Origin: a virus
Virus record (IMG/VR): IMGVR_UViG_3300022689_000116
Coordinates: 1 to 64,000 of that record
DNA length: 64,000 nt
Direction: 5' to 3' (one strand)
Positions 1-64,000 of this stretch are shown here, piece by piece. The notes under the pieces are model-generated. The model did no database searches. It was not told the origin of the DNA and was given only the letters and a program-made list of their open reading frames with translations. The position numbers and the translations under genes are program-made. The first letter of the stretch is position 1. The number at the start of each line of letters is the position of its first letter.

Positions 1-216
1 GAACTTATTGAAGCAACAGAAAATATTGTTGGTAATGACTGGTTTGAGGCTGATGGAACTCCGAATGTTATTAAGGTAGATGACTTTGAAGATTATGAAG
101 CTAAAGAGCAGTTTTTTAATGATACCGATAATAAAGATTTAATTATTACAAAAGGAGCAAGCTTTATAAGCGATGATGAAGATACTATTTTGAAAAAATA
201 TACAAAAAACAATTAA
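1..216 (+). CDS. C-terminal end of an unknown late protein (partial)
   Basis: An open frame enters from the left edge and runs 71 codons to a TAA at 214-216. The visible tail is acidic (DDFEDYEAKEQ, FISDDEDTILKKY) and ends in a short lysine-rich stretch. The next gene starts four bases later on the same strand, so it belongs to the rightward late operon. There is no recognisable domain in the visible part. Its position upstream of surface and tail genes suggests a virion protein, but that is inference only. Confidence 0.7.
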   Translation, partial: ELIEATENIVGNDWFEADGTPNVIKVDDFEDYEAKEQFFNDTDNKDLIITKGASFISDDEDTILKKYTKNN

Positions 217-220
217 TACA

Positions 221-802
221 ATGAGTTATACATTACAACAAGCTGAGGCTATTGCAAAAGTACCTTTTGGTAAGATTTATCTTGGAGAAGGTATTGATAT
301 TGATGATAGTACTTACAAAGATTTAGCTGATAGTTTTAATCGCAGAGGTTTAAAAACTATTCAGAAAGATAATTACTTCTATGTATGGGATGATATTGGA
401 GAGATTGATCTTAACATTCCTTTACAACAACTTGGTGGTATTATTGCAGGTGGTGGATTCTTTAAAGGTATTCGTTTAGGAATACAAGTTGATAAAAGTA
501 TTTTTAACGATACTGTTCCTGAAGGAGTTCCCGGTTCTGTAAATATTGATAATACCGATCCTGAAAATCCTGTTTATACTCAAAAGACTTTTGAAGAATG
601 GGTTGAAGAATTTGGTTACAAGACTAAGCTCGATGATAGTAATGTTCTTTTCAGAGCAAGTCATGGCGGTAAAATGTTTAATAGTAATGATATTACCCCA
701 CTTCTTTCTTTGATTGGTAGCGGTGTTATGATACTGTTTTGGAGAGAATTTGTAGCTACTTATAATGGGGAAGATTATAATATTGATGAAGAACAAATTT
801 AA
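221..802 (+). CDS. Unknown late protein, 193 aa
   Basis: The ATG at 221 follows the previous stop by four bases, and the frame is long and AT-rich like its neighbours. The protein is acidic, with a Gly-rich hydrophobic patch (GGIIAGGGFFKGIRLG) near residues 68-83 and another hydrophobic stretch (LLSLIGSGVMILFW) near residues 160-173. I do not recognise a family. It sits just before the LamG surface protein, so a role in the capsid, fibres or their attachment is plausible. There is no signal peptide, unlike the two genes that follow. Confidence 0.6.
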   Translation: MSYTLQQAEAIAKVPFGKIYLGEGIDIDDSTYKDLADSFNRRGLKTIQKDNYFYVWDDIGEIDLNIPLQQLGGIIAGGGFFKGIRLGIQVDKSIFNDTVPEGVPGSVNIDNTDPENPVYTQKTFEEWVEEFGYKTKLDDSNVLFRASHGGKMFNSNDITPLLSLIGSGVMILFWREFVATYNGEDYNIDEEQI

Positions 803-817
803 TAAATAGTTATACTT

Positions 818-2311
818 ATGAAAAAATTAATTTTTATACTGATGTTGCTTGTAGCATTTGTTGCTATTAAAGCACAAGTTATTCCATCTGGAGTTAGTGG
901 TTATCAACTTAGAACTAATGTGAATAATGCCTTTTCTGCACATGATGATTCTATTACATCTTTGCGTTATGCTACTAATCAGAATTATGGATTTATTTCA
1001 AGTCTTGATGATTCTATTAGTGAAATAAATGATTCTGTTGTAAATTTCAATAATTATATATCTAATATTAATGATTCTATTCCGGTATTACGTGGTCTTA
1101 TTGAAACTACTGTTAATATGGATTATGATACAATAGATTATCTTGACAATAGAGTTGATTCATCTAATATTAATATTTCAAGCTTACAAGATTCTATTCC
1201 TGTACTTAGATCACTAATTGGTAGTGGTGGTAGTGGTTCTATGGATTATGATACTATTGATTATGTTAATACAAGGATTGATTCGATTACACTTAGTTCA
1301 GTTGAAGCAGGAAGTATTGTTTATAAAGATTCTACTGATTATCCTCAATTACCTACTGGACTTGATACTACTTATTACCTAAATGCTACAAATAATTGGT
1401 CTGTTCCCGTTAGTGGTGGTGGTGGAAGTTCAGTATCTGTAATGTATTTTACGAATGCAAATGCTAAAGGAGATACTACTATAACTCATGGTGACTTTTA
1501 CGGTAAGGTTTTAGACGTGGCTGCTGATAGTAATTTTATAATGATTGGTAATACTTCGATCGTTCCTTCTGCAATAACTTTTACTGATTCTACACTAACT
1601 TATGGAACTGGTTTTTCTTCTGTTATCAATGTGGTTTACATAAGGGATTCAGTTGATTTGATTGTTCCTAGAAATTTACTAAATCCACTTGTTGCAAATA
1701 CTGTTGCTTATTATGCTTTTGAAGAAAGTAGTGGTGTTATTACAGATGCTACAGATAGTGCAAATGATGCTACAAGTTCAACGATTACAACTTATTCTGA
1801 AACCGGAATTGTTAATAATGCCATTACTCAAGCTGCAAGTGATGGTTCTGAGGTTCCTGTTTGGACATCATTTTCAAGACCTTTAAGTTATTCTGTTTGG
1901 ATTAACGTTCCAGGTGCTGTAACTGGTACTCAATATATTGTTGGTTGGAGTAATGCTGGGGGTCCTGCTCTTGCTATTACATCCACACAACTTCAATTTA
2001 TAAGACAGCGACAAGCTAATGTTTGTGATTATAATTTTGTTCCAACTGCTTCGACATGGTATCATATTGTATTTACTTATGATGCTAGTGGTAATTATGC
2101 CTTTTATGTTAATGGTAGTTCTGTTAAGACAGGAACGAGTAACGATGCTTCGATCAACTACGATTTAGATTTAAGAGTTGGTTCTAGAGATTTCCATACG
2201 GAATCTTTTATTGGAACAATGGATGAATTAGGTATATTTAATAAAGTACTTAGTCCTACTGAAGTTACAGAACTTTATAATAGTGGTTCTGGACTAACTT
2301 TTCCTTTTTAA
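818..2311 (+). CDS. Surface/fibre protein with signal peptide and C-terminal LamG-like lectin domain
   Basis: The 497-residue protein starts with a classical signal peptide (MKKLIFILMLL... ending AIKAQ, cleavage after about residue 20). Residues about 30-180 carry repeated DDSI/NDSI segments and a duplicated block (DSIPVLR.LI followed by MDYDTIDY), typical of a trimeric fibre stalk. Residues about 290-497 form a LamG/concanavalin A-like domain, with AYYAFEESSG, WYHIVFTYD, NG(S)SVK and GTMDELGIFNKVLS at the expected places. Such domains bind or modify glycans, so host capsule binding is the likely role. The signal peptide is odd for a phage virion protein. The alternative is a secreted enzyme or lectin expressed during infection. 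Confidence 0.7.
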   Translation: MKKLIFILMLLVAFVAIKAQVIPSGVSGYQLRTNVNNAFSAHDDSITSLRYATNQNYGFISSLDDSISEINDSVVNFNNYISNINDSIPVLRGLIETTVNMDYDTIDYLDNRVDSSNINISSLQDSIPVLRSLIGSGGSGSMDYDTIDYVNTRIDSITLSSVEAGSIVYKDSTDYPQLPTGLDTTYYLNATNNWSVPVSGGGGSSVSVMYFTNANAKGDTTITHGDFYGKVLDVAADSNFIMIGNTSIVPSAITFTDSTLTYGTGFSSVINVVYIRDSVDLIVPRNLLNPLVANTVAYYAFEESSGVITDATDSANDATSSTITTYSETGIVNNAITQAASDGSEVPVWTSFSRPLSYSVWINVPGAVTGTQYIVGWSNAGGPALAITSTQLQFIRQRQANVCDYNFVPTASTWYHIVFTYDASGNYAFYVNGSSVKTGTSNDASINYDLDLRVGSRDFHTESFIGTMDELGIFNKVLSPTEVTELYNSGSGLTFPF

Positions 2312-2323
2312 TAAATTAATGAT

Positions 2324-3979
2324 ATGAAGAAATTAATATTTATATTACTATTGTTTGTTCAAATTATTTCATTTGGACAGTATAGAACTGTACTTAGTGA
2401 AAGTCAAACTTTTATTGTTCCTAGTGATGCTAGTAATAATGAATGGGTTGGTACTATTAGATCATATCCTGAGGTTGAGTTATTAGGTACTTCTATTAAT
2501 TATAGTTTAAAAACTAATTTTCAAAATATTTATTCTGTAGCTGATAGTGGTACTATAGTTATTGCAAACGATATAAATTTAAATATAGGTTTAGATTCTA
2601 TTGAAGTTACTATTACCAAAGGAGCTATTACAAACGATATTTGGTTTTATATACGTTCTGTAGATTTTAACAATGTAACTTTTATTGATTTTGATGGTAC
2701 TTCTGGAGCTGGAACTAGAGCTAGTCCTTTGAATAATTTTGAAACATTTCATACAGGAGATACTATTCTTTGTAAGCGTGGTTCAAGTATATCGAGAACT
2801 CAATTATTTATAAGTGGTATTTCTAATATGTTAATAGGAAGTTATGGTAGTGGAGCAAAACCTATTGTAAGTTGTACTAGTAATGGAGGTAGAGCTATAA
2901 CTATAACTGATAATTCTGATAATATTACATTGAGAGAATTAGATGTAAAGGGCGAAGATTACATTCTTGATGCTGGTGGAAGTACAACTGTTAGTAATGG
3001 TATCTATGTTACTACAAACTCGGATAATGCTAAAATTCTTTATTGTGATATTCATAGGTTTGGTGGTGGGGTTAGTATGTATAATGGTTACATTACTGAT
3101 TTTTCTTGGAATGAAGTTTATAATATTGCTAATGATGGAGTGTTTTTTGCCAATGCTGCATCTATGAGTACTATTAGTATATTAGCCAATGCTAATTATG
3201 TACATGATGTAAATGATAATGATCAAATTTATGATAATGAAAGTCAAGCAAATGGTGATGGTTTTCAATCTGATCATATAGTTACCTATTCAAATAATTT
3301 TGTTGATCGAACGAGTTCTGATTTTAAATTTGCAATTATAGCAGGTAGTGTTGGATGTAATTTTATAAATAATTATTTCAATATGGGAACTGTTTACCAT
3401 AGACCTGCCGTTTACCCTATTACTTCTGGTCATTATTTTAAAGGTAATTATTTTAAAAATGGTGCTTTTGGAGTTTATAATTCAAGTGGTAATCAAACAT
3501 TTGAGTATAATATATTTGATGGATGTGATGATGTAGGTATATTTGGAGCAGGGGCAACACATAATGTTTATAACAATGTATTTTATAATTGTAATGCTGC
3601 ATTGAATACTGGTACTTATACGGCTAAAAACAATGTTCTTTTAAATGTTACAGGACTTGGAACTGGAACGACCACGTGGACTTATAATGTATATTATGGA
3701 ACGACTCCTGAAATAAGTGGAGCAACTAATTATAATTATAATCCTGCATTTATTAATTCTACTCTTGGAGATTTTAGAGTTTTAAGTACTTCTCCTATTG
3801 TTGATATTGGAACGGATGTTAGTTTAACAGTTGATTATTTTAATAATACAGTTCCATATAATACTATTCCTGATATAGGGGTATTTGAATATCAGGGTAT
3901 TGAAACACCTATTGATAATACTAAATATTATTTTAAAGTAAGACGTAATGGTTCTTACTTTTTTAGATATAATAATTAA
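2324..3979 (+). CDS. Secreted-type right-handed beta-helix protein, candidate receptor-binding or depolymerase protein
   Basis: The 551-residue protein begins with a signal peptide (MKKLIFILLLF... ending SFGQ, cut near residue 19) very like that of the gene before it. Residues about 120-480 contain many short repeats rich in N, G and aromatic residues (NNFE, NIT, SNGIYV, YCDIHRFGG, NNYFNMGTV, GNYFKNG, YNNVFYN), the pattern of a pectate-lyase-like parallel beta-helix. Phage proteins of this shape commonly degrade or bind surface polysaccharide. I see no catalytic residues I could assign with confidence. The start 13 bases after the LamG gene implies co-expression. Confidence 0.65.
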   Translation: MKKLIFILLLFVQIISFGQYRTVLSESQTFIVPSDASNNEWVGTIRSYPEVELLGTSINYSLKTNFQNIYSVADSGTIVIANDINLNIGLDSIEVTITKGAITNDIWFYIRSVDFNNVTFIDFDGTSGAGTRASPLNNFETFHTGDTILCKRGSSISRTQLFISGISNMLIGSYGSGAKPIVSCTSNGGRAITITDNSDNITLRELDVKGEDYILDAGGSTTVSNGIYVTTNSDNAKILYCDIHRFGGGVSMYNGYITDFSWNEVYNIANDGVFFANAASMSTISILANANYVHDVNDNDQIYDNESQANGDGFQSDHIVTYSNNFVDRTSSDFKFAIIAGSVGCNFINNYFNMGTVYHRPAVYPITSGHYFKGNYFKNGAFGVYNSSGNQTFEYNIFDGCDDVGIFGAGATHNVYNNVFYNCNAALNTGTYTAKNNVLLNVTGLGTGTTTWTYNVYYGTTPEISGATNYNYNPAFINSTLGDFRVLSTSPIVDIGTDVSLTVDYFNNTVPYNTIPDIGVFEYQGIETPIDNTKYYFKVRRNGSYFFRYNN

Positions 3980-3990
3980 TAATTAAAGTT

Positions 3991-4302
3991 ATGAAAACAG
4001 AAGTTGAAAAATATTTAAAAGATGCTAAGGGTAATAATTCTAGTACTAGATATTTTAGTTATTTATTACTTAAATTCTTTATGTGGTTTAACGCTCTTGC
4101 TTTACCTTTACTTGGAATATTTGCATTTGTATTAAAAGGAGAAGTTAATGCGATAACGATGATGCTAGGTATAAGTAGTGTGTGGTTAGTATTCAATGCT
4201 TTACTTGGAATAATGATATTTGCTCCTAAACAAATGGGTAAAGTTGAAGAAATTAAAGAACTTATTGCATTAGCTACTGGAAATAAAACTGAAAATAAAT
4301 AA
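3991..4302 (+). CDS. Two-TM membrane protein, holin candidate
   Basis: The 103-residue protein has a charged N-terminus (MKTEVEKYLKDAKG), two hydrophobic helices at about residues 29-49 (FMWFNALALPLLGIFAFVL) and 55-75 (ITMMLGISSVWLVFNALLGI), and a charged C-terminal tail. This is a holin-like topology. It lies directly before a cysteine-peptidase-like gene, and the pair resembles a lysis cassette. The holin role is inferred from size, topology and neighbour; no family-specific motif is visible. Confidence 0.55.
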   Translation: MKTEVEKYLKDAKGNNSSTRYFSYLLLKFFMWFNALALPLLGIFAFVLKGEVNAITMMLGISSVWLVFNALLGIMIFAPKQMGKVEEIKELIALATGNKTENK

Positions 4303-4306
4303 ATAT

Positions 4307-4882
4307 ATGATAGCACAAAGTTATATAGTAAAAGATTGGAAAGATATTCCTAATACTGGATTTTATCTTGTTTTTATTCGTAGTAATACATTTATAGCAA
4401 AGGTTATTCATTTAGGAATGTGGTTACTTCAATTCCTAAGGATTAAAGTCTATCCTGAGAAAGTTCCTCAACATAGTGATATTGTTTATAATGGCATTAG
4501 TATTGGAGCATTAGGTAAAGGTATTCATCCTCATTCATTACAATATCGTCATAGGCATACTAAGAAAGATACTGTTATATGGGTATTTGAACCTATTATG
4601 ACTAAACAAGAAAAGGATAAAGTTTGGAAATTTCTACTTGCTCAAGAAGGTGTTTCTTATGAATATACTAATTTTGTTTATCATGCTTGGAGAATATTCA
4701 CTGGTTATTGGAAAGGTCATACTGGTAGATTTTCGATTAATGCTTGGTATTGTGTAGAACTTAGTGCTGCTGCTATTAATACTGTATGGAAAGGATTTAT
4801 TAAAAAACCTTGGGAACTTACTCCTTATAGATTTATTAAAACTGTTGTTGAATATAAACATAAATTCAAAATACCAAAATGA
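4307..4882 (+). CDS. Permuted NlpC/P60 (YiiX-like) papain-fold protein, candidate endolysin
   Basis: The 191-residue protein shows a YiiX-like permuted order: a His motif (QHSDIVYNG, H56) first and the nucleophile motif (NAWYCVELSAA, C149) last. An aromatic segment YEYTNF lies between them near residue 120. Enzymes of this fold cleave amide bonds in peptidoglycan stem peptides or thioesters. The stop overlaps the next start (ATGATGAACATA), and the holin-like gene ends four bases upstream. A hydrophobic stretch at residues 29-45 could hold it at the membrane. Cell-wall cleavage is inferred from fold and context. Confidence 0.55.
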   Translation: MIAQSYIVKDWKDIPNTGFYLVFIRSNTFIAKVIHLGMWLLQFLRIKVYPEKVPQHSDIVYNGISIGALGKGIHPHSLQYRHRHTKKDTVIWVFEPIMTKQEKDKVWKFLLAQEGVSYEYTNFVYHAWRIFTGYWKGHTGRFSINAWYCVELSAAAINTVWKGFIKKPWELTPYRFIKTVVEYKHKFKIPK

Positions 4883-5256
4883 TGAACATAATAATCTTAA
4901 TAGTATTTCTGACTGTCATAATCCTTGATTCTACAGGGGATTCTTTAATGGACAGTAAACGTAATAAAGAACTTAGTCATCTTTTGAAGGCTATTAATAC
5001 TGGTATATTTATTCTTTTACCATTCTTTTTAAAGGTTGAACTTAACGATATTCTTTGGTATGTTATAGGTTATACTTTATTAAGATTTTCTTTATTTGAT
5101 TATATTTATAATCTTATATCTAAATTACCATTTAATTATATAGGTAAGACTAGTTATTATGACAAACTTCTTAATAAGATTAATCCTGGAAGTTTTATTT
5201 TTGCTAGAGTTATCGCTTTAGTTGCTGGTATTCATATAATTATAACTAAACTTTAA
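4879..5256 (+). CDS. Polytopic membrane protein, 125 aa
   Basis: There are hydrophobic segments at about residues 2-18 (NIIILIVFLTVIIL), 39-52 (GIFILLPFFLKV), 56-74 and 107-123 (ARVIALVAGIHIIIT). The start overlaps the end of the peptidase-like gene by four bases, so translation is probably coupled. The function is unknown. Placement next to the holin-like and peptidase genes suggests envelope disruption or lysis control. A degenerate copy of the TTTCCC-type motif (ACAGGGGATTC) lies near 4931. Confidence 0.6.
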   Translation: MMNIIILIVFLTVIILDSTGDSLMDSKRNKELSHLLKAINTGIFILLPFFLKVELNDILWYVIGYTLLRFSLFDYIYNLISKLPFNYIGKTSYYDKLLNKINPGSFIFARVIALVAGIHIIITKL

Positions 5257-5259
5257 ATT

Positions 5260-5916
5260 ATGGCTTCTTTAAAACAATTAGCTACTGAATATATTGATGC
5301 TTTAGGAAAGCCTTTTGATCATCTTTTATATGAAAGAATTAAAGCTCTTATCATACATGAACGATCAACTGAAATTAGACGTAGCGTTCAGAAATATGGT
5401 CTTGATGAAGAATTTCTTCAAAGATATAAGATTACATTAGTTCCGGTTGATGCTTCTGATTTATATGGTGTGAATAGTTATCATAAAGTTTTTAGAAGTG
5501 AGAATAAGATTGCTACTTTGATTAGAGTTCCTAGCGATAGTCCATTCTCTTATGTTGGTGCTGTAGATTTAACAGTTCCATTTCTTTATATTCAACCTTA
5601 TGCTTTAGGTAATATTGATTCTTTACCTGCTTTGAAAGATATTAATAAGTACAGTACTAGAAATGGTTATGTTTACGTTTATACTAAGAATGTTAATCTT
5701 AAAGAGTTAGTAGTTGAGGCACCTTTTGTTAATCCTCATTTAATTGATAATTCTAATTATACTGATGCTAGTATTCCATTTACAGATGATATGGAGTTTT
5801 TTATTAGTGAAGATATGATTCAGAACATTAAAATTAAACTTCTTAAAGGAGAACTATCTGTTACTAATACTTCTGATAAAGAAGTAAATATTGAAGAAGA
5901 TGAAAACGCTAGGTAA
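5260..5916 (+). CDS. Probable neck/tail ring protein, 218 aa
   Basis: The protein starts with a helical segment (LKQLATEYIDALGKPFDHLLYERIKALI) followed by a beta-rich region with many short hydrophobic strands, and ends in an acidic tail. Its place just before the P22 gp4-like and muzzle-type genes matches the small ring/adaptor genes of crAss-like phages. I recognise it as crAss-like by order and character rather than by a defined motif. The last 17 bases overlap the next gene. Confidence 0.5.
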   Translation: MASLKQLATEYIDALGKPFDHLLYERIKALIIHERSTEIRRSVQKYGLDEEFLQRYKITLVPVDASDLYGVNSYHKVFRSENKIATLIRVPSDSPFSYVGAVDLTVPFLYIQPYALGNIDSLPALKDINKYSTRNGYVYVYTKNVNLKELVVEAPFVNPHLIDNSNYTDASIPFTDDMEFFISEDMIQNIKIKLLKGELSVTNTSDKEVNIEEDENAR

Positions 5917-6799
5917 AGAAGAACTATATTCTGATTATATAGATGATATTCTAACTGAAATTAAAGGTTTAAGAACTTCTCTAAATGATCAAAGTAAATT
6001 AAAAGATCATTATTTAGAAACTATTATTTCTTATTCAGAATATTATAAATATAGTAAAAATAGTAAACCAATACCTAAAGATCAATTTATTGAAAATATT
6101 AAACATTCAATTATAAGTACCGTTTCTGATAGTTATACTTATGATTCTATTTCTAAACCTACAGATACTGAACATTTAAACATTTTTAAATCATTTATTA
6201 ATAATTTTGTTTATAGAAATAATAGGGTTAAATATCTTAATGGTAAAATTGAAGAACTAAAAACATATCTTATAAGCAAAGAAGATTATATTAAAATAAA
6301 TGATAGTTATAATCAAGAACTTGTTAAATTTCTTTTAGATGGTAATACTTATAGCCTTGGAAGTAGATTGGGAAATATTTATATAGCTGGTAAAGCTCGT
6401 TCTAAGAAGTCTATTGATTGGGGTGAGTCAAATAAGTATAAACAGCAATTACTTGACAGTGGTCAGATTCCCTATAGAAAAGAAGATTCTGAGAAAGCCA
6501 AAGCTCGTGGAGAAGATTATAAAGGTGTAATGTGGTATATATATAATTATAGTAAATATGTATATCATCTCAAATGGACTAAACCATTGTTTGTTAAAAA
6601 TATTAAACTTTTTAGTTTTATTCCATCTATTGCTAACAATACTAAAATGAGTATTGAAAAATTAAAAAATTGTTCTAATTTTAAAGATATTCCAAACCTT
6701 AATATAGGTATGGTACAAAAGATTAAACTTAGTACTGAATATGATAATGATCATTATCGTAAGTATTTAAATAAAAAAGTTAAAGACAATGAATTATAA
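5900..6799 (+). CDS. Conserved-type crAss-like late protein of unknown function, about 299 aa
   Basis: The frame extends upstream to a TTG at 5891, but the ATG at 5900 is the better start and still overlaps the previous gene. The N-terminal half is a charged helical region. The C-terminal half contains GSRLGNIYIAGKAR, SIDWGESNKYKQQLL and YKGVMWYIYNYSKY, a pattern I associate with a recurrent crAss-like virion-block protein. It is basic there, which would suit contact with DNA or RNA. It ends overlapping the next ATG. The exact role is not known to me. Confidence 0.55.
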   Translation: MKTLGKEELYSDYIDDILTEIKGLRTSLNDQSKLKDHYLETIISYSEYYKYSKNSKPIPKDQFIENIKHSIISTVSDSYTYDSISKPTDTEHLNIFKSFINNFVYRNNRVKYLNGKIEELKTYLISKEDYIKINDSYNQELVKFLLDGNTYSLGSRLGNIYIAGKARSKKSIDWGESNKYKQQLLDSGQIPYRKEDSEKAKARGEDYKGVMWYIYNYSKYVYHLKWTKPLFVKNIKLFSFIPSIANNTKMSIEKLKNCSNFKDIPNLNIGMVQKIKLSTEYDNDHYRKYLNKKVKDNEL

Positions 6800-7595
6800 T
6801 CTTGTTACATCTAAAGAAACTATTGGTAGAGTTTTTAATTCTTATAATATTAAATCTTCTACTTTTATACCAAAGGTTCCTCAGTGGGTTGGTGAAGCTC
6901 TTGGTAAACTTAAACTATACGTTAGTTTACAACCTATGGTAACTAAGATAGAAGTTTCTAATTATAGAGGCTTTGTTCCATCTGGAATTAAACGTATTGA
7001 CGCTGTTTTGTATGAGGGTAAGATATTACCTAGAGTTATAGGTAAACGTTTAGTTAATCCTAATGAGAATTTATTTGATCCTTTATATGTTAGAGATACA
7101 ATACAAAATGTAGAGTATGATGATGAAGGTAACATAACTCAAATAAGAACTGTTGAAAATACAGAGGTTACAGTTTCTGCTGATTATATTACTAGTCGTC
7201 ATAATTATATATTAAATGGAAGTGGTTATTTGGATACTTCTTTTGAAAGTGGTATCATATATTTATATTATGTTGGAATACCTCAAGAATATGATGAAAT
7301 TTCAGGTATTTATTATCCATTAATTCCCGATCTTGAATATTGTAAAGAAGCTATAGTTTGGTATATTCTTATGAACATACTTTATAGTGGATATATTCAT
7401 CCGCTTTTATCACTTACGGCAAATAATAGATATATTAATCCTGCTTTACAGTTTGATTATTATCAACCCAAAGCTAAGAATGAAAGTCTTAGACTTGATA
7501 GAGAACAAAGAGAATTACATAGTAGATTATGGAATTCAGTTGTGATTGATGCAAGTGATTTTGAACATTCTTTTCACCCTAAATATAGTGAGTAA
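6789..7595 (+). CDS. Tail tubular/head-tail adaptor-type protein (P22 gp4-like candidate), 268 aa
   Basis: The start overlaps the previous gene by 11 bases and the stop overlaps the next start (TAATG). The protein has a beta-rich middle (IKRIDAVLYEGKILPR, EVTVSADYITSRHNYILNGSGYLDTS, GIIYLYYVGIP). An alpha-helical end (DLEYCKEAIVWYILMNILYSG, SLRLDREQRELHSRLWNSVV) resembles the gp4/gp6-like connector fold of short-tailed phages. Its place immediately before the giant muzzle-type protein supports a neck or tail-nozzle role. The assignment rests on layout and secondary-structure feel. Confidence 0.5.
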   Translation: MNYNLVTSKETIGRVFNSYNIKSSTFIPKVPQWVGEALGKLKLYVSLQPMVTKIEVSNYRGFVPSGIKRIDAVLYEGKILPRVIGKRLVNPNENLFDPLYVRDTIQNVEYDDEGNITQIRTVENTEVTVSADYITSRHNYILNGSGYLDTSFESGIIYLYYVGIPQEYDEISGIYYPLIPDLEYCKEAIVWYILMNILYSGYIHPLLSLTANNRYINPALQFDYYQPKAKNESLRLDREQRELHSRLWNSVVIDASDFEHSFHPKYSE

Positions 7596-10500
7596 TGGAT
7601 ATTAATAAAGGACTTGTTTTAGATGGTTTAGATATAAATAAACCTAATGGTAGCTGGGCTGTTGCCAAAAATATACTTATTTCAGAAGGTTGGAAGTCTG
7701 TTAAAAACGAATATGGTTTTGATGATTTGGATGATATTGAAGATTATATTCAAACTTTTTATGATGATGAAACTATATATTTTAATGCTGTAAGTTCCAT
7801 TTCTAATGATGAAGATATTTATATATTTGGTAACATTCGAGATGGTAATGATCTATATATGACCATAGTTAAATATGATGATGTTAATGACGAATATAGC
7901 ATTATAATGACTACTTATGAAAGTGGTTTAGATTATATATTTGATCATAGTTTAGTTATTGATATAGTTTATACTTATCTTCCTAATGGTGATTTTGTAT
8001 TAGCATGGTGTAATGGTATTTCTGATACTGCTATCGAACCAATGGTTTTAAATGTTGATACTAGAAATGAGTTTGTTCTTAAAAATAATATACTTGTAAA
8101 TGAAGAATTAATATTTCTATTTCCTAGAACTGATCATACTATTGTTAATACAGAAGTTGTTCAAAATGGAAATCTTCTTCCTGGTGTTTATTATATTACT
8201 GCAAGATTTATATTTGTAGATGATAGTACTAGTGAATGGTGTATGTTATCTCCTGCTGTTAAGATAGGTAGTAATCCTGATGAAATTACTGATGATGCTA
8301 TAAAAATACAAATTGATACTATTCGTGATATTCCTAGAAAAGGTATTGAAATAGCTTATATTCGTAAACATAAAGGAATTGTAAAGGCTTATAGATATGA
8401 AAAATTAAATGATATAGATTCTACAGATATAAGTAGTGTTAATAGGTTTAATGTTGGTACTGGTGTTAGTCTTGGTAATAGAACTGTACGTCATTTAAAT
8501 AGACCTAGAACATCTAGGGGTTTAACTGTAACTAAAGATTCAGATAATGTATTTAGTTATGTTTATGATTACGAATTTGTACTTACTGAAACAAAAGGTT
8601 ATGAAATAGATATTGATTCTATACTTGTAAAAAGAGCATTTTATGATAAATGTGAAACTGTAACTTTAAACAATAATAAACTTTATTTAGGTGGAGTTAA
8701 AGAACAAAAAGTAGATTTACATTATGAAAATTTGGCAAAACAAATCTATGTAGAATATACAGAAAGTACTTATGATAAAGGTGACCCTAAAAATAAAACT
8801 TTTGCCCCTGGTGAAGTTTATTCTCTTTATATTTATTTTGTATTAAAGGATAGTGGTTTATTAAGTATTCCTTATAATATTCCTGGTAGAGATGCAGTAC
8901 TACCTGATGATGCTGATTTTTTAGATTTGGAAAAAGATACTTCTGGAACTGTTCCTTCTAAAGTTGCTGGTTCTATTGAGTTTTCTACAGATTTACTTAA
9001 ACAAGATTATAAAGTAAATGGTATAAATAATATAAGTGTTACACTCATTCTTGGAGAACCTGTTAATTTTGGAGTTAATGATTATATAATGTTTGGAGAT
9101 GATTTTGATATAGAAAGTTCCACATTCGATGATGATTTCTTAGATGTTATTCAATCTTATTATAATACTTTATCTTTAGCAGGTAAAACCCAAAATTTCT
9201 TATTTAGTAGAGTTGTAGATGGTGATGGTAAAAAATTAATTATTACACATGATATTACTAGGATAGATGAAGATTATTGTTATAATAGTGGATATTTTTA
9301 TATTCGAATTCATGATGGTTCTTCTAACGTTACTGATAAATTTACAACAACCAATGAAGAAATAAATATAAAAAGAAGTTTTTTAATGACTGGGGCATAT
9401 ACTCCCAACTATCTTGGTATCAGTCCTGTTACAAATATGATGGGTTATTGGGAAAATGAAAGTTCTGTTGGTGGAGATAAACATCATAGATTTCCAACAC
9501 TTAGAACTTTAAGGTCAAATGGAAATTCTACTTTTGGACTTACTAGTTTTGCAAGGTTAGGTTTGAAAATATATAATATACATATACCTGAAAGTTTTAA
9601 AGATAAAGTTGATTATATAGGTGTAGCTGTAGCTAAAAGAACTAGTGAAGATAAAATGTATTATGGTGAAAGTTTAGCTTTTCCTTATTTTAAAGTTAGT
9701 GGAACTTCAAATCAATATACTACATTTACTCCGGAATTACATAAACATAGATATACTGATTTTCAAGTTTCACCTGCTGCTTCTACCCCTACTTATGATA
9801 CTCATGGATTTGCTCTTTATAATTTTGATATTTTAAATAATGATTTAAGAGTAAATATAAATCAATTTGTACCTGCTTATACTATTAATTATGGAAGTAC
9901 TAAAATTCTTGAATTAATAGGTACTGGAGATATTGCTAGTTATATGGGTTATTTGTTTAATACTAAAAATGCTAGTACAGCTATAAATGCTGAAGAAGTT
10001 GTTAATGTAGATTTTAATGCTATTGTACCTCACAATACTATTTTAAATTATGATTATGATTATGTTTCTGATTATGGAGTAAACACAAATCGATCAAATT
10101 ATAATAGAATAGCTAGGGATAATAATGTTGGTTCTATTTATAATAAGGCTGGTTCTAAACATATTTATTGTTTGACAGAAGATGGTAAAGATTTTTCTAA
10201 TGCTTATGCTACTGCTCCAACACCTTCTTCAAATTTAAATAGAGTGTTTCCTGATTCTGCTGCTACTGGTGGAGAATCTACTGCTGGTTCTAAAACTATT
10301 ACTCATACAGAATTTAAACTTGATTTTGGTTCTATATATTCTTATAAACGTAATGTATATGTTGATCCTAATAATAAAGATTTATTTGTTTTAAACAAAT
10401 TAGTAAGTATTGATGATTTTAATGGTACTATAGAAATTGATAATGATGGTGATTGTGTTATAAGTGAACATTTATTAAATCTTACATCTGATGCTTATAT

Positions 10501-12073
10501 TGATGAAGATACTGGTACTGACAGTGATAATGAAAAAAGAGCTTTAAGTGAAAATTATGCTAAAAATTCAAATCTTTGTATTACAAACCGATCTATTTAT
10601 AATTATTTAGGAACTTCCATATCAGACGTAAATAGAGTGTATGAGAAAGATTCTATTCAATCTAAAAGATATTTTGATGTATTGGGTGATCTATTAAAAA
10701 CACTTCAATATAATGCTTATGAGAAGCCTGAATACGGTTATGAAAATGATTATAATTCCTTACAGGATTTAGATGTACCAGTTTATTCAGAAGTTGAACA
10801 GATTGAATATAATAAGAATAAAATAGTATTTAGTAAATTATTGCAAAATGAAAGTGCTTCTATAAAAGCTTTGAAAACATTTCTTGTAGATAATTATTAC
10901 ATTCTTAGTTCTGATAAAGGTGGTATTGTTAATATATTATCTGAAAATAATAATCTTTATATTCAATGTAAAAAAGGTTTATTGTTTGCTAGAATAAAAG
11001 ATTATATTAATAGTGATGGTAAGAATGTTTATCTTGGTACTGGTGATATATTTGATCGTGTCCCTGATGAGATAAAATTTGCTAGAAATCGTTCTATTCA
11101 TTGTTCTCATAAGTTATCGTCTTTAATGTTTGATTTTGGATATGCTGTATTTGATGATTATAATAAAATATTAGTTACCTTTAATGGTAAAGAATTAGAT
11201 ATTCTTAGTAATAAAAATGCTTCTCAGTTTTTTAATAAATATTTTGATTTTAGATTAGGTACATATAATCCTTTGAAGTATCAAACTGAAGGTGTTGTTT
11301 TAACTTATGATAGGTTTAATAAAAATTTACATATTATTTGTAGAAATAATAGTAACCCTGTTTATTTTAATTTATCTTTTAATTACGGTATTAATAATTT
11401 TTTAAGTTTTCACGATTGGATTGGAGATATTCATATACAGCATAGAGATAATTTGTTAAGTATAAATCATAACGATGTTAGTGCTATTAATACTAATCCT
11501 TTGTTGAAGTATAATAAATTAGCTCCTGTTTTATATGCTCATAACAATAAATCAAAAAGAGCTATATTTTATAATGCAACTCTTTATAGTTCATATATGG
11601 ATATTATTATAAATGGTGGTACTCCTGAAAGTAAATTAATAGAAGTTATAAGGTGGAAAACTGAAGTTATTGATTTGTATAATAATATTAGTATGTATGA
11701 CAAAACATTCACTAAGATTATGCTTTATAATAAAGATCAATGTAGCGATTTTATTGATCTTGATAATCCTGCTCATGATTCTGATTGGTTTGATATGATT
11801 CAAAGAAATATTAATAACGAGTGGTTGTTTAATGCTTTTAGCGATGGTCGTATAAGTGATTTAGCTCCATTTATAACTAGTATTTTTAGAACACTTAATA
11901 CTTCTAATGTAAATACTTCTTCTAAAGATTGGTTTAACAATAGTGTTTTTGAAGGAGAATATGTCGTTATTCGATTGCTTTATAATAATGAAATTGATGG
12001 TATAACTGGAACTAATCAACATGAGATTGTATTTAATAGTATTGACGTTGAAGGTAAAATTTTAAAAAGATAA
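7595..12073 (+). CDS. Tail muzzle/stabilisation protein, 1492 aa
   Basis: The N-terminus (GLVLDGLDINKPNGSWAVAKNILISEGW) has the shape of the opening of P22 gp10-like tail stabilisation proteins, where a loop with N and G precedes a beta-propeller. The rest is long, beta-rich, acidic and Asn/Tyr-rich with no membrane segment. Length and position, after the connector genes and before the cargo proteins, match the muzzle protein that closes the tail of crAss-like phages. The previous stop overlaps its ATG, so it is translated with the connectors. The role is inferred from synteny. Confidence 0.6.
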   Translation: MDINKGLVLDGLDINKPNGSWAVAKNILISEGWKSVKNEYGFDDLDDIEDYIQTFYDDETIYFNAVSSISNDEDIYIFGNIRDGNDLYMTIVKYDDVNDEYSIIMTTYESGLDYIFDHSLVIDIVYTYLPNGDFVLAWCNGISDTAIEPMVLNVDTRNEFVLKNNILVNEELIFLFPRTDHTIVNTEVVQNGNLLPGVYYITARFIFVDDSTSEWCMLSPAVKIGSNPDEITDDAIKIQIDTIRDIPRKGIEIAYIRKHKGIVKAYRYEKLNDIDSTDISSVNRFNVGTGVSLGNRTVRHLNRPRTSRGLTVTKDSDNVFSYVYDYEFVLTETKGYEIDIDSILVKRAFYDKCETVTLNNNKLYLGGVKEQKVDLHYENLAKQIYVEYTESTYDKGDPKNKTFAPGEVYSLYIYFVLKDSGLLSIPYNIPGRDAVLPDDADFLDLEKDTSGTVPSKVAGSIEFSTDLLKQDYKVNGINNISVTLILGEPVNFGVNDYIMFGDDFDIESSTFDDDFLDVIQSYYNTLSLAGKTQNFLFSRVVDGDGKKLIITHDITRIDEDYCYNSGYFYIRIHDGSSNVTDKFTTTNEEINIKRSFLMTGAYTPNYLGISPVTNMMGYWENESSVGGDKHHRFPTLRTLRSNGNSTFGLTSFARLGLKIYNIHIPESFKDKVDYIGVAVAKRTSEDKMYYGESLAFPYFKVSGTSNQYTTFTPELHKHRYTDFQVSPAASTPTYDTHGFALYNFDILNNDLRVNINQFVPAYTINYGSTKILELIGTGDIASYMGYLFNTKNASTAINAEEVVNVDFNAIVPHNTILNYDYDYVSDYGVNTNRSNYNRIARDNNVGSIYNKAGSKHIYCLTEDGKDFSNAYATAPTPSSNLNRVFPDSAATGGESTAGSKTITHTEFKLDFGSIYSYKRNVYVDPNNKDLFVLNKLVSIDDFNGTIEIDNDGDCVISEHLLNLTSDAYIDEDTGTDSDNEKRALSENYAKNSNLCITNRSIYNYLGTSISDVNRVYEKDSIQSKRYFDVLGDLLKTLQYNAYEKPEYGYENDYNSLQDLDVPVYSEVEQIEYNKNKIVFSKLLQNESASIKALKTFLVDNYYILSSDKGGIVNILSENNNLYIQCKKGLLFARIKDYINSDGKNVYLGTGDIFDRVPDEIKFARNRSIHCSHKLSSLMFDFGYAVFDDYNKILVTFNGKELDILSNKNASQFFNKYFDFRLGTYNPLKYQTEGVVLTYDRFNKNLHIICRNNSNPVYFNLSFNYGINNFLSFHDWIGDIHIQHRDNLLSINHNDVSAINTNPLLKYNKLAPVLYAHNNKSKRAIFYNATLYSSYMDIIINGGTPESKLIEVIRWKTEVIDLYNNISMYDKTFTKIMLYNKDQCSDFIDLDNPAHDSDWFDMIQRNINNEWLFNAFSDGRISDLAPFITSIFRTLNTSNVNTSSKDWFNNSVFEGEYVVIRLLYNNEIDGITGTNQHEIVFNSIDVEGKILKR

Positions 12074-12084
12074 ATATATAAGCT

Positions 12085-13836
12085 ATGAAAGTAAAATTAA
12101 AATCTGGTAAAGTTATTACTAAAAAAAGTAATAAAAAAGTTTTAGGAGCTGCTGCTTTGGTAGGGGGTGCTATTAAAATTGGTTCAACACTTATTAAAAA
12201 TAAACAAGAAAAGGATGCTTTAGCTAAGAAAACTAAACTTGAAAAAGACTTGGCTATTCAAAGTATTATGAATCAAAGTAATATGGATGATGAAAATGAT
12301 CAAACTTTTTATAATCAGAATCCTGAACTTATTCATGGTGTTTCTACTGAAATACAAGCTTTAGGTAAAAAAGGTAAACCTGTTGATCTTTCTAAAACAC
12401 AAAGTATTCCTGAACTTGAATTTGTTTATAAACGTAAACCTGTTGTTCCTATAGATATTAAACCTAGTAATAAATATTCTCCTAGTACAACTTCTGACTG
12501 GACTTATTATGATGCTCAAGATAAATGGGTTTCTAATAAAAGAGATAATAAAGGTAAACTTATTCAATTAAGTCCTGAAGAATTTCATGCTCAGAATCCT
12601 GATATTGTAACTCAAGCAGGTTATAGAAAAAAAGCTATGGGTGCCAAAGGTTTAAATCCTTTATCTTCTGATGCTGCTATAGTAAATGCTGGTTCTCATG
12701 AAAGTGGTAATGATCTTGATCTTGGCGATATGCAAGTTGAAGGAGAAGAAATTGTTAGAGATAATGGTGATGTTATGTCGGATAGAGTAAATGGTATTAG
12801 TATTGCTGAATATGGAGAATCATTAGCTAGTATAAAAGGTGCTTTAGAAAAAGCTTCAAGACGTCTTAATAATTCTCAAAGAGGAGATGTTAAAAATATT
12901 ATAAGAACTATTGATAAAGATATGGATGAAGCTGTTGCTAAACAAGAACTTATCAAAGATAATATGGGACTTAATGACGATGGTAGTGAAAAAAGTTTAG
13001 GTTTTAGTTATATGGGTGATATTGTTAATAAACAAGCTAAAAAGATGGCTAGAAAAGAATCTTTTGATCTTTTTAAAAAGAACGCTGGTAATTTTCTAAA
13101 TGAGAATGAAAATCTTATTACATCTGGTGTCGATGCGGGTGTTTCTGTATTAGATAATATTCTTAATGCAAGACTTTTAAAACAAACTCCTGAAATTCCT
13201 ACTCCTGTTTATAATAAAGCTGCCAATCTTAAAACTAAAATTGATGTTAGTCCTCAGATTAGAACTGTCAATGAAGAACGAGATAAGTTTGATGAAGTCA
13301 TTGATGAAAATACTCGTTCTAGTAATACAGCTATTCAACGTAAAAGAGCTAATAAAAATAGTGCTGTAAAAGCTATCAATGATATTAATTCTAAGAAAGC
13401 TAATATTGAAGTTGGACTTGAAAATCAAGATGCTATGAATAAACAACAAGTTCGTACTTCCAATGTATATACTGGAAATCAATTTAGTAAAGATAAGCAA
13501 GAAAGAGAAGTTGATATTATAAGTGCTAAATCACAGAATAATGCTAATCTTTCAGGAGATTTAACAAGTGTTGTTGATAAGTTTAGAATGGCTAATTTTC
13601 AAGACAAACAACTCCTCAATGATAGTCTTAACTATTCTGACACTGGTGCTAATGCTAAAGCAGTTATGAGTGGAAAAATTAATGGTTTTGTTCTTCGTAA
13701 CTATGATGCATTGCTTAAACAATTTGCTACTGCTGGTCGTAGAGATGCTATTAAATGGATGTATAAACTTCAAAATAATACTGACCCTAGTGATGAAGAA
13801 GTTGATAAAATAATTAGTGAAACACTTGCAAATTAA
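12085..13836 (+). CDS. Virion cargo-type protein, 583 aa
   Basis: The N-terminus is basic with a small hydrophobic patch (KKVLGAAALVGGAIKIGSTLI, about residues 18-38). The remainder is low in aromatics and rich in K, N, D and S, with helical stretches and a C-terminal helix (NYDALLKQFATAGRRDAIKWMYKLQ). Such elongated, flexible proteins before the polymerase are stored inside crAss-like virions and ejected with DNA. A terminator follows directly, which probably lowers expression of the next genes relative to this one. The function is inferred from position and composition. Confidence 0.55.
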   Translation: MKVKLKSGKVITKKSNKKVLGAAALVGGAIKIGSTLIKNKQEKDALAKKTKLEKDLAIQSIMNQSNMDDENDQTFYNQNPELIHGVSTEIQALGKKGKPVDLSKTQSIPELEFVYKRKPVVPIDIKPSNKYSPSTTSDWTYYDAQDKWVSNKRDNKGKLIQLSPEEFHAQNPDIVTQAGYRKKAMGAKGLNPLSSDAAIVNAGSHESGNDLDLGDMQVEGEEIVRDNGDVMSDRVNGISIAEYGESLASIKGALEKASRRLNNSQRGDVKNIIRTIDKDMDEAVAKQELIKDNMGLNDDGSEKSLGFSYMGDIVNKQAKKMARKESFDLFKKNAGNFLNENENLITSGVDAGVSVLDNILNARLLKQTPEIPTPVYNKAANLKTKIDVSPQIRTVNEERDKFDEVIDENTRSSNTAIQRKRANKNSAVKAINDINSKKANIEVGLENQDAMNKQQVRTSNVYTGNQFSKDKQEREVDIISAKSQNNANLSGDLTSVVDKFRMANFQDKQLLNDSLNYSDTGANAKAVMSGKINGFVLRNYDALLKQFATAGRRDAIKWMYKLQNNTDPSDEEVDKIISETLAN

Positions 13837-13856
13837 AAATATTATAACTACATTTA

Positions 13857-13886
13857 AACCTCTTATTTTTCAATAAGGGGTTTTTT
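13857..13886 (+). terminator. Rho-independent terminator between the two cargo-type genes
   Basis: An 11-bp stem pairs AACCTCTTATT at 13857-13867 with AATAAGGGGTT at 13872-13882, with one G-T pair. The loop is TTTC and a T run follows. It stands 20 bases after the 583-residue gene and 24 bases before the next gene. It is the clearest break inside the rightward late block and is likely a partial terminator that sets protein ratios. Confidence 0.75.
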
Positions 13887-13909
13887 AACAAACTTAAAAC
13901 AGTAATAAA

Positions 13910-16426
13910 ATGGCTGATGTACCTATTTTTTCGTATAATGAACAAAGACCTGCTTTTATTGGTAAAGATGTTGAAGGTATCAAATCTTTAAATCAGGCAA
14001 TGGAACAAAAATATAACATGAATAAGCAAAATTATACGCTTATTGGTGATACTCTTGATGCACTTCAACAGTTAGATGTTGATAGTCCTATTAAACAACA
14101 AGCTATTGATGAATTTCAAACTCAATTTGATGATATTGTTAAAAATGGTAATTATGAAGATGCTGGTAAAATATTAGATGTTGCTTCTAATAAGATAAAA
14201 CGTAATAAAGCTTTAAAACAATCTGTAAGTAATTATGCTACTTATGCTGAGTGGACTCAAAAACTTAAAGATGACCCTAAAGGTTGGACTGATAAAGAAA
14301 TTAATGCAATAGTTTCAAAAAGTGTTAATGAATATGGTGGAGTACAGATTGACCCTGAAACTGGAGAACCTGTTGGTACTTTTAACACTTATGACCCTGG
14401 TGAAAAGATTAATATACTAGATGAATTAGGTGAAGGTATAAAAGATTTTGCTGCTGATAAAGGTGTTAGTGAATTTCAAGCTAGACAATTATTTGAAGGT
14501 AACGATGTTAATTTTGTAGCTTCTCAAACTACTAAAGAAGAAGTTACTAAAGATGATCTTTTAAAATATATTAAGGTTTATTATAAATACGATCCTGCTA
14601 TTACTAAATACTATGAAACAATAAATGTTATCAATAGTCAAAAAACTCCTGAACAATTAGATTATGATTTTGTAAGTACTGTAAATGATGCTGTATTTCT
14701 TCCTAGTTATTATAATTCAATGCCTAAATCATTTAAGGATGCTGTTAAAAAAGGAGATCAAGAAACTATTGATAATGAACGTAATAAATTCTTAGAATAT
14801 TTCATTAAAAAAGAATATGGTAAGGATGTTAGTATTAGTAAGATAAGAGAAGATATTAAAAGTAATGATCCTGAGGTTGTTAGTTTGGCTAAACAAGAAT
14901 TAGCTCATATAAACACAGAATTAGGTAAAGCTATTGCTTTTAATCAAGTTGCTGAAAAAGATGCTTATACTAAAGAAACTATTTCTAATAAATTCTTTGA
15001 TGATGATGTAGCTATGTATATGTTAAAGCAAAGAAATGAAAATCCTAATTTTGCTTTTGATTTTACTACACAACTTACAAACACTAATAATCCTTTAGCT
15101 GGTAAAAAACCATTGGCTCACATGAATGATAAAATCAATACTTTAGATAGTAATAAAAATGTTTATCAAGAACAAATGCAACAAGCTGGAAAAGATGCTG
15201 TTGCTAATGGTGAAGCTACATGGAATCCAACTACTAAATCTTACGATTGGGAAAATGATAATTCTGAAAATAAAAGGTTGTATGATGTAGCTAAAGCTAA
15301 ATACAATAGAACACAATATGAATTAGAAGCTTCTAAAGCTGTTAAAAAAGAAGCTGATGCTTATGTGAATGATAAACTTAAAAATAGCCCAGAAGCAAAA
15401 GCTAGAGAAGCTGAAAAGAAAACTCTTAGAGTAAATATTACATCGGATATTGACAAGGCTATTCGAAAAGCTAAAGAAGAATTAAATGCTGTAGATGGTA
15501 AAGATTTGCTTCCTGGTATCAAAGATCATAAACGAAAGAAATATAATAAACGTATTAAAGGTTTAAATTCTTTAAAACAAACTATGTCTAATCCTGAACT
15601 TTCTTCTGATCTTCTTTATAATGAAGAAACAATGATTGAAATAAATGATTTATTAGTACAGTCTAATGTACCTTATAAAAATATTCTTAATTATATATCT
15701 TTAAACAAAAAAGATAACAAGGTTAAAGAAGAAGCTTATAGAGAATATTTTGACGGTAGAGCTGTTACTGAAAAATCATATACCATGATTAATATTAATA
15801 GTGATGTTTCTTTAGGTGCAAAACACGTTGAAGCTAGATATCCCAAAGACAAGTCTGCCCATGTTATGTTAGACGATAGAGGTGTACCTATGGAACAAGA
15901 TGATTATCCTGAACAAATTAAAATTAATGGTATAAGTGCAGAAGAATTTGAAGATGGTTCTATTTATTTTGAAGGTAGTCCTGGTATTCTTAATAAAAAA
16001 ACTAACAAGATAGAATATGATAATACTAAAAAAGTTTTTATGAATGTTATAAATTCTTCTGTTTTGTATAAATGGGCTACTGACGAAATTGATAATGAAA
16101 ATCCTGTTGTGGCAAATACTGCTAGAAACTTTCTTTATCCTAGTGGATTTGAAGTTATTGGAACTAACGTTTTAGGTGTTTATGTTCCATTAATGAAAGA
16201 TGGTTTGGAATATGGTAAAATAAAACTTAAAGCTACTCCTGATATAAATGGAAAACCTGATCAAAATAATGTATTTTATACATTCACTTTAAATCCTGAA
16301 ATTAGAAATAAAATAAATAGTAGAAAAGATGTTACTGATGCTGAAAAACTTCCTAGTACTATGACTTTTGATAGTAAAGTTGAAGCTGAACAAACTTTAG
16401 GAATTATTGAACAATTAAATAAGTAA
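13910..16426 (+). CDS. Virion cargo/ejection-type protein, 838 aa
   Basis: The protein is strongly charged and mostly helical, with a long K/E-rich middle (about residues 430-560, such as KAREAEKKTLRVNITSDIDK). A short opening motif ADVPIFSYNEQRPAFIG precedes helices. There is no signal peptide or membrane segment. It is six bases upstream of the giant polymerase gene, so it is expressed and probably packaged with it. In crAss-like phages the genes here encode proteins stored in the capsid. I see no enzyme motif. Confidence 0.55.
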   Translation: MADVPIFSYNEQRPAFIGKDVEGIKSLNQAMEQKYNMNKQNYTLIGDTLDALQQLDVDSPIKQQAIDEFQTQFDDIVKNGNYEDAGKILDVASNKIKRNKALKQSVSNYATYAEWTQKLKDDPKGWTDKEINAIVSKSVNEYGGVQIDPETGEPVGTFNTYDPGEKINILDELGEGIKDFAADKGVSEFQARQLFEGNDVNFVASQTTKEEVTKDDLLKYIKVYYKYDPAITKYYETINVINSQKTPEQLDYDFVSTVNDAVFLPSYYNSMPKSFKDAVKKGDQETIDNERNKFLEYFIKKEYGKDVSISKIREDIKSNDPEVVSLAKQELAHINTELGKAIAFNQVAEKDAYTKETISNKFFDDDVAMYMLKQRNENPNFAFDFTTQLTNTNNPLAGKKPLAHMNDKINTLDSNKNVYQEQMQQAGKDAVANGEATWNPTTKSYDWENDNSENKRLYDVAKAKYNRTQYELEASKAVKKEADAYVNDKLKNSPEAKAREAEKKTLRVNITSDIDKAIRKAKEELNAVDGKDLLPGIKDHKRKKYNKRIKGLNSLKQTMSNPELSSDLLYNEETMIEINDLLVQSNVPYKNILNYISLNKKDNKVKEEAYREYFDGRAVTEKSYTMININSDVSLGAKHVEARYPKDKSAHVMLDDRGVPMEQDDYPEQIKINGISAEEFEDGSIYFEGSPGILNKKTNKIEYDNTKKVFMNVINSSVLYKWATDEIDNENPVVANTARNFLYPSGFEVIGTNVLGVYVPLMKDGLEYGKIKLKATPDINGKPDQNNVFYTFTLNPEIRNKINSRKDVTDAEKLPSTMTFDSKVEAEQTLGIIEQLNK

Positions 16427-16432
16427 CTTATT

Positions 16433-19400
16433 ATGGCAAATAAAAATACAATTCAGGAAATAGTTGCACCTGAAACAAGTGATCTTCTTAAAGAAGTTCA
16501 AAAATATAGCAATGTTAAACCAAACCCTATTGATAAAACAAAACCACTTACTTCTATAAATAGTGCAAAACAGCAATCTAAAATTGGAGATACAAAAATT
16601 TCTACAGAAGATTTAAACGTTATAGGTAAATATCTTAGTCCTTATGGTGGTATATATCCCGGAACTGATTTTAGAGAGAAAGCTGCACAAGTTCAAACTA
16701 CAGGTAATAAATGGTTTAATGGAGTTGTTAAATTCACAGGTAGAGTTGGAACATCTTTTCTAGAACCTTTTGTAGATATTGGATATGGTATTCCTTCTAT
16801 AATGGCTACTGGTAAATTTTCTGCTTTATATGACAATGATATAACTCAAGCTTTTGATGAGTTTAATAATCATCTTCAAAAACAATTTCCTAATTTTTAC
16901 ACTCATGCTGAAACTGATTCTAAAGCACTTAGTTTAAAGAATCTTACATCTGCTAATTTTTGGGCTGATAAAGTTTTAGGTGGTGCTGCTTTTACAGTTG
17001 GTACATTACTTAATGCTTATGCTACTGCTGGTATTGGAACTGCCCTTAGAGGCGGAGCTGCTTTAAAAGCTTTTAGAGCCGGTTTTAAAGAAATGAGTTT
17101 AGCTGCTGAAACAGAAAATGCTTTGAAAGCTATTAGTAGTAAAGCTGCTAGGGTTAGAACTGGAGATGCTATTCAAAATCTTGCCACAACTATTTTATCT
17201 GTTGCTGGAGAATCTGGTGTTGAAGCTAGGGATTTAGGTAACACACTTAAAGCTCAAATGGCTGATTATGTTAAACAAGGTCTTATTAGTCAAGAAGAAG
17301 CTAGTCGTCAAATTGAAAATGCTATGAATCTTGCTTTTGCAGCTAATGTTGCGATTGTTGGTACTTCTCAATTTATCCAATTTGGTAAACTTTATTCTAG
17401 AGGTTTTAAATCTGACAAACTTAATATATTCAAATTAGTTAAAGAAGGTGGTACATTTAAACCTACTTTACCCGAAACTGGTTTTGGTAAATTTGTAGCT
17501 AAATCAGCTGGTGGTAGAGCTATACTCAAAGATATACTTACTGAGAGTAAAGAAGAAGGTTTACAATATCTTACTCAAAAAACTTTAGAATATAAGTATG
17601 GTGCTGAAGTTTCTAAAGATATGACTGAATCTATTTCGCATGGTTTTAAAGAACTATTTGGAACTAAAGAAGGTATTGAAAATATGCTTATTGGTGCTAT
17701 ACTTGGTGGTGGTAGCCATTTAGGTAAAGCTGTAACTGGTAATGCAGAAAATCCTTATACTGCAAAAGTAAATAAAAGTAATGTTGTTGCTGATCTTGCT
17801 AATAGATATTTTTCAGATGATAATAATAAACTTAGGGATTTAGTTTCTAATGTTGGAGTATATACTGCTGCCAATGAACGTAAAGAATACTATCTTTCTA
17901 AAGATGATATTTTTAATTATAAAAATGAAGAATCGCAAGAGTTTGCTTCAATGGTTAAGAGTTTTGCTGATCTTGGTGCTATGGATGTTCTTTATGAACA
18001 AGTAGATGAAATAACTTCTATGAATGATGAAGAATATAATAAGATGTTTGGACAAGCCGAAGATGTTAAAGTTACTAAATCTAGAGAAGAACTATCTAGA
18101 GAGATTAAAGAAAAAGCTGAAGCTTTAGATCGTATAAATACTAATATAAATACTGCTTTTAACAATCATATACCAGCATATAAAAATAATTTATTTTATG
18201 TTTCAGCTATGATTGATGATGGTCGTAGACGTGAAGCTATTCTCAAAAATGAATTATCAGAAGTTACTGGTATTCAATATGAAGATTTTGCTAAGTTGAG
18301 AACTCAGAATTATAAAGATAGAGAACTAGCTAAAATTGAAAAGTCTAATAAGACTCCCGAAGAAAAACAAAAAGCTATTGATGAATTAGAAAGTCTTAAT
18401 AAAGAAACTTTAGATGATGCTTATAGTAAAGCTATCAATAATTGGATAACTGATAATAATCCTGACCTTACCGATACTGAAATAAAAACTCTTACTACTA
18501 AGTTAGATGATCTTACTAGATTACATGACAGACGACAAAACTTTATTGATACTTATAATTATATGGTATCAGAAAAAGGTATGGAAAATACTACTTTTGA
18601 AGGACTTTCAAAGAGTGCTGATAAAGATGCTCAAGAATCTATTAAAGAACTTCAAGCTTTACAAGAGAAGTTTCAGAAAGATATTAATGAAGGAAAACTC
18701 AATAAAAAAGAGATTGATAAAGCTATTATTGATGCTGAAGCTTTATATAAACTTAATGGTAGGGAATCTTTTAATAAATTAAAGAAAAATCTTACTAAAT
18801 TAAGAGATAACTATTATAATAAAAAGGGGAGTGACAATTCTTCCAATCCTACCGGGAAATCGAACAATACGAAAAATACGAAAGTTGAAGATACTTCTGA
18901 CATTAATGAAACTAATGATGATACATCTGTAGCTGAACCTACTCAAGAAGAAGTTGATCTTGAACAAGTTATGGCTGATACCGAGTTAGAAGATATTAAT
19001 GATGAAGTTATAGAAGAAGGTGATGTTAAAAATGTTAGTGAATTAAGAAATTCTAATCTTAGTCAAGATCAAGAAGGATTAATATTAGATGCTTTAGATG
19101 AAGCTAATAAACTTGAAGATACAGAAGGTGTTGATGAAGTTATAAAATCTCCTAAAAAGGTTAGTGGAGATCAAGCTAAGAAAGCTTTTATTCAACTATT
19201 TGATAGGCTTAGTCCTAATAGTATTTTCTCATGGAATCTTTCTAATAATATGCTTTATGATTTTGGAGCTATTATGGAAAAGATAAATGATGTTGCTGTT
19301 AAGAATGGTAAAGAACTTTCTCCTCAGGCTTTTCAAGTACTTCAAGGTTTTTATTTTGCATATGTTTATTCAACAGCTAAAGATCAAGCTAAGTATAAGA

Positions 19401-22400
19401 ATCCTATGTCTTATAAATATGCTGATTTAGAAAGTGCTGAAATAGCTCATCAAAATAGAGTTGCTGTAACTGTTCATGACGTTAATAAAAAATATACCAA
19501 AGATGTTGCTAAAGAAGATTTAGCAGATATGGAAACAAGACGTGTTGGTCGTGTTACAGAAAATGCTCATAGAACTGTTTCTGCTTTTAATAGAGCTTAT
19601 GAAAAAGTAAAAGGTGAGAATAAGTTTAGAGATTTAAACAATACTATTGTAAATCTTGCAGCTTTAGATTTTAATAAAGTTAATGTAGGAAGTACAATTA
19701 CTTTAAGAATACCTAAAAAGGTTGAACATACTGTTGATGGTATCCCTAAAGGAAAAGCTGAAATACTACAACGTGCTTTAAATAAAGAAAATCTTACTAA
19801 AGATGAATTAAGACAACTTACTATAGAAATGGTAGATGAAGATGGTAATACTATAGGCTATCTTCATACAGAAGAATGGGTTGATAATAAGTTTAAAATG
19901 ATTAAGGAAAATCATCCTGATCATTATAGTGATGAAAAGCTTCAAGAAGAAATGGATAATCTTCTTAGTATTAGAGCATCAGTTTATTTAAATGGTTCCG
20001 TAAAAACTACTGTAACTGGTCGTTCTAATGGTATTTTATTAAACTGGAAAAGTGATAATACAGATGCTGTTACAATTTCTGCTAAAACTGCTTTTCAAGA
20101 TGATAATCTTAAGTTCGGAATTGGTGATAGTGGTCGTGTTGAAATAGGTAATAATAGATCATCTAATGATATTGGTGAAGAACTTACTAATCCAGATAAG
20201 GTTGTAGATGGTATTACTTATGCTGTTTTACCAGTTAATAAAAATACAACTACTAATCAAGTTAAATATATATCTGTACCATTACAATCTATTAAAATTG
20301 GTAACCTTACGGATGAACAAAAACAAGCTAAGATTAAGAGTAGTATTGTAAATGCTATAAGGATATATATTACTAATGCTAATCCTGATGTAAAAGTAAA
20401 ACTTAGTGTTGAAGATCAAAATGTAGTTAAAGATTTAAAGAAGGCTGGTTATGATATTACAACTTCTACTGGATTAAATAATTATTTACAGAACTTTATT
20501 TATACTTTTAAAACTGTAGGTTTTAATTCAGAAGATAAAGCTGGAGAACTTCTTAGAACATTTCTTAAAAGTAAGAGTACTACAGATGTTGCAATTAAAG
20601 CCGGAACTAAGTATATAGAGTTTGGTAGTGGAGATGCTAATGGAGCAGGAGAAAACTATGTTGCAAAAATAACTAAAAAGGGGGTTGAATACTATATAGG
20701 TGGAGAACGTGTGAATCTATCTAAACAAGATAGTATTGATGAAGAAACTTTCTTTAAAGCATTGGGTGGTATAACTAATAAAGCTTATATTGCTAGTGAT
20801 AGTAAATTGATAAATAAGAAAGGTAAATTTAACCTTAATTATATTGTTGATGGGAAAGTTGAAACTAAAGAATATAAACAATATAATGATTATCTTAAAG
20901 AAAATTTTCTTACTGATATTTATGGTCATACAACTAAAGAAGGTAAAACTTATTATTCTATTCATCCTATAATCGAGTTTGATGATAGTTTTATCAAAGG
21001 TAAACAAAATACTAAACAAGTAGCAGATACTATAAGTGAAACAGAAGGTAAAGCAGAAAAAGAAGTTCGAGCTAAAGCTATGATTGAAAGAGCCATTACA
21101 GAAGTTATGAGTACTGGCGATATTATGGTTGGTGAAGAAACTTATACTCTCGAAGAAATATTACCTATTGGTAAACAAAGTACAGAAGGTGTTACTACTA
21201 TATATAAAGATAGTAAAGGAAAGAAAGTTAAAGTAACTGTTCCTATTACAGATATTGTAGATCAAAAGTATAGTAATAATGATATAGCTGATTTAATTTA
21301 TGCTAGGGTACGTACTGAAAGTAGCCCTGTAGAAAAGGAGATAACCAAAGAAACTCCTAGTGAACAAACAGGAGGTAAATTTAGTACTGATGAACTTGAT
21401 GATATAGCTTCTCAATTTGGAGAAACTAATAATACTAATGATGAAGTTATTAATGCTCCTATGCGAGTTGTTGATGATGAAATATTTAATCTTGAAGTTG
21501 ATTTAGGTATTCGTCATAATCCAAATGATACTAAACCTGTTTATAAACGTTGGTTACAAAGACAATATAAAGCGGTTCTTAAAAAAGCTATTGAACTTAA
21601 TTCTAAACTTAAAGATACCTCTTATAAGGTAAAGATTATTAAGATTGAGGGAGAGGTTGGAGATAACCGTGTTTATTTTGCTTTAAAAGCTGTTAGGAGA
21701 GTTGATGAACAAGTCATTAATTCTTTAATTAAAGAAAAAGATCTTTCTACTAATACTCTTAGACAGAATATTGATGGTACTCTATATATTGCAGACCTTA
21801 ATTTGGCTTTGCAAAATTCGACCATTGGCGACCTTAAAACAGCTATTATAAGACGTTTAAAAGAAGTTAGGGGTAACAGGTCATTAGAGAAACAGGTGCT
21901 TGAAACAAGCTTAAATGATGCTCTACAAGGCTATATTGACCTTAGAAATCAGTTCATAAGTGCAAAGAATCAAAGTACTGATAAAAACCGTATTGCACAG
22001 TATGATAAAACTATTACCGGATTAACAGATATTATAAATAATTTTGATACTCTTGCTAAGTTTGCAATTAACGAACTTGCTTCTATTAATTTATTAAGTG
22101 TTTCTACTAAAATTAAATTAGAAGGTGGTAAGATTAAAACTCAAGAGGTTGAAAAAACTATTGATAATAATATTTTAAATGAGAATGATGAAGATGATCC
22201 TGATACTGGTGTAGAAGATATGGATTCAAATGGTGAAGATACTGCTCATTTTGAAACTGAACATAGTATTAAAATAGATCATAAGAAAACTATTTCTAAA
22301 GAACTTAAACTATTTCTTAGTGATATTACTAATGATAAGATTGGCAGGACTATATTTGGAAAAGCTTTGCCTATGAGATTTGATACTGTTTATAATGATG

Positions 22401-25400
22401 TTTTAAATGCTTTATCAAATAAATTATTTACTGGTTATAAAACTTCTTTTGAAGGTATGTTATCTGAATTAGAAAAAGCTTCTGAACAAAAACCTTATTT
22501 AATGCAAGTTGTAGAAAAACTTAAAGAGGAAGCTAAGGATGATAAATCTAAAATTCCTGCACAATTTGAAAGACTTGTATTTAAACATAAATCTGAAATG
22601 TTTTATATAGGTTATTCTTATCGTAAGGATAATTCTAGTAACAATAATAAGAAATACAAAGATAATAAAAAGTATTATTACATTGTTCCAGCTAGAACTA
22701 ATAATCTATATAATGAACGTGTTCTTGTAGATAGTTGGATTAGTAATTTTAGAATGGGTCAATATACAACCGTTGATGATAATTATGCTGATTCTATTTT
22801 AAGTGCTGAAAAGTTTGGTAAGTTAAAGAAAGATTATTATAAAATTGCCGATGTTATTGATACTCAAAATACATTATATAAAAATGCTGTTGAAAATGAT
22901 CAATTTGAGAAAGCCGAAAGTCATATGCTTAAACTTAAACAAGCTATTAAAGATGCTTTTGGAGTAACTGGTATAATGTTATCTAATGAAACAGTTGATA
23001 TAATTGCTAACAATAAATTTAAGATTGGTAATAATACTGTTACAGTTGCTAATATGTTTAAAGTTGGTAATAAGAATGTTGCTCAAGCTGGTGGTAGATT
23101 TACTAGATTTGTTAAGAATTTAAAGTTTGACAAACCTCTTAGTACATTTAATATATTTTCATCTTCTTTTGTCGAAAGTATTGCAGCTTTAGAATCTAAT
23201 TATAACAATGTTGATTTTAGTAGTAATTACTTAGATCAAGAAGGTAAGTCTATTAGTTCTAATAGTAACTATAAATTCTTAGTTGAAAGAGTTATTACTT
23301 TGTTGGATAATCCAGTTGTTGATAATAATACTAAAGAAACTATTTGGGAGAAACTTGATAATATTCCTTTCATTCGTAATTCAAGATGGTTTAATGATCT
23401 TAAAGAAGGTAAACTAAATAGAGATAATTTTCATGTAACTTACTCTGACGCTATTGTTCCTTTTAATAAAAGTGATAAAGCAGTTAAAATTAAAAATGCT
23501 CCTGAAGCAGATATTGAAAATTATAAACTAGGTCATTTCTTTAATATGAGAAGTGAACCTGAACAAGAACTTGTTAGGTTTATATATCCTACTCTTTCAG
23601 ATGGTGGTACTGTAATGGAAGTTACAGCTATGGCACAAGATTTTGAACTTGATGACAATAATCAGGTTTCTCAAAATACTATTAGTAGTATAGTAGATCA
23701 AATAGTAATGCCGGAAGTTGATAGGATTAAAGATGTTAAAGATAAGACTATTGATATTGAAGGTTACAATGAAGGTTCTAAATTATTTTTATTCTTCCCC
23801 GAACTTAATAAAAAATCTAATGGTTTATTTGATAATGATGGTAATTTAAAACTTGATGTTAAAGGTGAACTCCCATTGGAATCTGTTAAAACTATTAGAA
23901 AAGTTGTTAAAAAATATATTAATAATCTTGTTGATAATAAGATTAACGAATGGATTGATTTTGGTATTCTAAGAGAATCCCCTAAAGGTATTAGAAGTGA
24001 AATTCTAAACTATGATAAAGATAATCTAATAACTGAAACCCAATTAGAAAACGTTAAAAGGTGGAATACAACTAATGGATTATATGTTGATAGCGAACAA
24101 GTTAAATATAAAGATAGCACTGGTAAAGAAGTTGAAATAAGACCAGAAGATGTTATATTTGTATATGATACTGATGCTAGTGGAAGTTTACGAAATATAA
24201 CTTCTGCGGTAGCTAAAAAACGCTATGGTGCTAAAGATGGTTATGTTAATAGAGTTGTAGGTAATTCATTTGGTATTGTTACACTTGCAGATGAAAATGC
24301 CGATATTAAAGATATGTATCTTTCGAGGAATGAAGTTCGCGAAGCTTTTCAAAAGGTTGTAGATGCTGCCAATAAGAATCCTGATAAATATTTTGTATTA
24401 CCTACTTTTAGAAATTCATTTAAACAGTTTGGTTATAATACTTTTGAATATGCTCAAATATTGAGTACTTTAGCTTTACCTGAAAATATAGTTATAAATG
24501 AAAAGTTTGCTAAAACTATAAGTAAAGCTAGAACTAGTTTATTAGAAACTACTCCCGAAGAACTTGAAAGTAGAAAAGAGAAGTCTAAAGCATATATTTA
24601 TAAAGATCATATCTTACATTTTGTTGATAAGAATTATTCTGATAGAATGGAGATTATGCTCGAAGGTACTAATAAGAATAGAATTAAGCAAATGGCTCTC
24701 GATTATGTACTTAATTATATGGTAGCTAATACTAATATTCATCAACTTATAATTGGCGATCCTGCTTTATACTTTAAAAAGGCTAATGAAAATTTATATT
24801 CTCCAGAGAATGCAATAGCTACATTTGATAATGTTATAAAACGTCTTGCAGCTGATCGCGCTCCTGGTGAACACATGGCTAATAGTTTTGCTGTAGATGA
24901 AGTTTATAAACAAGTATTTGTATTAGATAGAAAGAAAAAACTTGCTTCACTAGCTAATACTTATCTTAAATCATTAGGTTTTGATTATAGTGAAATTAAT
25001 GGTACGGATGCTCAAGAAATGACTACTTTTAAAGAGGATATGTATGTTAAATATAGAAATGGTATTATAAGTAAAGCTTTATATAATAGACTATTTAATA
25101 AAAATGGTATTGTTACTAAAGAGTTAAATCGTAAAGATTCTAATGGCAAACCAAATCCTAACCATTATTATATGGGAGCTATTTATGGAACTCTTAGTAA
25201 AGAAGATTCTGATCTTTATAAAGAATTTAAAGAAAATGTTAATCAACCAGTTAAACCTGTTTATGTTAATAATCTTGCTCAAACTATAGATGGACACAAT
25301 GTTGATAGACGTATGTATATTAAATCTTCATCGTTTGCTTTAACACCTTCTCTGACTATGAATAGAGAACTTGATAAGGTACGTATTTATATGGAATCTA

Positions 25401-28400
25401 ATGGCATTGATCGTCTTGCATTTGGTTCTGCTGTTAAAGTTGGTAATTTTGCAACAAATCCACGAATATTTAATAATGATGGTACTATAACTATTCCTGA
25501 TGATTTTGATGACTATACTATGGAACTTCCTAGAAGTGGTTTTAGAATCCAGCAAGATAATCCATTTGATGTTAATAAAAATAAGGTTAAATTTGGAGTT
25601 CAAGAATCAGCCCTTCTATTTAATAATCTTTTACATATTGATAAATTTAAAGATTTAAGCACACGATTTAATGATACTTATTCTAAACTTTATCAATTAG
25701 AATTAGGTAAGCTTTATACTCAACTTGGTATATTAGAAGAAGGTCAAAAACTTAGTGATCTAAATGAAACTATATTAGATACTACATTTATAAATGATAA
25801 AATTAATCTTGAGAAACTTTCAGCACTTGTTAAAGAAGAAGCTTCTGCTAGAGGTTATAGTCGTAATGATATTGTTGGACTAGGACTTAAAGATGGTGAG
25901 TTTTTTATTCGTCTAGGTTTTCATACTAGAGCTATTAATTTAGAATCTTTATTTAATTCTATAATTAATAATAGAGTTATTTCTCATAAGATTACAGGTA
26001 AGAGTTTTATACTTGGTACAGAAGAAGGTTTTAAACATCTTGAAGATAAAAAATTAAGAGATAATATTGTCTATACTTCTGATATAGTTGATGATCTTAA
26101 ACCTATGGGTTTTACAGATAAAGATGGAAACTATATTGATATAAAAGATGTTGATAAGGATAGTAAGTTTCAACCTGCTCAGATATTTATACCTTCTATA
26201 CTAAGAGATAACAACGGTAAAAAGATAAATCTATTTGAAAAGGATATAGAAACTAAATCATACAAATATTTAATGATTGTTAAACGCAATGGTCAAAATA
26301 AACTTGTGCTTAGAAAGAATATGGTTGATTCTGATCTTTTTAAAGCTTTTGGTTTCCGTATTCCAACACAAGGTCATAATAGTATGACTTCAATAGAAAT
26401 AGCAGGTTTTCTTCCAGAAGATGCAGGTGATCTAATCATTGCTCCTAGAGATTTTGTTAAACAAATGGGTTCTGACTTTGATGTTGATAAACTTTACAGT
26501 TATATGTATAATATGGAAGTTAATGAAGATGGAAAGATTAAGAAAGTTAAATCTGGAAATGATAGTAAAAAGGCTTTACAAAATCAATTATTAGATATTC
26601 ATTTTGGAGTTTTAAATGATCCTAATGTAGATGTTCAAAAACAAATATTTGAACCTCTTGAATTTGGTATTCTAAAAATGGAACAAGGTGAATTTATAAG
26701 TTCTGATAAAGATGTTGAGAAAGCTGTTAATAATATGTATAATGGTAAGTTAGCAGACTATATTGATGATCTTAATAGTACAAGGGATAAAATGTTTACT
26801 GGAATAGATGATATGTTCCAAAGACAAAGCTTTCTTGAAGGTCGTGATGGTGGTGTTGGTATTGGTAAGTTTAGTTTAGATAGTACATTCAATGCTTTAT
26901 TACAACAAACTAAAGTTGAAATTGGTAAAGAAACAGTTAAAGGATTTAAACCAGATTCTGTTACACTTGGTAATAAAGTTTCCAATCACATTTACGATGC
27001 TAAATCTAATAAAATTGGAGATAAAGAATTTAATAAATCTCAAGTTATTTCTTGGTATCAATCAGCTTCTGTTGATAATGCTAAAGAAAAATTATTATAT
27101 AAACTTAATATCAATGATGTAACTTATGGTGCTATAACTTATCTAAATCAATTAGGATTTAATGAAGAAATTATATGGTTAATCAATCAACCTATTATTA
27201 GAGATTATGTAAGAGAATTACAAATTGTAAATAGTTCTATAAATTCTGTAGATGATTATATAAATAGAGCTACTTTAAAAGTTTATGAAAAGTATAATCG
27301 TGATCGAGTTTTTAGTAAAGAAGATGGAACTGACAAACTTACAAAAACTTATAATAATCCTGGTAGATATGGTATTGGCGAATTACATAAACTTCTTAAA
27401 CAAAATAAAGAAGGTATAAAAGACAATACTGCTGATGAATTTAACAGAAGTCAATTAGGTATATTTAAGATATTTAAAGACTTTAGTAAAAAAGGAGATG
27501 CTATTGCTGATTTACAATCTGTATTAAATAGTAACAGTAAAGGTATGGGTAAAGATGTAGCTACAGCTTATATCAAAACTAAAGCTATTTTAGAAATAGA
27601 TGATAATGTTAGTTTTTACAATCCTTCACAACTTATTGGAACTAAGATAAATGAAATTAAATATCGTAAGTTAGAACCTGAACAACAAAACCAATATTTC
27701 AAAATAGAAGATAATGTTTATATTAAACCTACCACTATTGCAGGTATGGCTTCTATATTTGGTACTATTGCAGGTACTAAATTATGGTCTAGTATCTTCC
27801 CTTATAACAGTCCTATAATAGGTCGTGAAATAGATAAGATACATGAAATTTCTAATTTTAGGTCTAAGCATATTTCTACAGAAGCTAAAGATATTAAACA
27901 TTTATGGACTGAGTTAAAGAAATTTATCAATAGTAAGACTATTTCTAACATAAGTACTGAAAGTCCAAATGAGATTCGTAATCGTCTTATGTTAGATAGA
28001 TTTGATGGGGATAATAATCATACTCATTATTCATTAGCTTCTATTATAAAAGCTGGAAAAGAAAATGGTACATTGACAAGTAATGATCTTGTCAATACTT
28101 TAATACTTGAACCTAAAAAGAATAGGAATAGTTTTGCACTTGTTAAGTATAATACTAATGGTAAGAATATAGATGAATCTAATCTTATAAATGGATTTAT
28201 GCAACTTATTCATACTAATAAAAAGATTGGAGATTTCAATGGGGTTGAATATACAACTCGTAATCTTGCTGCTGATCTTTTACTCTATAGTCTTACTGCT
28301 GGTGGAGTTCAACAATTTGGAAGGTTTGCTAAATATGTTCCTATGGAATATCTTGATAAGGTTGGTTATACAGAAGCTATCAATAGTTTAGATTTTACTA

Positions 28401-29923
28401 ACCCTTATATAGCTGGTTATACAGAAATGAATGAAGATCATAATAATATATCTGAATTTGTAACTCAATATTTTCAGCATTTTCCAACTAAGACTCAAAA
28501 AGTAAATCTTAGTAATTCATTTATGTTTTATGATAACTCTTTAGATTTAGATGATCTTAAACAAATTCAATTAGATAAACTCAACATTGAAGATTCTGTA
28601 TTAGTAGAAGGAGTTCCTGTTAGTAAGGAAATGGAACAAGCAGAAAATAGACGTCTTGCTTTTATTAGAAGAATATATAGAACTTATGATGAAAATGATG
28701 ATTCTAATAATGAATTAAAAGAGTTCTTCCATGTTCAACATCCTGATACTAATAAAGTTTATCTATTTAGACTTATTAATAAAAAGGATGGTACTTATGC
28801 TAAAATTCCAACTTTAGGTCAGCAAGGTATTTCTGAATATAATTATGATTCTATAAATGACAACAATTATCAGAATAGTGTACTTAACAATAATAATGAT
28901 AAACTTATTACATTCCGTGATCCTACATTACATGATAAGAAAGCTAGTTATTTAAGTCAATCTGATCTTACCGATAACCGTTCCTTAATAGACAATTATA
29001 ACATAAATAGTTTAAATGCTAAAACAATATTAAGAAATATCATTAAGCACAAACAAGATAGAATTAATAGGAATAAGCTTCAAACTAATGATATGAATAA
29101 TCAATTAGTATTTAATTCTTTCATAGCTGAAAAGATATTAGATCGTATTGATAACTTCGATATTAAAATTGTTATAGATAATACAATTAAAGCTTCAGGA
29201 CAAATTACAAGTACTGATAATTATGCTAATAATATAACTATTAAATTAAACTTACAAGATATAAATTCTTATAAGAATAATCAAGTTGTTGATACTGTTA
29301 GTATTGAAGATGCTAGTATTAATCCTGAACTTTATACTTTTGAACGTGTTTTCTTACATGAAGGACTTCATGCTATTACGCTTAATTATCTAAAGACAAC
29401 TGAGGAGAGCAATCTTTCTATTCTACAGGGAAATTGGGCAAAGGCTAGAACTTATGCTCAAAACAATGGTGTCAATATTAAAGAACTTGATAGACTTGTT
29501 AATACACCCGGAGCTTCTCTTCCCGCTGATATGTATAAATATTATGGACTTGCTCAAACTAAGGATGGTAAGCCTAGACTAGATGAGTTTATAACAGGTG
29601 TATTTACTGATGCTGAATTTAGGAATTTTTTAAGTGGTATTGATAGTGATACTAAATCAGTATTAGATAAGATACTTGAGTTTATTGTTAATGCTCTAAA
29701 CGAGATAGGTTTTAATATTAAAGAAAATACTTTAGCTGAAAGTTCATTGCTTGAAATTATTAATGTTATTGAGGAGTCAGATTTCCCGGTAAAGAAGAAA
29801 AATGTGAATGTCGAGAATGATAGTATTAATAGTGTTCTTAAAGCATTTGGTGAAGAAAATTTAGATAATATTATAAATGATCTTATTAAAAATAATCAAG
29901 TTAGTATTGCTTGTAAACTTTAA
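16433..29923 (+). CDS. Giant virion RNA polymerase polyprotein with C-terminal zincin motif, 4496 aa
   Basis: This is an uninterrupted frame. Residues 3348-3352 read DFDVD within KQMGSDFDVDKLYSYMY, the metal-binding DFDxD signature of the crAss-type single-chain RNA polymerase (double-psi beta-barrel, YonO-like). A Gly-rich segment GVGIGKFSLDSTFNALLQQ follows about 120 residues later. Residues about 180-215 (GGAAFTVGTLLNAYATAGIG) are hydrophobic and may meet a membrane during ejection. A charged low-complexity linker lies near residues 795-880. Near the end, HEGLH at 4309-4313 matches HExxH of zincin metallopeptidases. In other crAss-like phages comparable regions are often split into several proteins, so this looks like a fusion. 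It is probably packaged and injected to transcribe early genes. Confidence 0.85.
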   Translation: MANKNTIQEIVAPETSDLLKEVQKYSNVKPNPIDKTKPLTSINSAKQQSKIGDTKISTEDLNVIGKYLSPYGGIYPGTDFREKAAQVQTTGNKWFNGVVKFTGRVGTSFLEPFVDIGYGIPSIMATGKFSALYDNDITQAFDEFNNHLQKQFPNFYTHAETDSKALSLKNLTSANFWADKVLGGAAFTVGTLLNAYATAGIGTALRGGAALKAFRAGFKEMSLAAETENALKAISSKAARVRTGDAIQNLATTILSVAGESGVEARDLGNTLKAQMADYVKQGLISQEEASRQIENAMNLAFAANVAIVGTSQFIQFGKLYSRGFKSDKLNIFKLVKEGGTFKPTLPETGFGKFVAKSAGGRAILKDILTESKEEGLQYLTQKTLEYKYGAEVSKDMTESISHGFKELFGTKEGIENMLIGAILGGGSHLGKAVTGNAENPYTAKVNKSNVVADLANRYFSDDNNKLRDLVSNVGVYTAANERKEYYLSKDDIFNYKNEESQEFASMVKSFADLGAMDVLYEQVDEITSMNDEEYNKMFGQAEDVKVTKSREELSREIKEKAEALDRINTNINTAFNNHIPAYKNNLFYVSAMIDDGRRREAILKNELSEVTGIQYEDFAKLRTQNYKDRELAKIEKSNKTPEEKQKAIDELESLNKETLDDAYSKAINNWITDNNPDLTDTEIKTLTTKLDDLTRLHDRRQNFIDTYNYMVSEKGMENTTFEGLSKSADKDAQESIKELQALQEKFQKDINEGKLNKKEIDKAIIDAEALYKLNGRESFNKLKKNLTKLRDNYYNKKGSDNSSNPTGKSNNTKNTKVEDTSDINETNDDTSVAEPTQEEVDLEQVMADTELEDINDEVIEEGDVKNVSELRNSNLSQDQEGLILDALDEANKLEDTEGVDEVIKSPKKVSGDQAKKAFIQLFDRLSPNSIFSWNLSNNMLYDFGAIMEKINDVAVKNGKELSPQAFQVLQGFYFAYVYSTAKDQAKYKNPMSYKYADLESAEIAHQNRVAVTVHDVNKKYTKDVAKEDLADMETRRVGRVTENAHRTVSAFNRAYEKVKGENKFRDLNNTIVNLAALDFNKVNVGSTITLRIPKKVEHTVDGIPKGKAEILQRALNKENLTKDELRQLTIEMVDEDGNTIGYLHTEEWVDNKFKMIKENHPDHYSDEKLQEEMDNLLSIRASVYLNGSVKTTVTGRSNGILLNWKSDNTDAVTISAKTAFQDDNLKFGIGDSGRVEIGNNRSSNDIGEELTNPDKVVDGITYAVLPVNKNTTTNQVKYISVPLQSIKIGNLTDEQKQAKIKSSIVNAIRIYITNANPDVKVKLSVEDQNVVKDLKKAGYDITTSTGLNNYLQNFIYTFKTVGFNSEDKAGELLRTFLKSKSTTDVAIKAGTKYIEFGSGDANGAGENYVAKITKKGVEYYIGGERVNLSKQDSIDEETFFKALGGITNKAYIASDSKLINKKGKFNLNYIVDGKVETKEYKQYNDYLKENFLTDIYGHTTKEGKTYYSIHPIIEFDDSFIKGKQNTKQVADTISETEGKAEKEVRAKAMIERAITEVMSTGDIMVGEETYTLEEILPIGKQSTEGVTTIYKDSKGKKVKVTVPITDIVDQKYSNNDIADLIYARVRTESSPVEKEITKETPSEQTGGKFSTDELDDIASQFGETNNTNDEVINAPMRVVDDEIFNLEVDLGIRHNPNDTKPVYKRWLQRQYKAVLKKAIELNSKLKDTSYKVKIIKIEGEVGDNRVYFALKAVRRVDEQVINSLIKEKDLSTNTLRQNIDGTLYIADLNLALQNSTIGDLKTAIIRRLKEVRGNRSLEKQVLETSLNDALQGYIDLRNQFISAKNQSTDKNRIAQYDKTITGLTDIINNFDTLAKFAINELASINLLSVSTKIKLEGGKIKTQEVEKTIDNNILNENDEDDPDTGVEDMDSNGEDTAHFETEHSIKIDHKKTISKELKLFLSDITNDKIGRTIFGKALPMRFDTVYNDVLNALSNKLFTGYKTSFEGMLSELEKASEQKPYLMQVVEKLKEEAKDDKSKIPAQFERLVFKHKSEMFYIGYSYRKDNSSNNNKKYKDNKKYYYIVPARTNNLYNERVLVDSWISNFRMGQYTTVDDNYADSILSAEKFGKLKKDYYKIADVIDTQNTLYKNAVENDQFEKAESHMLKLKQAIKDAFGVTGIMLSNETVDIIANNKFKIGNNTVTVANMFKVGNKNVAQAGGRFTRFVKNLKFDKPLSTFNIFSSSFVESIAALESNYNNVDFSSNYLDQEGKSISSNSNYKFLVERVITLLDNPVVDNNTKETIWEKLDNIPFIRNSRWFNDLKEGKLNRDNFHVTYSDAIVPFNKSDKAVKIKNAPEADIENYKLGHFFNMRSEPEQELVRFIYPTLSDGGTVMEVTAMAQDFELDDNNQVSQNTISSIVDQIVMPEVDRIKDVKDKTIDIEGYNEGSKLFLFFPELNKKSNGLFDNDGNLKLDVKGELPLESVKTIRKVVKKYINNLVDNKINEWIDFGILRESPKGIRSEILNYDKDNLITETQLENVKRWNTTNGLYVDSEQVKYKDSTGKEVEIRPEDVIFVYDTDASGSLRNITSAVAKKRYGAKDGYVNRVVGNSFGIVTLADENADIKDMYLSRNEVREAFQKVVDAANKNPDKYFVLPTFRNSFKQFGYNTFEYAQILSTLALPENIVINEKFAKTISKARTSLLETTPEELESRKEKSKAYIYKDHILHFVDKNYSDRMEIMLEGTNKNRIKQMALDYVLNYMVANTNIHQLIIGDPALYFKKANENLYSPENAIATFDNVIKRLAADRAPGEHMANSFAVDEVYKQVFVLDRKKKLASLANTYLKSLGFDYSEINGTDAQEMTTFKEDMYVKYRNGIISKALYNRLFNKNGIVTKELNRKDSNGKPNPNHYYMGAIYGTLSKEDSDLYKEFKENVNQPVKPVYVNNLAQTIDGHNVDRRMYIKSSSFALTPSLTMNRELDKVRIYMESNGIDRLAFGSAVKVGNFATNPRIFNNDGTITIPDDFDDYTMELPRSGFRIQQDNPFDVNKNKVKFGVQESALLFNNLLHIDKFKDLSTRFNDTYSKLYQLELGKLYTQLGILEEGQKLSDLNETILDTTFINDKINLEKLSALVKEEASARGYSRNDIVGLGLKDGEFFIRLGFHTRAINLESLFNSIINNRVISHKITGKSFILGTEEGFKHLEDKKLRDNIVYTSDIVDDLKPMGFTDKDGNYIDIKDVDKDSKFQPAQIFIPSILRDNNGKKINLFEKDIETKSYKYLMIVKRNGQNKLVLRKNMVDSDLFKAFGFRIPTQGHNSMTSIEIAGFLPEDAGDLIIAPRDFVKQMGSDFDVDKLYSYMYNMEVNEDGKIKKVKSGNDSKKALQNQLLDIHFGVLNDPNVDVQKQIFEPLEFGILKMEQGEFISSDKDVEKAVNNMYNGKLADYIDDLNSTRDKMFTGIDDMFQRQSFLEGRDGGVGIGKFSLDSTFNALLQQTKVEIGKETVKGFKPDSVTLGNKVSNHIYDAKSNKIGDKEFNKSQVISWYQSASVDNAKEKLLYKLNINDVTYGAITYLNQLGFNEEIIWLINQPIIRDYVRELQIVNSSINSVDDYINRATLKVYEKYNRDRVFSKEDGTDKLTKTYNNPGRYGIGELHKLLKQNKEGIKDNTADEFNRSQLGIFKIFKDFSKKGDAIADLQSVLNSNSKGMGKDVATAYIKTKAILEIDDNVSFYNPSQLIGTKINEIKYRKLEPEQQNQYFKIEDNVYIKPTTIAGMASIFGTIAGTKLWSSIFPYNSPIIGREIDKIHEISNFRSKHISTEAKDIKHLWTELKKFINSKTISNISTESPNEIRNRLMLDRFDGDNNHTHYSLASIIKAGKENGTLTSNDLVNTLILEPKKNRNSFALVKYNTNGKNIDESNLINGFMQLIHTNKKIGDFNGVEYTTRNLAADLLLYSLTAGGVQQFGRFAKYVPMEYLDKVGYTEAINSLDFTNPYIAGYTEMNEDHNNISEFVTQYFQHFPTKTQKVNLSNSFMFYDNSLDLDDLKQIQLDKLNIEDSVLVEGVPVSKEMEQAENRRLAFIRRIYRTYDENDDSNNELKEFFHVQHPDTNKVYLFRLINKKDGTYAKIPTLGQQGISEYNYDSINDNNYQNSVLNNNNDKLITFRDPTLHDKKASYLSQSDLTDNRSLIDNYNINSLNAKTILRNIIKHKQDRINRNKLQTNDMNNQLVFNSFIAEKILDRIDNFDIKIVIDNTIKASGQITSTDNYANNITIKLNLQDINSYKNNQVVDTVSIEDASINPELYTFERVFLHEGLHAITLNYLKTTEESNLSILQGNWAKARTYAQNNGVNIKELDRLVNTPGASLPADMYKYYGLAQTKDGKPRLDEFITGVFTDAEFRNFLSGIDSDTKSVLDKILEFIVNALNEIGFNIKENTLAESSLLEIINVIEESDFPVKKKNVNVENDSINSVLKAFGEENLDNIINDLIKNNQVSIACKL
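18841..18860 (-). repeat. TTTCCC motif, copy A
   Basis: Read on the minus strand this is ATTTCCCGGTAGGATTGGAA. It lies in the polymerase gene at the codons of its low-complexity linker (around residue 805). The nearby codons (ACC, GGG, TCG, ACG) are unusual for this AT-rich gene. Confidence 0.7.
29413..29435 (-). repeat. TTTCCC motif, copy B
   Basis: Read on the minus strand the core is ATTTCCCTGTAGAATAGAAA. It falls inside the polymerase gene just after the codons for the HEGLH motif. Local codons such as GAG GAG AGC differ from the gene's usual GAA and AGT. Confidence 0.7.
29780..29800 (+). repeat. TTTCCC motif, copy C
   Basis: The plus strand reads GATTTCCCGGTAAAGAAGAA. It is in the last 50 codons of the polymerase gene, about 155 bases before the next start, and is again surrounded by untypical codons (GTG, GTC, GAG). 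It points away from copy B. Confidence 0.65.
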
Positions 29924-29935
29924 ATAATTAAAGAT

Positions 29936-32900
29936 ATGTCAATTTGTACAAACGGTATAAGCCGTATTCGAGTAAAAGCCGCAAATGGTAAAGATAGTAT
30001 ATTATTCAAAAATATATTAGATCATTATGAAGGCAATAGAGATGATGCTATAAGACTTTATGCTTATGCTAATTCTCAAGAGTTTTTTGATAACTATGGT
30101 AATTATAAATCTAATCCTGAATCATTCAGTAATTTAGATATTAATTCTGAACCTAAAATAACAGATGTTTTAAATACTGTTTCTGAAACTGATTATAGAC
30201 TTGCTCCTAAAATTGGTAAAGATTTTTCTTTTGCTTTTGATAAAGATAAGTTTACACAGAATACAGAACTTGATGATGAAACTATCAAGAATAATAGAAA
30301 ACGATCTAGACGTATTATTGTTAAAAAGAGAGCCATTTTAGATGATTTATATAAACATTTAACCCCTCTTAAATTTGTTGATAGTAACGATGCAAGACGT
30401 GAAGAATATAAAATTAATATGCGTATTAGTGCATTAAATGGTGAGATTAATCGTATTGAAGAAGAAATGGATGCTGATGCTCTGGTTAAAATGGCTAATG
30501 CTGACCTTAAACGTGTAAGCTATATTCTTAGTAATAGAAATATTAACATGAGTGATTTCTTTTATGCAAAAAATACACTTAATGTTTGGTATGATGTTAT
30601 TAATACTTTCTTTCAAGAATCTAAGACTAGCGATAATACTTTTTATGGTGAAGCAAAAGATGATAGTCTTAGGTTTAAATCACTTAGTGATGTTGAGGCA
30701 GAAGCTAAACGTTTAATCAATGCTGCAAATGCTAAAGAAGTATTTCTTATTAATCAATATTTGAAATCTGAAACAGGTAGAGATGTTGATATTAAGAAAG
30801 TATTTAGAGAACAACAAGATTATAGTGCTGTTCATGCTAGTACCATGAGTATTGATAGAACTGATAATATATTATTTCAACAAGTTGCTAATACTAATTA
30901 TAAAATAATTGGTAGAGTTAAAGAACAATACCAAACTTTTGAAAAAGAAATTGATGTTCTTATTGATAAGGCTGAAAGAGAATTAAAAAACATTGCTACT
31001 TCAAGTGATAAATATGATATATTTAGAGAGAAATATAAAGATGGTAGTGCAACTGGCAATATGATTAGACAATTTAATCCTGAATATGATGATGAAAATG
31101 CTATCCAATTTAGTAAAGCGATTGAGTCTAATAGTGAAACTTCTTTTGCTACTTACTATAAATGGTTTAACGATAACAACTACATACTTGATTTTCGTAT
31201 TTTATTTCAAGGTGAGAGAGATAATGATGGACTTCTATTTTGGAATGAAACACAACATACTAAAGCTGAAAAAGATAAACTTATTAATGATCTTAAAGAA
31301 TTAGTTGGAGAAAAAGAAACTCAAAGACTATTGGAATTAAGTGAGAAATATCTTGATGATTATGCTTCTGCTAGAGAGGTTGCTATTGAAGAAATAAATT
31401 CTAGAGCAGATCGTACTACTGATCAAAAAGATGAAGATTTTCGTAGATGGGAAGTAACGTATTCTCCATTCTATTATTCTAATGCAATAGTTAATCAAAA
31501 AATATATACTATTGGTAATAGTATTGCAAATCATAAAGGTCGTCATTCAGTAATGGCTGTTCCTCGTAAAACCAATCGTGAAACTGGACAAGATACAGGA
31601 TGGTTTAATGAAGATTTTGCTAAGATTAAAAATAGTCCTGCCGTATATGAGTTTTATTTAAAGTTTATTAAGACTAATCATATGCTTAATAATTTATTAC
31701 CTTATACAGTATCTAATCACCTTAGAGATAATACTATTCCAACTCTTAGAAAGACTATGTATGATCATATGACAGAAGATGGTATGAAAGGTGTTATGAA
31801 AGATGTGTATCAAGGAGTTATTAATAGTCTTACTACAAATGATAGTAACGAACTTGTTTATGCTGATATTGACCCTTATACTGGTGAGATTGAAAAAAAT
31901 CTTACTATTTCTTTTGTTAAACAAAATCTTAAAGAAATTAATAAAAGATATACTACAAGACTTATACAGTTTGAATCTACAAATAATGCTAAAGCAAGTA
32001 TTGAAGATAAACGTAAGATTAAGAAAGAAGTAATGGATTCTATGGCTAAAGAAAAGTCTTTTGATTTAGGTAAAATTCTTAAAGCTTATTACATGAGTGT
32101 AATGTTTTATACAGCTAAGGCTAGAATAGAAGATTTAGTTCGTGTTAGTGATAGTGTTTTCCAAAGAGAAGCAGAAGTTCTAAGAACAGCTTCTGGAAAG
32201 AATAAACGTCAAGGTAGAATTGGAGAACTTTTAAGAAAGTCCCCTGATCGTAGTTTTAAGAATATTAAAGATCAATGGGATTATTGGGTTGAATACTTCT
32301 ATGGACATCGTAGTGATGATGAACATGTATTTGCTACTAAAGTTCTTACCAAAGAAGAGAAAGAAGAAAAGACTAAGATACTTGAACTTATGGCTACAAT
32401 TAAAAAAGATTTTGAGAATGGAGATATTGAAGCTGAGGAATATAATTTAAAACTTACTAAATTAGAAACTATTCTTGAAGAACTTGGTCGTAATTATTCT
32501 AGTGCTAAAATAGGTAGGACAATACTTAAATATAATCAGCTTAAATCTATGGGTTGGAATGCTTTTAGTGGTGTTACCAACATGACTCAAGGTTATATTA
32601 ATAACTTCATGGAAGCTAATGATGGTAGATTATTTACTAAAAAGAATTTAGGTGTAGCTTATAAAAAGGTTTTCAATTCAGTGCTTAAAAACTATTCTTT
32701 TAATACTATTGAAAGTAATGAAGCTAAGAAGATTAGATCACTTATGGATAGGATGGATGCTATGAGTGAAACTTCTAATGAACTTTATCAACGTAGTTTT
32801 AAGAATAGAAAGACTGGTGGAATTAATTGGATGAATCCTTATAATATACAGAACAGAAGTGAATATTTTAATCAAGCTCCTTTGCTTGTTGCAACTATGT

Positions 32901-33862
32901 TAAGTAAAAATAATATGGTTAAAGATTTAAAAGGTAATGATGTTCCTATTTATGAAGCTTTTGATGAAGAAGGTAAATGGAAGACTGATATATTTGGTGC
33001 TGAAGATCCTAATCTAATTGATAATTTAAAACTTAAAATAGCTGCTACAATATCTAAAGTTCATGGTAACTATAATAGTGAAATGCCAATTAGAGCAAAC
33101 AAAAAAGTTATTACTTCTGCTATGAAACAATTTAGAACTTGGATGTTTGAAGGTGTTGCTGATAGATTTCAACGTGAACAATTTAGTGATGCTTTAAAGA
33201 TTCAATTAAAAGGTCGTTATCGTAGTGGTGTTATGGGTTTTGTACGGGCAAGTGCTAAGAGTAAGACTAATGAACAAGGAGAACGTATTGATGAAAAAGG
33301 TAACATTATAAAAGATTATGAAAGAGGTATTGATCTGAAAGAAATTTTAGATAATCAAGTATTTAGTATAAAACAACTTTTGAGAAAGTTAGTATTTATG
33401 GATACACAGTATGATGAAAGATTTAGTGAAGTTGATGCTGCAAATCTTCGTAAAAATCTTAGTGAATTAGTTATACTTGGACAAGTTTCAGGTCTTATAC
33501 TTTTACTTAGTATGTTAGGTGGAGATGATGATGATGATAAACTTAAATTTTATGTTAAGAATTATACTTTAAATGCTTTGTTTAGAGGTCAAGCTGATAT
33601 TACCTTATATCTTAGTCCCGATTCTTTAGAACAAGTTTCTCAAAGACCTATTCCTGTTATGAGCCTTATTACTGATATGCACAAACTTATTAATGCAAGT
33701 ATTTCTTTAGCTCTGGGTAATGATGAAATAACTAGAGGTATTTATACAGGAGAAAGTAAGTTTAAAAGAGCATTATTTAGAAATCTTCCATTAGTTAGTA
33801 AGGTTCAAAGTAATAAAAGTGCTGCTATACAAGTTTATAACAATATTCAAGGAGCTAAATAA
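29936..33862 (+). CDS. Large virion/ejection protein accompanying the RNA polymerase, 1308 aa
   Basis: The gene starts 12 bases after the polymerase stop. The protein is helical and charged through about residue 1170, with long K/E/D-rich helices. Near residues 1180-1196 there is one hydrophobic helix (LVILGQVSGLILLLSML) followed at once by GGDDDDDK. The C-terminal part again has hydrophobic helices. Such an arrangement suits a protein ejected through the tail that inserts in a membrane. It ends the late block before the bidirectional terminator. I see no catalytic motif; the cargo role is inferred from synteny with crAss-like phages. Confidence 0.6.
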   Translation: MSICTNGISRIRVKAANGKDSILFKNILDHYEGNRDDAIRLYAYANSQEFFDNYGNYKSNPESFSNLDINSEPKITDVLNTVSETDYRLAPKIGKDFSFAFDKDKFTQNTELDDETIKNNRKRSRRIIVKKRAILDDLYKHLTPLKFVDSNDARREEYKINMRISALNGEINRIEEEMDADALVKMANADLKRVSYILSNRNINMSDFFYAKNTLNVWYDVINTFFQESKTSDNTFYGEAKDDSLRFKSLSDVEAEAKRLINAANAKEVFLINQYLKSETGRDVDIKKVFREQQDYSAVHASTMSIDRTDNILFQQVANTNYKIIGRVKEQYQTFEKEIDVLIDKAERELKNIATSSDKYDIFREKYKDGSATGNMIRQFNPEYDDENAIQFSKAIESNSETSFATYYKWFNDNNYILDFRILFQGERDNDGLLFWNETQHTKAEKDKLINDLKELVGEKETQRLLELSEKYLDDYASAREVAIEEINSRADRTTDQKDEDFRRWEVTYSPFYYSNAIVNQKIYTIGNSIANHKGRHSVMAVPRKTNRETGQDTGWFNEDFAKIKNSPAVYEFYLKFIKTNHMLNNLLPYTVSNHLRDNTIPTLRKTMYDHMTEDGMKGVMKDVYQGVINSLTTNDSNELVYADIDPYTGEIEKNLTISFVKQNLKEINKRYTTRLIQFESTNNAKASIEDKRKIKKEVMDSMAKEKSFDLGKILKAYYMSVMFYTAKARIEDLVRVSDSVFQREAEVLRTASGKNKRQGRIGELLRKSPDRSFKNIKDQWDYWVEYFYGHRSDDEHVFATKVLTKEEKEEKTKILELMATIKKDFENGDIEAEEYNLKLTKLETILEELGRNYSSAKIGRTILKYNQLKSMGWNAFSGVTNMTQGYINNFMEANDGRLFTKKNLGVAYKKVFNSVLKNYSFNTIESNEAKKIRSLMDRMDAMSETSNELYQRSFKNRKTGGINWMNPYNIQNRSEYFNQAPLLVATMLSKNNMVKDLKGNDVPIYEAFDEEGKWKTDIFGAEDPNLIDNLKLKIAATISKVHGNYNSEMPIRANKKVITSAMKQFRTWMFEGVADRFQREQFSDALKIQLKGRYRSGVMGFVRASAKSKTNEQGERIDEKGNIIKDYERGIDLKEILDNQVFSIKQLLRKLVFMDTQYDERFSEVDAANLRKNLSELVILGQVSGLILLLSMLGGDDDDDKLKFYVKNYTLNALFRGQADITLYLSPDSLEQVSQRPIPVMSLITDMHKLINASISLALGNDEITRGIYTGESKFKRALFRNLPLVSKVQSNKSAAIQVYNNIQGAK

Positions 33863-33887
33863 ACTATTCATAGTAAAGATAGTGGTA

Positions 33888-34031
33888 ATGATAGTCATAC
33901 AACATATGAGGTCGATTTTAGGCGTTCTGACTAACTATCTTGTTTCATTGGTATTACGTGTTCACTTTATAATTTGGATTGAAATTTGCCTATTCTCTGT
34001 CAACCTGGAGGCAAATTTTAATTCATTCTGA
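33888..34031 (+). CDS. Possible small membrane protein, 47 aa
   Basis: An ATG frame reads MIVIQHMRSILGVLTNYLVS and continues as one hydrophobic helix to residue 40. It begins 25 bases after the 1308-residue gene and precedes the convergent terminator, so it would be transcribed. It overlaps the inverted repeat at 33982-34018. Coding is uncertain because the AT-rich sequence easily gives hydrophobic frames. Confidence 0.25.
   Translation: MIVIQHMRSILGVLTNYLVSLVLRVHFIIWIEICLFSVNLEANFNSF
33982..34018. repeat. Inverted repeat AAATTTGCC / GGCAAATTT
   Basis: Two perfect 9-base arms (33982-33990 and 34010-34018) enclose a 19-base loop. It lies between the last late gene and the bidirectional terminator. 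It could be an RNA hairpin protecting the 3' end of the late transcript, or a protein-binding site. Confidence 0.5.
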
Positions 34032-34103
34032 AATACACAAATAGGGGTAAATTATTAATATCTTTATCATTAACTTTACTTCTAACTTTATTTGTAAATG
34101 CAC

Positions 34104-34134
34104 AAAAAAAAGGGGTTAAACACCCCTCTTTTTA
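34104..34134. terminator. Bidirectional terminator between convergent blocks
   Basis: A GGGGT/ACCCC stem (34112-34116 with 34122-34126) has a run of A on its left and a T-rich run on its right. It therefore works as a terminator when read from either side. It separates the rightward late genes from the leftward gene ending at 34137. Confidence 0.8.
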
Positions 34135-34136
34135 TA

Positions 34137-34418
34137 TCAAAGATTTTCATCAATTAGAATATCTCCTACTTTATCCATAGCTTCCAAGAAAGCATTATAG
34201 CTTTCTTTTTTCTTAAATATTAAATTTATAACTGGTTTTTTGTTATGAACATCTTTAAGTTTAAGTTTCGTACCTACTTCTCGTTTATCAACAGCATATA
34301 ATCTAATAGCAGGATACTTATTTCCTTTATTATCAACTAAAACTTGTGTTACAATTCCAACATCACCATCTCCAAATTCAATATCTTTTACATTCTCAAT
34401 AAGATCAATACCAAACAT
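34137..34418 (-). CDS. Unknown protein, 93 aa
   Basis: The protein reads as a small alpha/beta protein (DIEFGDGDVGIVTQVLVDNKG, LKLKDVHNKKPVINLIFKKKES) with no membrane segment or known motif. It is the last gene of the leftward block, five bases after the dUTPase gene, and its stop touches the bidirectional terminator. I do not recognise the family. Confidence 0.6.
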   Translation of the reverse strand: MFGIDLIENVKDIEFGDGDVGIVTQVLVDNKGNKYPAIRLYAVDKREVGTKLKLKDVHNKKPVINLIFKKKESYNAFLEAMDKVGDILIDENL

Positions 34419-34423
34419 AACTA

Positions 34424-34966
34424 TTACTTGTTACCTGTATGACCAAATCCACCTTCACCTCTATCTGTAGAAGTTAAATGATCAAGAGAACTAACTTCTT
34501 CAAACTCAAAAGGAATAACCTTTTCAATTTCTAATTGAGCAATTCTGTCATTATCTCTAATTAAATATTCTTTACTAGAAGTATTAATTAATATAACACC
34601 TACATCTCCACGATAATCTTCATCAATTAGACCTGGAGTATTAAGTACTGTAATACCATGTTTCAAAGCAAGTCCAGAACGAGGTCTTACATTTGCTTTA
34701 TAACCTTTAGGTATTTGCATATGTAAACCTGTAGGAATTAAAACTCTACCACGAGGTTCTATAGAAAGAATTAATTCATCAGTTTCTTCATCAACATGCA
34801 ATGCAGCACCACACATGAATTTATTTTCACATAAATTCAAATTAGCATTGAGATCAACAGCAGCCGCTCCATCACTTCCTTTTACAGGAATTATAGCAAA
34901 TTCATTACTTTTATAAACAAGAACTTTAAGTTCAGATTTATTAGTTAACATATCATTTTCATTCAT
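34424..34966 (-). CDS. dut: dUTPase (trimeric type)
   Basis: All five motifs of trimeric dUTP diphosphatase are present in order: DGAAAVDL (residues 32-39), RPRSGLA (94-100), LNTPGLIDEDYRGDVGV (from 108), RIAQL (141-145) and RGEGGFGHTG (169-178). The enzyme hydrolyses dUTP to dUMP and keeps uracil out of phage DNA. The window also encodes a uracil-DNA glycosylase-like protein and a nucleotide kinase, which fits control of the dNTP pool. An insertion of about 20 residues (ALHVDEETDELILSIEP) lies between motifs 1 and 2. Confidence 0.95.
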   Translation of the reverse strand: MNENDMLTNKSELKVLVYKSNEFAIIPVKGSDGAAAVDLNANLNLCENKFMCGAALHVDEETDELILSIEPRGRVLIPTGLHMQIPKGYKANVRPRSGLALKHGITVLNTPGLIDEDYRGDVGVILINTSSKEYLIRDNDRIAQLEIEKVIPFEFEEVSSLDHLTSTDRGEGGFGHTGNK

Positions 34967-34977
34967 ATTATTAAGAT

Positions 34978-35151
34978 TTAAAATTTATTATCAAAACTAC
35001 CACGATTATAAGCATCAATAACCCCTGCCATTATAGCAAGGGTTCTGATTTCTTTTTGAGAAGTATGAGTATAAGCTAATTCCATCTTATCAGAAAGTTC
35101 TATAACTTTAGTAGCTATTTCACGAGCTTCTTCTAATTTCATAGCACTCAT
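34978..35151 (-). CDS. Small unknown protein, 57 aa
   Basis: A short frame starts with MSAMKLEEAREIATKVIELS and ends AYNRGSFDNKF. Its ATG overlaps the TGA of the upstream DUF932 gene (ATGA), and it fills the gap before the dUTPase gene, which supports real translation. The composition is that of a small helical cytoplasmic protein. The function is unknown. Confidence 0.55.
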   Translation of the reverse strand: MSAMKLEEAREIATKVIELSDKMELAYTHTSQKEIRTLAIMAGVIDAYNRGSFDNKF

Positions 35152-36200
35152 CACACTAACATTGAAGGTTGTTTAACAATTTGACTAGCTAAATTATAAG
35201 CATTCATAGTATGATTATAAACACTACCATAAAAAACATTCTTCATTTTAGTTTCACTATCTTTATATATTTTAGCATTTTGAAAATAACCACTAACAGA
35301 GTTATAAGCACCCCAAAGAGTACCTTTAGCAACATCATATTTCTGACCCGGTCCATCATAGTAATATTTATTAACATCATTAATAAGATTAATCTTTTTA
35401 CTAGATAGAACATCACCAGCTTTTTCACCACTTTCAATTCTAGCTATTTCTTCCGAAGTTAGAAATACAATATTAACAAATGATCTAATATTGTCATCTG
35501 TCATTTTAATTTTAGACATTTCGTTATACAGAAGTTCAGCTTCAGTAGCCCTCATATTTTCAATCTGTAAAACAGTTTTAGCTTCATCCAAGCGATCATG
35601 TAAAGAAAGAGTGTGACGGATACGAACTTTATTATTAGCTGTACTAAGTGCAAATTGTAATGTATTATTACAAACTACACGTACAGGAGTAAACAATACT
35701 TCAATAGACCTACTACCATCATGAGAATTAGTAAATAGAAGATACCTATCAATTATATCTTTACCACCAACTTTTATAAACTTAGGAAGTTTAGCAGTAA
35801 TAAAAATAGTTTCTCCAAGACCTAATGCTCCAGCAGTTTCAAACATTGCTTCTTTACTTCCAACAATATCATCGAAAAACTTAAATGCTTGATGGTTTTG
35901 AATAATTTCATATTTATTACCAACTTGTCCGAGAGGTTGATTATTATCAGTACGATAAGTAGCAAAACTACCAGGAACTTGTTTCCAAATACTTCTATCA
36001 AAGTTTACAACACGACGATCATTAACTTCAATATGACAAGGTTTCTTATCAACTTCAAAATCAAGATTAGCCATTTTGAGAGCTTCTTTAGAAGTAAGAG
36101 CAGATTCAACTGTTTGACCAAGTTTATGCCAAGCAGGTTTTTGAACACCAAAGTAAGAATATGTACCTTTTTGTTCGTTAAAATTTAAATTGTGAGCCAT
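35151..36200 (-). CDS. DUF932 phage/plasmid-like protein, 349 aa
   Basis: The protein matches DUF932 in several places: AWHKLGQTVESALTSKEALKMANLDFEVDK at the start, then GNKYEIIQNHQAFKFFDDIV, FTNSHDGSRSIEVLFTPVRVVCNNTLQFAL and KGTLWGAYNSVSGYF. The family is common on phages and plasmids, usually near replication genes, and its biochemical role is not settled. The length is normal for the family. The stop overlaps the start of the 57-residue gene. Confidence 0.8.
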   Translation of the reverse strand: MAHNLNFNEQKGTYSYFGVQKPAWHKLGQTVESALTSKEALKMANLDFEVDKKPCHIEVNDRRVVNFDRSIWKQVPGSFATYRTDNNQPLGQVGNKYEIIQNHQAFKFFDDIVGSKEAMFETAGALGLGETIFITAKLPKFIKVGGKDIIDRYLLFTNSHDGSRSIEVLFTPVRVVCNNTLQFALSTANNKVRIRHTLSLHDRLDEAKTVLQIENMRATEAELLYNEMSKIKMTDDNIRSFVNIVFLTSEEIARIESGEKAGDVLSSKKINLINDVNKYYYDGPGQKYDVAKGTLWGAYNSVSGYFQNAKIYKDSETKMKNVFYGSVYNHTMNAYNLASQIVKQPSMLV

Positions 36201-36215
36201 AACTTTATTTATTAT

Positions 36216-36824
36216 TTATTTTATTACAACATAAGGATTATTCTTAAATCTAGCACCTTTAACAGAAGCTAGTGTTAGACTATCAGTTAATCTTTTCTTA
36301 TTAATAATAGATTGAACTTCCGGATTTAATTCTTTGATTCTACCTATATAATCACTACTAATTACTTTAGATATTCTTTTTATAAGCTCTTTATAAGTAG
36401 ATTCATTACCAGGAAGTTTAATAGTAACATACATATAGTCAGGATTGTCAAAATCATCATCAACTTCCACAATATCCTTATTTACACTATATGTTTTAAG
36501 AGTATCAAAGTCAAGCTTTTTATTACCAGACTTACCTTCACAACCAAATTCAAGAGTAGCTTCAAGGATAGTCTTTTTAAGTCTATCTGTAAGATTTTCT
36601 TTGGTTGTCCTTAAACTAGCAAGTCTTTTAGCTTCATCTTTAATGGTTTCAACTTCACCTTTTATAGTGGCTATCTTAGCATAATAAGCTTTAATCTTTT
36701 CTTCAAGATTATCTTCAGCTATTTTAAGACGTTCTTCTAACTCAGGAGTAAGTTCTCCATCAAGTTCTTCAATTTCATCAAATACTTTATAGTATTCTTC
36801 TTTTATTTCAAAAATATTTGCCAT
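36216..36824 (-). CDS. Gp157-like coiled-coil protein, about 202 aa
   Basis: The frame opens at 36851, but the ATG at 36824 (MANIFEIKEEYYKVFDEIEE) is preferred because it avoids overlap with the kinase gene. Residues about 10-85 form a coiled coil (EERLKIAEDNLEEKIKAYYAKIATIKGEVETIKDEAKRL). A compact domain with RTTKENLTDRLKKTILEA follows. This is the layout of the Siphovirus Gp157 family, linked to phage resistance in Streptococcus and often found beside recombination genes. A role in DNA replication or recombination here is inference. Confidence 0.6.
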   Translation of the reverse strand: MANIFEIKEEYYKVFDEIEELDGELTPELEERLKIAEDNLEEKIKAYYAKIATIKGEVETIKDEAKRLASLRTTKENLTDRLKKTILEATLEFGCEGKSGNKKLDFDTLKTYSVNKDIVEVDDDFDNPDYMYVTIKLPGNESTYKELIKRISKVISSDYIGRIKELNPEVQSIINKKRLTDSLTLASVKGARFKNNPYVVIK

Positions 36825-36828
36825 AATT

Positions 36829-37461
36829 TTAAATAATTTTTTCATTAACAATTATAAATTTTAAATATTCACCTACTTTAGCAGGTGTATCGAATACATT
36901 CAAATTAATAACATAATCAAATGTATCTAGAGTTATATCCATAGCTTCACTTTCATGATTATAATCTCTGCTATCCATATTTTCATCAACAAACGATTTC
37001 CCTGTAAAAGCAATGATTATGCCATCCTTACTTTTAACAAAGTCAGCTTCATTTTGAAAACGTATATCAGTAAGTAATAAATTAGTAGATAGAACATTTT
37101 GTTCTTTATTACCAACCCAATAAGTTCTGTATAGTTTATCAATCCACATTTTAGAATTGATTATTCTACCAACATTAGTACCAAAAAGCTGCATAAACTG
37201 ACCATAAGTCATAGGTTTAGTATAATCATCTTGTAATCTAAATGGAATTAACTTATTTTTAACCTCCCGATCTTCAAGTTCTTCACGAGTAATACCAAAC
37301 ATATAACTAGTAATCTGTTTAATAGGGTCAGCGAAAGCATCAACTTTCCAATTTTTATAAGCAGGTCTGGCATATCTATTGATATTGTGCATAAAAGCAT
37401 TAACAGCAGTAGATTTGCCTGTACCAATTTTACCTGCAAATCCAATTAATTTATTTGTCAT
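36829..37461 (-). CDS. Deoxynucleoside monophosphate kinase (T4 gp1-like)
   Basis: A Walker A loop GFAGKIGTGKST lies at residues 7-18. LLLTDIRFQNEADFVK near residue 125 is the conserved Asp-Arg-Phe-x-Asn-Glu segment of T4 gp1-like dNMP kinases. These enzymes phosphorylate dNMPs for DNA synthesis. The length of 210 residues is close to the family. It lies next to MazG-like and dUTPase genes of the same operon. The gene carries one copy of the TTTCCC motif on its non-coding strand. Confidence 0.8.
   Translation of the reverse strand: MTNKLIGFAGKIGTGKSTAVNAFMHNINRYARPAYKNWKVDAFADPIKQITSYMFGITREELEDREVKNKLIPFRLQDDYTKPMTYGQFMQLFGTNVGRIINSKMWIDKLYRTYWVGNKEQNVLSTNLLLTDIRFQNEADFVKSKDGIIIAFTGKSFVDENMDSRDYNHESEAMDITLDTFDYVINLNVFDTPAKVGEYLKFIIVNEKII
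36995..37014 (+). repeat. TTTCCC motif, copy D
   Basis: The plus strand reads GATTTCCCTGTAAAAGCAAT. It lies inside the dNMP kinase gene, on the strand opposite to coding, at codons for AFTGKSF. Confidence 0.6.
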
Positions 37462-37466
37462 GTTTA

Positions 37467-37748
37467 CTAAAATTGAGGATAATTAATTTTATCATATTCA
37501 TATACGACTTTACCAGATGATTTAAAATCATTATTTTTAAGTCGTTTAGCAGGATATACACCATTAGAAATAAGTACATCAGTAATAAGTCCCGATGTAT
37601 CAATATATCTAAGTACAGGATCTTTAATTTGATCCTTTATAGAATCACGAAGTTCGTTCCAATGCAGAACACTCTGTGCAGTACTCATAATAGCTTTAGC
37701 TTCTTCGAGCTGTTCAATAACAGTATCATTTTTAATAACATTTTTCAT
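37467..37748 (-). CDS. Unknown protein, 93 aa
   Basis: A helical N-terminal half (DTVIEQLEEAKAIMSTAQSVLHWNELRDSIKDQI) is followed by a small mixed region ending in YEYDKINYPQF. It sits five bases upstream of the dNMP kinase gene and eight bases after the MazG-like gene, so it is part of the same operon. It ends with TAG, which shows that TAG is used as a stop here. No family is recognised. Confidence 0.6.
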   Translation of the reverse strand: MKNVIKNDTVIEQLEEAKAIMSTAQSVLHWNELRDSIKDQIKDPVLRYIDTSGLITDVLISNGVYPAKRLKNNDFKSSGKVVYEYDKINYPQF

Positions 37749-37756
37749 ATCTTTGA

Positions 37757-38170
37757 TTATTTTACACGTTTATAAATCATTTTTTCTGCATCAGCTAAAT
37801 ACCAATTAGAACTCATACAAAGATCAAGTTTGAAATCTAAAGCTCCACTTAGATCATTAACAGTAATATCTATATGCGACATTGAACTTGATAGCATTAA
37901 TATTATATCTACCATTTCAAATAAAACATCATTTCTAGCTTTATCAACAGTATCCACAAAATGATCATAGGTTTCTTTACTTATCATATCAGGACTAGTT
38001 TTTAATTGAATAAGCTTATCTTTAGCTATTAAATATTTTTTAATAGATTCTAACAATTCATCAATTTCTTCTCTCTTAATATGTTCAATAGGAGCAGTAA
38101 TTTGCTGATCAAGAGTACGTTCTTTAAATGCACTTAAAGTCCATTTTTTAATAACATCAAAATTATTCAT
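37757..38170 (-). CDS. MazG-like NTP pyrophosphatase candidate, 137 aa
   Basis: The protein is all-helical and carries the two acidic motifs of the MazG/all-alpha NTP-PPase fold: EEIDELLES (E34, E35, E38) and FEMVDIILML (E85, D88). These residues bind Mg2+ and the nucleotide triphosphate. Members hydrolyse non-canonical or excess (d)NTPs. The neighbours are nucleotide and DNA metabolism genes. A long insertion between the motifs (about residues 45-78) makes it divergent. Confidence 0.6.
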   Translation of the reverse strand: MNNFDVIKKWTLSAFKERTLDQQITAPIEHIKREEIDELLESIKKYLIAKDKLIQLKTSPDMISKETYDHFVDTVDKARNDVLFEMVDIILMLSSSMSHIDITVNDLSGALDFKLDLCMSSNWYLADAEKMIYKRVK

Positions 38171-38182
38171 TTGTTTATTGTT

Positions 38183-38767
38183 TTAAATTATTTTTAATCG
38201 TTTTAATTCAAAGTAACATTTAACTGTAGTATTAACATCTACAAGAGCATCATGGGCATCTTTAAAACCTTCTCCAAAAAGTTTAATATGAAGTTCATTT
38301 AGAGTCGGCCATTTAAAACCTCCATAATATTTATTACCAGGAATTCCAACATACTGACCAATCATTTGATGCTTCATGGTACAGAGATGAGGTACTTTAG
38401 CAATTTCATGTTTAATACCAGCTCTAATTGAATTAGAACCTACTATAGAAATATCAAAGTCATAATTATGAGCAATAAGTTTATCACACATACTACCAAC
38501 AATTTGAAATTGTTTTAGAACATAAGCTTCTCTCATACCTTCACTAGCTCTACGCATAGTAACTCTATGAAGTTCTTGAAGCTTTTCGGGAATATCCCAA
38601 CCGTCAGGTTTAACAACTTGCATACGTTCTGCAATCTTTTCACCATACTCATTAGTTATAACATAAGCAAGTTGAACCATTCTAGGATAGTTATCTACAT
38701 CTTTAAGAGGCGCATTATAGTTCTTTGGAAGACCATTTGTTTCAGTATCAAAAAATAATAATTTCAT
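38183..38767 (-). CDS. DnaQ-like DEDDh 3'-5' exonuclease, 194 aa
   Basis: All three exonuclease motifs are visible: FDTETNG (D7, E9), IAHNYDFDISIVG (D103/D105) and KDAHDALVDVNTT (H172, D177), making it a DEDDh enzyme. A VKPDGWDIP segment and LHRVT match the usual substrate-binding region. It removes 3' nucleotides from DNA or RNA and may aid proofreading or repair. Because the PolB has its own exonuclease domain, a repair or RNA-related role is possible. The start overlaps the stop of the 46-residue gene before it. Confidence 0.85.
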   Translation of the reverse strand: MKLLFFDTETNGLPKNYNAPLKDVDNYPRMVQLAYVITNEYGEKIAERMQVVKPDGWDIPEKLQELHRVTMRRASEGMREAYVLKQFQIVGSMCDKLIAHNYDFDISIVGSNSIRAGIKHEIAKVPHLCTMKHQMIGQYVGIPGNKYYGGFKWPTLNELHIKLFGEGFKDAHDALVDVNTTVKCYFELKRLKII

Positions 38768-38904
38768 TTTCTCTCATGTTTTAAATATTTAACAAATTCT
38801 TTAATAGTTTTAGCATCAAAACAATTACATAAATCAATAGTAGTTTGTTCAGATACTCCATATTTTATAAGTTTATCATAAAGATTATTTTTATTTTCAT
38901 TCAT
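38764..38904 (-). CDS. Small unknown protein, 46 aa
   Basis: The frame reads MNENKNNLYDKLIKYGVSEQ and ends KEFVKYLKHERK. It exactly fills the space between the ligase stop (three bases upstream) and the exonuclease start, with an ATGA overlap at the latter, so it is probably translated. The protein is helical with two close cysteines (CNC). The function is unknown. Confidence 0.5.
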   Translation of the reverse strand: MNENKNNLYDKLIKYGVSEQTTIDLCNCFDAKTIKEFVKYLKHERK

Positions 38905-38907
38905 AAT

Positions 38908-40227
38908 TTAACCTATTATTTCAACAACGTTAGCATGAAAAGGAACTTGTTTAACTCCACTTCTTTCATAGAATTTAACTTTAGCCATCATACCAATATA
39001 ATGATCTTTATTATCAAGATATTCTTTTCTTGATTCATAACTACCTTCAGGATTACAAGTAAATGTTTCATCATTAAGGTCGTTATAGAGTATAAACATA
39101 CCAGTTTCAGGTTCTTTATCTTTAGGAACTACATCCTTAATTTTAAACTCTGCGTCTTTATGTTTTTTGAACTTCATCATAGTCTTAGGTCTACCACCAA
39201 AAGAATAATAAGCTTCGGCATCTCTAATTATAACACCTTCATAACCATATTGAATAAATAAATCTCTAAGTCTTTCAACTTCTTTATCATCATTTACAAC
39301 ATATGTTGTAACTCTTACCAATTCTGACAATAAAACATTATTATCAAAATCTTTATGAAGATTATCTTCAACACTTAACATACGTGGTATAGATTCATTC
39401 TTTCTAGAAAGAAGTACATAACGTTCTCTTTGAATACCATTAACAGCTAAATCAAAACACCAAAATTGAACTTGTTCTGGATTATTAGAAGGTTTACTTG
39501 TAGTACCTTTAGCATTAACCATAGGTATAGAAGCTTTAATATAACTGAGATGTTTATTGGGAATGTATAATTCTCCATCATAAATTATATCATATTCTTC
39601 AGTTTCTTTATTATAGAAATCTTCATGTTTGAAACACTTTGAAATATGAGGTAATATATAAAGATGACCTTCTTTACTTCTAATAGTAACTTCATTAACA
39701 ACTTCTTTAAACATACCAGTACCTTTTATAACAACCTCTAATTGTATAAAACCACGAATACCATTTATTTTAGGTTGAGCAAAAGCAGGATAGTTAAACT
39801 TACCATATTTAAAAGGCTGTGCTTTCATAGGTTTTAAAAGACCATTGGAATCAGTATTATCATCAGGTAAAGCATCACGAAGGATTTTGTTTAAATGTTC
39901 AAAACAAAAGGTTAGTTTAGTATGATTATAAATTAGATAATCTAGAGAAACAATATTCTCAATTTTAATATCCAAATCATCAAATGATTTATAACCTTTT
40001 ATTCTTTTTAATCTAACATTAGATTTAACATCCTCTGTTAAAGATTTAATACCATTTAGAACTTTCTTAACTCTAACAGTTCCACCAGTACTAAATAAAG
40101 CAACTAAAGTCCCACTATAAACATCATAAGTTTTTTCTACAGCATTTAAGTTACCATAAGACCAGAAACGAATACTTCCATTTACATCTTTTATAAAAAG
40201 AGCATTTTTAATTATTTCGTTCATCAT
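38908..40227 (-). CDS. ATP-dependent DNA ligase, 439 aa
   Basis: The nucleotidyltransferase motifs occur in order: AQPKINGIRG with the adenylated lysine K153 (motif I), YDGELYIP (motif III), GYEGVIIRD (motif IV) and KTMMKFKK (motif V). A C-terminal OB-like region follows (FKIKDVVPK, AKVKFYERSG). The first about 130 residues form an extra domain that begins with DVNGSIRFWSYGN. The enzyme seals nicks during replication and repair. It overlaps the start of the downstream reading unit and the end of the 161-residue gene, so translation is coupled. Confidence 0.9.
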   Translation of the reverse strand: MMNEIIKNALFIKDVNGSIRFWSYGNLNAVEKTYDVYSGTLVALFSTGGTVRVKKVLNGIKSLTEDVKSNVRLKRIKGYKSFDDLDIKIENIVSLDYLIYNHTKLTFCFEHLNKILRDALPDDNTDSNGLLKPMKAQPFKYGKFNYPAFAQPKINGIRGFIQLEVVIKGTGMFKEVVNEVTIRSKEGHLYILPHISKCFKHEDFYNKETEEYDIIYDGELYIPNKHLSYIKASIPMVNAKGTTSKPSNNPEQVQFWCFDLAVNGIQRERYVLLSRKNESIPRMLSVEDNLHKDFDNNVLLSELVRVTTYVVNDDKEVERLRDLFIQYGYEGVIIRDAEAYYSFGGRPKTMMKFKKHKDAEFKIKDVVPKDKEPETGMFILYNDLNDETFTCNPEGSYESRKEYLDNKDHYIGMMAKVKFYERSGVKQVPFHANVVEIIG

Positions 40228-40693
40228 TGTACCATTTTAAATTTGACAAATTCTTTAAATATAACGTTCTTACTAATTTTACTACAACTGCATATTTTGG
40301 ATTACCAATTAAAGCAAGTTTATAATAAAAGTAGTCTTTAAGTTCAAACACTTCACGCATCATCATAGCCCTACTGCCATCAGTTCTAATATCATAAGTT
40401 AAATCATGATGATTAAAATTTAATGGTATGAACATAGTTTGATTATTATTAAGTCTAACTAGATCATTATTATCTACCTGATCAGTTTCTCCTAACAAAT
40501 GTACATCTTTTGTACTAAAGTTTATACCACTAGCTTCATATTTATTTTCTAAACTCTTTTCTTTATCGTTATATAGAGCTTCTACCATTTCTTTTTCTAC
40601 AGGGAGAACTACATAAATATAACTATTATTATCAGTATTTAAAGTAGCAACTGGTCTAACTTTAAATGGAGTATCACATCTTTGTATATTCAT
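40208..40693 (-). CDS. Unknown protein, 161 aa
   Basis: The protein is a mixed alpha/beta chain with a beta-rich middle (NSYIYVVLPVEKEMVEALYND, RLNNNQTMFIPLNFNHHDLTYDIRTDGS) and a basic C-terminus. It lies between the primase and ligase genes, overlapping the latter by 20 bases. I recognise no domain. A role in replication is suggested only by the neighbours. Confidence 0.55.
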   Translation of the reverse strand: MNIQRCDTPFKVRPVATLNTDNNSYIYVVLPVEKEMVEALYNDKEKSLENKYEASGINFSTKDVHLLGETDQVDNNDLVRLNNNQTMFIPLNFNHHDLTYDIRTDGSRAMMMREVFELKDYFYYKLALIGNPKYAVVVKLVRTLYLKNLSNLKWYNDERNN

Positions 40694-40704
40694 AAGTTTA
40701 ATTA

Positions 40705-41853
40705 TTAAATTATTATTCTGTTTATATTATTTATAGATACGGAAATTAAATTATCTATTTGATCTTTATTATAAGTATCCGTAAGATCAGTAAAATCTTT
40801 TTCATTATAATCAACAGTTCCAAAACGACCATTGGTAATGAAAAAAGGATAAGTATTAAATTCTTTTCTAAGTCGATTAGACATTCTAATTCCAGTTAGA
40901 TCAAAATCTAAAAGAGTAAACACAGCTTTATGATCTGTATTCTTTATTTTCTTAGTTACAAAACTAGAAAGCCAATCAAATTGTTCTTTATTTAAAGGAG
41001 TACTTTCACTAGATAGAGAAACAATACCTATTTTTGGATTATATTTGTTAGTGTATGAATAAAGAGAAACAACATCTTTTGTAGATTTAGTTATAATAAG
41101 AAAGTCAATAGTTTTCAAATTTACTAAATGGTGAATACCAAATATAAAAGATGCATTTGTTATAAATTTAGGATATGGATTAGGTTTCTTTCTATTTGGA
41201 AAATAAAGCTTGATATTATCAATACCATCACTATCTGTAAGACCATAATAAGCATAACAAGGATCATTATAATTATAATCATATTTGTGTACAGGATTAA
41301 TATGTCTATCTATCCAATAAGTTTTAACCATATAAATATTGAAATATTTAAGATATTTTATAGTAAAATTTTCATCATAAATATACTTGTTCCAGTATTC
41401 TAAATCAAGTTTATTAATTCGTCTATCACTAATTTCAATTATCTTCTTTTCTTTCTTTATTTCTATAAGCCTACTTGAAACCTTTCTTTTCTCTATAGCT
41501 TTAGCTCTACCATCATCATCAATGACACCAAGTTGTATAGCTATATGAGTAAGTATTTCTACAAAATCATATCCATTCTTAACATTCTTATTTAAAACAT
41601 AACCAACTAAATCAAAACAATCTCCCCAAAAATAACCTGCAAAATCTCTCATTCTAAGAATACCAGCACTAGTATATTTAAATCCAACAGTAGCACTATC
41701 TGTATTTCTTAAAGGACTAACCATTAAAATATTATACTTAATACAAGCTATAATATCTCTTTCATCAACCTCTAAATAATGAGAAAATATATCAACCTGA
41801 TCAAGCTTTTCTAAAATATATTGTTTAGTTATATCTCTATTAATTGATTTCAT
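40705..41853 (-). CDS. DnaG-type primase with TOPRIM domain, 382 aa
   Basis: The TOPRIM core is visible as FLIITKSTKDVVSLYSYT and, about 70 residues on, AVFTLLDFDLTGIRMSNRL (DxD). The N-terminal part (SPLRNTDSATVGFKY, ILRMRDFAGYFWGDCFDLVGYVL) aligns in pattern with the DnaG zinc-binding domain but keeps almost none of the cysteines. The usual Glu of the first TOPRIM motif is replaced by Lys-Ser. It makes RNA primers for the phage polymerase. A bidirectional-type terminator stands just upstream, so it may have its own promoter or depend on read-through. Confidence 0.75.
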   Translation of the reverse strand: MKSINRDITKQYILEKLDQVDIFSHYLEVDERDIIACIKYNILMVSPLRNTDSATVGFKYTSAGILRMRDFAGYFWGDCFDLVGYVLNKNVKNGYDFVEILTHIAIQLGVIDDDGRAKAIEKRKVSSRLIEIKKEKKIIEISDRRINKLDLEYWNKYIYDENFTIKYLKYFNIYMVKTYWIDRHINPVHKYDYNYNDPCYAYYGLTDSDGIDNIKLYFPNRKKPNPYPKFITNASFIFGIHHLVNLKTIDFLIITKSTKDVVSLYSYTNKYNPKIGIVSLSSESTPLNKEQFDWLSSFVTKKIKNTDHKAVFTLLDFDLTGIRMSNRLRKEFNTYPFFITNGRFGTVDYNEKDFTDLTDTYNKDQIDNLISVSINNINRIII

Positions 41854-41869
41854 GTAATAAATAAGATAT

Positions 41870-41905
41870 AAAAAAAGGGTTACTATAATTAATAACCCTT
41901 TTTAT
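41870..41905. terminator. Terminator between SSB-like and primase genes
   Basis: GGGTTA (41877-41882) pairs with TAACCC (41893-41898), with A-rich sequence on the left and T-rich sequence on the right. Read leftward it follows the SSB-like gene and would end or reduce transcription before the primase. Confidence 0.7.
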
Positions 41906-41923
41906 AACATAATTTAAAAATTC

Positions 41924-42664
41924 TTAACCTTTCATAAAAGCAGGTACATCGCCAGAAGCTGCATTATTATTATTTTCATTCAAGTCTTTAGCAGATTTAT
42001 AAGGAGTTGCTACAATACCCTCGCCTTTGGTAACATTAACTCTAAGACTAGGCTTAACACCTTCCTTATAAAGTTCAACAATACCATCTCCAGGATACTG
42101 AGGAAATCCAAAATCTCCATTATTAACAACTTTACCTTTGAAAGTAAGTAATAATTTAAGCCAAGCTTTTTTACCAACAAGTGCAGGTAATTTCTTACCA
42201 TCACCTTTGAAAACTGTAGCAACACCATTCATAAATTTAGTCCATTCTTCAAGCTGACCTTCAAAATCAGTTTTGGTATCATCCAAAGCCAATAATTCAG
42301 CATATTCATCTTTGAAATCATCTTCACTAAATACATCAATAAGATGTTTAAGTGTTTGAGCAATTTGATTCCACTGCCAATTTTCCCTTTCAGGAATGTT
42401 TGCATCCATAGGATAAGCAGTATAACTATGAATATGACGACAAGGTTCTAAATCTTTATCGTGATCAAACTCTTCAAAAATAAAAGATAATCTAGGAACT
42501 TTTTTACCCCTAAATAATTCCCAAGAACTATCTTGTTTAATTTCGGCTTCACCAATTGTTACATCAGTTAAAACAGCTTTAACAAGACCATTATTAATTT
42601 CTGGATTTGGTACAAATTTCTTTAATGATACACTTCTGGTATCTTTAGTTATTCCTTTTGCCAT
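41924..42664 (-). CDS. Candidate single-stranded DNA-binding protein, 246 aa
   Basis: The protein has a beta-rich central part (VKAVLTDVTIGEAEIKQDSSWELFRG, VPRLSFIFEEFDHD) and a flexible Asn-rich C-terminus ending GDVPAFMKG, reminiscent of SSB tails. It is bounded by a terminator downstream, with a palindrome and another terminator upstream, so it is a separately controlled, probably abundant protein. It stands between primase and recombination genes. The SSB call is inference from these features; I see no decisive fold motif. Confidence 0.45.
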   Translation of the reverse strand: MAKGITKDTRSVSLKKFVPNPEINNGLVKAVLTDVTIGEAEIKQDSSWELFRGKKVPRLSFIFEEFDHDKDLEPCRHIHSYTAYPMDANIPERENWQWNQIAQTLKHLIDVFSEDDFKDEYAELLALDDTKTDFEGQLEEWTKFMNGVATVFKGDGKKLPALVGKKAWLKLLLTFKGKVVNNGDFGFPQYPGDGIVELYKEGVKPSLRVNVTKGEGIVATPYKSAKDLNENNNNAASGDVPAFMKG

Positions 42665-42700
42665 AACGTTATGATTTTAATGATTAAAAAATATTAGATA

Positions 42701-42718
42701 ATTAAATACGTATTTAAT
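42701..42718. promoter_or_regulatory. 18-bp perfect palindrome upstream of the SSB-like gene
   Basis: ATTAAATAC is followed directly by its reverse complement GTATTTAAT. It lies 37 bases before the SSB-like start and just after the terminator of the gene before. A perfect palindrome of this size in a 5' region suits an operator for a dimeric regulator. Confidence 0.45.
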
Positions 42719-42724
42719 AGTGAT

Positions 42725-42754
42725 AAAAAAAGGAGAAGGCTTTATACCTCCTCC
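42725..42754 (-). terminator. Rho-independent terminator after the 203-aa gene
   Basis: Read leftward, GGAGGAGG pairs with CCTTCTCC (one G-T pair) and a run of seven T follows. It ends the transcript of the 203-residue gene 22 bases after its stop. Confidence 0.8.
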
Positions 42755-42775
42755 ATTAATTATGAGAGGATTTAC

Positions 42776-43387
42776 TTACCTCTTAGCTTCTGACCTGTCA
42801 AGTGAGATTACAAACAAATCAACAGCCTCAGGACTTTCAGTTCCATTAGGTGCTTCAACTTGAACAGGCTCTTTACTTACAGAATAAACTTGAATTTCGT
42901 CATTATTTCCACCAAGTTCAACCCAGTTAACAGCATCGCTACCTTCAAGAATAGAACCAATACCGACATTACCGGAAACAGAAGCAAGTTTAAAACCAGC
43001 AAGTTTATCGGTATATTGAGTCAAAGGATTACCTTCTTCATCAACTTCACCAGCTTCAATTAAAGCTTCTTTTTCAGCTTTAGAAAGCCTTTTAATAACT
43101 TGCTCAACTTTACCATCTTTACCATAAATAAGATTACCTTTAGCAATACCCCAAGTTACAGGAGTATCTTCATCAGTTTCTCCTGCAAGAATAGCTTTAC
43201 TAACAGCGTCAGCATTATTCATAAACATAAGATGATCACCAGGAGCAACACCAAGAAGTCTTGAAGTAGCTTCATTGATCTTAACTTTACCGTTAGTAGT
43301 TGTTAAATACAACTCAGGTTCAGTAGTTTTAGCAGCTTTTTTTCCAGTTGATTGAACACTAAATGCAAATTTTACAAAATTTTCCAT
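42776..43387 (-). CDS. VQSTGKK-family protein, 203 aa (paralog at 57262)
   Basis: The N-terminus reads VKFAFSVQSTGKKAAK, closely like FAVQSTGKK of the 167-residue protein at 57262-57765. Both continue with a small beta-rich region containing a K(I/V)...LLG segment. The rest is acidic with short strands and ends in ISLDRSEAKR. It has its own terminator, as does the paralog, which suggests high, independent expression. No domain is recognised. Its place between SSB-like and RecT-like genes hints at DNA transactions. Confidence 0.6.
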   Translation of the reverse strand: MENFVKFAFSVQSTGKKAAKTTEPELYLTTTNGKVKINEATSRLLGVAPGDHLMFMNNADAVSKAILAGETDEDTPVTWGIAKGNLIYGKDGKVEQVIKRLSKAEKEALIEAGEVDEEGNPLTQYTDKLAGFKLASVSGNVGIGSILEGSDAVNWVELGGNNDEIQVYSVSKEPVQVEAPNGTESPEAVDLFVISLDRSEAKR

Positions 43388-43451
43388 AATTTAATTAATT
43401 AATTTTAAATGAAACAATAGGTTATTTATTATAGGATTAATTATCCCCAAA

Positions 43452-44417
43452 TTAGACATCTTCATAATTAATAATATCACCTTCAGAATTAATAAGATAA
43501 CTTTTCTTATTTTCATCTAAAAGTTCTTTACTATCATAAAGACCAAAAAGAATATCGGCACCAATTGATCTAGCACCATTAGTAAAAGCTCTATGATCAC
43601 ACATAAGCTTAGGTCGTTTAACCCAATTACTATCTTTATTTAAAGCACCAGATTTATCCAATGGAAGTCCAGCTGTAATAGCTTCATCCCAACTAAAAGA
43701 GCTAACTTCTGTAAGAGTTTTTAATTCATCAGTAAGTTCAATCTTTTTGATACGATAAAATATATAAGTAGTACGCCAATCGACAGGTTTAAAATTATTA
43801 CTTTTATAAACAGGAACTTTCTTAGCATCTTTAGCGGCTTTAACAGATACTTCGTCATAAGTATATTGATACTCTCTAGGAAGTAAGTCATTAAGTTCGG
43901 CTTCAGAACAAATAAGTTGAAAACCAGTACCATCAACATATTTATAAAGAGGAACATAATCTTCTGTTTTTTCCCACCAAATATTATTACCAGCTTTAAG
44001 AAGTTTAGCTTTAAGAATATGAACATCAACTCCGGCTTTACCATTGATAATGTGCATATGATCAGAAGCAGTCATAAAAGGTAAACCAAGTTCTTTAGAT
44101 TTAATATAAAGAACCATAGCTTCTTCAGGAGATTTACCAGTAAGTTGTTTAGATTTAACTAGAACACTAAAAAGTTCTAAAGCTTTCTCTCTATCATTAA
44201 CGATATCAATATCAAGAAAACTATTAAGTCCAAAATTTGCAGAAACATTGTTAGCATTAACTAATTTCATTTCAGCTTTTTTATTCTGAACCTCTTTATT
44301 CTGATGATCAGGAGAATCATTCATTTGTTCTTTATTTTCTTCTTTAATCAATTCTTTATTATCCTTTTGAACAAGATCATTATTTTCCTGTTCCTTATTA
44401 ATTATTTGATTTTTCAT
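43452..44417 (-). CDS. RecT-like single-strand annealing recombinase candidate, about 321 aa
   Basis: The frame opens at 44450, but the ATG at 44417 (MKNQIINKEQ) looks better placed. After a charged, disordered lead of about 60 residues comes a RecT-type pattern: LFSVLVKSKQLTGKSPEEAM, then IKSKELGLPFMTASDHMHIINGKAGVD, and finally WVKRPKLMCDHRAFTNGARSIG followed by LFGLYDSKEL. Such proteins bind ssDNA and anneal complementary strands in phage recombination. The SSB-like and polymerase genes nearby agree with this. The family assignment is by pattern memory. Confidence 0.6.
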   Translation of the reverse strand: MKNQIINKEQENNDLVQKDNKELIKEENKEQMNDSPDHQNKEVQNKKAEMKLVNANNVSANFGLNSFLDIDIVNDREKALELFSVLVKSKQLTGKSPEEAMVLYIKSKELGLPFMTASDHMHIINGKAGVDVHILKAKLLKAGNNIWWEKTEDYVPLYKYVDGTGFQLICSEAELNDLLPREYQYTYDEVSVKAAKDAKKVPVYKSNNFKPVDWRTTYIFYRIKKIELTDELKTLTEVSSFSWDEAITAGLPLDKSGALNKDSNWVKRPKLMCDHRAFTNGARSIGADILFGLYDSKELLDENKKSYLINSEGDIINYEDV

Positions 44418-44490
44418 GTGTAAAGTTATATTAATTATTTGACATTTCAAAGTAATTCAATCAATAATTTTAAATTATTTTTATACTCTT

Positions 44491-45777
44491 TTAATAAATC
44501 TTTAATTTATCAATATCATCTTTATCGAACTTCTTAACAAATGTATTATAAGCTTTGTAACGATCATTATAGTTATCATCATCCTTTGTATTAAGTAATG
44601 ATAGATTAATGATATTTACGTTACTGTTAAATATTAGTTTACTTCTTTTATTAAGTTCTAAATAAGATAAACATTTTGGAGATGTATATATTAATCCATC
44701 AATATCTTCAATAGAAGTATCTTTAACAAGACTATTAGTAATACAAATACATCTAATATCGTGATTATTAAAAGCTCTTATATAAGTAGAGTTTACAGTT
44801 TTTGAACCATGACCTTTAGGCTGACCCTTTTTAGCACCAGATTTATAAAGTATAAGATTTCCATCATCATCAGAAAGATAAACGTTCTTATGATCATTGT
44901 GGATAGCGTTACAAATATCACCTTTCTTATTTAAAAAGTTAGAAATATCATCAGCCATCTTACTATTCTTACAAACAATAACAAATCTTCTAGTTTTAAG
45001 ATAAGAAACAATACTATTAACGGTTAGAATTTTAACAAAATGTTCATCAAGGTAATGATTACGCATAGCAATGAGATCATGATACATCTTAGCTTTCTCA
45101 TAAATAGCATTAGGATTAAAACCCTCTGATAAATCTTTATAATATTGAATACTAACATCTAAATTTTCATTCCAACCTGAAGCTTTAGCAAATTCTCTAC
45201 GAAAATTGTCCGCAGTAATACCACTTTGCATATCACCCCTGTAACATTTAACAATAGTATCAAAATCACCATTAAACATTTCAAAAATATCTTTCATTTT
45301 ATTAGTAATTTCTTCATACTTTGCAAATTCATTATTTGAAAGTTCAATAGATAAATGTATTTCATTATGTTTACTATCTATAGATCGTTTACTTTTAATA
45401 GCATCCGATGTAAGACGTGGAAACTTATCCAAATCATTATCATAGTTAAACTTAGAAACTGTAGCAAACATATATTTGAATACAATCCTCATTAAAACCA
45501 GATTTATAACATTATCTGCAATATCTCCAGCATCAATTATGATTAAAACATCAACTATACGTTTGTCCATAGTAACTTGATCAGCGGAATGTACAGGATA
45601 TGAAAACTTTTTAGAATAATATTCTACCATTTTAGTCTTTGCTACAACTATTATCTTTAAGTTTGCACTTAATAGACCTGAAATAAGCCTAGATAAAATA
45701 GCATCATTATCTTCACGATCTTCATATTTATATACACCTTTTCCACCGACATATTTCCAATTTTTTAATATGTCCAT
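44491..45777 (-). CDS. SNF2-like SF2 helicase, apparently degenerate, 428 aa
   Basis: The order of elements resembles SNF2/SF2 helicases. NLKIIVVAKTKMVEYY fits motif Ia, VDVLIIIDAGDI takes the place of DExx, ELSNNEFAKYEEI is typical of SNF2 linkers, and RFVIVCKNSKMADDISNFL with SIEDIDGLIYTSP fits the second RecA-like domain. A clear Walker A loop and a DEAH/DEAD box are missing. ATPase activity is therefore doubtful. It follows the PolB gene after a striking hairpin. crAss-like phages usually carry an SNF2-family gene in this module. Confidence 0.55.
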   Translation of the reverse strand: MDILKNWKYVGGKGVYKYEDREDNDAILSRLISGLLSANLKIIVVAKTKMVEYYSKKFSYPVHSADQVTMDKRIVDVLIIIDAGDIADNVINLVLMRIVFKYMFATVSKFNYDNDLDKFPRLTSDAIKSKRSIDSKHNEIHLSIELSNNEFAKYEEITNKMKDIFEMFNGDFDTIVKCYRGDMQSGITADNFRREFAKASGWNENLDVSIQYYKDLSEGFNPNAIYEKAKMYHDLIAMRNHYLDEHFVKILTVNSIVSYLKTRRFVIVCKNSKMADDISNFLNKKGDICNAIHNDHKNVYLSDDDGNLILYKSGAKKGQPKGHGSKTVNSTYIRAFNNHDIRCICITNSLVKDTSIEDIDGLIYTSPKCLSYLELNKRSKLIFNSNVNIINLSLLNTKDDDNYNDRYKAYNTFVKKFDKDDIDKLKIY

Positions 45778-45833
45778 AATTATTAATTTTAATATTTAAA
45801 TGATTATTAGTAATAATATTACTCATTGTAAGG

Positions 45834-45898
45834 TTTCCCGGTAGGATTAGAAAGTGATGTACGCTGACTGTCGCATACTTTCTATCTCTACAGGGAAA
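45834..45898. repeat. 65-nt hairpin made of two facing TTTCCC motifs (copies E and F)
   Basis: TTTCCC (45834-45839) pairs with GGGAAA (45893-45898), GTAG with CTAC, TAGAAAGT (45848-45855) with ACTTTCTA (45877-45884) and ATG with CAT, leaving a small loop. Each arm is a copy of the repeated motif, E on plus and F on minus. It fills the space between the PolB stop and the helicase start, and is more GC-rich than its surroundings. Confidence 0.8.
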
Positions 45899-45904
45899 TT
45901 GATC

Positions 45905-48001
45905 TTAATCAAACAGGGAAGGTTGATTCAATTCATTACGAATACGTTTCTTAGAACCAGCCTTACGCTTAACATTAGTTTCTATTTGATTTATGATTTT
46001 ATTAGCTTCTCTTTGATAATATAGGTAATCAATATTATAATCTTCCATATTGTCTTTATGAAAATATCTATTAAATATTGTAACCTTTTGACCAGCACAC
46101 ATATTAGCACCATTACCATTAAGATTATTCTTTTTAATTTTAATCAATGAACCACCATTAGTACTGATATAAAACCTAACATTACGTTGAGGATATTCTG
46201 TAATAACCTGACCATTTATAACTCTTATATATTTAAGTGCAAATTCTCTACCAATATTATTAGTAGTACAAAAATCATAAATATCAGTATGTTTACGTAG
46301 AGTTTCAGATACAGAAATACCATCTTTAAAATAATTTATAATGGCTCTAGCTACAATAGGTTTATCAAAACCTTTTTGTAAATCTTCATAATAAAGCTTA
46401 TCATGCAAAGCACTTTTTCGTTTAAGATGTTTTTCTTCATTGTATTCACCTTCATGTTCTTTAACAGCAAAATAAGCATTTACATCTCTACGAACATATA
46501 AAGAATAATTATTAAATTCAAGATTTAAACTAACATCTTTTTGCCATTGCTCACAAGTCTTATTATAAATCTCTTGTTTATCATTAGGAACCAAACATAA
46601 TATACCATCTGTATTAGCAGATATAGTTTTAATACCAATCAATGACAATCTTTCTACCAACATCATTAAAGCAAGTTGTCCATTAATAGTAGTTTGAAAA
46701 GTACATTGAAGGTCATAATAAGGACCGAATTCAAAAGCAAATTTACCATATATAATATTAATTGTATATTTAAGAGTTAAAGCTTTTACATAATCTCCTT
46801 CCTGTTTACCAGTAATTCTATCATCTGTTATAAATTCAAACAATGTTAAAAAGTATGGGTGCATATGTTTTGGTTTAACCTTATTAGTAATTATAAGACT
46901 AGGATAATAACTACTAACATCAGCATCAATTATTTTAACATTGTTGGAACTTCTATAGACACCGGGTAAATCAACAGAATGAATCCCTCCAGATTTAATA
47001 TTATATTCTGTACCATCAAACACAAAATTAATACTAAGTTCTTTAGTTGTTTTAACAGTTGTATGATATACTTTATCTCTAAGGTCTTTTAATTCTTTAG
47101 TTTTAAACTGAATTTTATCTGATATACAATCTGAAAGTTTAACATGGTTTCTATAAGTTTTAGAACCATAAAAATCTTTGTGACTTATACCAGTTTTATC
47201 AAGATAAAATTTCTGAAAAATACGATCTCCAATTTTAGCCTGAGAAGCACTATCAACATTAATACCATATTTAGCACCAATCTTAAATCTTAGTTCAATA
47301 TCATCATGTAGATAATAAAACAATTCTCCAACACCCAAAACATCATTACGATTATAGATTTTAAGATCAGGAATATATTCTTTAACTAAATATCTATCCC
47401 AATCATCTATATTAGAAATAAATCTTTCATCATAAAAATGTTTATCAAGGTCGCTTATGGGAGGTAATTCAAAGGTTATAATATCATACCATTTAAGATT
47501 AATAAGAGTCTGCTTTAAAGATTTTCTAACTTTATCCAAAGAAGGTATTTTTTGAACATCTATACTTTTATAGTTAGCATTAAATCTTCTAACATACTTA
47601 AACTTGTCTAAATTCCGAAGTATTTCTTTATCAGTTTCAATGAGTTCTTTACTAAAGTTATATATCTCCATATTAAACTTTTTAATGCTATAATCTTTAG
47701 TATAATTCATAGCAATAAAATTAAGGAGCATATTATCATAGTCATTATTATTAAAACCAGCAAGATAATTACCGGAAAATGTAAAAGATAAAATCTTAGC
47801 AGTATCATCTTTTTCATAACCTTCTACAGAACTTATTTCAAATATTATATAAGGAATACTTTCAATCAATTTAATAGCTTCAAGTCTGCTAATTTTTTCT
47901 ACATCTATTTTTTTACGAATAGCGTGGTAATCTTCATAATCTATAAAGACAGCAGAAAAATAATTTTTAAAAACTTCGCAATCATAAAGATAACATTTCA
48001 T
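45905..48001 (-). CDS. Family B DNA polymerase with 3'-5' exonuclease domain, 698 aa
   Basis: The exonuclease part starts with YDCEV (D7, E9) and includes AGFNNNDYDN and YNRNDVLGVGEL. Polymerase motif A is IDADVSSYYPSLI (near residue 365), motif B is KYTINIIYGKFAFEF and motif C is ISANTDGILCLV. It is shorter than cellular PolB enzymes, as is usual for phages. In motif C the common DTDS is NTDG, but the key Asp is kept. The protein ends NQPSLFD, which resembles a bacterial beta-clamp-binding peptide. It overlaps the end of the lipoprotein gene by 20 bases. Confidence 0.9.
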   Translation of the reverse strand: MKCYLYDCEVFKNYFSAVFIDYEDYHAIRKKIDVEKISRLEAIKLIESIPYIIFEISSVEGYEKDDTAKILSFTFSGNYLAGFNNNDYDNMLLNFIAMNYTKDYSIKKFNMEIYNFSKELIETDKEILRNLDKFKYVRRFNANYKSIDVQKIPSLDKVRKSLKQTLINLKWYDIITFELPPISDLDKHFYDERFISNIDDWDRYLVKEYIPDLKIYNRNDVLGVGELFYYLHDDIELRFKIGAKYGINVDSASQAKIGDRIFQKFYLDKTGISHKDFYGSKTYRNHVKLSDCISDKIQFKTKELKDLRDKVYHTTVKTTKELSINFVFDGTEYNIKSGGIHSVDLPGVYRSSNNVKIIDADVSSYYPSLIITNKVKPKHMHPYFLTLFEFITDDRITGKQEGDYVKALTLKYTINIIYGKFAFEFGPYYDLQCTFQTTINGQLALMMLVERLSLIGIKTISANTDGILCLVPNDKQEIYNKTCEQWQKDVSLNLEFNNYSLYVRRDVNAYFAVKEHEGEYNEEKHLKRKSALHDKLYYEDLQKGFDKPIVARAIINYFKDGISVSETLRKHTDIYDFCTTNNIGREFALKYIRVINGQVITEYPQRNVRFYISTNGGSLIKIKKNNLNGNGANMCAGQKVTIFNRYFHKDNMEDYNIDYLYYQREANKIINQIETNVKRKAGSKKRIRNELNQPSLFD

Positions 48002-48527
48002 AATCTTTTCTTTTAATATATTTTTTATAAGTTACTTTATTATACATTAAAGAATACAGCTTATAATCTTCTATCTTTATGATCGCCCTTACTAAATCTA
48101 AAGTACATACATCTTTTATCGGAGTATCTTTATCAATATTTAATTCTTTACATACAAGATTTACATAATTTTTAGAATTGTTTTCAAAAGGAGGAGCATA
48201 AACATAGATTAGTTCTCTAACTGTACTTTCAGGTTTCAAATAACTTGATCTTCCAGTTTGTTTATAAGTTATATCTTTAACTAAAGCATAATATCCATCT
48301 TCAAGTGTTTTGAAATATCTAAATCCAGACTTTCCAACAGGTCTTAGATTACCAGGATTATTACGTTTTGAGGCTATAGTTTTAAGATCACTTTTATCAA
48401 CATCGAAATTAATTTCAAATCTTTCTTTATCAATAGTTATAATATAATCTTTATCGTAATTCTCATTACAATGTAATTTAGATATAGTACAACTAGAAAT
48501 CAATAAGATAAACATTAATTTTTTCAT
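47982..48527 (-). CDS. Predicted lipoprotein with a lysozyme-like NNPGNLR domain, 181 aa
   Basis: The N-terminus MKKLMFILLISSC is a lipoprotein signal with the lipobox ISSC (C13). From residue about 55 it reads NNPGNLRPVGKSGFRYFKTLEDGYYALVKD and then STVRELIYVYAPPFENNSKNYVNLVCKEL. This is the pattern of a muramidase/transglycosylase-like family found in phage structural or lysis proteins. An envelope-anchored cell-wall enzyme inside the replication block is unexpected. Possible roles are superinfection exclusion, envelope remodelling or early lysis preparation. The domain call is by pattern. Confidence 0.65.
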   Translation of the reverse strand: MKKLMFILLISSCTISKLHCNENYDKDYIITIDKERFEINFDVDKSDLKTIASKRNNPGNLRPVGKSGFRYFKTLEDGYYALVKDITYKQTGRSSYLKPESTVRELIYVYAPPFENNSKNYVNLVCKELNIDKDTPIKDVCTLDLVRAIIKIEDYKLYSLMYNKVTYKKYIKRKDYEMLSL

Positions 48528-48541
48528 AATTAGTATTTTGG

Positions 48542-49054
48542 TTAAACATAATTTGCTATTACTTTTTGAATAGCATTAAAATCTATCTTGTTAACCATAT
48601 TGTTTTTAACAAAATAGATAGGATGATGAAAAGGTATTAAAATAAAATTTTTAAAATTATACTTATCATAAAAGCTATAAGTATAAGGAGTAAGATACAA
48701 ATTAGTAACATCAACACCTAAAGTAAAAATAACTTTAATATTAGATGCTATAGATAAGAACTCTTTATTCTGACTAAGACAAAACTTAGCACTTCGATCA
48801 AAATCTGGAAGATTATTGGTTTTACATCTTATAGCATGACCTTTAATATAATCGTTTTTATAGAGGTTTAAATTAGTTTCAATAATCTTAAAAAATTCAA
48901 TATATTCAATAGTGTTAAAAGGACTATTTAATTTATCTTCTCTATATCTAGTTCTATCAGATAAAAAAAGTATTTTATTGTTCTTATTAACAATATTAAA
49001 TTTAGCTTGATTATTGGTTGTAATACATAGATCACATTTAGTGCATTCTTTCAT
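48542..49054 (-). CDS. Uracil-DNA glycosylase family 4-like protein, divergent, 170 aa
   Basis: The start MKECTKCDLC gives the N-terminal cysteine pair of Fe-S family 4 enzymes. Later cysteines occur in AIRCKTNN and AKFCLSQ, and FHHPIYFVKN matches the C-terminal HPS-type motif. The catalytic loop, normally GEAPG..ED..G.PF, reads LSDRTRYREDKLNSPF and has lost the Gly-Glu-Ala. A UDG-like gene is usual in crAss-like phages. Whether this one removes uracil or only binds DNA is open. Confidence 0.65.
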   Translation of the reverse strand: MKECTKCDLCITTNNQAKFNIVNKNNKILFLSDRTRYREDKLNSPFNTIEYIEFFKIIETNLNLYKNDYIKGHAIRCKTNNLPDFDRSAKFCLSQNKEFLSIASNIKVIFTLGVDVTNLYLTPYTYSFYDKYNFKNFILIPFHHPIYFVKNNMVNKIDFNAIQKVIANYV

Positions 49055-49461
49055 ACTAACAAGTTTATGTTGGTTATATCAAAATCTAATTTCATTATTA
49101 AAAATAAAATTGTAGAATGATTATCAATAAGTAAATCTTTAGAATCATTTTTCTTAATACGTAAAAATAAATTTACTTTTTTAAGTTTAATTTTTTGAAC
49201 TTCTTTTATAATATTAGTTTTACTCAAAGTCATTATTTTAACATTTTTATCACTAAATTTATAATAACGATTATCTAAAGTTTTTAAAATTAAACAAAGT
49301 TCATTAGTTTCTGAATTTAAACTTATATCGCCATGATTAATATCACCATAGCTATTGTAATCACCTGCAATAGAATAACAAAAATCATATTCTTCTGCAC
49401 CCATATATCTAAATGAATCTAAATTATTTATAAATTTACAATCTGTTATTTTAGTTATCAT
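49051..49461 (-). CDS. Unknown protein, 136 aa
   Basis: The protein shows alternating short strands (DISLNSETNELCLILKTLDNRYYKF, KINLFLRIKKNDSKDLLIDNHSTILFLIMKLDFD) and a two-cysteine N-terminal half. It overlaps the UDG-like gene start by four bases, so the two are translated together. No family is recognised. The 96 bases upstream hold only very short frames and a small TGGAG/CTCCA hairpin. Confidence 0.5.
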   Translation of the reverse strand: MITKITDCKFINNLDSFRYMGAEEYDFCYSIAGDYNSYGDINHGDISLNSETNELCLILKTLDNRYYKFSDKNVKIMTLSKTNIIKEVQKIKLKKVNLFLRIKKNDSKDLLIDNHSTILFLIMKLDFDITNINLLV

Positions 49462-49557
49462 AATTATTAATATTTAGTTTATAATTAGTTCCTCCATCTC
49501 TTTCGAAGACAGTTTCTTTATCATTTTCATAATAATAAACAATGGAGGATTCTCCAC

Positions 49558-49947
49558 TTATCTGAGCTTATTTCTCAAAGTATCAAGATTAGGAGATTGA
49601 CTAGTTTTTACGCCATTTATAAAAATAGCAAACATATTTTTATTTCTAAGTTTAGCAATCTTTCCATTTTTATTAATAAAAACATACTTTTCAACAACAT
49701 CTTTATACATGAGATCAATGAACTCTTTAAGATATATAATATCTTTTGATTTTTCAACTTCTTTTTTACCAGCTAGAATAGCATATTCACCAGAATAACC
49801 TTTACTGATTGTCTTAGCTGTTCTTGTTACAAATCCGGTATTACCAACTTTAGATTTTTCACTAACGTTAGTTTTTAGAATTGGAACAATTTTATAACCT
49901 GCATGATTATAAACAGGTTTACCATACTTTTTATTTTCTACTGCCAT
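49558..49947 (-). CDS. Unknown basic protein, 129 aa
   Basis: The protein is Lys-rich (VENKKYGKPVYNHAGYKIVPILKTNV) with a Ser/Thr/Gly-rich stretch (VGNTGFVTRTAKTISKGYSG) and a helical acidic/basic centre. It ends SPNLDTLRNKLR. It is four bases after the Dda-like helicase gene and probably co-translated. A nucleic-acid-binding role would suit its charge, but nothing specific can be named. Confidence 0.5.
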   Translation of the reverse strand: MAVENKKYGKPVYNHAGYKIVPILKTNVSEKSKVGNTGFVTRTAKTISKGYSGEYAILAGKKEVEKSKDIIYLKEFIDLMYKDVVEKYVFINKNGKIAKLRNKNMFAIFINGVKTSQSPNLDTLRNKLR

Positions 49948-49951
49948 AATA

Positions 49952-51361
49952 TTATTTATTTAAAATTATACAACTTTTACTAGCTCTACTAATAGCTACA
50001 TATATAAGCTTACTTCTAAGCAAAGGATCATTCATAACTTTTCCACGTTTGTTATAAATAATATCGTTAAGATTAACAAATACATTATTGTAAGTGCTAC
50101 CTTGAGTTTTATGAATAGTCAAACCATATCCATAATCTAAATCTTTAGTCAGAATAGGTTTGCCTTGATCATCAAATATAGTACTTGTAAGAAGATTACT
50201 ATTCTTAAACTTATAAAAAGCTTCCCATCTAGCTCGTTTCATATTTCTTGTAGCATTTTTTGCAGCAAGTACAAGATTATTAGCTATAGATAGAAATCTC
50301 ATTTTATTATCTTCATCTGCAATATTGACAATAAACATATAAGGAGTACTTTCACCACCAAAGACTTTTGTAAGTCTAACTATATATCCTTTAATGCCAC
50401 TTTCATTAATATAATATTGCATATCATTGAGAATATAATCTTCAGAGTTTACAATAATAGGACTATTAAATTCATCAAGAATAGTATTATAAGATGTTAA
50501 AAGATCATCCATAATAAGAAAATTATTATCATGACCTTTAAAGATTTTACTACGTATAAATTTATTCCAATGTAAAACGGTATCGTTCTTATACGCAGCA
50601 AGTTTAAAAGCATCTATGTCTTTCTCATAATCTTTGTGGTTAAAACCACGTTCAATCATAAATTTAAACATCTTATCATTGACACTCATATAACCTTTAC
50701 CATCTTTAACTTTATTAGGATTACGAGTTATCAATTTCATAACATTAAAAGTATTATTAATAACATCATCTCTTGCAACTTCAAGTAAATCAGTTAAAGG
50801 ATTATCTTCTTCTTGACGCATAATCTGTTTAAGAGTTACTTTATCAGTTGTTTTAAATACATTACTAATATTTTCATTTATAGGAGGTAATTGACAACTA
50901 TCTCCAACAAACAGTACTTTAACATTAAATTGATTAGCTTCATTTACAATGTGTTTATGCAAACTAGCATTAATCATAGAGGCTTCATCTATTATGATAA
51001 GTTTATATGCTCCAATAGTAGGTCTGCCAAGTCTAGCAAAACCAATATTATTAACATTAAAATTTTCCATTAGATAATTAGGTCTAAGACCTAGAAGTTT
51101 CTGAATAGTAACACCTTTCTGACCAGTCAAAGTACTTATTACTCTAACAGCTTTGTGTGTAGGTGCAGTTACAGCTATTCCACTACGATAATTACAAGTC
51201 TTGATAAACTCCTTCATAATAGTTGTTTTACCAGTTCCAGCACTACCTTCTAAGGTAAATACATTAGGTTTTAAACTATTACTCCAATTAAGAAGTTTTT
51301 CAAGAGCAAGTAATTGTTCGTTATTATAATTAAATGTACTAACAGGCTTAAAATCACTCAT
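49952..51361 (-). CDS. Dda/RecD2-like SF1B DNA helicase, about 469 aa
   Basis: The Walker A loop is EGSAGTGKTT, followed by TAPTHKAVRV (motif Ia), IIIDEASM (motif II), FVGDSCQLPP (motif III), IHKTQGSTYNNVFV (motif V) and YVAISRASK (motif VI). This is the full set for SF1B helicases that move 5' to 3', such as T4 Dda. It would unwind or remodel forks and restart replication. The frame starts at 51373, but the ATG at 51361 (MSDFKPVSTF), which overlaps the previous stop, is preferred. Confidence 0.9.
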   Translation of the reverse strand: MSDFKPVSTFNYNNEQLLALEKLLNWSNSLKPNVFTLEGSAGTGKTTIMKEFIKTCNYRSGIAVTAPTHKAVRVISTLTGQKGVTIQKLLGLRPNYLMENFNVNNIGFARLGRPTIGAYKLIIIDEASMINASLHKHIVNEANQFNVKVLFVGDSCQLPPINENISNVFKTTDKVTLKQIMRQEEDNPLTDLLEVARDDVINNTFNVMKLITRNPNKVKDGKGYMSVNDKMFKFMIERGFNHKDYEKDIDAFKLAAYKNDTVLHWNKFIRSKIFKGHDNNFLIMDDLLTSYNTILDEFNSPIIVNSEDYILNDMQYYINESGIKGYIVRLTKVFGGESTPYMFIVNIADEDNKMRFLSIANNLVLAAKNATRNMKRARWEAFYKFKNSNLLTSTIFDDQGKPILTKDLDYGYGLTIHKTQGSTYNNVFVNLNDIIYNKRGKVMNDPLLRSKLIYVAISRASKSCIILNK

Positions 51362-51578
51362 TATCAAACACAATATTTATTCTACAAAGATATTCTGGCT
51401 TTACAAAAAAACCATCTTCTGTAGCCCATAAAGACATATCTTTATAAGTCAAATTTATATGATTACAAAGCATTGGTTCTTCATCTACTACAGATGTTTT
51501 TACAATATACTTTCCATCAGGATAAGTTTTAGTACTATCAAACTTTTTTAATATTATTTTTTTATTTTTCATTTTCAA
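51354..51578 (-). CDS. Unknown protein, 74 aa
   Basis: A basic start (MKMKNKKIILKKFDSTKTYPDGKYIVKT) is followed by a short beta-rich body (YKDMSLWATEDGFFVKPEYLCRINIVF). It overlaps both neighbours by a few bases, typical of compact phage operons. The function is unknown. The reading start could also be the second Met at 51572. Confidence 0.5.
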   Translation of the reverse strand: MKMKNKKIILKKFDSTKTYPDGKYIVKTSVVDEEPMLCNHINLTYKDMSLWATEDGFFVKPEYLCRINIVFDNE

Positions 51579-51921
51579 TAGTTTTTATAAGTTTTTCAAT
51601 ATGGTTAGCTCTATCTCTAAAAGCCTTTTTAAGTTCTTTAGGAGTTGTAGCTTCTTCTATATTAAAATATGTATGTATATTATCACCTTTGGTACAATAA
51701 AAGACATTGTTCTTTTCAGAAATATTTATACTATATAAACATTTTTCACATTTCACATTTATAGGAATACAAAGAGAACAAGTAGCAACATTACCATAAC
51801 CAGTAAGATTATGTGCTACACTAAATGTACCATCTTCAAACGATTTACATTTAATATCAGCAACTTTAAAATTTCTATAAAGTTTAACTAATTTTTTAGC
51901 TTCTTCTAAATTTTCAACCAT
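51562..51921 (-). CDS. Small zinc-ribbon-type protein, 119 aa (intact paralog of 54484-54901)
   Basis: A helical start (MVENLEEAKKLVKLYRNFK) is followed by HNLTGYGNVATCSLC and INVKCEKC, two CxxC pairs that can bind zinc. Then comes FYCTKGDNIHTYF and a helix ATTPKELKKAFRDRANHIEKLIKT. The same order is found in the broken gene at 54484-54901, so the family was duplicated. Zinc-ribbon proteins of this size often bind nucleic acid or partner proteins; nothing more specific is visible. Confidence 0.6.
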   Translation of the reverse strand: MVENLEEAKKLVKLYRNFKVADIKCKSFEDGTFSVAHNLTGYGNVATCSLCIPINVKCEKCLYSINISEKNNVFYCTKGDNIHTYFNIEEATTPKELKKAFRDRANHIEKLIKTIENEK

Positions 51922-51923
51922 GA

Positions 51924-52289
51924 TTAAAAAGGATTATTAATTTTAATAATAAGTTTAGAAATAACAGTTTCAAACATATGTATAGGACTAATAATAGTCT
52001 TATCATCTGCTACAATAATATCACCATTTTTATCAGCGATATTAGAATAAGCACTATTGATATTATTATTTTTATTAATACATGCAAAACCAGCCCCATA
52101 AACACAAGCTATACTAACATTATGACTGTTAAAGAATTCAAGCCAAATAGGTAATTGATAACTAAAATGAGTATCAAAAAAATTATTTATATCTGGCTTA
52201 GGAAAACCATCAAATTCTTTATAGAACTTGATGAAATTTTCCATTACTTTGGGATTAGCTTTTAATAGCTCTTTATTAAGATGTAACAT
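51924..52289 (-). CDS. Unknown protein, 121 aa
   Basis: The N-terminal half is helical and aromatic (MENFIKFYKEFDGFPKPDINNFFD, LPIWLEFFNSHN). The middle has a small hydrophobic Gly segment (SIACVYGAGFACINK) and the end is a helix. It has no membrane-length segment. It lies in a run of small overlapping genes. No family is recognised. Confidence 0.5.
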   Translation of the reverse strand: MLHLNKELLKANPKVMENFIKFYKEFDGFPKPDINNFFDTHFSYQLPIWLEFFNSHNVSIACVYGAGFACINKNNNINSAYSNIADKNGDIIVADDKTIISPIHMFETVISKLIIKINNPF

Positions 52290-52656
52290 AAGCTATATTA
52301 TTTTTAATAATTGCACTCAAAGCTTTACCGGGTTTATATTTCAAATGAGTAGGATAATGACGATCAAAAGGTTTACCTTGTATATATTTAATAAAAGGTT
52401 TCTTTTTACGATCTTTCACAATGTCATTTTGAATATAACATTCAGTACATCCAACGGTACTAGCTGATTCACTATCAATTTTATAGTCTTTGTTATCAAC
52501 TGTAAGATAAGGATAATAATAGTTATTTTCCATGATATATTTTACAATACCACATACCTCAGTTTCATTATTTTTAATAACTAATTCCTTCGTAGATTTT
52601 TCTCTAAATCTACTAGGAGCTTCTTTACTTTGAGAAATACCAAATTCATTTTTCAT
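52276..52656 (-). CDS. Unknown protein, 126 aa
   Basis: The protein has a charged lead (SQSKEAPSRFREKSTKELVIKN), a beta-rich centre with a CTEC pair (STVGCTECYIQNDIVKD), and a basic C-terminal part (KKPFIKYIQGKPFDRHYPTHLKYKPGK). It overlaps the next gene by 14 bases. The function is unknown. Confidence 0.5.
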   Translation of the reverse strand: MKNEFGISQSKEAPSRFREKSTKELVIKNNETEVCGIVKYIMENNYYYPYLTVDNKDYKIDSESASTVGCTECYIQNDIVKDRKKKPFIKYIQGKPFDRHYPTHLKYKPGKALSAIIKNNIAYVTS

Positions 52657-52663
52657 AATATTA

Positions 52664-52864
52664 TTATTTTATATTTTTAAGCATATCATCAAAACTATCT
52701 TCTGTTATAGGTTCTCTTATTATTTCAGATTTATGAATTAGAACGCTATATTTATCATCGCGATAATGATTAATAAATGAAATAATTTTTATACGATGAT
52801 CTTTATTTATTTCATTAAGTTGATTAACAACTTCATCTTTTACTCCAACAACTATCTCAAACAT
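52664..52864 (-). CDS. Unknown protein, 66 aa
   Basis: The frame opens at 52924, overlapping the coiled-coil gene by 56 bases, but the ATG at 52864 (MFEIVVGVKDEVVNQLNEIN) removes the overlap and is preferred. The body has alternating strands and helices (HRIKIISFINHYRDDKYSVLIHK) ending in an acidic helix. No family is recognised. Confidence 0.5.
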   Translation of the reverse strand: MFEIVVGVKDEVVNQLNEINKDHRIKIISFINHYRDDKYSVLIHKSEIIREPITEDSFDDMLKNIK

Positions 52865-52868
52865 AATT

Positions 52869-53636
52869 TTAAATTTTAAGTTTATTATACACAAAAGGAT
52901 TCTTTTTATAACTTTTAAATTCACTTAAACTCATTGAAGAAATATCATTCATTTTTTCAATCAATTCATTATAACTAAGCTTTAATTTATTATGACCATT
53001 TATAGTTAACTCAAGGTTACTATCCATAATTTCTAATTCTTCTCTAAGACCTGTTATTAGATCAACTTGAACTTTACGAATTTTATCAATATTTTCTATT
53101 TCAGCATCTTTAGCTTTAATGGTATGCTCAAGTTTATCAATTATAACTTGTTGATCATATCCATCTTTAACTACTAATTGAGCAGTTTCATTACTAATTT
53201 TTAATTCTTTTCTAAGACTAGTTATTAAATTAACTAGAACTTTATATCTTTGATCAATGATTTTTATTTCTTCTTGAAGTTTATAATTATCTTCCATATA
53301 AGTATTAATTATAGCACACTTATCATCAATAATACGTCTAAGATTATCAATAATAGCATCTTTATCATCTTCGGGATTCTCTTTTTTACCGGGAGGTTGA
53401 ACATGGATTATATCTTCATTTTTACAAGGAGTCTGAGCTTTTAGTTCCTTTAGTTTACTACGAGCTTCTTTAAGTTGTTCTTTAAACTTAAATTGTGTAT
53501 CTATAATAGTCTTTTGAGTATAAGGATTATCACCAGTAATTAAATCTCTTTCAGTTATTTTAATACACCTTTTAAGATGTGCTATTTTACTTTCAATATC
53601 ATGAATAGTAGTGTTATTTTTATTGTTTTCCATCAC
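52869..53636 (-). CDS. Coiled-coil protein with internal duplication, 255 aa
   Basis: The protein is almost wholly helical with heptad-like spacing. Two related segments, YKVLVNLITSLRKELKIS and RKVQVDLITGLREELEIM, lie about 60 residues apart and show an internal duplication. A short loop with VQPPGKKENPEDD separates an N-terminal helix pair. Such proteins serve as scaffolds or tethers. It overlaps the start of the following gene in the operon by four bases. No function can be assigned. Confidence 0.6.
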   Translation of the reverse strand: MMENNKNNTTIHDIESKIAHLKRCIKITERDLITGDNPYTQKTIIDTQFKFKEQLKEARSKLKELKAQTPCKNEDIIHVQPPGKKENPEDDKDAIIDNLRRIIDDKCAIINTYMEDNYKLQEEIKIIDQRYKVLVNLITSLRKELKISNETAQLVVKDGYDQQVIIDKLEHTIKAKDAEIENIDKIRKVQVDLITGLREELEIMDSNLELTINGHNKLKLSYNELIEKMNDISSMSLSEFKSYKKNPFVYNKLKI

Positions 53637-54139
53637 TTCGTTTTTAAGTTGTTAATAATAGATTCTTTAATACTGTTAAATCCAGGTTTAACATTTTCAG
53701 TAGGATTAAATACTTTATCTTTAATACCTTGTTTAACAATATCAACAAATTGTTCTAAAGTTATTGTTTTAAGATAATCAGATTGATCACCAATACTAAA
53801 AGTCTCAACTTCACCTTCTTTATTGTCAACTACCATAGCATAAATAAGATTAGCTTTAACACCTTTATCAACTACAAAAATATACTGTTCAAGAGTTTTA
53901 CCCTTAGAGTAAATGATAATATGATCATAACGAGTATTACCATCAAGACCATCTTCTTCTTGATAATATTCTTCACTGTCCAAACTATCTATTTCACCAA
54001 GTTGTAATCTACACACACTATTGAGTGGTATTTTAACTTGTTTACAAATATTTGTAGCAAGATTACCAGGACTAAAAGGTATAATTAATTTATTAGCTTC
54101 TTTGTCAATAGTAGTAATATTAATAATTTTTGCTTTCAT
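53633..54139 (-). CDS. Unknown protein, 168 aa
   Basis: An alpha/beta protein with a beta-rich front (KAKIINITTIDKEANKLIIPFSPG), an acidic loop (LDSEEYYQEEDGLDG) and a C-terminal helix (LEQFVDIVKQGIKDKVF). There is no membrane segment or known motif. It overlaps the coiled-coil gene by four bases. I cannot name a function. Confidence 0.5.
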   Translation of the reverse strand: MKAKIINITTIDKEANKLIIPFSPGNLATNICKQVKIPLNSVCRLQLGEIDSLDSEEYYQEEDGLDGNTRYDHIIIYSKGKTLEQYIFVVDKGVKANLIYAMVVDNKEGEVETFSIGDQSDYLKTITLEQFVDIVKQGIKDKVFNPTENVKPGFNSIKESIINNLKTK

Positions 54140-54182
54140 AATATTATTTGATTAATTGTTATTATTATTTTCAAAAAGTTCA

Positions 54183-54443
54183 TTACATATAAGCTTTTAA
54201 ATGTTCATTATTAGTATCAACTTCTTTAGCTAATCTAAGAAGCTCATCTTTGGCTATAAATAGATTACCAGCAGCATGGACAGCATTACTCATTACATCT
54301 GACCACTTATAAACTGAAATAAATACACTACCATAACTATTTACTTCTATGGCAACATAATATTTATTAGATGTCATAGCTCGATCTATATCTTCCTTTT
54401 GAAGATTATCGAGAACTTCTTTTAAATTATTTTCTGTTATCAT
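54183..54443 (-). CDS. Unknown protein, 86 aa
   Basis: The protein reads MITENNLKEVLDNLQKEDID, then a beta segment (YYVAIEVNSYGSVFISVYKWSD) and a helix with hydrophobic face (AGNLFIAKDELLRLAKEVD). It may be a small dimeric cytoplasmic protein. Nothing decisive is visible. Confidence 0.5.
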   Translation of the reverse strand: MITENNLKEVLDNLQKEDIDRAMTSNKYYVAIEVNSYGSVFISVYKWSDVMSNAVHAAGNLFIAKDELLRLAKEVDTNNEHLKAYM

Positions 54444-54459
54444 AATATTATTTATTATT

Positions 54460-54585
54460 TAGTTCATAATTATTAATAATAGTTTAAATATAATTAGCTT
54501 TATCTTTATAAGTTTTAAGTAATTCTTCATAATCATTAATAATAGTTTCAATATAATTAGCTCTAGCCTCATAAGCTTTAAGTAA
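54460..54585 (-). repeat. Tandem duplication of 63 bp at the end of the zinc-ribbon paralog
   Basis: The segment coding LLKAYEARANYIETIINDYEE (54523-54585) is followed by a diverged copy coding LLKTYKDKANYI. A TAA at 54484-54486 replaces the GAA that codes the next Glu in the first copy. Beyond that stop the sequence still codes TIINNYEL in frame, matching the first copy. Confidence 0.8.
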
Positions 54586-54901
54586 TTTTTTAGGAGTTTT
54601 AGCATCACGTATGTCATCGTATGTATGATGAAACAAGCAGTAATTATCATCAATGTAATCATAATCACTATTATTAAAATGATTATGAATACAACTATCA
54701 CAATTTACATTAACAGCTATACACAATTTACAATTACGAGAATTACCAAATCCTGTTAGATCATCAAGGACATAATTGGTTATTTTTTTATCAAAAACTA
54801 ACATATTCATATCATAAATTGACATAATTATATCACTATGTGTTACTTCACGATATCTTTCAACCAAACTTTTCGCTTCTTTAAGATTTTTTTATTTCCA
54901 T
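54484..54901 (-). pseudogene. Zinc-ribbon-type paralog with frameshift and early stop
   Basis: The open part carries LTGFGNSRNCKLC and VNVNCDSC (two CxxC pairs) and TPKKLLKAYEARANYIETI, clearly related to the intact 119-residue gene at 51562-51921. A good start, ATG at 54901 (MEIKK...), is out of frame by one base. Removing one A from the run of seven (T run 54887-54893 on the plus strand) gives MEIKNLKEAKSLVERYRE, which matches MVENLEEAKKLVKLYRN of the paralog. With the premature TAA at the other end, the gene looks decayed, although slippage on the A run could restore it. Confidence 0.65.
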
Positions 54902-55016
54902 AATATTAATTTTTATTGTTTGAGAATCGTTAAGACCTAAACCTTCATTACGAAGATCAACTAAACTAAGAGTTTAATTTGCACAATAAAAAAAAAGATA
55001 TAATACTGTTGGATAT

Positions 55017-55063
55017 AAGAGGGCAAACTATAGTATTAATACAACTATCAGATTTGCCCTCTT
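55017..55063. repeat. Strong 11-bp inverted repeat with inner palindrome
   Basis: AAGAGGGCAAA (55017-55027) pairs perfectly with TTTGCCCTCTT (55053-55063). The loop itself contains the palindrome GTATTAATAC. It lies between the gene ending at 55120 and the broken gene starting at 54901. The U run is poor on the transcribed strand, so it may be an RNA-processing or protective hairpin rather than a simple terminator. Confidence 0.65.
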
Positions 55064-55119
55064 TTCTATTTAAATCATTCTATTTAAATTATTCTAGTAT
55101 ATTGATTAGTTATACTATT

Positions 55120-55431
55120 TTAAGGTGGATGTCTACTACTATCCGAATTAAAAGACTTAACAATAGCTACCCTAATTTGTAGAGTAACTTGTTCTGGATG
55201 ATCGTCATCATCCTCATCATCAAGAAAATCTTCATCACATTTATAATCATAAAAATTATCATAATTATTAATGTAACTATCGAAACTAGTATCATATTCT
55301 TCTTGAACGGTATCATCAATAACCATCAAATCTTTTTCAACTATTTCATTAATAGGTTTATCAATAGCTTTCATAAGACTAAGAAAAACAAAACCTCCAC
55401 CAACATATTCGAGATAATTAAAGTTATCCAT
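55120..55431 (-). CDS. Unknown acidic protein, 103 aa
   Basis: The N-terminal part has a hydrophobic Gly segment (YVGGGFVFLSLMKAI). The middle is very acidic (DTVQEEYDTSFDSYIN, DEDFLDDEDDDDHPEQ), and a short basic/neutral end follows. Such acidic small proteins can mimic DNA or bind basic partners; that is only a possibility here. No family is recognised. Confidence 0.45.
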   Translation of the reverse strand: MDNFNYLEYVGGGFVFLSLMKAIDKPINEIVEKDLMVIDDTVQEEYDTSFDSYINNYDNFYDYKCDEDFLDDEDDDDHPEQVTLQIRVAIVKSFNSDSSRHPP

Positions 55432-55451
55432 AATTGTTGGTTTAAATTAGT

Positions 55452-55700
55452 TTAGTTAATTATTTTAACATCTTTAAGATAAATACCCCATTCAATACTA
55501 ATTTTATGCCACACCATACTATCCCAGTAAAAAGGTGCATAAACATATTTAGAAGGATCTTTTTCTTTAAGAAATTTATTAAGAGAAAGCCTGTTATAAT
55601 GACCATTGTAATAATTAATCACGTATTTACCAGCGACACCATGTTTTCTAAGAAGATCAAAGAAATCACGTTTAACTTGAAGTTTAGTTTTAACTTGCAT
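55452..55700 (-). CDS. Small FW-rich protein, 82 aa (paralog of the next gene)
   Basis: The pattern FFDLLRKHGVAGKYVINY, LNKFLKEKDPSKYVYAPFYW and WHKISIEWGIYL matches the 86-residue protein encoded three bases upstream at 55704-55964. The spacing of F, L, P-x-Y and W-x-x-x-x-x-EW is shared, so the two are tandem paralogs. Similar small repeated families occur in Bacteroides phages; the role is unknown to me. Confidence 0.5.
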   Translation of the reverse strand: MQVKTKLQVKRDFFDLLRKHGVAGKYVINYYNGHYNRLSLNKFLKEKDPSKYVYAPFYWDSMVWHKISIEWGIYLKDVKIIN

Positions 55701-55703
55701 AAC

Positions 55704-55964
55704 TTAACTATTAGATTTAATATTATTTAACGTATGTATTCTTTTAACCCATTCATTATGTAAATTCACCCATATACGAGCATCATATTGCCAAGCGAAA
55801 CCATCAGTAATATATCTATCAGGTGCAACCTTGTTAAGAAAACGATCAAAAGACTCAATAGTAGTATTAATACTACCTTTAGATGAATTATCTCTTGCAA
55901 ATGTTAAAATGTATAACATTAAAACATCTTGTTCAATAAGGAAATTTAAAAATTGTTTTTTCAT
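55704..55964 (-). CDS. Small FW-rich protein, 86 aa (paralog of the previous gene)
   Basis: It reads MKKQFLNFLIEQDVLMLYIL, then FDRFLNKVAPDRYITDGFAW and WVNLHNEWVKRI, paralogous to the 82-residue protein immediately downstream. The pair is conserved in hydrophobic positions but not in charge, which suggests old duplication. The function is unknown. Confidence 0.5.
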   Translation of the reverse strand: MKKQFLNFLIEQDVLMLYILTFARDNSSKGSINTTIESFDRFLNKVAPDRYITDGFAWQYDARIWVNLHNEWVKRIHTLNNIKSNS

Positions 55965-56003
55965 TGGTTGTTTATTTTAATTAATAATAGTAATTCTATT
56001 TAA

Positions 56004-56111
56004 AACAATCCTGCCTAAAGCATTAATTATAATATCTCCAATACAGGTATGTTTTATAAGGACTGCTTACGTCAAACATACTATACTATAATTATTTCCA
56101 GCAGGATTGTT
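56004..56111. ncRNA. Long hairpin element, about 108 nt
   Basis: AACAATCCTGC (56004-56014) pairs perfectly with GCAGGATTGTT (56101-56111). Inside, an AT-rich stretch (56022-56035) can pair with ATAATTAT near 56088-56095, and GTATGTTT (56047-56054) pairs with AAACATAC (56074-56081) around a 19-base loop. Three stacked stems suggest a folded RNA or a cruciform. Which strand is expressed is unclear. Confidence 0.5.
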
Positions 56112-56117
56112 AAAATT

Positions 56118-56264
56118 ATGATTTATCATACAGTAATATTTCATCTTATAAAAGACTACTTTACAGGTTTCAAAATCATAATTAATATTGTTTTTATCAT
56201 TATCATTTCTATTGTTCTAATCATTTGTATAATTAGAATGTATTGTGAAATCAAATATAAATAA
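56118..56264 (+). CDS. Possible single-TM protein, 48 aa
   Basis: The frame MIYHTVIFHLIKDYFTGFK is followed by a long Ile-rich hydrophobic helix and ends MYCEIKYK. It starts seven bases after the large hairpin, on the strand opposite to neighbouring genes. A short membrane peptide is possible, but AT-rich sequence readily produces such frames. Confidence 0.25.
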   Translation: MIYHTVIFHLIKDYFTGFKIIINIVFIIIISIVLIICIIRMYCEIKYK

Positions 56265-56457
56265 CTTATCGGAATAAACCAAACCTTAATGCTATTAATG
56301 ATGTAAACGGGTGTCAATAGCGGTAAAAAAAGGGAGTTGTAAGGTTAATAATGGACTATTTTAATGAGTTTGGATATGATTATTGTTGGAGAATGTTTAT
56401 GATGAAGGTTATTTACTTTATAAGTATGAGGATAACGAGAGATGTTGGGATTAATGA

Positions 56458-56498
56458 TAGTAGAGAGAGCGAGGGAATCACCCGCTCGTTCTCTACTA
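56458..56498. repeat. Purine-rich hairpin
   Basis: TAGTAGAGA (56458-56466) pairs with TCTCTACTA (56490-56498), and GCGAG with CTCGT, closing a loop GGGAATCACCCG. It is GC-rich for this genome. The sense resembles the purine-rich strand of the tract at 57901-58013. Confidence 0.55.
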
Positions 56499-56528
56499 CT
56501 AACACCAATTCACAACCAACAAAACTAA

Positions 56529-56576
56529 CATTAATCTAAGACTAACATCATTACGTCTTATAGCATTAATCTAAGA
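56529..56576 (+). repeat. 13-bp direct repeat CATTAATCTAAGA
   Basis: Perfect copies lie at 56529-56541 and 56564-56576, 35 bases apart. A TAAGAC/GTCTTA inverted pair begins within the first copy and continues between the two. Such short iterated sites can bind a replication or regulatory protein. Confidence 0.5.
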
Positions 56577-56599
56577 GTACAACCCTAAGACTTATACTA

Positions 56600-56806
56600 T
56601 TAAGACTTTCGTTTTTTATACTTTTTTTCTCCAACATGAAATTCATTGTTAATCATATTAAGAGAATAAGTTGTAATAACAATTACATCATTCTCATAAT
56701 TCTCAACAAAAGCAATATTACATGTATTAACACCTTTCCAACATTTAACTGGATTAGTCTTACCATCTAACATAGCAATCTCACATAAAACATTAAAATC
56801 ATCCAT
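56600..56806 (-). CDS. Unknown protein, 68 aa
   Basis: A small protein with three cysteines (VLCEIAMLDG, KCWKGVNTCNIAFVEN), beta-rich middle (DVIVITTYSLNMINNEFHVG) and a basic tail KKYKKRKS. It may be a small cytoplasmic beta protein. No family is recognised. Confidence 0.45.
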   Translation of the reverse strand: MDDFNVLCEIAMLDGKTNPVKCWKGVNTCNIAFVENYENDVIVITTYSLNMINNEFHVGEKKYKKRKS

Positions 56807-56866
56807 TTCATTATTATTTATATTAATACTCGAATAACTTCTGAACTAAAACTATAATCAATATTA

Positions 56867-56909
56867 TAAAAAAAGCAATAGCTCCAGATTTAACTCCAGA
56901 ACTATTGCT
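56867..56909 (-). terminator. Rho-independent terminator after the 66-aa membrane protein gene
   Basis: Read leftward, AGCAATAG and CTATTGCT form an 8-bp stem that is followed by a run of seven T. The loop contains two copies of CTGGAG. It ends the transcript 12 bases after the gene's stop. Confidence 0.7.
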
Positions 56910-56921
56910 AATGTTATCCAA

Positions 56922-57122
56922 TCAAGATTTAATCTTATTGACCACCATAACGAAAAACGCTATTGCTGTTAAGCAAACTACTAATAGTACACTTACTATT
57001 TGTAACTGATGTAAAACTAAACCACTTGAAACCCCTTTCACCAGGATAACATTTATTATTATGAACGTAAACGTTATTATTAACGTTAATACTAATTTCA
57101 AAATACTTCTAAACTCTTTCAT
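56922..57122 (-). CDS. Two-TM small membrane protein, 66 aa
   Basis: Two hydrophobic helices (LKLVLTLIITFTFIIINVIL and IVSVLLVVCLTAIAFFVMVV) are joined by a short loop, with charged ends (MKEFRS and NKIKS). It has its own downstream terminator. Small accessory membrane proteins of early phage regions often act on the envelope or exclude other phages, but nothing here is specific. Confidence 0.55.
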   Translation of the reverse strand: MKEFRSILKLVLTLIITFTFIIINVILVKGVSSGLVLHQLQIVSVLLVVCLTAIAFFVMVVNKIKS

Positions 57123-57223
57123 AATATTAATTATTGGTTAACCTAAATCATTATGATTTAACGCACGACTTTCACGCCTTAATAACCTATAATTATTTGA
57201 ACTAAGAACATTATTAAACATAT

Positions 57224-57253
57224 AAAAAAGGTAGCACCATTACTGATACTACC
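57224..57253 (-). terminator. Rho-independent terminator after the 167-aa VQSTGKK paralog
   Basis: Read leftward, GGTAGTATC pairs with GGTGCTACC (two G-T pairs) over nine bases, and a run of six T follows. It ends the transcript of the gene ending at 57262. Confidence 0.8.
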
Positions 57254-57261
57254 TTTATTAT

Positions 57262-57765
57262 TTATTCTTTTTCTCCTGTGTTACGCTGTTTATCTTCAGT
57301 TTCTTCAAATCCCAAAATATAAACAGTAACTTCACTGCCAAAAACTTCTTTCTTAAAACTAGCAATCTCTCCAGCTTCATTTTTAGCAGGTAAAAAAACA
57401 AGATGTTTATCATCTATTTCAATACCCATTTCTTCAACCAATTTACGAGTAGTAGTACAGATATTACCATCTGTAAATTCATTAGTTTTAGAAATTTTTG
57501 AGCTTTTTGGATATTCAATTTCACCTTCTTCATTTTCAACAGCAACAGAAGCAAAAATACCAATAAAAACATTTTCTTCCTCTTCGTCATAAACAGGTGC
57601 AACCCCATAAGAAATATGCTCATTAGCACCTAACAATTTCTTTAAATTGTCGCTAATTTTCATTCGATTATTTGCACTTAAAAAACGCAAACTTTCACGA
57701 GTATCAACATTACTCGTTTTCTTTCCAGTACTTTGTACAGCAAACATTTTTGAATAATCTTTCAT
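57262..57765 (-). CDS. VQSTGKK-family protein, 167 aa (paralog of 42776)
   Basis: The frame opens at 57819, but the ATG at 57765 gives MKDYSKMFAVQSTGKKTSN, the same opening as the 203-residue protein at 42776. The rest is acidic and beta-rich (NNRMKISDNLKKLLGANEH, VTVYILGFEETED). A near-perfect -7 box lies about 50 bases upstream and a terminator downstream, so it is a single-gene unit, probably strongly expressed. The function is unknown. Confidence 0.6.
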   Translation of the reverse strand: MKDYSKMFAVQSTGKKTSNVDTRESLRFLSANNRMKISDNLKKLLGANEHISYGVAPVYDEEEENVFIGIFASVAVENEEGEIEYPKSSKISKTNEFTDGNICTTTRKLVEEMGIEIDDKHLVFLPAKNEAGEIASFKKEVFGSEVTVYILGFEETEDKQRNTGEKE

Positions 57766-57816
57766 AACTTTAATCATTTTAATTAATATTAGTAATAAAA
57801 TTGTAAATTCCACGCA

Positions 57817-57824
57817 CAAAAATA
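57817..57824 (-). promoter_or_regulatory. Candidate Bacteroidota -7 promoter box
   Basis: The minus strand reads TATTTTTG, an exact match to the Bacteroidota -7 consensus TAnnTTTG, about 52 bases before the start at 57765. No convincing TTTG -33 element is seen at the usual distance. Confidence 0.4.
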
Positions 57825-57900
57825 TCTATTTGAATAGTACTATTTTTTGTATGGGGATACTTAATACTTATAACTAAGCAGTTGTTTTTTGATCAGGTGG

Positions 57901-58013
57901 TTCACTCCCGCACTCATATACATCATTTTTCCCGTTTGCCCTATCTCGTCTACTCCCATCTACTCTACCTCTCGCTCTCCTTCACACTCTATCTCCAGTC
58001 CTATTACAAAAAC
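57901..58013 (+). repeat. Pyrimidine-rich tract of about 110 bases
   Basis: The plus strand is dominated by C and T (for example CTACTCCCATCTACTCTACC and CTCGCTCTCCTTCACACTC), with C far above the genome norm. The minus strand is thus a long purine run upstream of a minus-strand gene. Such tracts can form R-loops or triplexes, or be sites of strand opening. Confidence 0.6.
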
Positions 58014-58153
58014 TATAATACTTCCAAATCATTATTAAAATGAAATCCTTTAACAAAACTATCAACACGTATATAATAAAAAAAGGGTACGGGGTTATTA
58101 AAATCACTATAAGAAGCCCGGGTATAAATATGGAAACTATTAGAGAAAAGAAA

Positions 58154-58181
58154 CCCCTAATAACATTTCTATCATTAGGGG
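58154..58181 (-). terminator. Probable terminator after the 120-aa gene
   Basis: ATTAGGGG and CCCCTAAT form a perfect 8-bp stem around a 12-base loop. Read leftward it is followed by TTTCTTTTCTC. It lies about 110 bases after the stop at 58292. Confidence 0.6.
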
Positions 58182-58291
58182 AATCTCATGGAAAACAAAC
58201 ACCAAGTAATCAACCAGAAAAAGAAGCAGGAAAAGAAGCAGAAAAAGTAATACGAGTTACAGTAATATGAGTAATAAAATCCTCGCCAGTA

Positions 58292-58654
58292 TTATTTTTT
58301 TAAATCGCCCATTACACCACGTTTGACACGATCATAAACTCTATCTTCACAAGCATTTATAAATTCATTCAAACCATTTATCATACGTTCATTAAATTCA
58401 GAAGGGAAAATGGTAGGAAAATCCCAACATAAATCTTTATTAATATCACTCTTTCTAGGAATACTTGTTTTCCACATATCACCATGTCCATCAAGCATCA
58501 CTTTAAGATTAACACAAGCATCTTCAGTATCTCTCCACACATTAACAATTACAGCAGGTAATTCATCAACTACATTACAATGATTAATTCTCATATAATT
58601 TTTATCATCATCTGTAGTAGTGTAAATAACAATTCTTCCAATAGTAGGTTTCAT
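58292..58654 (-). CDS. KPTIGRIV-type small phage protein, 120 aa
   Basis: The start MKPTIGRIVIYTTTDDD, then ELPAVIVNVWRDTEDACVNLKVMLDGHGDMWKTSIP and a WDFP segment, is the pattern of a small beta-rich protein often seen in phages and prophages of Bacteroidota. The conserved core resembles an SH3-like or OB-like barrel. Its role is not known to me. It is separated from the next gene by a gap holding motif copy G. Confidence 0.6.
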   Translation of the reverse strand: MKPTIGRIVIYTTTDDDKNYMRINHCNVVDELPAVIVNVWRDTEDACVNLKVMLDGHGDMWKTSIPRKSDINKDLCWDFPTIFPSEFNERMINGLNEFINACEDRVYDRVKRGVMGDLKK

Positions 58655-58720
58655 AATTTTAAATTTTAATTTGTTTATAATTGATTTTATAACTTGTTTA
58701 AGTATTGTAACTAATTGTAC

Positions 58721-58746
58721 GATTTCCCTGTAGATTAGAAGGATAT
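58721..58746 (+). repeat. TTTCCC motif, copy G
   Basis: The plus strand reads GATTTCCCTGTAGATTAGAA followed by GGATAT. It lies between two minus-strand genes (58654 and 58760) and faces copy H, about 290 bases away. Confidence 0.75.
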
Positions 58747-58759
58747 GAAACGGTTTTGA

Positions 58760-58939
58760 TTAACTGTTATTAACACTAACTAAATCACCAACTTTCACAT
58801 ATTTATAATCATGTTGTATAATAGTTCCATCTTCTTTTAAAATAACAGCATTAAGATTATCATTAAAATTAACAAAACTATGAAGGTAGCCATTATTAGC
58901 TTCACCTTGTTTATAATAAATTACTTTAAGCATTTTCAT
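58760..58939 (-). CDS. Unknown protein, about 59 aa
   Basis: The frame opens at 58996, but the ATG at 58939 (MKMLKVIYYKQGEANNGYLH) avoids a hydrophobic lead and overlap. The body is beta-rich (LNAVILKEDGTIIQHDYKYVKVGDLVSV) and looks like a small barrel. It follows the 60-residue gene by one base. No family is recognised. Confidence 0.5.
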   Translation of the reverse strand: MKMLKVIYYKQGEANNGYLHSFVNFNDNLNAVILKEDGTIIQHDYKYVKVGDLVSVNNS

Positions 58940-58940
58940 A

Positions 58941-59123
58941 TTAATAAATAATAGAAGTTTTAGAAGATTGATAATGTGTAGTATAAGTATTATCAAGAAT
59001 ATCTATAAAACTATCCATGAGTGGTTTGGAATCTCCTTTTTTACAGGGAAATTGAACAATACGTTCAACACGTTTATTAGTAGTATTACGTTTTGATTTA
59101 ATAATATTAAAAGAACCTTTCAT
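58941..59123 (-). CDS. Unknown basic protein, 60 aa
   Basis: A basic first half (GSFNIIKSKRNTTNKRVERIVQFPCKKGDSK) is followed by a helix (LMDSFIDILDNTYTTHYQ). Copy H of the TTTCCC motif falls at the codons of VQFPCKK. The frame is compact between its neighbours. The function is unknown. Confidence 0.45.
   Translation of the reverse strand: MKGSFNIIKSKRNTTNKRVERIVQFPCKKGDSKPLMDSFIDILDNTYTTHYQSSKTSIIY
59033..59054 (-). repeat. TTTCCC motif, copy H
   Basis: The minus strand reads CAATTTCCCTGTAAAAAAGG. It lies within the 60-residue gene and faces copy G. Confidence 0.65.
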
Positions 59124-59127
59124 ATTG

Positions 59128-59313
59128 TTATATTGTTATATTATTTATCAATATATAGTCTTTGGAAAAATTATCAGGATGTATAGGATAAAGATCATTT
59201 GGAGAAAACTTATAATGATTATTTATAAATTTATTATTTTCACTAGGTTTATCACTAAGTTTAAAACTATTGATACTTTTGTTAAACATTGTGTTAAATA
59301 TTGATAAAATCAT
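59128..59313 (-). CDS. Unknown small protein, 61 aa, first gene of the leftward block
   Basis: The frame reads MILSIFNTMFNKSINSFKLS and continues with polar residues rich in N, S and K (KFSPNDLYPIHPDNFSKDY). A second possible start is the ATG at 59289. It lies downstream of the candidate leftward promoter at 59368-59397, so it would be the first translated gene. Coding is likely but not certain. Confidence 0.4.
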   Translation of the reverse strand: MILSIFNTMFNKSINSFKLSDKPSENNKFINNHYKFSPNDLYPIHPDNFSKDYILINNITI

Positions 59314-59329
59314 TATGATCTTTATTTTG
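59301..59329 (+). promoter_or_regulatory. Weak candidate rightward promoter
   Basis: TTG at 59301-59303, a 19-base spacer and TATTTTG at 59323-59329 resemble the Bacteroidota -33/-7 layout, one base short of TAnnTTTG. It overlaps the start of the minus-strand gene at 59313, which lowers confidence. Confidence 0.25.
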
Positions 59330-59367
59330 TGCGTCCGTCACTCCTTAATAGTTGTTATAAGAGAGTA

Positions 59368-59397
59368 CAATATACGGCAATTTTTTAAATTTCCAAA
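59368..59397 (-). promoter_or_regulatory. Candidate leftward promoter for the minus-strand block
   Basis: On the minus strand TTTG, a 19-base spacer and TATATTG occur in the Bacteroidota arrangement, about 55 bases upstream of the first leftward gene. The -7 element lacks one T compared with TAnnTTTG. Confidence 0.4.
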
Positions 59398-59814
59398 TTT
59401 TTTATCACTTTTTTATCACTTTTTTTTTATGAATTATATAATTATTAATTTTAATATTTTAATCATCAATTTTACACTATTTATACTCTTTGACTATGAG
59501 GATTTTTTCGTTTTGTACTAGTAGAATAATTAATGGTTGAAACATTTGTTTAAGTAACTCTACGAGCCACTCCCAAATTTTTGGTTTATCATTATCGTTA
59601 TAATTATTAAAAGGTTTTATAGTAACAATGTGTCAATTAACGTTTTTAACACTATTGTTTATTATATAGTTTAAAAATATTACAACTTTAAATTATTTTT
59701 ACTAATAATTGCATTTTATTGACTAATTATTTGGATAAGTTAAACTATCACTATATATTTATTCCATCGAAACCAAACAAGTGTTTAACAAATAATGTAA
59801 ATAAAGTTGATGTT
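59398..59814. other. AT-rich control region before the second rightward block
   Basis: I see no convincing gene in these 417 bases. They contain T-rich runs, the repeat at 59401-59420 and the leader of the gene starting at 59815. The region is where leftward and rightward gene blocks diverge, so it probably carries promoters for at least one of them. Confidence 0.5.
59401..59420 (+). repeat. Two TTTATCACT sites spaced 11 bases
   Basis: TTTATCACT occurs at 59401-59409 and 59412-59420, one DNA turn apart, directly upstream of the candidate leftward promoter. The spacing suits cooperative binding of a regulator on one face of the helix. Confidence 0.45.
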
Positions 59815-60459
59815 ATGGAAAACAAGAAAATTGAAGTTGATTTAACCAAAGTTAGAGATCATAATCCAGCAGGTGATAATCTTTATCAAGAATTATTTAA
59901 AGTATTGGATGTTGATAAAGCAGTAAGTAACCTTAATACTAAAGGTAAAGAAATTTTTGATAAAACAAAAGATGGTAATAGACCTGCTAAAACAACCATT
60001 AATTATTTACCTTCTGCTTTCGCTGTTATACTTGAAGGTGTTGGTTATTGTAAGATACTTGATCTTATCCATCAGGACCCAAAACAAGTTTTTAAGAATG
60101 TACAGTTTATATTTAGAATTGCTGCTTATGGTAGTAGTACTAATCCTATTTATAATATTGGAGATTTAATTGATATTCGTAGTACTGATGCTGTTTCTTA
60201 TAGACCTATGTTTTATAATAAGAATAGTATTTTAAAATGGCAAAACTATTTTAGAAATAATAAAGAATTAGTTAGAGCTAGTGCTATTAGTGATAAAAAT
60301 AGGTTTCATGGTAAAGTTATTCTTCCTGGTGATATTGAACCAAAAGGTGATATTGGAGCAAAAGGTGATAAAAAGTTATTTACTGGTCAAGAAACTGTTG
60401 AAGTTACAGAATATTTTCTAACCGAAGATCATAACATATTTGGAGTATATGGAATATAA
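59815..60459 (+). CDS. Unknown protein, 214 aa, first gene of the second rightward block
   Basis: A TTG at 59719 opens the frame, but the ATG at 59815 (MENKKIEVDLTKVRDHNPAG) is the better start. The central part (NYLPSAFAVILEGVGYCKILDLIHQDPK, VQFIFRIAAYGSS) is mixed alpha/beta. The end has two KGD repeats (PKGDIGAKGDKK) before ETVEVTEYFLTEDHNIFGVY. Its stop overlaps the HU/IHF-like gene start, so translation is coupled. I do not recognise the family; a nucleoprotein or virion role is suggested by its partner. Confidence 0.6.
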   Translation: MENKKIEVDLTKVRDHNPAGDNLYQELFKVLDVDKAVSNLNTKGKEIFDKTKDGNRPAKTTINYLPSAFAVILEGVGYCKILDLIHQDPKQVFKNVQFIFRIAAYGSSTNPIYNIGDLIDIRSTDAVSYRPMFYNKNSILKWQNYFRNNKELVRASAISDKNRFHGKVILPGDIEPKGDIGAKGDKKLFTGQETVEVTEYFLTEDHNIFGVYGI

Positions 60460-60748
60460 GTTTACAGATGCTAAATGTAAGGATGATTTAAATCATATTA
60501 CTAAAGTTGAACTTCAGAAGATTAATGTAAAGGTTTCTTCCGATGTTATTAAAAGAGTAATATCCAGTAGAAGTAAAAGTCTTATAAAGGCTATTGAAAC
60601 TAAACGTAAATTCATGCTTACGGGTATTGGTAGATTTCAAATTAAGAAGTATAGAGAAATGTATCTTCATAAAGATAATAAAGTAAATACTACAGAATAT
60701 ACTAAGGATGTTTTTTTAAATAATTTTAAAGTTAAAGATAATGTTTAA
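60449..60748 (+). CDS. HU/IHF-like DNA-binding protein, 99 aa
   Basis: The segment VSSDVIKRVISSRSKSLIKA followed by IETKRKFMLTGIGRFQIKKYREM aligns with HU/IHF without gaps: a helix pair, then the GFGTFxVRxR motif, here GIGRFQIKK, at the same spacing of about 30 residues. HU/IHF subunits bend DNA and help package or transcribe it. crAss-like phages are known to encode IHF-type subunits near virion genes. The C-terminal arm is shorter and less basic than in bacterial HU. The start is the ATG at 60449 rather than the TTG at 60440. Confidence 0.65.
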   Translation: MEYKFTDAKCKDDLNHITKVELQKINVKVSSDVIKRVISSRSKSLIKAIETKRKFMLTGIGRFQIKKYREMYLHKDNKVNTTEYTKDVFLNNFKVKDNV

Positions 60749-61361
60749 TTTTATAAAGTTAGTAGAAGGAGAAATAGAGATTATAAGAGATGAGTTTTTA
60801 CTTATACCAGAAGGTCTTGAAGTTATTAAAAAAGATAAAGGTGGTGTGTTTTTTGGAGATAGTGAAGGTCGTAATAAATTATATGCTAAAAAGCAATTTG
60901 CTCTAGCATGGTGGATTGTTGATGTTAATAGTCCTGCTAATCTTGCCGGACTTACAGAAGTTGAAGCTATGCGTGATGGTATAACTAATCTTGGCTTTCC
61001 TGATGATTGGACTCCTGATGGTACATTTACTATATTTCTAAAAGCTTATAAAAGAGAGTATGATAAGTATATTGTTACCAATGTTGTAAAAGAACTTCTA
61101 CGATCTTTTAAAACTACCAGTTTAAGTATTAAGAAAATACGTAAGAATATTGATAGACTTTTAGCTCTATCTGAACTTACAGCCGAAGATACTAAAACGC
61201 TATTAGCTTCTAATAAAGAATTACAGTCACTTGCCGGGGAACTTCCTAAACATATACGTAATCTTAAAGAAGCTAGTGAAGAATCTAGAATAGAACAGAA
61301 ATCTGGTCGTATTGCTAGAGGTGGAGTTCAAATTACTAAAAGTATGCAACCTGAAAATTAA
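60741..61361 (+). CDS. Unknown protein with C-terminal helical region, 206 aa
   Basis: The protein starts overlapping the HU/IHF-like gene. The N-terminal part has short strands (LVEGEIEIIRDEFLLIPEG) and AWWIVDVNSPANLAGLTEVEAM. From about residue 125 it is helical and coiled-coil-like (LSIKKIRKNIDRLLALSELTAEDTKTLLASNKELQSL). The tail is basic. I place it in the crAss-like conserved virion-block proteins by context only. Confidence 0.5.
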   Translation: MFNFIKLVEGEIEIIRDEFLLIPEGLEVIKKDKGGVFFGDSEGRNKLYAKKQFALAWWIVDVNSPANLAGLTEVEAMRDGITNLGFPDDWTPDGTFTIFLKAYKREYDKYIVTNVVKELLRSFKTTSLSIKKIRKNIDRLLALSELTAEDTKTLLASNKELQSLAGELPKHIRNLKEASEESRIEQKSGRIARGGVQITKSMQPEN

Positions 61362-61365
61362 TATA

Positions 61366-61506
61366 ATGGAAGAAATAGGAACAATGTTAGCAGGATTTTT
61401 ATTAGTAATCGTGCTAGGAATATTAAGCTATCTGTTTATAGAACATATATTAATTTTTATAATAATTGCAATAATCTTAATTATAATATTAGTAAATAAA
61501 AAATAA
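61366..61506 (+). CDS. Small two-TM membrane protein, 46 aa
   Basis: From the ATG at 61366 the frame reads MEEIGTMLAGFLLVIVLGIL, then a second Ile-rich helix, ending VNKK. It starts five bases after the previous stop and its stop touches the next ATG, so it fits the operon exactly. A small holin-like or spanin-like helper is possible; nothing specific is visible. Confidence 0.5.
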   Translation: MEEIGTMLAGFLLVIVLGILSYLFIEHILIFIIIAIILIIILVNKK

Positions 61507-62499
61507 ATGGAAAAGAGAATATTATATTTTTATCCTGATAATCATAGATATACAGATGATGCTAACAGAGATTATATTTCTGTTACTACTTTGATTGATG
61601 AATATGTTCCTAAGTTTGATAAAAAGAAAATGGCTAGAGAAATGGCTCGTAGAGGTAAAGGAATATATAAAGGTAAAAGTACTGGTGAGATTATTAATAT
61701 GTGGAATGATATTACAGAAAACGCTCTAGATAAAGGTAATAGAAAACATAATCGACTTGAAGAGAATGTTAAAGATACTAATAACTTTAATAAAGCAATA
61801 AAGACACTTATATATCGTGATACAACTAGTAATCGTTTATACACTATTGATGATATTATGGTAGATCATAGTTATGGTTCTGTTGATCTTCCTAGATTTA
61901 AGGAACTTATATACGAAGATTATCCTAAAATTTATGATGCTATTAAATATTATGTAGATCGTGGATATAAAGCTTATCCTGAACTTGGTATATATAATAG
62001 TGATTTTAATATAACTGGACTTATTGACTTACCTCTTGTTAATTTTGATCTTGGTAAGTTTGTTGTACTTGATTGGAAAACTAATAAACATGATATGAAA
62101 TTCGAGTCTGGTTATTATAAAAAAGATAACGATCTTCAATATACTGATAAATGGGTTAAATCTTATAAGCATTTTCTTGCTCCTTTAGATGGTTTAGAGT
62201 ATTGTACTGGAAATAAATATTCAATGCAATTAAGTACTTATTCCAGACTTCTTGAATATTTTGGTTTTACTTGTGAAGGTATTATTTTAGTTCATATAAG
62301 GGATGCTTATGTTTTAAATAAATATGGTATGCCTTTTAGAGATGAAACTGGAGATTTTATTGTTGATACTACTAAGAAAGAAAGAGTTGAACTTCACTGG
62401 ATTAATTATATGCGTCAAAATGTAAACAATATGATTAATCATTATTATAATAAAACAGTTGGTGCATATAATAAAGATAATTACAGAATTAATTTTTAA
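61507..62499 (+). CDS. PD-(D/E)XK nuclease of the RecB/Cas4 type, 330 aa
   Basis: All family motifs are visible: GNRKHNRLEE with H81, ELGIYNSDFNITGLID with E159 and D174, FVVLDWKTNK with D189 and K191, and MQLSTYSRLLE with Q241 and Y245. The enzyme would cut DNA with Mg2+, probably trimming or processing ends in recombination or packaging. An insertion near residues 195-235 (KKDNDLQYTDKWVKSYKHF) is unusual. It is followed three bases later by a HAD phosphatase gene. Confidence 0.85.
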   Translation: MEKRILYFYPDNHRYTDDANRDYISVTTLIDEYVPKFDKKKMAREMARRGKGIYKGKSTGEIINMWNDITENALDKGNRKHNRLEENVKDTNNFNKAIKTLIYRDTTSNRLYTIDDIMVDHSYGSVDLPRFKELIYEDYPKIYDAIKYYVDRGYKAYPELGIYNSDFNITGLIDLPLVNFDLGKFVVLDWKTNKHDMKFESGYYKKDNDLQYTDKWVKSYKHFLAPLDGLEYCTGNKYSMQLSTYSRLLEYFGFTCEGIILVHIRDAYVLNKYGMPFRDETGDFIVDTTKKERVELHWINYMRQNVNNMINHYYNKTVGAYNKDNYRINF

Positions 62500-62502
62500 G
62501 CT

Positions 62503-63045
62503 ATGAATAAAGCAGTATTTTGTGATTTAGATGATACTTTGATTAAAGTTAAGTCTAATAATAAGTTTCCTAAAACAATTGATGATTGGGAGCTTAGGAC
62601 AGAAGTTCTTGATTCGTTATATACTTATATGTCTAATAATCTTATAGGACTTATTTGTATTGTTACTAATCAAGGTGGTGTACAAGCGGGATTTTGGAAG
62701 AAAGAACAAATTGATAGTAAGCTTGAAGCCGTTCGTAATGCTGTTCATAAATATTTTATTGAAAAATATAATTATAGAATAGATACAGATTATGGTGTTT
62801 CATATACTACTAATCCGAATGATTTTATGCGTAAACCTAATCCTGGACTTGGCTATCAATTAGCTACTAGGAATAGAGTTTTTTTAAGTCGTTGTATAAT
62901 GATTGGAGATGCCGATGGTGGTGAAGATAGTCATTCTTCTGATGATGTAGATTTTGCTAATAATTGTGTTATGAATTTTTGGTCTGTTGATAACTTTGTT
63001 AATATATATTCTAATGATCTATATATAACACCAACACTTTTTTAA
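62503..63045 (+). CDS. HAD-superfamily phosphatase, polynucleotide 3'-phosphatase-like, 180 aa
   Basis: The HAD motifs are present: FCDLDDTLI (D8, D10), CIVTNQGGVQAGFW (motif II with T and the NQGG typical of 3'-phosphatase and histidinol-phosphatase types), MRKPNPG (K of motif III) and IGDADGGEDSHSSDDVDFA (acidic motif IV). The combination resembles the phosphatase half of polynucleotide kinase-phosphatases. It may clean 3' ends for ligation. There is no kinase domain. Confidence 0.75.
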   Translation: MNKAVFCDLDDTLIKVKSNNKFPKTIDDWELRTEVLDSLYTYMSNNLIGLICIVTNQGGVQAGFWKKEQIDSKLEAVRNAVHKYFIEKYNYRIDTDYGVSYTTNPNDFMRKPNPGLGYQLATRNRVFLSRCIMIGDADGGEDSHSSDDVDFANNCVMNFWSVDNFVNIYSNDLYITPTLF

Positions 63046-63046
63046 A

Positions 63047-63211
63047 ATGAAATTAATAATAAACTTTAAGGATAACGTTAGTGAGAAAGATATTCAACTT
63101 ATAAAGAGTTTTATTTGTAATGAAATATATCTTAATAAGAGGGTTTCTAGTATTCATAAATTTAGAGATCAAATTGAAAGTTTTGAATTTATTAAAATTG
63201 CAAAGAAATGA
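63047..63211 (+). CDS. Small unknown protein, 54 aa
   Basis: The frame MKLIINFKDNVSEKDIQLIK runs to a TGA that overlaps the next ATG (ATGA), and it starts one base after the HAD gene. The protein is a short beta strand followed by helices with a basic end. The tight fit makes it likely to be translated. The function is unknown. Confidence 0.5.
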   Translation: MKLIINFKDNVSEKDIQLIKSFICNEIYLNKRVSSIHKFRDQIESFEFIKIAKK

Positions 63212-63909
63212 ATAATTTATACAGGAAGATTACAAGTATTGAAGCTTTAATAGATTATATGAATTTTAAAAAATATAATGTTGATGATGATATTAATATT
63301 GTCAATATTCGTTCTAATATAACAAAAGCTGGTGATTTTGATGATCTTCAAATACTTTTTTATAAAGATAAAGATAAGTGGTATTTCATCAAGTTTGAAG
63401 TAACTACTGACCCAGGGATTTATTATCTTATTAATCCAATGCGTAAATCTGGTGCTGCAATTGTTCTTGAAGGTCAATATTGGAGAGTTTGGAAAATAGG
63501 TTTACATAGAGGTAAATATGAAGCCCTTGTTCAATCTAAACCAATAATTGTTGTACGAGATAATAATAAAGATGCTGTGTTAGATATGCCTGGCGATGAT
63601 GTGTGGTCTGTAAAAAATAATATGGATAATAATGATTTAAAACAACTTGTTTATAATGATATAACTACGGGTAAAGATGTTGTGTTAGAAAGAGGTATGT
63701 TTGGTATTAATTGTCATCGTGCTTCATCTTATAGGATACTTGATAAAATAGGTCGTTATAGTGCTGGTTGTTGTGTTCATAAAGATCCTGTTTTATTTAA
63801 ACGATTTATAGATCATGTTAAAGTTATTGCTGGTAATAGTTCATTTGATGCTACTTGGATTGATGAACGTTCTTTAGATAAATTTTTAATTGATACTTAT
63901 AAAAAATAA
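63208..63909 (+). CDS. Candidate L,D-transpeptidase-like or related peptidoglycan enzyme, 233 aa
   Basis: The C-terminal third reads MFGINCHRASSYRILDKIGRYSAGCCVH. A His (H170) followed 15-18 residues later by SAGC (C188) is the spacing of the catalytic H...SxGC of YkuD-type L,D-transpeptidases. The middle (YWRVWKIGLHRGKYEALVQS, PIIVVRDNNKD) fits the strands before it. A peptidoglycan-cutting or crosslinking role in lysis is inference. The gene overlaps the 54-residue gene at its start. Confidence 0.5.
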   Translation: MNNLYRKITSIEALIDYMNFKKYNVDDDINIVNIRSNITKAGDFDDLQILFYKDKDKWYFIKFEVTTDPGIYYLINPMRKSGAAIVLEGQYWRVWKIGLHRGKYEALVQSKPIIVVRDNNKDAVLDMPGDDVWSVKNNMDNNDLKQLVYNDITTGKDVVLERGMFGINCHRASSYRILDKIGRYSAGCCVHKDPVLFKRFIDHVKVIAGNSSFDATWIDERSLDKFLIDTYKK

Positions 63910-63915
63910 AAAAAA

Positions 63916-64000
63916 ATGAAAAAACTTAATTCTGTTGAAACTGCTTTTGAAAATTTAAAACTTAGTACTGGTAAAGGTGCTAGTGAACATACTGATAAGT
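63916..64000 (+). CDS. Start of an unknown protein (partial)
   Basis: An ATG six bases after the previous stop opens the frame MKKLNSVETAFENLKLSTGK and continues to the window edge. The first 28 residues are polar and helical with no signal peptide. It belongs to the same rightward operon. Its identity cannot be told from the visible part. Confidence 0.5.
   Translation, partial: MKKLNSVETAFENLKLSTGKGASEHTDK

Follow-up and report, generated by a model that had tools for sequence, protein, structure and literature searches.

The window analysed here is the whole 64,000-nucleotide stretch, which makes up positions 1-64,000 of a virus record 80,709 bases long, with a GC content of 28%. The phage is placed as Crassvirales-type by its TerL, its MCP and its ring proteins, all of which are present, and its host is probably a member of the Bacteroidota. 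Near the start of the window, two consecutive open reading frames (ORFs) on the same (+) strand encode proteins of 497 and 551 amino acids (aa), each opening with a putative Sec leader. In-frame stops lie five codons (497-aa ORF) and four codons (551-aa ORF) 5' of the respective ATGs, and thereby fix the start sites of both. The features of the region are as follows:

221 to 802, + strand: 193-aa gene just 5' of the LamG gene, with no assigned function and no leader
818 to 2311, + strand: 497-aa fibre-type protein with a Sec leader, a heptad (coiled-coil) stretch and a C-terminal LamG domain
818 to 874, + strand: Sec/signal peptidase I (SPI) leader of the LamG protein, 19 residues, predicted cut before Gln (between KA and Q)
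986 to 1090, + strand: stalk-like heptad stretch of the LamG protein, residues 57-91
1850 to 2266, + strand: LamG domain (Laminin_G_3), residues 345-483 (PF13385, E 4e-19, 69.7 bits, cut-off 27.6)
2324 to 3979, + strand: 551-aa protein with a Sec leader and a suspected parallel beta-helix
2324 to 2377, + strand: Sec/SPI leader of the 551-aa protein, 18 residues, predicted cut before Gln (between FG and Q)
3770 to 3895, + strand: weak choice-of-anchor-Q match, residues 483-524 of the 551-aa protein (19 bits, cut-off 25, E 0.0013)
3991 to 4302, + strand: 103-aa membrane protein, putatively holin-like from its position and hydrophobicity, matching a TM-protein model below threshold
4307 to 4882, + strand: 191-aa gene that, judged by eye, may encode a papain-like lysis enzyme of permuted type
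5260 to 5916, + strand: Crassvirales tail ring protein 2 (PF25702, E 2e-18)
6789 to 7595, + strand: Crassvirales tail ring protein 1 (PF24228, E 4.1e-25)

The pair thus sits within the virion gene block, followed in the 3' direction by the small membrane protein, the function-unassigned 191-aa gene, another hydrophobic protein of small size and finally the genes for the tail rings, with ring 2 ahead of ring 1. The 191-aa gene gave no match in Pfam, NCBIfam or PDB and one weak PHROG match (E 0.0075), and among six genes of the window none matched an anti-phage-defence model.

Both leaders have a positive n-region, a short hydrophobic core and a small residue at -1, followed by Gln at +1. The leader of the LamG protein reads MKKLIFILMLLVAFVAIKA, with QVIP as the predicted mature start, and that of the 551-aa protein reads MKKLIFILLLFVQIISFG, with QYRT following. 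A Q-rule, by which the SPI cut falls before Gln, is described for Bacteroidetes in the available portions of two reports (PMC5837995; PMC10653852). Leaders were called by our own rule-based callers rather than by SignalP; the first rule rewards Gln at +1 and the second is blind to it. The first rule called 5 of the 86 ORFs in the 80.7-kb record. Besides this pair, classed as SPI leaders and the only ones with Gln at +1, it picked out two proteins with a lipobox and a single TM-like start. Shuffling of residues 2-45 gave 1.6 called ORFs per genome under this rule, 0.06 with Gln; two Gln leaders were found in none of 300 shuffled genomes, and a Gln leader in none of 1,206 internal 45-mers. When the pair alone was shuffled (3,000 times each), any call was returned in 259 and 164 cases and one of the Gln type in 23 and 18, such frequent calls being due to the hydrophobic N-termini of both proteins. 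The second rule called 4 of 83 ORFs (the pair and the two lipobox proteins) vs 0.38 in shuffles. A first-pass annotation of this DNA had described two consecutive ORFs with Sec leaders and proposed a signal-peptide prediction as the check; both leaders were called by both rules, with Gln leaders near absent from genomes shuffled under the first, and the description is borne out. We consider Sec export of both proteins likely and, on the evidence of their N-termini, well supported.

Two details of that description need adjustment. The cleavage sites had been given as KAQ and FGQ; the SPI-type leaders are confirmed, but the position is off by one, as the predicted cut precedes the Gln. The Gln-blind rule sets the LamG site at residue 16, so the exact sites rest on the Q-rule, and cleavage of the pair by signal peptidase is best regarded as probable. 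The near-identical MKKLIFIL starts had also been pointed out, and the eight residues are indeed identical, but their codons differ at three of the eight positions, always synonymously, and MKK[LF]IFI starts occur in at least 119 stretches of viral contigs. The identity therefore means little, and a recent leader duplication between the two genes was rejected on the same grounds.

The identification of the first protein as a LamG protein holds. Through PHROG its LamG region is also linked to one family of virion structural proteins (phrog_8510, E 4.2e-8), as well as to two function-unassigned families, and its heptad stretch has hydrophobic residues (I/L/V/M/F class) at 10 of 10 a/d positions over 35 residues, a score reached by none of 300 shuffles. 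The heptad scan of the 551-aa protein was unremarkable (15 of 300 shuffles reached its score). The proposed beta-helix of this second protein was not substantiated: no Pfam, PHROG or PDB match was obtained, the choice-of-anchor-Q match lies below its cut-off, and single-sequence AlphaFold models were unusable, with a pLDDT of 32 for this protein and 34 in a second model. In the collections searched, the 551-aa protein had no relatives and the 497-aa protein had matches around its LamG end only, its N-terminal 135 residues giving matches of E 0.3 or worse. Virion membership of the pair is for this reason proposed by analogy.

For the analogy, sixteen isolates were read in whole or in part. Thirteen are Cellulophaga phages, and the other three are crAss001 (50 kb), B40-8 and FCL-2. 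Leader-bearing fibre cassettes occur in eight of the sixteen (phi10:1, phi19:1, phi13:2, phi19:3, phi46:3, phi18:3, Nekkels_1 and Ingeline_1), a fraction that gives no base rate, since the isolates were selected by hand or for their resemblance to a gene with a leader; five of the eight were chosen by their match to the leader-bearing gp093 of phi10:1. Leaders were absent from the fibre region in the parts read of phi38:1, phi14:2, phi18:1, phi46:1, phi17:2, crAss001, B40-8 and FCL-2. Gln leaders lie outside the fibre region in phi38:1, phi14:2 and FCL-2, and phi14:2 has two leader genes outside its fibre-region block.

Three of these cassettes, gp091-gp095 of phi10:1, gp101-gp104 of phi19:1 and gp085-gp087 of phi18:3, comprise 12 proteins. 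As with the window pair, these marine phages (phi10:1 and phi19:1 of the Assiduviridae, phi18:3 of the Pachyviridae) encode consecutive fibre-region proteins that each carry a Sec leader, and Gln stands at +1 in 11 of the 12 (by rule or by eye), with Lys in phi19:1 gp104. Eleven of the 12, all except phi10:1 gp095, bear the GenBank note 'annotation based on experimental MS/MS proteomics analysis', and it is on such notes rather than on the underlying MS data that the evidence is based. The original Cellulophaga proteomics paper is reportedly that of Holmfeldt et al. from 2013. These annotations contradict the earlier premise that a cleavable leader is out of place on a virion fibre. Within the fetched parts of phi10:1 and phi19:1, the MS/MS note is attached to 8 of 9 cassette leader proteins and to none of eight further proteins there that were called as leader, lipobox or TM (Fisher test), a contrast confounded by the smaller size, and so harder detection, of the latter eight. 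MS detection of the cassette proteins could also reflect exported protein adhering to virions. The cassette phages differ from the window phage in belonging to other families and having a known host, and their cassette proteins gave no match to the window pair in the searches made.

Within the Crassvirales themselves, the order to which the window phage is also assigned, phi14:2 and crAss001 have lectin- or lyase-type proteins in the virion block near lysis genes, but unlike the window pair their fibre-region genes have no leader. The MS-annotated virion proteins of phi14:2, including a related lyase, are leaderless, and leaders are thus not required for Crassvirales virions.

Given these observations, we propose that the pair act as adhesins of the fibre or spike type, travel by an extracytoplasmic route and are docked to virions at or after lysis, a reading to which we assign a probability of roughly one half. 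The two proteins, encoded beside tail and probable lysis genes, would cross the inner membrane through the host Sec system. Host signal peptidase I would cleave each just before the Gln, host glutaminyl cyclase would close the exposed Gln to pyroglutamate, and both proteins would fold in the periplasm. They would be held there until lysis, then meet virions and dock; periplasmic retention is suggested by the lack of a detectable T9SS sorting domain, neither protein giving a PF18962 or TIGR04183 match at E 0.01. Docking at or after lysis, and the order of the steps as a whole, are what we infer. Spikes can join particles outside cells in other phages, as for the P22 tailspike and the T4 fibres.

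Related viral records indicate how widely such leaders are distributed. Ring 2 was found in 18 of 29 records, and a single-sequence ring-2 search of viral contigs gave no match. Besides the present record and one of 88.6 kb with an MCP identity of 59%, whose fibre region has no leader, 16 ring-2 records supplied 17 upstream stretches (about 6 to 19 kb per record), in which no leader was called among 212 ORFs of at least 80 aa by the first rule or among 197 ORFs of at least 100 aa by the second, although some stretches may fall short of the whole fibre region. Across 80 MCP-selected loci, the second rule called leaders on 26 of 785 ORFs, five with Gln at the picked site, among them a fibre-like protein (L074:8357); 21 of the 26 are 112-143-aa genes 5' of the MCP. 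Leader-bearing late proteins are found in three other Crassvirales-type contigs, L074, G029 and G031, the last two reached through an MKK[LF]IFI scan that is by design biased to leaders. G029 has five leader genes between its MCP and ring 2, including one LamG protein; the rule finds Gln in four, and in the remaining one, which encodes a GDSL hydrolase (SA before Q), it was assigned by eye. They directly precede a small membrane protein and then an endolysin (phrog_465, E 1.4e-26; Pfam M15 match below cut-off). Four further loci of the G029 type, with 10 kb available past the MCP, included a Gln leader in one only (L285), on a 136-aa protein. Three more contigs (L131, L213 and L222) carry two to four leader genes in a row, with PHROG matches to tail or fibre families for some. 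The trait is patchy, given that none was found 5' of ring 2 in the 16 related records. G031 has three leader genes in its late region, and one of their products, of 777 aa, carries a C-terminal T9SS sorting domain (PF18962 at 37.6 bits and TIGR04183 at 37.1 bits, each above cut-off), which argues for outer-membrane crossing in at least one Crassvirales-type phage.

This last case, together with the leader on the GDSL hydrolase of G029 and the Q-rule leaders of the pair itself, would also fit secreted, non-virion proteins that act on or bind surface polysaccharide or block further phage adsorption. We regard that explanation as unlikely, though it deserves serious attention: three isolates have leader proteins annotated from virion MS, the window pair has no T9SS domain that we could find, and the heptads of the LamG protein are fibre-like. 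The first-pass annotation had offered secretion during infection or a reused host leader as the two ways out. Its implication of Sec export agrees with the Q-rule leaders, whereas the choice that it posed between virion fibre and exported protein is a false one.

The reuse of leaders can be followed in the Cellulophaga phages. Seven gp093-type genes are 95-100% identical over residues 1-60, while their C-terminal parts range from near-identical down to 14-24%. One lyase part stands behind three different leaders, in phi10:1 gp093, phi46:3 gp081 (93.5% identical to phi10:1 gp093 over residues 38-744) and Ingeline gp32 (48.6%), and the phi10:1 lyase part also follows leaderless N-termini in phi14:2 and phi17:2. 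In phi13:2 and phi18:3, lyase and spike parts are fused to a leader module; relatives of these parts (31% and 27% identity) are encoded by separate genes with leaders of their own in phi10:1, for the phi13:2 lyase, and phi19:1. C-terminal parts are exchanged from phage to phage, and leaders are found again after such exchanges.

Such comparisons bear on the idea that the leader was inherited from a host secreted protein and is presently functionless. A chromosomal gene of Flavobacterium kayseriense does start much like phi10:1 gp093 (48% over residues 1-56), and amino-acid changes are common in gp094-type leaders, where pairwise codon differences number 81 nonsynonymous vs 78 synonymous and the case for selection is weakened. 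Against this, the leaders of the seven gp093-type genes have 8 of 20 codons synonymously variable and no amino-acid change, where 129 of 171 possible single changes would alter the protein; lyase genes that are fused or split in different ways again carry leaders; and the base composition of both window genes matches the phage and gives no hint that they were recently acquired from another genome. We therefore hold a functionless relic to be highly improbable. Least probable of all is an uncut N-terminal hydrophobic segment serving as a virion or membrane anchor, which would account for virion association without export but fits poorly with leader lengths and c-regions suited to SPI, with Gln at +1 in the pair and in nearly all of the MS-annotated phages' cassette proteins, with different leaders on the same C-terminal part, and with h-regions shorter than a usual TM helix (the longest runs free of charged residues, His, Asn and Gln being 14 in the LamG protein and 9 in the 551-aa protein).

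Extending the extracytoplasmic route beyond the window, it can be tentatively suggested, at somewhat less than even odds, that some Bacteroidota phages of several families assemble receptor-binding fibres outside the cytoplasm by Sec export (in one case with a T9SS tag), SPI trimming and a pyroglutamate cap, and that the fibres join virions no earlier than lysis. The usual teaching is that tailed phages make their fibres in the cytoplasm; exported yet virion-bound fibres would, if real, add a step to phage morphogenesis and tie fibre maturation to host secretion enzymes. Phages that are unrelated but infect one host could then trade fibre modules freely, as is hinted at by the cassettes that Cellulophaga phages have in common, and the passage of fibre cassettes between unrelated phages would be easier to explain.

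Parts of this picture are already known from the available portions of earlier reports. Secreted Bacteroidota proteins that follow the Q-rule have the same leader form and site as the pair and are host rather than phage proteins (PMC5837995); the word 'phage' is absent from the main text of that paper. Porphyromonas gingivalis phages carry five Q-rule genes whose predicted leaders expose Gln, like those of the window pair, and these are of unknown function and not reported as virion fibres in the portion available (PMC10367356). No report of Sec leaders on virion fibres was found in the literature searched, subscription papers being outside its scope, nor in the accessible parts of PMC8143477, PMC4615864, PMC10367356 and PMC5723332. 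The term 'signal peptide' does not occur in PMC8776804, which describes several Cellulophaga families, or in PMC13288928, a paper with virion MS of phi18:1, phi38:1 and phi18:4. Signal peptides have been counted in other phages: for a pair of Bacteroides phages the accessible parts of PMC5723332 give two in one and one in the other, and those of PMC4615864 give a single one for a Polaribacter phage.

A protein encoded in another Crassvirales-type viral contig (G031) combines a Sec leader with a C-terminal sorting domain, matched by the profiles PF18962 (37.6 bits) and TIGR04183 (37.1 bits), and judged from its sequence it is a candidate phage-encoded T9SS cargo.

L251:4387-6717 (G031:42387-44720), 777-aa protein, Sec leader plus T9SS type A C-terminal sorting domain

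Leaders were also found in Flavobacterium phage FCL-2, whose protein is presumably similar to host secreted tail-fibre-domain proteins, and in a host chromosome.

L275:45363-45806, 147-aa leader protein of FCL-2, starting after the cut with QVGIATTTPTETLDVNG
L277:8001-10049, Flavobacterium kayseriense chromosomal gene, leader at its start close to that of gp093 of Cellulophaga phage phi10:1

The window phage itself encodes two lipobox (SPII-type) proteins.

L001:2937-3509 (record 65937-66509), just upstream of terminase
window 47982-48527, minus strand

Many relatives carry a 112-143-aa leader-bearing gene at the position of the first one, before terminase, and the gene at that position is possibly a spanin.

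The record end truncates one leaderless gene, LamG-like by eye, and a Pfam search of the fragment gave no match; the record IMGVR_UViG_3300022689_000116 may represent a circularly permuted genome.

L001:16893-17708 and window 1-216, leaderless gene truncated at the record end

Leader-bearing proteins of about 140-470 aa with Gln at +1 occur in further viral contigs, where nearby genes appear head-like, as judged by eye only.

L154:5669-6124
L167:5927-6364
L184:4039-5479
L185:2648-4066
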